This document shows, one piece after another, positions 1-21,854 of a stretch of 21,854 nt of DNA. Made by a program: the position numbers and the translations under genes. The first letter of the stretch is position 1, and the number at the start of each line of letters is the position of its first letter. This stretch comes from a virus. Where the stretch lies: positions 1-21,854 of IMG/VR virus record IMGVR_UViG_3300025327_000166. One strand, written 5' to 3'. Below the pieces are notes generated by a model. The model was given only the letters and a program-made list of their open reading frames with translations, was not told the origin of the DNA and did no database searches.

Positions 1-6
1 ATAATT

Positions 7-363
7 TTAAGTAGTTCTCCTAGTAATATCTTCTATAACTTTTAATTGTCGCGCCGGAAGCGAAAATATATTATTAGCCGTATCTTTAACTTGAACGTCG
101 TAATAGTAAATTCCCGCCGCTATATCAGTATCGTCTGCGGTTAAAGGAATTACGGTTTCTCCATTAGTCGGGTCGGTATGCGAAGTAACTTCTACCGCTA
201 TTACAGCGTCGGCGTCTGTAGCGTCGGCGTCGGGAACTGGTTTAACCGTAAAGAATACCGTAGAGCCAGTTAAATCTATAGCTATCCCGTCTTGGTCGGT
301 TAAAGTTAAAGTTATATTAGTTGTATCGCCTCTAATTATTACTAAGTTTATTGATATAGGCAT
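7..363 (-). CDS. BppU N-terminal-like phage structural protein
   Basis: Product of 118 aa. It has the pattern of the N-terminal domain seen in phage baseplate upper proteins (BppU type): an RGDTTNITLTL opening, a TVKP strand, a conserved T/D-rich stretch (LTADDTDIAAG) and a final YYYDVQVKD strand, all suggesting a small beta-sandwich that docks on a virion surface. I chose the ATG at 361-363 because GTGGAG lies just upstream. An in-frame start further up (399) would run into the end of the portal gene and has no better site. It follows the portal stop codon by two bases. A decoration or head-tail role is equally possible given the position directly after the portal. Confidence 0.6.
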   Translation of the reverse strand: MPISINLVIIRGDTTNITLTLTDQDGIAIDLTGSTVFFTVKPVPDADATDADAVIAVEVTSHTDPTNGETVIPLTADDTDIAAGIYYYDVQVKDTANNIFSLPARQLKVIEDITRRTT

Positions 364-365
364 AT

Positions 366-2423
366 TTACTCCACCACCGGTATTACCGTACAGGTACAAT
401 TCGGGTGTAACGGTGGGCCTTCCACGCTATCGTAATCTATATTATAAGTTCCGCCTTCTGTACCGCTTATAGACTGCCCTGGCTCTAAATAGGTAGTCTC
501 TAGACCTAAGACCGTTCCGTGTATAGCTTGGCAGAATTGACAAGCCCCTGGATTAGCAAACCACTCTTTTTTAACTACGAAGCCGGTTTGCCGGTAGGCT
601 TCTAAAGTAGCTTCGGTACTTGCGTCTAAAGTCTCGGTTCGCGCTATTCTTTCGGCTCTAAACTTTTCGCTACTACTATAAAAACTTTCTATCTTTTTAG
701 TAGTATCTCTTAGAGTAGCGTTATTTAGAGTTGCGTCGGTTAGTATCTTTTCTAGTTCTTGCCTAGTTTCTCGATTGAAATTCAAACCGGCTCTGGCTAA
801 TCTATCCTTTAGATTATCCGTTATTCGTTGCGTTATCTCAAACTTTAGCTTTTCTTCGCCGGCTAACTGTAAAGCGATTGGGCCTTGGTCTTTAGCCAAT
901 TCTACCAAAATCGGATAGACTTCTTCTATTAGTCTTTTAGTTTCTTCGTCTAAATCAAATAAAATATCGTTATACGCTTTCGACCTAACGAACTGCGGAG
1001 TTAGTCTATCTATAACTACCTTCTCTTGTTTTTTTAAGAATTTAACTACTTGCTTTTTCGTAACCTTAGCGTACTTCTCTTGCATCTTAATAAGCGAAAT
1101 TCTAAAGTTCTCCTTAGTTTCGGGACTAATAATTAGCGCTTTAATCTTCGGTCTTTTATGGTGGATTATTTTAATAGTCGCCTTGCCATTTTCCTTTTTA
1201 ACGTCAGTTAGAATTTTCGCTGCTATTGGCGAGCCGGCCGGAGATAGATTAAAGGGTAGATAAAATTGGTCTCCGCCCTCGGTTGGCCCTAGTCCTTTCT
1301 CGGCTCTAATCTCGTCTCTGGTTTTCCACATATTGATAGCGGCAGTATCTTCGGAAAGTTGGGAGGTTCTATCTTCTGGGACGGGCGACTCGTATCTAAC
1401 GGTAATCGAAGGGTCGCCGTAGGTCTTATCGATATAAGTTTCTAAAGTATCGGCTATTCGATACATCTTCGGGTCGATAACTCTCTTAGCGAAAATATAC
1501 TCGCTACTTTCGGCGTTTGCTCTATTTACGTCCTCGGTAATACCTAGAATTGGTTTAGGAACTCGAAACATCGCCATAATATCATCTCGGCTCATATGCT
1601 TAGCGGTCTCTAAAGCTATCCCTTCTAAACCTGTTCCTAGTTGTGTAAAAGTAACTTCGGAGTTTCTAACGATTGCTACCTTACCGGCGTTATCAACGCT
1701 TCCATACTCGCTTCTCCAGCGTTCCTTAAGCTGCTTAAAATCGTCCTCGTTCATTTGCGGTACAGATAAAATACCGCTAGGACGAGCGTTATTAAATAAG
1801 AAGTTTCTAGTAAATCTAGAAGCGTATTCTTCTGTTTGTATATAAAGCTGTCCGGCCGCGACTACTCCGTAACCTCTAGATGGGTCTTCAGGATTAGGTA
1901 GCTTAAAATGCATTACTTCGTCTAATTCTAGGGGTACTTGCTCTCCGCTCGGTAGGTTATAAACGTAGCCCGTTATATATCCGTTCTTAGCCATTATTAC
2001 TTGGACTAAATCTGGTCTTAATAAATAAATCTCTTTAGGCTTTCTCGAAACCTCACCAACCCTAAAATACCAAAAAGCCTCTCCGGTTAATTCTATAAAG
2101 GCTTGGGTCAATTCAAATAAAACAAACTGCGAAATAAAAGGATTAGGTTTTCTTAGCAGGGTAATAAAAGGGTGGTTATCGATTTCTACTTCATCGCCTC
2201 TAGAATTATCTTTAACTATTTTGAATTGTATTTTTCCTACTTCTCCAGCTATCGCCCCTACGCAAGTCCAGACGTAGCCGACGTTACTTTTTAATTGGGT
2301 TCTTTTAGTAATAGCGTTGGGATTAGACCAATCCAGCATAAAGGTATTCTGCGAAGGTGTATTATCACCAAATCCGGCGAATAGTTTTCCGACTATTGGT
2401 ATTCGGACAAGCGGGTTAGCCAT
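366..2423 (-). CDS. Portal protein fused to Mu-F-like head morphogenesis domain
   Basis: 685 aa. Residues about 1-400 match an HK97-type phage portal: N-terminal wing region, a VWTCVGAIAGEV helix, the LLRKPNPF and ELTGEAFWYF segments, a VMHFKLPNP motif and a clip/stem region with RVPKPILGI. The portal is the dodecameric ring at the capsid vertex through which DNA is packaged. Residues about 500-685 form a second domain of the SPP1 gp7 / Mu gpF minor head protein family: a helical part with ERIARTETLDAS, then a metal-knuckle-like end with CQFC (near 640) and HPNCTC near the C terminus. The two are separate genes in many phages. Here one uninterrupted frame links them through a Lys-rich segment near residue 430. 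Lies 27 bp after terL. No clear Shine-Dalgarno precedes the ATG. Confidence 0.9.
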   Translation of the reverse strand: MANPLVRIPIVGKLFAGFGDNTPSQNTFMLDWSNPNAITKRTQLKSNVGYVWTCVGAIAGEVGKIQFKIVKDNSRGDEVEIDNHPFITLLRKPNPFISQFVLFELTQAFIELTGEAFWYFRVGEVSRKPKEIYLLRPDLVQVIMAKNGYITGYVYNLPSGEQVPLELDEVMHFKLPNPEDPSRGYGVVAAGQLYIQTEEYASRFTRNFLFNNARPSGILSVPQMNEDDFKQLKERWRSEYGSVDNAGKVAIVRNSEVTFTQLGTGLEGIALETAKHMSRDDIMAMFRVPKPILGITEDVNRANAESSEYIFAKRVIDPKMYRIADTLETYIDKTYGDPSITVRYESPVPEDRTSQLSEDTAAINMWKTRDEIRAEKGLGPTEGGDQFYLPFNLSPAGSPIAAKILTDVKKENGKATIKIIHHKRPKIKALIISPETKENFRISLIKMQEKYAKVTKKQVVKFLKKQEKVVIDRLTPQFVRSKAYNDILFDLDEETKRLIEEVYPILVELAKDQGPIALQLAGEEKLKFEITQRITDNLKDRLARAGLNFNRETRQELEKILTDATLNNATLRDTTKKIESFYSSSEKFRAERIARTETLDASTEATLEAYRQTGFVVKKEWFANPGACQFCQAIHGTVLGLETTYLEPGQSISGTEGGTYNIDYDSVEGPPLHPNCTCTVIPVVE

Positions 2424-2450
2424 TAGCTATAAATATAACATAAATAGTCA

Positions 2451-3734
2451 TTAAATAAAATCAAATTCAACATTTGGTTGATAAACTAAGCGCCAGCACA
2501 TCTCTAGAGCATCGATAACGTCTAGATTTTCGCTATCGGGATAATCCTGCATCTCTTGCCAAAGTTCGTTATCACCCTTAAATAAAATCTGGCCGGTGTT
2601 AATAAAAGGCTCTAAACTCTCGATACGCTCCTCTTTTTTCTTACTTTGGTTTATCCCCTCGAACGGTATGTAGCGACCCCTATCTTGGCTTTTTTCCTTA
2701 ATAACGTCTAAAAAGTATTTCTGGAATTGTACCGACTCTATCCCAAACCTCTCGAATTGGTAGGGTAAGTTAAAGATAGTTCGGATAGTTTCTTCGGGCG
2801 GCATTTGCTTACCGATACTTTCTACCTCGTAGACTTTACCGTTCTTATCTTTTCCTAAAACTACGATACCTACTAAACTACCCTTCTTAGTTTCTCCTAG
2901 AGCTAAATCGCAAGAACCCCAGTATTTAACTATCTCCGGTAGGTATTCGTATTTTTGCGGCTTAAAGTAAGTAAACTCGTTAGCTTCGGGAAATTGGACT
3001 AAATAGTATCGCTTCCAATCTTTACCGGTCGTTTGCGATTTCTGTTGCTCTAATCTTTCTTGGTTTATTCTGCCTTCCGCTATAGCTTGCTCTAGAGGTA
3101 CTCTAACCTTTTTATAAAGCGGGTCTTTGTAGGCGGTCTCGAAGATACTATTCTCGATACAGTTTCCGCTTAATACCATTTTACCCCAGTCGCCCTCTAG
3201 CATACGAACTATTTTAGAAAATTGCTCTTGCCGTTTTATTAGTCCGGCTTCTTCGACTACTACTATATCCCCACCCTCGCCGACTACTCTTTCGCCTTCT
3301 CTAGTTATATTTCTAGAGTCTACGCTAGTAATATAAATCCAGCCCCCGTCATACCACCGCAAGGCTTGCTTACTCATCTGCACTTTTAGTTTTTCTATAT
3401 CGGAAATATCGGCGTTAATTAGACCTTTATATAACTTAGGGTGGTTAGAGATATGCTCTAAAACATACTCCATAATCTTCTGGGCTTTTTCTTCACTACC
3501 GGCGACAATAGGTATTTTTAGATTGCGGAAAACTGCTAGATAAAGACAGGCTATCGCTATATCGTCCGTTTTACCGTAGCGCGTAGGAGCAGAAATCCAA
3601 ACCCACTTATATTTAGGATTAGTAACCGCTTCGAAAATATCGCACTGCCCGTCGGTTAAATCAAACGGCTTACCCTGTTTCGTTCGGAACAGGCTCGCTA
3701 CCAGCGTCTTTATTATCCGGTTCTTCTTCGTCAT
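2451..3734 (-). CDS. terL: Terminase large subunit (TerL)
   Basis: 427 aa DNA-packaging motor. The ATPase half shows a Walker A-like motif APTRYGKTD (about 49-57), a Walker B DIVVVEEA (about 156-163, with the catalytic Glu) and a coupling motif SGN (about 189-191). The RNase H-fold nuclease half begins at WGSCDLALGE (Asp near 276), continues with FGIESVQF and ends with DVIDALEMCWR. Length is usual for the family. The first 65 nt overlap the upstream DUF5681 gene in another frame, so the true start could be later, but no better in-frame ATG with a ribosome site is visible. Order is small terminase candidate, TerL, portal, as in many siphophages. Confidence 0.92.
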   Translation of the reverse strand: MTKKNRIIKTLVASLFRTKQGKPFDLTDGQCDIFEAVTNPKYKWVWISAPTRYGKTDDIAIACLYLAVFRNLKIPIVAGSEEKAQKIMEYVLEHISNHPKLYKGLINADISDIEKLKVQMSKQALRWYDGGWIYITSVDSRNITREGERVVGEGGDIVVVEEAGLIKRQEQFSKIVRMLEGDWGKMVLSGNCIENSIFETAYKDPLYKKVRVPLEQAIAEGRINQERLEQQKSQTTGKDWKRYYLVQFPEANEFTYFKPQKYEYLPEIVKYWGSCDLALGETKKGSLVGIVVLGKDKNGKVYEVESIGKQMPPEETIRTIFNLPYQFERFGIESVQFQKYFLDVIKEKSQDRGRYIPFEGINQSKKKEERIESLEPFINTGQILFKGDNELWQEMQDYPDSENLDVIDALEMCWRLVYQPNVEFDFI

Positions 3735-4032
3735 AGGCTTTCTGTAATATACCGGCTATTTCTTCGGTACTCTTAGTATCGTCGAAAGTAACCGTAGCTT
3801 TCTGTAAGGGTTTGCCGTCCATATAAGCCCAGACTAATTCTATTGCCTTTAAGTCTCCACCTAGAGCCTTGTCGATAACTTTAGCCCCTAGAGCTTGCTT
3901 AATTCTAGGGTCGGAGTTCATCATCTCCCTAATAGTCTCGGTTATAGAATAGCCTTTAGGCGGCCTACCGCTTGGGTTGCCGCTCTCGCCTGGTTTGAAA
4001 GAAGTATCGTTAGCTTTATCTTCGTTTGACAT
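3670..4032 (-). CDS. DUF5681-type protein, candidate small terminase subunit
   Basis: 120 aa. The N-terminal part contains the basic signature FKPGESGNPSGRPPKG (about 12-27), diagnostic of the DUF5681 family found next to phage terminases and in some mobile elements. A helical region follows (SITETIREMMNSDPRI, then KVIDKALGGDLKAIELVWAYMDGKP) and an acidic tail. The position immediately before terL, overlapping it by 65 nt, makes a DNA-recognition small terminase subunit the best guess, but the sequence alone does not prove it. An AGGG ribosome-site core sits just before the ATG at 4032. Confidence 0.75.
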   Translation of the reverse strand: MSNEDKANDTSFKPGESGNPSGRPPKGYSITETIREMMNSDPRIKQALGAKVIDKALGGDLKAIELVWAYMDGKPLQKATVTFDDTKSTEEIAGILQKAYDEEEPDNKDAGSEPVPNETG

Positions 4033-4067
4033 ATCCCTGTAATTTCCCTGTTCTTATTATATCAAAT

Positions 4068-4142
4068 TGGAGCGTCAGGGTCGGTATCGCACCGCCTTCT
4101 CTAGCTTGGAAAGCCAGCGTCTTACTTTTAGACGACTGACGC
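4068..4142 (-). tRNA. tRNA-Gly(UCC)-like gene with atypical elbow
   Basis: A full cloverleaf can be drawn by hand. Acceptor GCGTCAG/CTGACGC (4142-4136 with 4078-4072). T8 and C9. D stem GTCT/AGAC with loop AAAAGTA. G26. Anticodon stem CTGGC/GCTAG with loop TTTCCAA, giving anticodon UCC at 4110-4108. Variable loop AGAA. T arm GGCGG, loop TGCGATA, CCG-A-CC with one bulged A. Discriminator U73 and an encoded CCA (4070-4068). G1-C72, C2-G71, G3-C70, C35, C36 and U73 are glycine identity elements in bacteria. Odd points: the D loop has no G18G19, position 55 is G instead of T, and one base is inserted in the T stem, so the normal D-loop/T-loop elbow pairs cannot form. Its first base is the last base of the mom-like gene's stop codon. 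It may be a specialised non-translational tRNA or a decaying one. Confidence 0.72.
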
Positions 4143-4783
4143 TAGTTAATCTCTTTAAGATAAGGTTTTCTAAATTTCTCTACTAACTCTTTTAAGCTAG
4201 GTTCTAACGGCATTAGGTATTTATACTTACGCTTTATTATTACTTTCTCTACTTCGCTATCTATATTTTTCCTAATCCAGTCTAGGCTATGAGTATTATA
4301 CCTCTTACCGATTGTTCTAGTTTGATATACAACCCCTCTTAATTTAATTAAGTTAGCTTGTCCGGCTCTACCCATAAAAACCCAATTACCCGCTTGGTAT
4401 ATCTTACCTAAGTGTCCGTAATTAGGGTCGGAGAAAGAAACTACTAACTTAATTCCTTTGTTAGCTTTTTTTAATAAATTAAGCGCTATCGAAACTATTT
4501 TAGTAACTGCCGCTTCGTGCGTTCTCAAAGCTATTCTAGTCAACTCGCAGATTTCGGTTTGCTTTAACCCGAACGGCCTACCTATATTTCTACTAGCTCC
4601 TCGGCTAAATATAACTACCCCAATAAATTTATTATTTTCCCAGACTCCTATTCTTACCGACTTACCGTAAGGCATCGATTTAGAATAATGCCAATTTTCT
4701 ACCGCGTATTTAGCCGCTTGGAACGTGCAGAAATCAAGGTGTAAATTTCGCTCCGCATTCGGGACATTCAACTTCTTTTGCAT
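4142..4783 (-). CDS. Mom-like DNA adenine modification protein (GNAT-type)
   Basis: 213 aa, resembling the phage Mu Mom family of GNAT-fold DNA modification proteins. Recognisable blocks: WHYSKSMPYGK (about 31-41), the beta strands GVWENNKFIGVVIFSRGA, a PFGLKQTEICELTRIAL block (about 70-86), then VVSFSDPNYGHLGKIYQA and NWVFMG (about 114-138). Mu Mom converts certain adenines to an N6-carbamoylmethyl (glycinamide-like) form that blocks restriction enzymes. By homology this protein should modify the phage's own DNA. Its ATG lies inside the end of the ParB-like gene (50-nt overlap), recalling the overlapping com-mom pair of Mu. A tRNA-Gly-like gene starts at its stop codon. The exact start is uncertain, as no strong ribosome site is visible. 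Confidence 0.8.
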   Translation of the reverse strand: MQKKLNVPNAERNLHLDFCTFQAAKYAVENWHYSKSMPYGKSVRIGVWENNKFIGVVIFSRGASRNIGRPFGLKQTEICELTRIALRTHEAAVTKIVSIALNLLKKANKGIKLVVSFSDPNYGHLGKIYQAGNWVFMGRAGQANLIKLRGVVYQTRTIGKRYNTHSLDWIRKNIDSEVEKVIIKRKYKYLMPLEPSLKELVEKFRKPYLKEIN

Positions 4784-5231
4784 CGAATTTGTCTAATAAA
4801 GCCTCGTTACCGGTAGGCGAGAAATTATCTAGTAATTCTTGTAAGTTTACCGCTTTACTTAAATCAACTTTATAATCTTCTAGGTTTATTTTAACGCCGT
4901 TAATTAACTCGGCTAAGTCTGTATCGATATAATATCCGGCGCGGTCGTTATCGCTAATAGCTATTTCTATTTTTTCTTCTTCGGTTTTTACGTTTACTAT
5001 ACTAACCCAAACATCCTCAATCCCTAAATCCTGTAAAATTCTTAGACGCATATTTCCGCCTAAGACTTCGCCGTCCGGAGTTATAACTAAAGGTTTATAA
5101 AGATACTCGCCGGTTATTTCTTTAATCCTTGTAAATTGTCTTTTTAGCCGCTCGAAGTCGTCTTTAGTTATCGCTCTAGGGTTCTTGTCCCAATTCCTTA
5201 ATTTAGATATATGCCAGATAGTTTTTTCCAT
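4734..5231 (-). CDS. ParB/Srx-like domain protein with C-terminal CxxC knuckle
   Basis: 165 aa. The N-terminal 100 residues fit the ParB-like nuclease/Srx fold: ISKLRNWDKNPRAI, PLVITPDGEVLGGNMRLRIL (about 47-66, with the GGN-R signature), then VNVKTEEEKIEIAISDNDRAG. In phages this domain commonly accompanies DNA-modifying enzymes. The last 15 residues contain CPECGAKF, half of a zinc-ribbon, and this part overlaps the start of the mom-like gene. The ATG at 5229-5231 shares its A with the stop of the preceding gene (TGATG), so translation is probably coupled. Inference: it helps target or feed the Mom reaction, or acts in regulation as Com does in Mu. No proof of catalysis can be read here. 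Confidence 0.75.
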   Translation of the reverse strand: MEKTIWHISKLRNWDKNPRAITKDDFERLKRQFTRIKEITGEYLYKPLVITPDGEVLGGNMRLRILQDLGIEDVWVSIVNVKTEEEKIEIAISDNDRAGYYIDTDLAELINGVKINLEDYKVDLSKAVNLQELLDNFSPTGNEALLDKFDAKEVECPECGAKFTP

Positions 5232-5479
5232 CAGCTTATTTTAGAGTTTCCTTTATCCGGTAGCTTATCGGTAACCATTATATTTCCGTATTCTATCTCG
5301 CCTTTTATTAAGTCTACTTTTTCGACTTTATTCTTTAACATACCGACCCTCTGGCGTTCGACCATTAGGATAACGTCCCAGTCTATATTTATTCGGTTTA
5401 CCGCCCGTTCGTGGAACTCTTTGTCGTGCTGTAGGTCTAGCATCGTTTGTAGGTTTCTCTTTTCGATTGAAAATTTCAT
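5231..5479 (-). CDS. Unknown 82-aa protein upstream of the ParB-like gene
   Basis: No family recognised. 82 aa, mixed charged. An FHERAVNRINIDWDVIL segment is followed by VERQRVGMLKNKVEKVD, which looks helical, then a short C-terminal strand region. It is linked on both sides by overlapping stop/start codons: ATGA with the glycosyltransferase at 5476-5479, and TGATG with the ParB-like gene. It therefore belongs to the same translationally coupled string. Coding is supported by these junctions and by codon choice like its neighbours. Confidence 0.65.
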   Translation of the reverse strand: MKFSIEKRNLQTMLDLQHDKEFHERAVNRINIDWDVILMVERQRVGMLKNKVEKVDLIKGEIEYGNIMVTDKLPDKGNSKIS

Positions 5480-6285
5480 TTTATATGGTAAGGCTGTAAT
5501 TGCCAGCCGTTTTTATCTTTTTTCCAGACTACGCTTACTATTTTACCATCTACCAGTAAATCTTGCTTCGGGGTTATATGTATAGTTTTAATTGTCCAAT
5601 TAACGTAGGCTTTATAACCTTCTTTTAGAACGTCCATAACGTAGCAAACGTCTGGGCCGAAGCACTCCGCGAAGAACCGATATTTTATATTCTGATATAA
5701 ATAGGCTAGGGTTAGATAACAATAGAAACCGCCGCCTGTAATAGGTTCTAGACTCTCATATTTAGGCGGCTCTAAAGTCTTTTGTATAGTCGGGTTTCTT
5801 AAATCGTCTACTTTCCAAACTCCGGCCATTTTAATTCCGTGCCTACCAACCTGTACCCCTTCTATATAGCCGACATTGTAATCTAGTTGGAAGTCGTCGT
5901 ACATCTTACGAAAGGCGTTCGGAGGAACTAAAGTATCATCCTCGATACCGAAAACGTAGCTACCCTTAATATCTTTTTTACTTCGTTCTTTCATTTCGAT
6001 TATCCGGTTGCGTTGTATCGAAATCCTAGTATTAGTCGGGGCAGGATTTCCGCTAATTAAGATTTTAGAGCCGTTAAATTTATCTTTCCGTTCTTCTAAG
6101 AAGGCGGTCGTCCTATTGATTATATTCTGATTATCAGTATCTATATAAAAATAAACTTCCGTGCCGAGCCAAGGCATTTCTAAGTTATCTAAACTAGGTA
6201 AAAACCTATCTAGCGCCCACTCTCTAGTTAGCGGTACGAAAACGGTTACAAGCGGCTTTTCCGACGGTTTTATTACTTTAAGCAT
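5476..6285 (-). CDS. GT-A glycosyltransferase (family 2-like)
   Basis: 269 aa. It begins with a strand typical of GT2-like enzymes (PLVTVFVPLTREW), then VYFYIDTDNQN and, at about 112-119, FGIEDDTLVP, whose EDD replaces the DXD metal/nucleotide-sugar motif. Later segments YIEGVQVGRHGIKMAGVW and PITGGGFYCYL fit the acceptor-binding part. It probably transfers a sugar from an NDP-sugar in the cytoplasm; donor and acceptor cannot be told. It overlaps the preceding GT-B gene by 13 nt and the next gene by 4 nt, so it belongs to the sugar-enzyme cassette. Confidence 0.8.
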   Translation of the reverse strand: MLKVIKPSEKPLVTVFVPLTREWALDRFLPSLDNLEMPWLGTEVYFYIDTDNQNIINRTTAFLEERKDKFNGSKILISGNPAPTNTRISIQRNRIIEMKERSKKDIKGSYVFGIEDDTLVPPNAFRKMYDDFQLDYNVGYIEGVQVGRHGIKMAGVWKVDDLRNPTIQKTLEPPKYESLEPITGGGFYCYLTLAYLYQNIKYRFFAECFGPDVCYVMDVLKEGYKAYVNWTIKTIHITPKQDLLVDGKIVSVVWKKDKNGWQLQPYHIK

Positions 6286-7322
6286 TGTTCGAAAGTATCT
6301 AGGTAAACTTGCCTCATTTTATTCCAAGAAAGTCTTTCGGCTATTTCGTTAGATTTTTCGCTTAATCTTTCGACTAACTTATCGTCGCTCGCTAATTGGT
6401 CTATCTTATCCGCTAATACTTGAGGTTTAGTCTGGTGGCTTGGCATATGCATCCTAGTAAAAAGCATTTTTCTACTATCAGTATTTATTAAGGACTCGGC
6501 CTCTAGTATCTCGTTCTGGGGCGGTAAGTTAGTCATTATCGGTACTAGGCCGCGAGATAAGCTCTCTTGTAGCTGTAAGGATAAGCCGCCGTATTTTCTA
6601 GGTAGAAGTAGACAATCATACTCTCCGACGTAATTTTCCCAATAGTTCTCTACTTCTCGGTCGTCTATTCTAGTATTAAAAGGGCTAGGGTTTTCTATAT
6701 AAAACTGCGACTTAATAATAAACTCGACGTTTTTACTTTTAACTAGAGGTATAGCTTCCAGAACTATATCCGTTCCGTTCCGATTATCCTCAGTCTTATG
6801 GCCGGCGATATGTAAAAATCTTCTAGCTTTAGTCTTTTTGGTAAAAGTTAGAACTTCTCTATTTATAGGTACGGGTAATTCGATAATCTTTACTTTATCG
6901 CTAAAGTTATTTCTAACATCGTCTAAATTCCAATTAGTCGGCGCGGCTAGTACGTCTGGGAAAGCCCAGTCCGGCCTAACGAAATAATCTAGAAATTCGT
7001 AATTAAATTGGTTAATAGAGATGACACCTTTTTCTTTGGCTAGGGAAAATAATCTGTAAGAATAAGGAGACTCGATAGTAAATACTAAATCTATATCGGT
7101 TAGAAGCCAATTAAAATCTACTTCGTTAGGGAAGCCGTGTACAAACTTTACATTATCGCCGGTATACCATCGAGGATAGGTTTTAGCAATCTTACCTTTA
7201 GACTGATTAACCGCCGTTATATCTACAACTAAAGTTTTATCAGGTTTAATATGGTCGTAAAACTCTTTTGTTTGTACCCCAAGTCCCGTACTATCGCAAC
7301 GGGCTACTAGACCAATTCTCAT
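6273..7322 (-). CDS. GT-B glycosyltransferase (family 4-like)
   Basis: 349 aa. N-terminal Rossmann half with RIGLVARCDSTGLGVQTKEF, and a C-terminal half with RRFLHIAGHKTEDNRNGTD, VEFIIKSQF, YDCLLLPRKYGGLSLQLQES and SRGLVPIMTN. This is the GT-B donor-binding arrangement of GT4-like enzymes, with the E of LQLQES at the usual E-x7-E place. The enzyme is expected to be cytoplasmic, moving a sugar from an activated donor; substrate unknown. Its ATG shares bases with the stop of the upstream gene (ATGA at 7319-7322). Confidence 0.82.
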   Translation of the reverse strand: MRIGLVARCDSTGLGVQTKEFYDHIKPDKTLVVDITAVNQSKGKIAKTYPRWYTGDNVKFVHGFPNEVDFNWLLTDIDLVFTIESPYSYRLFSLAKEKGVISINQFNYEFLDYFVRPDWAFPDVLAAPTNWNLDDVRNNFSDKVKIIELPVPINREVLTFTKKTKARRFLHIAGHKTEDNRNGTDIVLEAIPLVKSKNVEFIIKSQFYIENPSPFNTRIDDREVENYWENYVGEYDCLLLPRKYGGLSLQLQESLSRGLVPIMTNLPPQNEILEAESLINTDSRKMLFTRMHMPSHQTKPQVLADKIDQLASDDKLVERLSEKSNEIAERLSWNKMRQVYLDTFEQCLK

Positions 7323-8962
7323 AAGTTTTTATACATCGGCTCACCGGCTCTCCCGTCTAAGTGGTAGCTTCTTTTCATATCTCCGCTCGGAGCGTAAACC
7401 ATTATTTTCCAATCATTCCAGCCGGCCTTGCCCCTGTCCTTATAATCGCTAATTACTCTACCGTGAACCTTATCCTCTATAAAAGACTTCTCCTCCGGAT
7501 TAAAATACTTATCTAGCGTTTTTATATAAAATTCGGTAGAGGCGAGGTGCGGTCGTTGCGACCACTGCGCCGTTCTAATTATGGGAACGTCGTTAATAGT
7601 TATCGGTTGCTCGTCTAGCATCAAATGCTTATGGTCGGGTAGTATAAGAGCCTCGTGGTGAAATCTAATTAAATTAGCGTCGCCCTCTAGAATAGTTTTC
7701 TGTAATGCCTCCCAAGGTATATATTCGCAGAGCGGCGTGTCGTGTTCTACAAAAAGAATAAGCGGAGTTTTAACATCTCTTAATACTTTTCTAGTCATAC
7801 CGGACTGGTGGTTAAACTCGTCGAACATTACCGGAGTAACTTTTTTCCACTCGAAATTAGTTTTCCAAAGTATTCGTCTAATATACTCCTGATAATCATT
7901 ATTACTCTCCTTTTGCTCCTCACGCACGCCGTCAATCATTAAAATTATTTCCGAACCTGGCAGTTTATCTCTTACGCTTAAAATAGTTTCTTCTATAATC
8001 GAAGTATCGGGGTTAGACTTTATAGGCGAAGTTGGTATTAAAACTGTAATAAGGCCGTAATCCATTTTAGTTTTCGATAGATAACTAATATCTTCTTTTA
8101 TATTATATTCTAGTTTCTTTTTATATTGTTGCCACCAAGAGAAAACTCGATTATTAACGTTAGGATACCTGTCGTAATAGTTTACAAATACCCCTTTTAG
8201 CTTTTTCCAGTCCGTTAGAATAGGGAAAGGTAAATCAGAAGAAGCAGAGTTAGTAAAAAGGTAACGCCAATAATTAGTAGCTTTCGCATTTTTAGGTATT
8301 TTATCATCTACGATAGGAACGCATCCAGCCTCTAAGGCTTCGTAGAAACGAAAGGTATCAGGAGTTTCCGGCCCAGAGGGGCAAATAGCTATCTTCGTTC
8401 TAGATAATAACTCGTAATAGTCTTTTCTACTTAAACCCTCGGTAAACCTTTCAGTTTCGTTTAAGAACCCTTTATACTGCTCGTCCTCTAATAAAGCGTG
8501 CATAAACTTAGCGGCTAGTTTTCTTCGTTTATGAGTTATCTGTCCAGAAAAAGCCCAATCGTAGTCTTTCACTCCGTCGTTTTTGCCTATAAGTTCTCTA
8601 GCGTCCGGAGGCCAGCCATCGCCTAAATACCTGTCTGCTATTTTAGGTTTATGAAAGTCTGGGGTCATTTGATAAACTAATAAACGTTTGTGTTTTAGCT
8701 TATCTATCGGAAATACGTTTTCTTCGTCTCCGGCTAAAATAATTAAAACCCAATCTAGGTTTTTTATATCCTCGTTTATTTCGTCTACCTTATCAGAGTG
8801 GGAACGGGCAGGGATAATAACTATCGCTCCGCCGCTTTCGACCATTTTATCTTCGTGCCAGAACTCCTCGCCGGAGAATATATACTCTAAAAGACCCTCG
8901 TCCCAGTAACCCCGATTAGGAGTATCTTCTTTATAGCTTTTCCAAACTACCGGTATTCTCAT
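7319..8962 (-). CDS. Two-domain glycosyltransferase: exostosin (GT47)-like plus GT2-like
   Basis: 547 aa, clearly longer than single-domain glycosyltransferases. Residues about 1-275 resemble the exostosin/GT47 fold: WAFSGQITHKRRKLAAKFM, then KIAICPSGPETPDTFRFYEALEAGCVPIV, the hallmark C-terminal donor-site block. Residues about 300-547 resemble a GT-A/GT2 enzyme: LITVLIPTSPIKSNP, SEIILMIDGV, and LILFVEHDTPL in the position of the metal motif. The two activities would be physically linked, perhaps adding two successive sugars. It overlaps both neighbours by ATGA junctions. The fold assignment of the C-terminal half is less sure than that of the N-terminal half. Confidence 0.75.
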   Translation of the reverse strand: MRIPVVWKSYKEDTPNRGYWDEGLLEYIFSGEEFWHEDKMVESGGAIVIIPARSHSDKVDEINEDIKNLDWVLIILAGDEENVFPIDKLKHKRLLVYQMTPDFHKPKIADRYLGDGWPPDARELIGKNDGVKDYDWAFSGQITHKRRKLAAKFMHALLEDEQYKGFLNETERFTEGLSRKDYYELLSRTKIAICPSGPETPDTFRFYEALEAGCVPIVDDKIPKNAKATNYWRYLFTNSASSDLPFPILTDWKKLKGVFVNYYDRYPNVNNRVFSWWQQYKKKLEYNIKEDISYLSKTKMDYGLITVLIPTSPIKSNPDTSIIEETILSVRDKLPGSEIILMIDGVREEQKESNNDYQEYIRRILWKTNFEWKKVTPVMFDEFNHQSGMTRKVLRDVKTPLILFVEHDTPLCEYIPWEALQKTILEGDANLIRFHHEALILPDHKHLMLDEQPITINDVPIIRTAQWSQRPHLASTEFYIKTLDKYFNPEEKSFIEDKVHGRVISDYKDRGKAGWNDWKIMVYAPSGDMKRSYHLDGRAGEPMYKNL

Positions 8963-9624
8963 AATCTAAATAATATATTAGCCTGATTAAAGTTCATATC
9001 GCCATTAAAAGGAGCGCCGTCTATAAAAGCCTTATAGCCGACCTTAGTTAATTTATTATAGATTTCGGGATAACTATTATTAAAGACGGGGCTAAATTCT
9101 ATAAATAAGTTATTAACTCTTTTAGCTAAAATTAAATCCCAAAGTTTCTCGATTGCGTAAACTTCGTTACCTTCTATATCAATTTTTACTAACTCTATAT
9201 TACCGATTGCTAAACCGTAGTAGGGAGATTTAGCGTTAATCCATTCGTTTTTTACAGTAACCTTAGATGCTATAAGGTTCTCGGCTAAATTCTTATTTAA
9301 TAAACTTAAGTTGTTTTTATCGCCGTCTATAGCTAAAACGCGGTAGCCTAGTTTAGCCGCTATTATCGTATACCAACCTATATGACAGCCTAAATCCCAG
9401 AAATAATTATTTTTATCCCCGTCCTCTAGAACTTTCTTTATTATTTCTGTTTCCGGTTTCTCCCAAGCTCCGGTATTTATTAGGGTTCTGGAAACGTCGT
9501 CTTTACCGGAACAATAACCGGCGACGTTTTTATATCTTTCGTAGTTGTAGACCCACATAAAGCCTATCGAGGTTTCTATCTTAAAACTATCGTGGTCAGA
9601 GTGTCCGGCTTGGCATTGGTTCAT
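8959..9624 (-). CDS. FkbM-family SAM methyltransferase
   Basis: 221 aa. SAM-binding motif I FWDLGCHIGWYT (about 75-86), motif II VLAIDGDKNN (about 97-105), then VKIDIEGNEVYAIE and LFIEFSPV, the standard order of FkbM enzymes, which usually O-methylate sugars or other small acceptors. The start at 9624 overlaps the preceding methyltransferase by 29 nt; a later ATG (MWVYNYER) is possible. It is one of three methyltransferases interleaved with four glycosyltransferase genes, so methylation of a glycan is the natural inference. Confidence 0.8.
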   Translation of the reverse strand: MNQCQAGHSDHDSFKIETSIGFMWVYNYERYKNVAGYCSGKDDVSRTLINTGAWEKPETEIIKKVLEDGDKNNYFWDLGCHIGWYTIIAAKLGYRVLAIDGDKNNLSLLNKNLAENLIASKVTVKNEWINAKSPYYGLAIGNIELVKIDIEGNEVYAIEKLWDLILAKRVNNLFIEFSPVFNNSYPEIYNKLTKVGYKAFIDGAPFNGDMNFNQANILFRL

Positions 9625-10279
9625 AGGCGGTTTTATCAGTTTCTTTTAATAACCTTTTATTTATCTTTTTGGCGGTAATCCAAGTCCACTCCGGATAAAT
9701 CAAACCGTACTGTTCTTTATCTATAGTTAGGCCGCTTTTATCTAGTAGCCAAGATATATAAGGGTACGGATAGTGGTGGCTAAACGGTTCGTGTTCGTCG
9801 CCTTCTATAAACTGGAAAAGGAAAACCCCGTTTTCTGCGAGAACGCGCCCTACTTCCTTAAAATAACTCTCGACCCCTTCCTTATCGATATGCTGGAAAA
9901 CCGTTACCGAATAGATAAAGTCGAAATAGTTATCCTCCAACGGCAGAGTTCGGCCATCGTTGTCTATCAATTCTAAATTGGGGGGTTTAGAACCGTCTGC
10001 GTTTAATAACCTAGCTGTCTCGCCGGCTATTCTTATTAGACGCTCCGATATATCTACCCCGCACCAGTAGGTATCGCGTCTATATCTAGATAGGGGAATT
10101 AACAACCTACCTATACCGCAACCTATCTCTAAGTTTTTTGTAGCGTGAATTGGCGACTCTTTAGCAATTATACTTAATTCTACTTCTAGAGATATTTCGG
10201 GGTCGTGCATTTCTAAAGCTATATTTTTAGACTTAGCTTTATCGTCCCAGTATTTCTTTTCGATATCAACTCTTTTCAT
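9596..10279 (-). CDS. Class I SAM methyltransferase (type 11)
   Basis: 227 aa. Motif I NLEIGCGIGRLLIPL (about 49-63), an acidic loop GVDIS for the SAM ribose, and LPLEDNYFDFIYSVTVFQHI as motif IV with the following helix, then a VLAENGVFLFQF strand. This is a typical Methyltransf_11 protein of normal length. The acceptor is not identifiable. It overlaps the gene before it by 14 nt and the one after by 29 nt. Confidence 0.8.
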   Translation of the reverse strand: MKRVDIEKKYWDDKAKSKNIALEMHDPEISLEVELSIIAKESPIHATKNLEIGCGIGRLLIPLSRYRRDTYWCGVDISERLIRIAGETARLLNADGSKPPNLELIDNDGRTLPLEDNYFDFIYSVTVFQHIDKEGVESYFKEVGRVLAENGVFLFQFIEGDEHEPFSHHYPYPYISWLLDKSGLTIDKEQYGLIYPEWTWITAKKINKRLLKETDKTAYEPMPSRTL

Positions 10280-11012
10280 AGAATAGGTGTACCTCGTGCT
10301 GGTAATCTAACAAGGTTTCTTTATACCCAAACGCTTTAATCCAGTTCCTTAAATCAGTTAGGTATTCTTTATATTGGTGAAACATAAATTCGGGGTGGCC
10401 GCTTAACCATATTTTTGGTCTATGCTTTTTTATAGTATCACCTGCCCCTTCCAAAACTCGCCACTCGCTACCCTCAACGTCCAGTATTATTGCTGTAGGA
10501 TAAGGTATAGTTTCCGCTATCTTATCTATCTTAAACTGCGGCAATCCGTCAGCTTCTTGATATAACTCACTAAACCCGTGGGCTTTCTCAATCTTTCCTC
10601 TAGCATAAATAGGCCACCCGTCTTTATCAGTTACCCAACCCAAACCCTTAAATATATTTTTATCTGGTTTCTTTGGCATTGGCCTATGTAGATTGCTAGC
10701 GAAACCAGCAAAACAACCTAAAGGTTTCTTTAATTTATTAGCTTCCCAAACCGCTTTAATAACCGGCCAAGCCTTGTAGTTTGGTTCGAATAAAACCACG
10801 TGCGCCCCCCACATTTGGCACAACGCCGGCATTTCGCCTAGCTCCGCACCGACATAATAAACTATATCTAGCTTACCGATATTCTCGTGCATAGACTCAA
10901 GGCGTTTCTTTTCCCAACCCTGCTTGGTGTACCATTCCGGTCTTGCCGCCCTATGTTCGGGAAGTTTTATCTTAAACTTACCGTTTATTAACGTGTCAAC
11001 CATTTTTACCAT
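10266..11012 (-). CDS. FkbM-like methyltransferase
   Basis: 248 aa. Rossmann signature IVYYVGAELGEMPALCQMWG, the acidic turn VVLFEPNYKAW and the late FkbM block TAIILDVEGSEWRVLEGA, followed by a C-terminal strand ending HEVHLFYEKS. The glycine-rich loop is weaker than in the other FkbM gene of this window, so SAM binding is likely but less certain. The insertion at about 105-150 (FAGFASNLHRP onward) is not seen in the other copy, so the two are distant paralogues at best. The ATG at 11012 lies 3 bases after the small upstream ORF. Confidence 0.7.
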   Translation of the reverse strand: MVKMVDTLINGKFKIKLPEHRAARPEWYTKQGWEKKRLESMHENIGKLDIVYYVGAELGEMPALCQMWGAHVVLFEPNYKAWPVIKAVWEANKLKKPLGCFAGFASNLHRPMPKKPDKNIFKGLGWVTDKDGWPIYARGKIEKAHGFSELYQEADGLPQFKIDKIAETIPYPTAIILDVEGSEWRVLEGAGDTIKKHRPKIWLSGHPEFMFHQYKEYLTDLRNWIKAFGYKETLLDYQHEVHLFYEKS

Positions 11013-11015
11013 ATT

Positions 11016-11192
11016 CTACTTTTCACCTTTAGGTATCATAAATCTTTCTATAAAGTCAGAGGACATCCCTATGTGATAACTATTGGCTACAACTTGAGTA
11101 ACTATATTAAATACCAGTTGACGAGTAATTAAACCTTTTTCGTAAAGTAATAAAAGACCTTTAACTAAATCCTCAAACCCTAATTCTTTCAT
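11016..11192 (-). CDS. Small unknown protein (58 aa) between sugar-enzyme genes
   Basis: Begins MKELGFEDLVKGLLLLYEKG and ends FMIPKGEK, 58 aa, probably all helical. Support for coding: its ATG overlaps the stop of the CgeB-like glycosyltransferase as ATGA (11189-11192), its stop is 3 bases before the next ATG, and it fills exactly the gap between the two genes. No family recognised. It could be a small partner of the neighbouring enzymes. Confidence 0.6.
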   Translation of the reverse strand: MKELGFEDLVKGLLLLYEKGLITRQLVFNIVTQVVANSYHIGMSSDFIERFMIPKGEK

Positions 11193-12118
11193 TTATTTAT
11201 AACCTCCAATATTTTAGCCCACCTTTGTAAATAAGTGTGGTCTCTTTTAGTGCGCTCGTGGCCGGCTATTCTTATTCTTTCGCGCTCCTCGTCGTGGGTT
11301 AGAAAATAATCTATAGACTGCTTTAAGTCATCGAAGTTACCGAAAGTATAAGTAATTAGTTCTTTTTCTAAATCGAAGTAGTCCTCGATACCTTTTATAT
11401 AAGGAAAGATAATAAATCCGCCCCTGCCGGTCGTCTCGAATAGTCTATCGGAGAAGTAATAAGGATAATTAAAATTAGGTGAAAGAGTATCGCCGATAAC
11501 TATTTTCGTAGAGGCGTAAAGAATGTTCAACTCCCTGCCACGAATAACACCCTTACCATCCCCGCCCCAATGCTCGAACTTATCTTTATAAGTTTCTTTT
11601 AGCCAGTCTATCAGTTTTGGCCGCCAAGCCCACTCCTCGTGATAACCCCGACTACCTACAAATACAACATCTTTAATAGGGCTAAAGCCTTCGTATATAT
11701 AACACTCTTTATCGTAAACTCCGGCCGGCATAAAATATCCTTTTACTTTGGTGTTTTTATTTAGCCAGTCTGCCATTTGAGGGTCGACCGTAAAGAAATA
11801 GTCCAAATCAAAAAGCTCGCTATCTTTGTATTCGTCCCACCTTTTAATACCCATATATAGGTCTAAGTGGTAAGTCAGAGTAGGTATTTTTCGCCTCTTT
11901 AGTTCCCTGATAGCTTCTCTAAGCATATCCGTATGCCACCCGTGGGTATGTACCCAAATAAAAAGGTCGGAACGCTTAGCGCTATCAACTACCTGCTCCG
12001 CACTAGCGCGCTGTTCCGGTAATTTAATTACTTCGTGTCCTAGAGACTCTAAAGATAAAGCGTGGTGGTTCTCGCTACTAAAAGGCACATCAAAGTTTCC
12101 TAAGAAAGTAATTTTCAT
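11189..12118 (-). CDS. CgeB-like GT-B glycosyltransferase
   Basis: 309 aa. It starts MKITFLGNFDVPFSSENH, continues with KRSDLFIWVHTHGWHTDML and a central strand DVVFVGSRGYHEEWAWRPKL, and ends with the block NYPYYFSDRLFETTGRGGFIIFP plus FDDLKQSIDYFL. This is the pattern of the CgeB / glycosyl transferases family 1 group, with the donor-side E in RLFETTGRGGF. Usual length. It is linked by ATGA overlaps to both small flanking genes. Substrate unknown. Confidence 0.8.
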   Translation of the reverse strand: MKITFLGNFDVPFSSENHHALSLESLGHEVIKLPEQRASAEQVVDSAKRSDLFIWVHTHGWHTDMLREAIRELKRRKIPTLTYHLDLYMGIKRWDEYKDSELFDLDYFFTVDPQMADWLNKNTKVKGYFMPAGVYDKECYIYEGFSPIKDVVFVGSRGYHEEWAWRPKLIDWLKETYKDKFEHWGGDGKGVIRGRELNILYASTKIVIGDTLSPNFNYPYYFSDRLFETTGRGGFIIFPYIKGIEDYFDLEKELITYTFGNFDDLKQSIDYFLTHDEERERIRIAGHERTKRDHTYLQRWAKILEVINK

Positions 12119-12306
12119 TTAATCTTCTTAATTTTAATACTGCTTTTTTTATCTTTCTGTTCGGCTTTTTGTGCAGTTCTAAAAGCCGCTACTTTTTTCC
12201 AGTAGTTTTCTATCCTCGGCTGTATTTTATCTTTGGTATGGTTACGCATCCGGTGTTTTGACTTCCTAGCGCAACTACAAACCAAAAACTCGACATTAGG
12301 TTTCAT
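12115..12306 (-). CDS. Small basic protein, 63 aa
   Basis: Very basic, ending in a Lys-rich tail (KKSSIKIKKIK), with an N-terminal VCSCARKSKHRMRNH stretch that has two Cys and two His and could bind metal or nucleic acid. No family recognised. Its ATG overlaps the stop of the preceding small ORF (ATGA at 12303-12306), and its own stop overlaps the next ATG in the same way. It bridges the nuclease block and the sugar-enzyme cassette. Confidence 0.6.
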   Translation of the reverse strand: MKPNVEFLVCSCARKSKHRMRNHTKDKIQPRIENYWKKVAAFRTAQKAEQKDKKSSIKIKKIK

Positions 12307-12476
12307 TTTCTATCTTCTCTAGTTAGTATTTTAGCTTCCGATTGTTGACCTAGAACGCTAAAAGTATCGCAAAATACTTCTAATAGCTTCTCGAACTTAT
12401 CAATCGTATAATCGTTAGTAGTAACTGTATCTAACTCTATTAGCCATCTAACTATCCGGTGTTTATTTTTCGCCAT
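12303..12476 (-). CDS. Small unknown protein, 57 aa
   Basis: Reads MAKNKHRIVRWLIELDTV at the start and ends AKILTREDRK. It is mostly helical, with a hydrophobic centre (FEKLLEVFCDTFSVLG). A good ribosome site GAGGTGAT lies 5 bases before the ATG, overlapping the stop of the upstream nuclease gene. The stop forms ATGA with the next start. Function not recognised. Confidence 0.65.
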   Translation of the reverse strand: MAKNKHRIVRWLIELDTVTTNDYTIDKFEKLLEVFCDTFSVLGQQSEAKILTREDRK

Positions 12477-12487
12477 ATTTTATCACC

Positions 12488-12931
12488 TCAATCCCATATT
12501 AACTCGCTCCAAGTTTCAATCTCTTTTAGTGGTATCGGTATTAAGCTAGTTTTTTTATTATTACCGGAAATTTGATACTCGCCTTTTTTATACATATTAG
12601 CAAGCTGTTTAAGAAATCTAATCTCGATAACAAAAAACTTATCCCAGGCGTTAATTACCCAATAATCCGCAGTCGTAGTGGTAATTCCGCTTTCCTTATT
12701 ATTATCTGATACTTCCAATGCAAAATGCGTCCTGCCGAAATTACCGTATTTTACTTCAAACGAGAGTCCTACTTTCGGCGCAGTTATATCCTTACCCTTA
12801 TACCCCTCTAGTCTATACGCTGTCGGGTCGAGGTATTTTTTTATCCTGTCTAGGACTGCAACTTCTGTCGGTAATCCTACTTGGTTATAATCGGTTTGGA
12901 AATCCGACTTTCTACCTTCGAGGATTTTCAT
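12488..12931 (-). CDS. PD-(D/E)XK-type nuclease
   Basis: 147 aa. D48 in GKDI and E59-V-K61 in LSFEVKYG form the D-x(n)-E-x-K signature of PD-(D/E)XK nucleases, with a likely first acidic residue E23 in LPTEVAVLDRI and a following beta strand THFALEVSD. Short enzymes like this include Holliday-junction resolvases and restriction-like or repair nucleases; which one cannot be decided here. It sits in the DNA-metabolism operon beside the RecB-like gene. A 23-codon mini-ORF overlaps its ATG. Confidence 0.7.
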   Translation of the reverse strand: MKILEGRKSDFQTDYNQVGLPTEVAVLDRIKKYLDPTAYRLEGYKGKDITAPKVGLSFEVKYGNFGRTHFALEVSDNNKESGITTTTADYWVINAWDKFFVIEIRFLKQLANMYKKGEYQISGNNKKTSLIPIPLKEIETWSELIWD

Positions 12932-12999
12932 TTTAGTAATCTCTTGGTCTTATAAACTATCGTCCAGAATATACGAGCTATAAATCTTTTAGTTTTCAT
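12928..12999 (-). CDS. Possible 23-aa basic mini-ORF
   Basis: Starts MKTKRFIARIFWTIVYKTKR and is strongly basic and amphipathic. It begins inside the last codons of the previous gene and ends with ATGA overlapping the PD-(D/E)XK nuclease start. It may encode a real micropeptide, or serve only to carry ribosomes across the gap so that the nuclease gene, which has a weak ribosome site, is translated. The length is too short for coding statistics. Confidence 0.4.
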   Translation of the reverse strand: MKTKRFIARIFWTIVYKTKRLLK

Positions 13000-13183
13000 T
13001 TTTTCCTAAAACCTCTTTTAAGACTAAAATCGCCGACTCTCTATATATTTCGATTATCGCCTGCTTAAAGTTATCAGGTAGACTCGATAAGTTAATACCG
13101 TGCTTAATTAAAACTTCTGATACTATTAGTGCGCTTTTGTCTGAGAACTTATCTAGATATTCTTTTGTTTCGGTTTCGTTCAT
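12989..13183 (-). CDS. Small unknown protein, 64 aa
   Basis: The chosen start is the ATG at 13181-13183 because AAAGGAGGTG lies 5 bases before it and because it forms an ATGA overlap with the upstream gene. The product begins MNETETKEYLDKFSDKSALI and is helical, acidic at the start and ending EVLGKNEN. An in-frame longer version (to 13243) exists but would ignore the strong ribosome site. No family recognised. Confidence 0.7.
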   Translation of the reverse strand: MNETETKEYLDKFSDKSALIVSEVLIKHGINLSSLPDNFKQAIIEIYRESAILVLKEVLGKNEN

Positions 13184-13701
13184 AATCCCACCTCCTTTAA
13201 GTAGCACATACAGGTTTCTAGAGGGTCGACTTCTATTTTCCACTTACCGCATTCTGCGTGCCGGTAGAACTGCGGATAATCCTTTTTAACCTTAAACCCG
13301 ACGTTCTGCTCGTGTTCTTTTACTTCTATCATAAGGTCGCTCTGGCTTAAACTTTTAGCTTTAGAAATCCAATTTTCCTTATTAGTCGGGCTAATCTTAT
13401 CCTTTATTATCATTAGACGCTCGTAGGATATATCGACTAGGTCTTTAGGGTCGAAGCCTAGTTTAAGACAGTAAAGCTCGTATAAGTGTATAAATTTATA
13501 GTGAGTGGTCGGACTTAGTCCTAACTCCGGCGCGGCTAGAAAGCTATTAAAACTCTCGTGTCCTAGCTTCTCCCAATATCCCTTTTCTCTATTCTCCCAA
13601 AGTAACTGCCCTAAAAATAACCACCTCTGCGATATATCTTTAACTAGGATTATTATTTTTTCAAAGTTCTTATGCGCTTGTTGGACAGTTAAATCACTCA
13701 T
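13180..13701 (-). CDS. Unknown phage protein, 173 aa, possible DNA-binding/regulatory role
   Basis: The N-terminal half is helical and contains FLGQLLWENREKGYWEKLGHESF followed by LGLSPTTHYKFIHLYELY, resembling the HTH-like half of plasmid or phage proteins that sense development or partition. The C-terminal part has H-x-x-C and C-M-C (HAECGKW, LETCMCYL) and might bind zinc. Its ATG overlaps the previous stop as TAATG and its stop overlaps the next ATG. I cannot assign a function. Similar proteins are known to me from the early regions of phages and ICEs, but only by general look. Confidence 0.6.
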   Translation of the reverse strand: MSDLTVQQAHKNFEKIIILVKDISQRWLFLGQLLWENREKGYWEKLGHESFNSFLAAPELGLSPTTHYKFIHLYELYCLKLGFDPKDLVDISYERLMIIKDKISPTNKENWISKAKSLSQSDLMIEVKEHEQNVGFKVKKDYPQFYRHAECGKWKIEVDPLETCMCYLKEVGL

Positions 13702-13850
13702 TAGTCTAACTCCAACTTCGTCTTTTCTATTATTTCGTGCATCCGCTTTTTATAATAGTTCTCGAAGTCTATTATCTGATAAGCCTTGCGTTCCCAAATC
13801 CTGTAAATAACGGCTCTTAAGGTTTGGCTAGGAGTCTTTTCCTTGTTCAC
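13701..13850 (-). CDS. Small unknown protein, 49 aa (GTG start)
   Basis: GTG start at 13848-13850 overlapping the stop of the preceding ORF (GTGA), with GGAAGGAG at a good distance before it. The product, starting NKEKTPSQTLRAVIYRIWER after the initiator, is basic and helical, suggesting nucleic-acid or protein contact. Its stop overlaps the next start as TAATG. No family recognised. Confidence 0.6.
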   Translation of the reverse strand: MNKEKTPSQTLRAVIYRIWERKAYQIIDFENYYKKRMHEIIEKTKLELD

Positions 13851-14008
13851 TTTATCTCCTTCCAAGTATTGCTATCAGGGTCGAAGTATTTTCCTTCTGC
13901 TGTGTCAATAAGATGACCCCTAAAATCTCTGACATTTATCAAGTCTTTACTGGTAACTTCGTCTCTGCCTTCCCACTCGTCATAAAGAAATATAATAAAT
14001 CTTTTCAT
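13847..14008 (-). CDS. Small unknown protein, 53 aa
   Basis: Begins MKRFIIFLYDEWEGRDEV and ends NTWKEIK. It reads as a short beta-rich protein (RFIIFLYDEW, then KYFDPDSNTW). Its ATG overlaps the stop of the upstream gene by ATGA (14005-14008). Coding is supported by the coupling at both ends and by neighbour-like codons. Function unknown. Confidence 0.6.
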   Translation of the reverse strand: MKRFIIFLYDEWEGRDEVTSKDLINVRDFRGHLIDTAEGKYFDPDSNTWKEIK

Positions 14009-14499
14009 TTTGGCTCAAAGTATTTTTGGCAGTATTTATATTCGGCTATAGCGGCCGGAGTTCTTTCGGCCATCGCCTCGTTATCACCCGCCCACCTAAC
14101 CGAATACTCGTTATCCTTAGTATACTTACCGGATTTCTTAGTAACGATAATATCCTTTTCCTTAAACTCCGCTTCGCTTTTAATAAGCTCCGAGAGCGGG
14201 TGTCCTAGTCTCGGCCCAGACTCTAGCACTCTAAACTCCTTAGCCTTATGGCTATAGATAACAAACCCCCAACAGCGCTTGGGTGTCGGGATATTACCGT
14301 TTTTATCCGGTCTGGTAAACATTGGCTCGACCGGTGCGTCTGGGTTAAAGATTATTTGCGATATATACCTTCCGGCGGCCTTAGTCCCCCACTTCTTATA
14401 CTCGTAGATACCGTCTAATACTCTAATTCTATTCTCGCCCTCGTCCCAACTCATAAATAGGCTAGGCTTAATATACTCGCTAGGATTAACTTTTTTCAT
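14005..14499 (-). CDS. Unknown protein, 164 aa; possible ssDNA-binding protein
   Basis: Starts MKKVNPSEYIKPSLFMSWDE, then GENRIRVLDG, a beta-rich core (CWGFVIYSHKAKEFRVLESG) and KEKDIIVTKKSG. The SWDEGENRIRVLDG opening and beta core are reminiscent of phage single-stranded DNA-binding proteins of the gp32/OB-fold kind, but I see no acidic tail and no zinc site, so this stays a suggestion. It follows the RecB-like nuclease with a 14-nt overlap, a common place for a recombination partner. Confidence 0.6.
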   Translation of the reverse strand: MKKVNPSEYIKPSLFMSWDEGENRIRVLDGIYEYKKWGTKAAGRYISQIIFNPDAPVEPMFTRPDKNGNIPTPKRCWGFVIYSHKAKEFRVLESGPRLGHPLSELIKSEAEFKEKDIIVTKKSGKYTKDNEYSVRWAGDNEAMAERTPAAIAEYKYCQKYFEPK

Positions 14500-15295
14500 T
14501 TTCGACCTCCTCTAGTAGCTTTAGAGTCTCCGGAAATACCGCTATCTCTTTCGGCTCGTCTATCTTGCCTCCGTGTAGAGTAAGATAAGTTTTATAGATA
14601 TTAGTAAAGTCCTCTATAGAGTAATCGGTTACTTCTTTAAGCTCCCAATTCTTGCCGGTAAAAGGTAACTCTTTAGTTTCTTTTCCGTTCCCTTTATGTA
14701 GGCTACCTACTCTAAGAACCCCTACCTTATCTATCTTAGTCCCGATGCTTTCCTCGTAGGCTTGTTTGTAGGCCAGAACTTGTAGCTGGTGTGAGAAGTG
14801 AATTGCGTTACTGGTTTTCCAGTCTATTAACCAAGTCTCCTTACCTATTTTTCCTACGAAATCTAGAGTACCCGCGTATTTATACTTCTTGGAGGCTACG
14901 ATTTGCTCTGATTGATAGTCTTTAGGCTTCCACTTACCGAACCAGTCTATAAAAGCTAGTAAAGCTACCTTTTCTTTAATAGTAGGGTAGTCTGTAAGAA
15001 GATTTAACTCTAGCCCGTTTAATAGCTTTTCTAAAGCGTCGTGGATTTTAGAACCGAAGTCTCCGGCGGTTTCGAATATCCGATTAGCTTCTTCTTCGGT
15101 ATTAGTTTGCCAGAACTTCTTTAGTCCGTAGGGAGTAGGCGCGGCTTCGGCTAAGATTGAGGTGGTCGCCGGTACATATTCGCCGTCTAACCAGTAGAAG
15201 TGGTCGGTGTCGGTTTCTAGTCTAACTAGCTCACCGACTTTTAGTTGAAAGACTTTACCGTTAGCTTTGATGAAATCTAGCTTTTCTTTTTCCAT
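14486..15295 (-). CDS. RecB/Cas4-like PD-(D/E)XK exonuclease
   Basis: 269 aa. Catalytic core: H85 in GSKIHDALEKLL, AGTLDF (about 141-146, metal-binding Asp), LIDWKTS (about 156-162, the D-x-K motif) and HQLQVLAYKQAY (about 169-180, the QxxxY motif). This is the RecB-type nuclease signature used in DNA end processing, recombination and, in Cas4, spacer acquisition. No cas genes or CRISPR array accompany it, so a phage recombination or DNA-degradation role is likely. Its ATG lies within the end of a 39-aa ORF. The frame carries no four-Cys iron-sulfur set. Confidence 0.85.
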   Translation of the reverse strand: MEKEKLDFIKANGKVFQLKVGELVRLETDTDHFYWLDGEYVPATTSILAEAAPTPYGLKKFWQTNTEEEANRIFETAGDFGSKIHDALEKLLNGLELNLLTDYPTIKEKVALLAFIDWFGKWKPKDYQSEQIVASKKYKYAGTLDFVGKIGKETWLIDWKTSNAIHFSHQLQVLAYKQAYEESIGTKIDKVGVLRVGSLHKGNGKETKELPFTGKNWELKEVTDYSIEDFTNIYKTYLTLHGGKIDEPKEIAVFPETLKLLEEVENEKS

Positions 15296-15396
15296 AAAGC
15301 CTCCGGTTTCAAGTTAGACCAATACTTATAAGGAACGGTTCGAGGTTGGTTCGCTAGAATTTCCTTATTTCTAGCTTTTTGCCGTTTAGTTAACAT
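15277..15396 (-). CDS. Small basic protein, 39 aa
   Basis: The ATG at 15394-15396 is preceded by AAAGGA at 5 bases. The product starts MLTKRQKARNKEILANQPRT and ends LWKKKS, strongly basic. It overlaps the RecB-like gene's start by 19 nt, and the GGAGG that probably serves the RecB-like gene (just before 15295) lies inside it. An earlier ATG at 15415-15417 would add seven residues. Function unknown. Confidence 0.5.
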   Translation of the reverse strand: MLTKRQKARNKEILANQPRTVPYKYWSNLKPEALWKKKS

Positions 15397-15433
15397 AAAA
15401 TCCTTTCTCTTTTGCATCGCTTCTAATATCGGT

Positions 15434-15633
15434 AGTCTCGAACTGGTACACCGGCTTTACGGTAGACGACGGGCGGGATTTCTAGGTCTGGGGTTTCGCC
15501 TTCCGACCTTCGGTTTACACCTCTTGCTGTCCAGTTACTTGCCAGCTTTCAAACCGCCACGGACTCCTCTGGTTCGAGACTCCGAAACAGCCCCCCGTAA
15601 AAGCGGTTAGCTTAAACCGGACGCAGTTTCGGA
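15434..15633 (-). ncRNA. GC-rich multi-helix structured RNA, unassigned
   Basis: About 200 nt much richer in GC than the surroundings, with no convincing ORF. Perfect stems: AGTCTCGAAC 15434-15443 with GTTCGAGACT 15572-15581 (10 bp), closing a domain that holds ACCG/CGGT (15450-15463), AGGTC/GACCT (15484-15509, with an inner GG/CC stem) and CGGTTT/AAACCG (15511-15556, with inner GCTG/CAGC). A second domain abuts with no spacer: CCGAAAC 15582-15588 with GTTTCGG 15626-15632, containing CGGTT/AACCG. Read on the minus strand the unpaired parts are A-rich (UAAAG, GAAAG, CAAGUAA, GCGAAAC), as in folded RNAs, which favours minus. It lies in the leader of the nuclease operon or as a processed RNA within it. 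I do not recognise a known family. Confidence 0.6.
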
Positions 15634-15670
15634 AATATATTGTTAAGGTGGTTATCTCTCTCCTAACTCC

Positions 15671-15850
15671 CTAGTGGTAGGCGAAGCGACTATTGCTAAT
15701 CAACTCCGGCCAAATATCTCTAATCTTTCTAACCGCTACTTGCTCGGCCGCTCCGTAGTTGCGTTTCTCGTAAAGTCTGTTAATGACCTCTCTATCCTCC
15801 GGAGACGCAACGTCTAGAAATAAGCCTTCTAACATTGACCCCTTTCTCAT
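15671..15850 (-). CDS. Small unknown protein, 59 aa
   Basis: The chosen start is the ATG at 15848-15850 because GAGGTGAAAGGA lies directly upstream; a longer reading from a TTG at 15889 lacks a site. The product begins MRKGSMLEGLFLDVASPEDR, continues with EVINRLYEKRNYGAAEQVAVRKI and ends SRFAYH. Likely helical, possibly a small regulator. It lies between the HTH protein and the structured RNA. Confidence 0.6.
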   Translation of the reverse strand: MRKGSMLEGLFLDVASPEDREVINRLYEKRNYGAAEQVAVRKIRDIWPELISNSRFAYH

Positions 15851-15892
15851 TTTTCCTTTCACCTCACTTTCTACCAAGAATTGTACCAAGTC

Positions 15893-16090
15893 CTAAACCC
15901 TTTGTAAACCCCCCAATTTAGGTTCAATCCTGTTCTTTTGCTTCCGGTAACGCTTATAAATAGCGTACGCGCTAACTCTAAATTGGGGCATTTTTGAAAT
16001 CTCCCTAAAACTATAACCCTCGGCGTCGTGTAAAATTACAATAAGATTTCGTTGCCTTTCGTACCTTCTACTCTTTGCTTCTATCATCAA
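15893..16090 (-). CDS. Small helix-turn-helix protein, 65 aa
   Basis: Residues about 14-50 give a sigma-region-4/TrfB-like HTH pattern: LIVILHDAEGYSFREISKMP then a turn and VSAYAIYKRYRK as recognition helix, with a basic tail. Probably a DNA-binding regulator and the first gene of the minus-strand early operon. A TATAAT box (16099-16094) lies only 7 bases before the ATG pair, so the mRNA could be leaderless or nearly so. No Shine-Dalgarno at a usual distance is visible, although AAGGGG overlaps the promoter. Confidence 0.6.
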   Translation of the reverse strand: MMIEAKSRRYERQRNLIVILHDAEGYSFREISKMPQFRVSAYAIYKRYRKQKNRIEPKLGGLQRV

Positions 16091-16093
16091 CTG

Positions 16094-16099
16094 TATTAT
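16094..16099 (-). promoter_or_regulatory. -10 box for the early operon
   Basis: TATAAT on the minus strand 7 bases before the first ATG of the HTH gene. No TTGACA-like box lies 16-18 bases upstream, so it would need an activator or another sigma factor. The short distance implies a leaderless message. Confidence 0.4.
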
Positions 16100-16201
16100 A
16101 TACCCCTTGTCTACCCTAAGCGAGTTTTTCGAAATTTTTTCGTTTTTGTTTTCTTTTTAAGAATAAAAAAAGGTTAATACTGTTCTTACAGGTTTTCTTT
16201 A

Positions 16202-16214
16202 TTTCCTACCGCTT
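16202..16214. repeat. 13-bp direct repeat, copy 1
   Basis: TTTCCTACCGCTT, identical to 16355-16367. The two copies are 153 bp apart and flank the plus-strand promoter. Each follows a T-rich run. They may be protein-binding sites or short recombination repeats. Confidence 0.6.
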
Positions 16215-16256
16215 AGAAGGTCTTGAAAGGGGTTGAGTGTTAGAGAAGGGGAAAAC

Positions 16257-16286
16257 TTGACAAACGCCGGTTTTTTCAATTATACT
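16257..16286 (+). promoter_or_regulatory. Sigma-70-type promoter, plus strand
   Basis: Perfect -35 TTGACA (16257-16262), 18-bp spacer, -10 TATACT (16281-16286). The -10 lies inside the palindrome TATACTA-A-TAGTATA, so a repressor bound there would block RNA polymerase. It directs transcription away from the early operon into a short RNA that ends at 16398. Confidence 0.65.
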
Positions 16287-16295
16287 AATAGTATA
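16281..16295. promoter_or_regulatory. Palindromic operator 1
   Basis: TATACTA-A-TAGTATA, a perfect 15-bp inverted repeat with a single central base, covering the -10 box of the plus-strand promoter. It shares the half-site ATACTA with the palindrome at 16436-16451, so one repressor could bind both. A candidate repressor is the HTH protein at 15893-16090 (inference). Confidence 0.5.
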
Positions 16296-16354
16296 TCTAC
16301 CTTTTTTAATGAGCTAAAAAGGGATTAGAAAGTTTATTTTTGTTGCAACAATTT

Positions 16355-16367
16355 TTTCCTACCGCTT
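16355..16367. repeat. 13-bp direct repeat, copy 2
   Basis: TTTCCTACCGCTT, identical to 16202-16214. This copy touches the 5' side of the terminator stem that begins at 16368. Confidence 0.6.
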
Positions 16368-16398
16368 GAAACCATCTTAACGGGTGGTTTCCTTTTTG
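16368..16398 (+). terminator. Rho-independent terminator, plus strand
   Basis: Stem GAAACCATC (16368-16376) with GGTGGTTTC (16383-16391), 9 bp with one T-G pair, loop TTAACG, then C and a run of five T. Ends the short RNA that starts near 16294. Confidence 0.7.
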
Positions 16399-16435
16399 TC
16401 TAGTCAGATTATTTAGTATCTCAATAACGAAAAAT

Positions 16436-16451
16436 ATACTATATATAGTAT
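16436..16451. promoter_or_regulatory. Palindromic operator 2
   Basis: ATACTATATATAGTAT, a perfect 16-bp palindrome with the same ATACTA half-site as operator 1 but 4 instead of 1 central bases. A TATACT box overlaps it, with a poor TTTAGT 17 bp upstream on the plus strand, so it may sit on a weak promoter. Confidence 0.4.
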
Positions 16452-16458
16452 TAAAAGA

Positions 16459-16600
16459 AGGGGTGAAGGCTAGCATTAAGCTAGACGAAACCCGCCCCGA
16501 AGTTTCGTTGTTACCTTCACCCAGTAGTTGTCTGGCGGGTGAGAAGCCGGCTAAGACGGCGGGGGTGCGGTCTTATAACCTGCCGACTCTCACCCATAAG
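16459..16600 (-). ncRNA. GC-rich two-hairpin structured RNA
   Basis: Two neighbouring domains, each closed by a perfect helix. Domain A: GGGTGAAGG 16461-16469 with CCTTCACCC 16514-16522, enclosing CTAGC/GCTAG (16470-16484) and ACGAAAC/GTTTCGT (16485-16508). Domain B: GGGTGAGA 16537-16544 with TCTCACCC 16588-16595, enclosing CGGC/GCCG and TAAGAC/GTCTTA (16552-16575). The two apical loops contain CCCGCC and GGCGGG, which can pair (kissing loops). On the minus strand the last helix is followed by CTTCTTTTAA, a weak terminator-like tail, and it lies directly after the stop of the 16605 gene, so minus is more likely. No known family recognised. Confidence 0.55.
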
Positions 16601-16604
16601 AAAG

Positions 16605-16865
16605 CTACCCCACCGACTCTATTCGGGCGATAGCAGTTTCCAAGCCAATTTCTCCTCCTCTATATTCGGAGACGGTAGCGATAACAAAATCTGCGTAAGC
16701 TCGCGCCTCCGGATAGGACTCGACCAAATCCCGATAGCAAGCGTAGAGGCCGTTAGCCAGAACACGCTCGCCGACCAGAGATTTGTCCACCAAAGGTGTG
16801 TCAAGTACGAGTAGGTAGTGGACAGCCACGCAGCATACTCGTCGCAGCAACTCTTGGTAGTCAAT
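16605..16865 (-). CDS. Unknown protein, about 86 aa, with non-standard start
   Basis: The frame reads LLVLDTPLVDKSLVGERV, then ACYRDLVESYPEARAYADFV and ends ETAIARIESVG, a believable helical protein. No ATG or GTG start is in place. The ribosome site AAGGGAG is 9 bases before an in-frame ATT (16863-16865); the first TTG (16848-16850) is 25 bases away. I took the ATT start as likely. The codons (CTG, GTC, GAG, CGG) are more GC-rich than the neighbours', together with the GC-rich RNA directly downstream, which hints that both arrived together. No family recognised. Confidence 0.5.
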   Translation of the reverse strand: MDYQELLRRVCCVAVHYLLVLDTPLVDKSLVGERVLANGLYACYRDLVESYPEARAYADFVIATVSEYRGGEIGLETAIARIESVG

Positions 16866-16871
16866 GACTGC

Positions 16872-17015
16872 TCACTCCCTTCTATTTTTTAAGTAACTAT
16901 TTATTAGGTCTCTTATTAAAATTAAGGTATCTATTCGGCGCTTCTCGTCGTTCCAGAAGAACCTTAGATTTTCGATATACTTATCTAAAAATACAGTAAA
17001 ATCGTCATCCTCCAT
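16872..17015 (-). CDS. Small unknown protein, 47 aa
   Basis: Begins MEDDDFTVFLDKYIENLRFF and ends YLKNRRE. Acidic start, basic end, helical. It overlaps the 3' end of the HNH gene by 11 nt, and its last codons contain the ribosome site of the next gene. Function unknown. Confidence 0.6.
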   Translation of the reverse strand: MEDDDFTVFLDKYIENLRFFWNDEKRRIDTLILIRDLINSYLKNRRE

Positions 17016-17334
17016 CGCCTAGCCCTTTTATTATATTCTTATAATCTATTTTTTTATGGTAATCGACCGCCCGCTTTTTAAGTAGAGTATATGCTTTTTT
17101 CCCGATTGTGTTAATAACGTAGTTTTCCCACTCGATAGGCCGGTTAGTAAAATAGATATGGCAGGACTGGCAAAGACATAGAGCGTTTTTTAGGTTGTGC
17201 CGGATTTGCTTATAACTCCGGCTAATAATATGGGCACATTGGAGATTGTTTTTACTTCTGCACCTATGACAAACTCCGGCGCTTCTTATCTTTAGAGAAA
17301 ATAGTTCGTCAGCTTTTTTTAGCGGGGTTTTCAT
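17005..17334 (-). CDS. HNH endonuclease
   Basis: 109 aa. Zinc knuckles CHRC (22-25) and CQSC (55-58) flank the HNH core: AHIISRSYKQIRHNLKNAL with H35, N50 and the final H59. This is the usual small phage HNH nuclease with a CxxC/CxxC frame, which nicks or cuts DNA. In many phages such a gene is next to the terminase and helps packaging; here it is about 13 kb from terL in this window. It overlaps the preceding ORF by 26 nt. Confidence 0.85.
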   Translation of the reverse strand: MKTPLKKADELFSLKIRSAGVCHRCRSKNNLQCAHIISRSYKQIRHNLKNALCLCQSCHIYFTNRPIEWENYVINTIGKKAYTLLKKRAVDYHKKIDYKNIIKGLGDGG

Positions 17335-17494
17335 TGAGGATTTTTTTGACGTTGAAAAGCAAAGTTACCAAATCAACGTTACTACGCGGATTAAGATTGC
17401 AGAAATAAGTATTAGGAAAGCTAGCAGACTTACCAAACCTAAAACTGCCGTTATAAAAACTATTTTTCCAATCCACTTTAAGCCGTTGTCCCAC
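17309..17494 (-). CDS. Possible small protein upstream of the HNH gene
   Basis: A 61-codon frame starting at a GTG (GQRLKVDWKNSFYNG follows) and ending NENPAKKS, overlapping the HNH start. No Shine-Dalgarno precedes it and no family is recognised. Coupling to the HNH gene, which also lacks a clear ribosome site, is the main support. It may be a chance frame. Confidence 0.35.
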   Translation of the reverse strand: MGQRLKVDWKNSFYNGSFRFGKSASFPNTYFCNLNPRSNVDLVTLLFNVKKILNENPAKKS

Positions 17495-17541
17495 ACAATT
17501 AAATTTACTACTAATCGGGAAGTTTGCGCAATAGGTGGGGG

Positions 17542-18162
17542 TTAAATAAAGCCGGCTTGTTTAGAACAAGTAGGCCAAGCGTACCAAGCCCAAGCAACAC
17601 CGCGTTGGGCTTTTCTAGCGTCCCAAATCTGCTTAGCAACTTTAATGTTAAAAACGGGGTCGGCTAATTGTTCTCGACTATATCCGTGATTATCGGCTAC
17701 TTGAAAGAGTCCGTAATTGTGTTGATTATAGGCGGCATCGTAACCGTCTGCCCAATTATTATATCCGCTCTCGCACATAATAAGGTCGTGGAAGCGTGCA
17801 TCTTCCCACCAAACGCTATAAATAAGTTTTAGTACCTGGGTATTATTTGTAGATAAAAACCTTACTTGGGGCTTCTGGTAGGCTACGGCTAGTCTAATTT
17901 CTTCGGCGCGTCTTGCTTTAACTATTTTAATTTCTTTAACCTGTTTCTCTAATTTCTTTAATTTTTGCTCTAGAAGTTTATCTTGGTCTTGAAGTTTTTT
18001 ATTTGTTTCTCTTAACTCTTGGTTCTGCTTCTCCACTTCTCTACTCTCGGCTCTTATAGAAGCCGAATTTCTACCCTCGATAATTAAGGCTAGGGTAATA
18101 AGTAGAAGGAAAATTATCACGAACCGAAGCTGGTTCGCTAAAACAGGTTTAAGTTTTATCAT
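17542..18162 (-). CDS. Membrane-anchored lysozyme-like transglycosylase
   Basis: 206 aa. One N-terminal membrane segment or signal anchor (VIIFLLLITLALII, about 15-28), a coiled coil of K/E/Q heptads (about 40-90), then a lysozyme-like domain: MCESGYNNWADG with catalytic Glu131 and NYGLFQVADNHG (GLFQ 151-154), and VAKQIWDARKAQ. This matches SLT/resuscitation-factor-like domains that cleave peptidoglycan. A virion- or membrane-bound wall-cutting role beside the endolysin and holin is likely. The ATG has no Shine-Dalgarno; two mutually exclusive hairpins lie in its leader. Confidence 0.8.
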   Translation of the reverse strand: MIKLKPVLANQLRFVIIFLLLITLALIIEGRNSASIRAESREVEKQNQELRETNKKLQDQDKLLEQKLKKLEKQVKEIKIVKARRAEEIRLAVAYQKPQVRFLSTNNTQVLKLIYSVWWEDARFHDLIMCESGYNNWADGYDAAYNQHNYGLFQVADNHGYSREQLADPVFNIKVAKQIWDARKAQRGVAWAWYAWPTCSKQAGFI

Positions 18163-18176
18163 ATTGGCTCGTTTTA

Positions 18177-18193
18177 CAGTTCGAGCCGAACTG
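18177..18193. promoter_or_regulatory. Inverted repeat in the transglycosylase leader
   Basis: CAGTTCG-AGC-CGAACTG, a perfect 7-bp repeat 15 bases before the ATG at 18162. The neighbouring GGCTCG (18165-18170) can instead pair with CGAGCC (18182-18187), which would break this hairpin. Either an operator or a two-state RNA element. Confidence 0.45.
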
Positions 18194-18221
18194 ATATACC
18201 TTAGACATCTAGAAAGATGCT

Positions 18222-18250
18222 TTTACTGTTAGTCTATATTATACTATAAA
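18222..18250 (+). promoter_or_regulatory. Promoter of the acidic-protein gene (plus) overlapping a minus -10 box
   Basis: Plus strand: TTTACT (18222-18227), 17-bp spacer, TATAAA (18245-18250). On the minus strand a TATAAT (18243-18238) lies in the same segment and could start the transglycosylase message, but with no clear -35. The two promoters would compete. Confidence 0.45.
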
Positions 18251-18256
18251 GAGCAA

Positions 18257-18301
18257 AAAAGTACGCCTTTCACCAAAAATATACGATACTAGCGTACTTT
18301 T
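18257..18301. terminator. Bidirectional hairpin before the acidic-protein gene
   Basis: AAAAGTACGC (18257-18266) with GCGTACTTTT (18292-18301), a 10-bp stem with a 25-nt loop. T-rich on the 3' side in both directions, so it can act as a terminator on either strand. On the plus strand it would sit in the leader of the acidic gene and might attenuate it. Confidence 0.5.
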
Positions 18302-18328
18302 ATTTTGAACTTAAAAGGAGGTGATATT

Positions 18329-18460
18329 ATGTTTGACGACGACCCAAAGATTAACGGCGAAACTAACGGCGAAGAAACTCCTGTAGCAGACGAAACCGGA
18401 GATAAACCCGAAGGTGAGGCCGAAGCAGAAACCGGAGAAGGTGAAGAAAAGGACGAATAG
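18329..18460 (+). CDS. Very acidic 43-aa protein, the only plus-strand gene
   Basis: Starts MFDDDPKINGETNGEE and ends EGEEKDE. 18 of 43 residues are Asp or Glu against 3 Lys, net charge about -15, with almost no hydrophobic residues, so probably disordered. It is preceded by AAAAGGAGGTGATATT, complementary over about 11 bases to the 16S rRNA 3' end, and followed by its own strong terminator. Codons are ordinary. No family recognised. Small acidic phage proteins include DNA mimics that block restriction or RNA polymerase, but nothing in the sequence proves such a role. It lies opposite in direction to the lysis genes on both sides. Confidence 0.75.
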   Translation: MFDDDPKINGETNGEETPVADETGDKPEGEAEAETGEGEEKDE

Positions 18461-18495
18461 TGCTATAATAGTTTTAATCCTTTTCTCTTTTACTT

Positions 18496-18535
18496 AGTCG
18501 CCCCTTTTTGCATCGTTGGAGGGGCGACTTTGTAT
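18496..18535 (+). terminator. Terminator of the acidic-protein gene
   Basis: AGTCGCCCC (18496-18504) with GGGGCGACT (18521-18529), a perfect 9-bp GC-rich stem, followed by TTGTATTTG. T-rich only on the plus-strand side, which supports real plus-strand transcription of 18329-18460. Confidence 0.7.
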
Positions 18536-18551
18536 TTGATATACTTTGTTA

Positions 18552-18581
18552 TTGTTTTACCGGTAGCGGTAAAAGTATATA
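18552..18581 (+). promoter_or_regulatory. Candidate promoter with palindrome in the spacer, plus strand
   Basis: TTGTTT (18552-18557), 18-bp spacer, TATATA (18576-18581). Most of the spacer is the inverted repeat TTTTACCG-GTAG-CGGTAAAA (18555-18574), an operator-like site. It would start an RNA near 18588 that ends at 18689. Confidence 0.4.
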
Positions 18582-18603
18582 AAACTATATCAAGAAAAGC
18601 AAA

Positions 18604-18644
18604 AGCCCGAACTAGACAGGGAAGGAGGTGACGAAGTTCAGGCT
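18604..18644 (-). terminator. Possible minus-strand terminator after the holin-like gene
   Basis: 10-bp stem with one mismatch, followed on the minus strand by TTTTGCTTTTCTT. It would end the lysis-gene message about 65 bases after the holin-like stop. Its minus-strand loop reads CACCTCCTT, the same as the anti-Shine-Dalgarno end of 16S rRNA. Confidence 0.4.
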
Positions 18645-18667
18645 ATTTGCTATATCTGACAGGCTTC

Positions 18668-18689
18668 GGGTATTTATATACCCTTTTTT
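18668..18689 (+). terminator. Rho-independent terminator, plus strand
   Basis: GGGTAT-TTAT-ATACCC followed by six T. T-rich only on the plus side, ending the short RNA from about 18588. Convergent with the end of the holin-like gene at 18707. Confidence 0.65.
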
Positions 18690-18706
18690 ACCACTTACTA
18701 ATACTA

Positions 18707-18940
18707 CTACTTTTTTATATTACTTGCGAACTCCCTAATCACGGTAATAATACCTGCGGTTCTAAGTCCCCATAAAGACCCTGCAACGATGCTATTATCG
18801 GCAGGTAGGTTATATATAAGCGCTCCGGCTACGGCCGCTACGACGATTGTAGCGACACCAGTAATCTTCTTAGGGAAGATTAGCTGCGCACCTTTAACGA
18901 CAGCTACTAGAACCGGCGCAAGTTCGATTAAATCTACCAT
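18707..18940 (-). CDS. Holin-like small membrane protein
   Basis: 77 aa with two hydrophobic stretches, the clearer being ITGVATIVVAAVAGALIYNL (about 26-45) and a second around SLWGLRTAGIITVI, and a basic C-terminal end (NIKK). Size, topology and place directly after the endolysin gene suggest a holin, which would open the membrane to release endolysin. AAGGTGGTGAT is a good ribosome site before the ATG. No holin family is recognised with certainty. Confidence 0.65.
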   Translation of the reverse strand: MVDLIELAPVLVAVVKGAQLIFPKKITGVATIVVAAVAGALIYNLPADNSIVAGSLWGLRTAGIITVIREFASNIKK

Positions 18941-18954
18941 CTTTTATCACCACC

Positions 18955-19566
18955 TTACTTGACTCTTAACTTCCAACCTATTCTAATTAAGTTTGGGTTA
19001 GTCGCTAAGGAGGGGTATCTAGATTTATTCAAAACTACTAATCTTTGCCAAGTAGTTTTATAGCGTGAGGCAATTAAAGATAGAGTATCGCCGGACTTAA
19101 TCGTATAGTAAACGATAGTCGGCGGTTTAGGTTTTGGCTTAGGTACTGGTTTAGGGGCAGGTTTAGGTATTAGAACCCTCGGTCTTAGTATACCTAAAAT
19201 ACCTCTATAAGAGTGTCCTTGTAAGTGAGAAGGGGAGTTAGGCGGCCAGTTCTGGTCGAAGCCGGTAAAACTAAATAGATTTCCTTTAACGAAGATATCT
19301 GTATGACCCCAACGCGGGTCGGCAGGAGAACCGCCCCAGATAATTATATCGCCGGCTTTAGGGACGTTAGTTAAAGTCTTTTTATATTTTAGGAAGTATT
19401 TAGAAGGGGCGTTAGCGAAAAGATTAACAGCGTTACCCCAGATTGGCGGATAACCTAGATTTTTAATCCAGTATTGGACTATATCTACACACTGGGCGCC
19501 ATACCATTTATCAAAATCTGCATATTTTCCGTTCCACCTAGAGATAAACTTAGATAGGCTAACCAT
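18955..19566 (-). CDS. Endolysin: CHAP amidase/peptidase plus C-terminal LysM
   Basis: 203 aa. CHAP domain about 8-125: catalytic Cys26 in [13 protein letters not shown] and His88 in PRWGHTDIF, with AGDIIIWGG between. A Pro/Lys linker ([16 protein letters not shown], about 132-148) leads to one LysM repeat about 150-203 ([20 protein letters not shown] to [10 protein letters not shown]) that binds peptidoglycan. It should cut the stem or cross-bridge peptides, or the amide bond, of the host wall. No signal peptide, so it needs a holin, and the next gene fits that. A weak AGGGGTGAT site precedes the ATG. Confidence 0.9.
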
Positions 19567-19585
19567 TTATTTTATTATATCACCC

Positions 19586-20008
19586 CTACGGTAATTTTAA
19601 TTTGCCTTCTCGCATATCCTTTATAAACTTTATCGCCTCGTTCTGTACTAACTTACCGTTCTCGGTATTTTTAACTAAAAGTTCTAGGGTGTTTTTTAAT
19701 TCTCCGGCGGGGCCAAATAGTTTAGTATATTCTTCGACCTTCTTAAAAAGCTCTTGGTTTACACCTTCTAGCTTACCTATTTTTTGCTGTAAATCGTTTA
19801 CTTGAACTTGTAGGGTTTCGCGTGACGACCTCTCTGCGTTTAATTGTCCTGTTAGGGTGGCGATTAACTCCCGATTGGCGTTATGCAGTTTTTCTTCGGC
19901 CTTATCGATACCGGCAAAGAAATTCCTATAACCGTAAGCGATAGAGAAAATTACCGCTCCTATCCCTAGAAGTGTATTCGGATGAAAGATAATTTCAAAG
20001 ATACCCAT
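19586..20008 (-). CDS. Membrane-anchored coiled-coil protein in the lysis block
   Basis: 140 aa. N-terminal membrane segment (TLLGIGAVIFSIAYGY, about 12-27), then a long coiled coil (AEEKLHNANRELIATLTGQL to KKVEEYTKLF, about 37-94) and a helical tail. Position between fibre genes and endolysin suggests a lysis accessory such as a spanin-like or holin-like protein, but no family is certain; a tail-associated function is also possible. No Shine-Dalgarno is evident. Confidence 0.6.
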   Translation of the reverse strand: MGIFEIIFHPNTLLGIGAVIFSIAYGYRNFFAGIDKAEEKLHNANRELIATLTGQLNAERSSRETLQVQVNDLQQKIGKLEGVNQELFKKVEEYTKLFGPAGELKNTLELLVKNTENGKLVQNEAIKFIKDMREGKLKLP

Positions 20009-20021
20009 TATTAAGACTATA

Positions 20022-20930
20022 TCAGATAAGCTCCACTATTATAATTGCCGGAAAAGTAGTATCGGCTTCCATCGATAAAGTACCAGTTCCAGTTGCCCTT
20101 AAAGCGGTTAGGTTATAAGTATGTGAACCGCTAGACGGGCTTTCTACTGTAAAACCGTCCATTTCAAAGTTTGTATTTGCATTAGGTAATGGTGTTCTTA
20201 TTGCTTGTAAAGTAACCCCACCTTCCTCTATATTTAATCCGGCTCTATCTGCGGCAACGCTAGATTGTATTAAACAAATCCCGCTTATTTTTATTTTTCT
20301 ACCTGCCGGTATAAGAACCGTAACCGATAATCCGGTTAAATCAACCTCGCTGGTAATAGAACCTTGGTCGTTTAGTTGTTGTCTATAGCCAATAACTCCA
20401 GGGGTCGGGGTGCGGTTATAAATTAAGTTACCGATTGTATCTACTACTGATAAAATCGTGCTAGATACCGTTGGGCCGGCGGGGTCAACTTGTCCTTGAT
20501 TGATATTATTCTGGGCGGCTATAGTAGTTGCACCGGTAGTAACAATCGCTAATCTTATATGGTTAGTAGCTAGGGAAGGCGAGGCCGCGTTATTAGCTAC
20601 TTCGTTATAATCAATTACTCCGTCGTCTCCTAAGTCAACGTAAGTATCCTTACTAGCGGTAAAATCTCTTGCGGCTACTGCGCTTGCGGTTATTCGTTTT
20701 CCGCCAATATAGGTAACTACGCTAGTCATCGAGGCGGTGCGGTCAACTGCCGGATTATCGGCCGTCCAAACTCCGCCGCTCGCTACGAAATTATAAAAAG
20801 ACTCGCTCCTAAAGGTTTCTAATTTATTATTGGCAGTAGCTAAAGAACCGTCCGCCAAACCCTCGTGGGTGTCGTGGTGTTCGGTGGGGTCTATTGTTTC
20901 GCCTGTAGGATAGGTAGGTGTTTGAGGCAT
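20022..20930 (-). CDS. Tail/fibre-like structural protein, paralogue 2
   Basis: 302 aa. The N-terminal part starts MPQTPTYPTGETIDPTEHHD, followed by NNKLETFRSESFYNFVASGG and a beta-rich repeat (MTSVVTYIGGKRITASAV). The first ~150 residues match the upstream gene closely (same FVASGGVW, GKRITASAV, ATNHIR signatures). The C-terminal part differs and ends as a beta-sandwich (GLSVTVLIPAGRKIKISGIC). A shared base with different tips is typical of fibre or receptor-binding proteins. It lies 1 base after the paralogue's stop. Confidence 0.65.
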   Translation of the reverse strand: MPQTPTYPTGETIDPTEHHDTHEGLADGSLATANNKLETFRSESFYNFVASGGVWTADNPAVDRTASMTSVVTYIGGKRITASAVAARDFTASKDTYVDLGDDGVIDYNEVANNAASPSLATNHIRLAIVTTGATTIAAQNNINQGQVDPAGPTVSSTILSVVDTIGNLIYNRTPTPGVIGYRQQLNDQGSITSEVDLTGLSVTVLIPAGRKIKISGICLIQSSVAADRAGLNIEEGGVTLQAIRTPLPNANTNFEMDGFTVESPSSGSHTYNLTALRATGTGTLSMEADTTFPAIIIVELI

Positions 20931-20931
20931 T

Positions 20932-21854
20932 TTAGTTGTGTCCTATTATTATCATCTTAGAACCAGCCGTTAGAGTTGCTCCGCCTCCTGTATTTACAAT
21001 ATGAACTGCGGTAATAAGCGTACTGGCTCCCGAAACCCACTTACCGGCTACGTCGTCTTTACCAGGAGCGTTGGCAGCACCGCCAGAACCTGAGTGTACG
21101 ACCGTTCCAGTAACTACTTTTTCGTCACTATCAATTAAATTCTGAACTAAGTAGTTTAGTATTTCTCTAGTTCCGCTCGTAGACTCCGCCGGTATACCGG
21201 TAGTGCTACCAAGTGTAGTATCGGCCGCTCCGTTAACCGACTTTCTCCAAGAGTAATTAGCTCCACTATCGTTGTTAAATCTTAGAGTTAGTATCTTGGT
21301 AGCCGACTCGTTATCTAAGAATATAACTTGTAAAACTTTTCTACTTGGGTAACTTTCAATCGAGATATTAGACGGTGTACCTTCTTTTAATTCACACATA
21401 GCTAAAGTCCAGGGGCTTAGATTTCTTCTATCATAGACAACTGTAATTCCAGTACCATCGGTTGTTATATAGGCAATTCTAATATGGTTAGTTGCTAAAG
21501 CCGGTACGTTAGAAAAAGCAGTACCCTCGTTATAATCTATGGTTCCGTCAGTCCCTAAATCGACAGCCGTAAATTTAGAAGCGGTAAAGGCGTGGGCTGA
21601 AACGGCGGAAGCAGTTATCCTCTTACCGCTTATATAAGCAACGATACTCGTCATAGAGCCGTTTAGACTGGCTCCTAAACTATCGGCAGACCAGACGCCA
21701 CCGGAAGCTACAAAATCGTTAAGCGTCTCGCTTCTAAAAAGCTCTAGTTTATTATTATTTACATCCTCCGAACCGTCGGACAAGCCGTCGTGAGTCGCCT
21801 TGTGTTCGGTCGGGTCTATTATTTGGTCTATCGAGTAAGTTGGGCCTCCACTCA
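20932..21854 (-). CDS. Tail/fibre-like structural protein, paralogue 1 (start at window edge)
   Basis: The frame is open up to the window end. The last two bases of the window on the minus strand are TG, followed by codons for SGGPTYSIDQIIDPTEHKAT. This aligns with the start of the paralogue (PTYPTGETIDPTEHHDTHEG), so the initiator is probably an ATG missing only its first base; about 307 aa in all. The C-terminal half carries ATKILTLRFNNDSGANYSWRK and ends TAGSKMIIIGHN, beta-rich. Probably a tail, fibre or virion surface protein; no enzyme motif seen. Confidence 0.65.
   Translation of the reverse strand, partial: SGGPTYSIDQIIDPTEHKATHDGLSDGSEDVNNNKLELFRSETLNDFVASGGVWSADSLGASLNGSMTSIVAYISGKRITASAVSAHAFTASKFTAVDLGTDGTIDYNEGTAFSNVPALATNHIRIAYITTDGTGITVVYDRRNLSPWTLAMCELKEGTPSNISIESYPSRKVLQVIFLDNESATKILTLRFNNDSGANYSWRKSVNGAADTTLGSTTGIPAESTSGTREILNYLVQNLIDSDEKVVTGTVVHSGSGGAANAPGKDDVAGKWVSGASTLITAVHIVNTGGGATLTAGSKMIIIGHN

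Follow-up and report, generated by a model that had tools for sequence, protein, structure and literature searches.

Why should a virus begin a tRNA gene on the final base of the stop codon of a DNA modification gene? This arrangement is found in IMGVR_UViG_3300025327_000166, a complete virus record of 21,854 bases that is covered in full by the stretch of DNA analysed here (the window). A preliminary description of the locus had noted a tRNA-Gly(UCC)-like gene abutting a mom-like gene, which in turn overlaps a ParB-like gene, and had proposed that the phage carries its own tRNA-Gly to feed Mom, so that DNA modification takes a glycine unit from charged tRNA. The layout is as described: the mom stop codon (TAG) lies at 4144-4142, G1 of the tRNA is position 4142, and the mom-like and ParB-like open reading frames (ORFs) overlap by 50 bp (Table 1). 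The minus strand of the window encodes terminase, portal, and lysis and recombination-type genes, and the parB-mom-tRNA unit sits immediately upstream of the packaging genes. The DUF5681 gene that follows the unit is probably packaging-related. The small ORF that precedes it had no family match in Pfam or PHROG searches.

Table 1. Features of the parB-mom-tRNA unit and neighbouring genes (positions in the window)
Feature	Position	Strand	Basis
tRNA-Gly(UCC)-like gene, encoded CCA included, 75 nt	4068..4142	-	Rfam RF00005, fold, model R1
Anticodon UCC; C35 and C36 are GlyRS determinants	4108..4110	-	Sequence
Bulged A in CCG-A-CC, the 3' strand of the T stem; hallmark of these elements	4081..4081	-	Sequence
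Discriminator U73	4071..4071	-	Sequence
mom-like gene; product predicted to modify DNA at adenine N6, GNAT-like fold	4142..4783	-	Pfam PF25680, PHROG 1384
ParB-like gene, C-terminal CPxCG zinc-knuckle motif	4734..5231	-	ParB-like PHROGs
Small ORF upstream of ParB-like gene (context only)	5231..5479	-	
DUF5681 gene, next downstream of tRNA element (context only)	3670..4032	-	Pfam PF18932, E 9e-11
Terminase large subunit, after DUF5681 gene	2451-3734	-	PHROG
Portal, after terminase large subunit	366-2423	-	PHROG

The mom-like gene proved to be a true member of the Mom family, as its product matched the Pfam Mom family (PF25680) with 149.7 bits (E 1.1e-43; cut-off 27.1) and PHROG 1384 with an E value of 2.6e-51. 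An AlphaFold2 model of the protein (pLDDT 92.3) has a GNAT-like predicted fold. The top Foldseek matches of the model were to Mu Mom (8bv8; E 1.8e-11 for chain A and 1.5e-11 for chain B), with GNATs next, and BLASTP gave 24% identity between the window and Mu proteins. The 8bv8 protein is mutated at S124, the catalytic serine of Mu Mom. If numbering follows a 241-residue form, S124 is the final serine of the NSES motif; the window Mom has threonine at this position and most relatives have serine.

Although the Mom product has been known since 1983, the question of its donor was left unsettled for decades. In Mu, this product is the deoxynucleoside of alpha-N-(purin-6-yl)glycinamide (Swinton, 1983, as cited in PMC4461284). 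Glycyl-CoA was earlier proposed as the donor, based on the GNAT fold (PMC7824862). At a meeting in October 2025, R. M. B. Silva (New England Biolabs) reported that adenosine hypermodification in Mu depends on tRNAGly for glycyl transfer (PMC12908700), which lends outside support to the chemistry suggested in the preliminary description. The principle of tRNA-Gly as Mom donor is thus not new, having already been announced for Mu. The GNAT fold of our model would also suit a Mom that uses glycyl-CoA or another acyl-CoA, with the neighbouring tRNA unrelated to catalysis; given the tRNAGly dependence reported for Mu and the mom-tRNA linkage found here, such a donor seems hardly probable at all. 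In the open-licence PMC literature, a body that leaves preprints outside, we found no published report of a dedicated, phage-encoded tRNA linked to mom.

The RNA of the window element runs from 4142 to 4068 and has an encoded CCA at its 3' end. It scored 31.6 bits against the Rfam tRNA model RF00005 (E 9e-5; gathering score 29) and folds as a cloverleaf with a z-score of -3.9, which none of 200 shuffles equalled. ARAGORN, run on the window, did not report it. The element carries the full bacterial glycine identity set (G1-C72, C2-G71, C35, C36, and U73). Its D loop, AAAAGUA, lacks G18G19; its T loop, U-G-C-G-A-U-A, lacks T54-T55-C56; and its T stem is broken by the bulged A. The element therefore lacks three features by which an elongator tRNA is recognised (G18G19, T54-T55-C56, and an unbroken T stem). 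U33 and U8 are retained, which counts against a non-ribosomal role. A first reading of the T stem, with a G.A mismatch at 50-64, was replaced by the bulged A on the evidence of folding, the Rfam alignment, and a parse of 130 elements.

To learn how often mom is accompanied by such an element, we scanned viral and prokaryotic collections and obtained 184 elements adjoining mom genes, 130 of them non-redundant. A first viral scan gave 71 contigs encoding relatives of the window Mom. We inspected the sequence after mom for most of these and saw a tRNA-like element in nearly all, beginning in the last mom codons or just after them. We placed 27 elements on a named cloverleaf (24 from first-scan contigs or the window and three from isolated phages), built the covariance model R1 from this alignment, and ran it on the 77 loci of a second viral scan, of which eight came from contigs that the first scan had also given and 69 were new. 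The window element, itself among the 27 training sequences, scored 74.6 bits. R1 found a counterpart at 68 of the 77 viral mom loci and in 60 of the 69 new contigs. Chance placement was rejected, since 56 of these 60 matches start between -10 and +27 nt of the end of the mom match and on the same strand. The remaining four lie 534-678 nt further on, and in three contigs (L198, L216, and L238) a second mom gene ends where the distant match lies. R1 gave no further match in 410 kb of second-scan contigs. Once five elements identified by eye were added (L188, L189, L205, L230, and L243), 65 of the 69 new contigs contained the element; neither R1 nor inspection revealed one in the other four (L225, L228, L232, and L235). 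The preliminary description had proposed looking for mom homologues with an adjacent tRNA-Gly, and the proposed link withstood this search: within this Mom clade, about 94% of new viral contigs have the element, a divergent clade carries it ahead of mom instead of after it, and isolated phages possess it as well.

No other type of tRNA was seen beside mom. A tRNA-Thr(TGT) lies about 1.3 kb after mom in L024/L025 (5846-5919). In an AT-rich Bacilli MAG (L136, from 1692 onward), the sequence after mom is element-like with an anticodon that by eye is not glycine, a possible exception. Tandem mom genes occur in L017, L058, L198, L216, L238, and L316, and an element usually accompanies either the second gene or every gene; in L058, each of the two genes has its own. 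In L051, an element (1456-1524) ends the first, apparently split mom ORF, and a second mom downstream is without one.

Of 80 mom loci from prokaryotic genomes, R1 matched 48. Among these are 23 loci, mostly from Chloroflexota-type MAGs, that have the element upstream of mom; the two are usually no more than 135 nt apart, and in some loci the CCA overlaps an ATG. The Mom proteins of these loci are 24-33% identical to the window Mom (for those aligned) and form one clade, starred in our tree, on the side that contains Mu. Among isolated phages, the element is present in Salinibacter phage B2_17, where it is annotated as tRNA-Gly, and in Arthrobacter phages Sicarius2 and BarretLemon, where it is unannotated; in Microbacterium phage Appa, a near-normal tRNA-Gly(CCC) adjoins mom on the opposite strand. 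A phage-borne tRNA is not universal among Moms: beyond the two clades a linked element is mostly absent, and Mu has none. There was none at 19 Mu-like loci and, in a whole-genome scan, none anywhere in the genomes of Mu, phiEf11, ICP1, phiSA_BS2, Salmonella VSiP, and others. More distant viral Moms gave only 19 R1 matches from 80 loci, and no element was found next to mom in Paenibacillus, Yersinia, Serratia, and actinomycete loci, though these are inside the main clade. When whole host genomes were scanned, R1 missed an element visible by eye (L091), and its sensitivity for forms without a D arm is limited in genomes of this size.

What have these elements kept? In the 27-element alignment, 94.3% of cells were base paired, compared with 37-43% when the partners were slid, and 138 cells were compensatory. 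G1-C72, C2-G71, G3-C70, G10-C25, C35, C36, and U73 were invariant. In the non-redundant set, G1C2G3 was present in 125 of 130 elements and U73 in 127. C35 and C36 were found in 97 of 105 parsed seven-base anticodon loops; by eye, the other eight appear to be register errors of the parser, with NCC in each arm. Only glycine-type anticodons were found, and those with A34 (ACC) were common. The bacterial glycine identity set consists of U73, G1-C72, C2-G71, C35, and C36, together with G10 in Thermus (PMC9976931). As the conserved positions of the elements match these determinants, glycine identity for GlyRS has been kept.

Features used on the ribosome have fared differently. U33 was present in 44 of the 105 seven-base anticodon loops and missing from 61, 40 of the 122 T loops with seven bases had T54-T55-C56, with U-G-C forms also occurring, and in 36 of 130 elements there is no space for a D arm. 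In 104 of 130, the five-pair T stem is interrupted by one bulged base between 63 and 64, which is an A in 102. All 18 upstream elements have this bulge, and 33 of the 36 elements that lack a D arm are compatible with such a stem. Host tRNA-Gly genes of three mom-bearing genomes were canonical by eye. In Ancylobacter (L094), for example, the prophage element has the bulge and no D arm, and the host tRNA-Gly is canonical.

tRNAs are common in phages, and an ordinary tRNA aiding host translation of glycine codons might lie beside mom by coincidence. Such a tRNA would fit the near-normal gene of Appa and the three of 130 elements that keep all four elongator marks that we tested (G18G19, T54-T55-C56, an unbroken T stem, and U33). 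However, coincidence explains poorly why tRNAs of the glycine type only recur at mom, and an ordinary tRNA would not be expected to lose U33 or the D arm, carry an ACC anticodon, or contain a bulged T stem; we regard this explanation as very unlikely. Glycine codon use in the window, where GGT (135) exceeds GGA (94), is a poor fit to a UCC anticodon and did not support codon supplementation.

In 78 of 103 cases, the mom frame stays open through the element and reaches a stop codon only past its end, so that excision of the tRNA would leave the mom mRNA without a stop codon. This readthrough and the close overlap with mom could mean that the element is never charged and acts in cis, as a processing or stability signal of the mom mRNA or as a switch, or that it is a relic of integration at a tRNA-Gly gene. 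Of 112 downstream elements, only 64 encode the whole 3'-CCA, as might be expected of an uncharged structure, although a host enzyme can add CCA. However, a mere processing signal has no use for near-invariant C35, C36, and U73, and the element occurs both after and before mom. Regarding a relic, most viral loci are internal to phage contigs, and that of the window is beside packaging genes rather than at an attachment site. An uncharged element is, in our estimation, very improbable. As a separate matter, we considered and rejected the idea that selection keeps the mom frame open across the tRNA: this frame was open in 81 of 103 cases and the other two in 49 and 37, but a tRNA-frame control revealed confounding.

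Since charging determinants are kept and ribosome determinants are lost, repeatedly at mom, the product of these genes is suggested to be a charged glycyl-tRNA for Mom. The linkage, the retained GlyRS identity, and the lost ribosome features all support the earlier proposal that the phage supplies its own tRNA-Gly. From these features of sequence, the element is very probably a non-ribosomal glycyl-tRNA that is charged by host GlyRS and feeds Mom as the glycine donor for adenine modification. It also seems likely that the elements make up a class of tRNAs, widespread in phages and prophages, that evolved as a dedicated Mom substrate and is marked by glycine identity, by the bulged A of the T stem, and often by the absence of a D arm. 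Glycine from the element would then probably serve Mom as a building block of the DNA modification.

A conserved acceptor stem could instead point to a decoy or replacement tRNA-Gly that counters tRNA-targeting defences (tRNA nucleases, toxSAS like FaRel2, or GNAT toxins like TacT) and shares a counter-defence island with mom. FaRel2 selects tRNA-Gly by the acceptor stem, which the elements keep (PMC11559606), as does TacT, and phage tRNAs are able to counter such defences (PMC12409363). However, a replacement must function on the ribosome, and most elements are without the features needed for this, while a decoy requires neither C35 and C36 in its anticodon nor overlap with mom. The L058 locus, with an element at each of its tandem genes, points to mom itself. 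The chance that the elements are decoys or replacements is slim indeed.

For a glycyl-tRNA that feeds Mom, we infer four steps: charging, avoidance of EF-Tu, transfer, and rearrangement. Host GlyRS would charge the element, glycine identity being kept. EF-Tu binds tRNA at the T stem, and the defective elbow and bulged T stem would keep the element from EF-Tu and the ribosome; the sequence features are consistent with GlyRS charging without EF-Tu binding. Mom, with its GNAT fold, would transfer the glycyl group from the element to phage DNA, at adenine N6. Direct N6 acylation would give an isomer of the Mu product, and this isomer would become the known glycinamide if its glycine nitrogen attacked C6 within the molecule. 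Moms without a linked tRNA, such as that of Mu, would use host tRNA-Gly. On the other side, charging itself might suffer from the bulge and from the lack of a D arm; this, and the loss of the mom stop codon that excision would bring, speak against a donor role.

Several known systems resemble the mom elements in part. Cell-wall tRNA-Gly species of Staphylococcus have a U-G-C T loop and are missing G18G19. These non-proteinogenic tRNAs, which serve FemX/A/B in forming the peptidoglycan cross-bridge, use a glycine tRNA outside translation, as proposed here, and escape EF-Tu through T-stem changes (PMC9976931). Judged from descriptions, the likeness is incomplete: the Staphylococcus genes are bacterial and serve the cell wall, whereas the elements are phage-borne, tied to mom, and have a bulged T stem and forms without a D arm. 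TacT toxins share the GNAT fold with Mom and recognise glycyl-tRNA, via U73 and G71 (PMC9976931); TacT acetylates glycyl-tRNA, whereas Mom is proposed to take its glycyl group. Mu Mom belongs to the same protein family and fold as the window Mom, and its modification is the one reported to depend on tRNAGly (PMC12908700), but Mu and its near relatives have no linked tRNA, and Mu has com upstream, where the window operon has parB upstream and tRNA-Gly built in. Phage-encoded elongator tRNAs are likewise small tRNA genes on phage genomes. Those tRNAs span many kinds and retain their ribosome features, whereas the mom elements are degenerate, adjoin mom, and are exclusively of the glycine type.

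We know of no earlier tRNA genes dedicated to DNA modification, and the elements would be the first. They would constitute a new class of non-ribosomal tRNA, mostly missed by annotation tools, and the mom-tRNA loci would represent an answer to the donor question written in genome structure. The loci name many natural enzyme-tRNA pairs. They also offer natural minimal tRNAs, without a D arm and with a broken T stem, that are apparently still selected for charging by bacterial GlyRS.

The third member of the window unit matched ParB-like PHROGs (best E 1.5e-16). Of 139 loci, 114 have a ParB-like gene upstream of mom at a distance of at most 1.8 kb, often overlapping mom; it was absent from all tested loci with an upstream element but one, and from six tested actinomycete genome loci. 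Where the CPxCG ParB-like protein overlaps the start of mom in the window, Mu has the zinc-finger translational activator Com. Elsewhere in the window, the minus strand contains a series of glycosyltransferase-like and methyltransferase genes at 6273-12118, two of the methyltransferases identified by Pfam match and the other genes by eye, that perhaps function in glycan synthesis.
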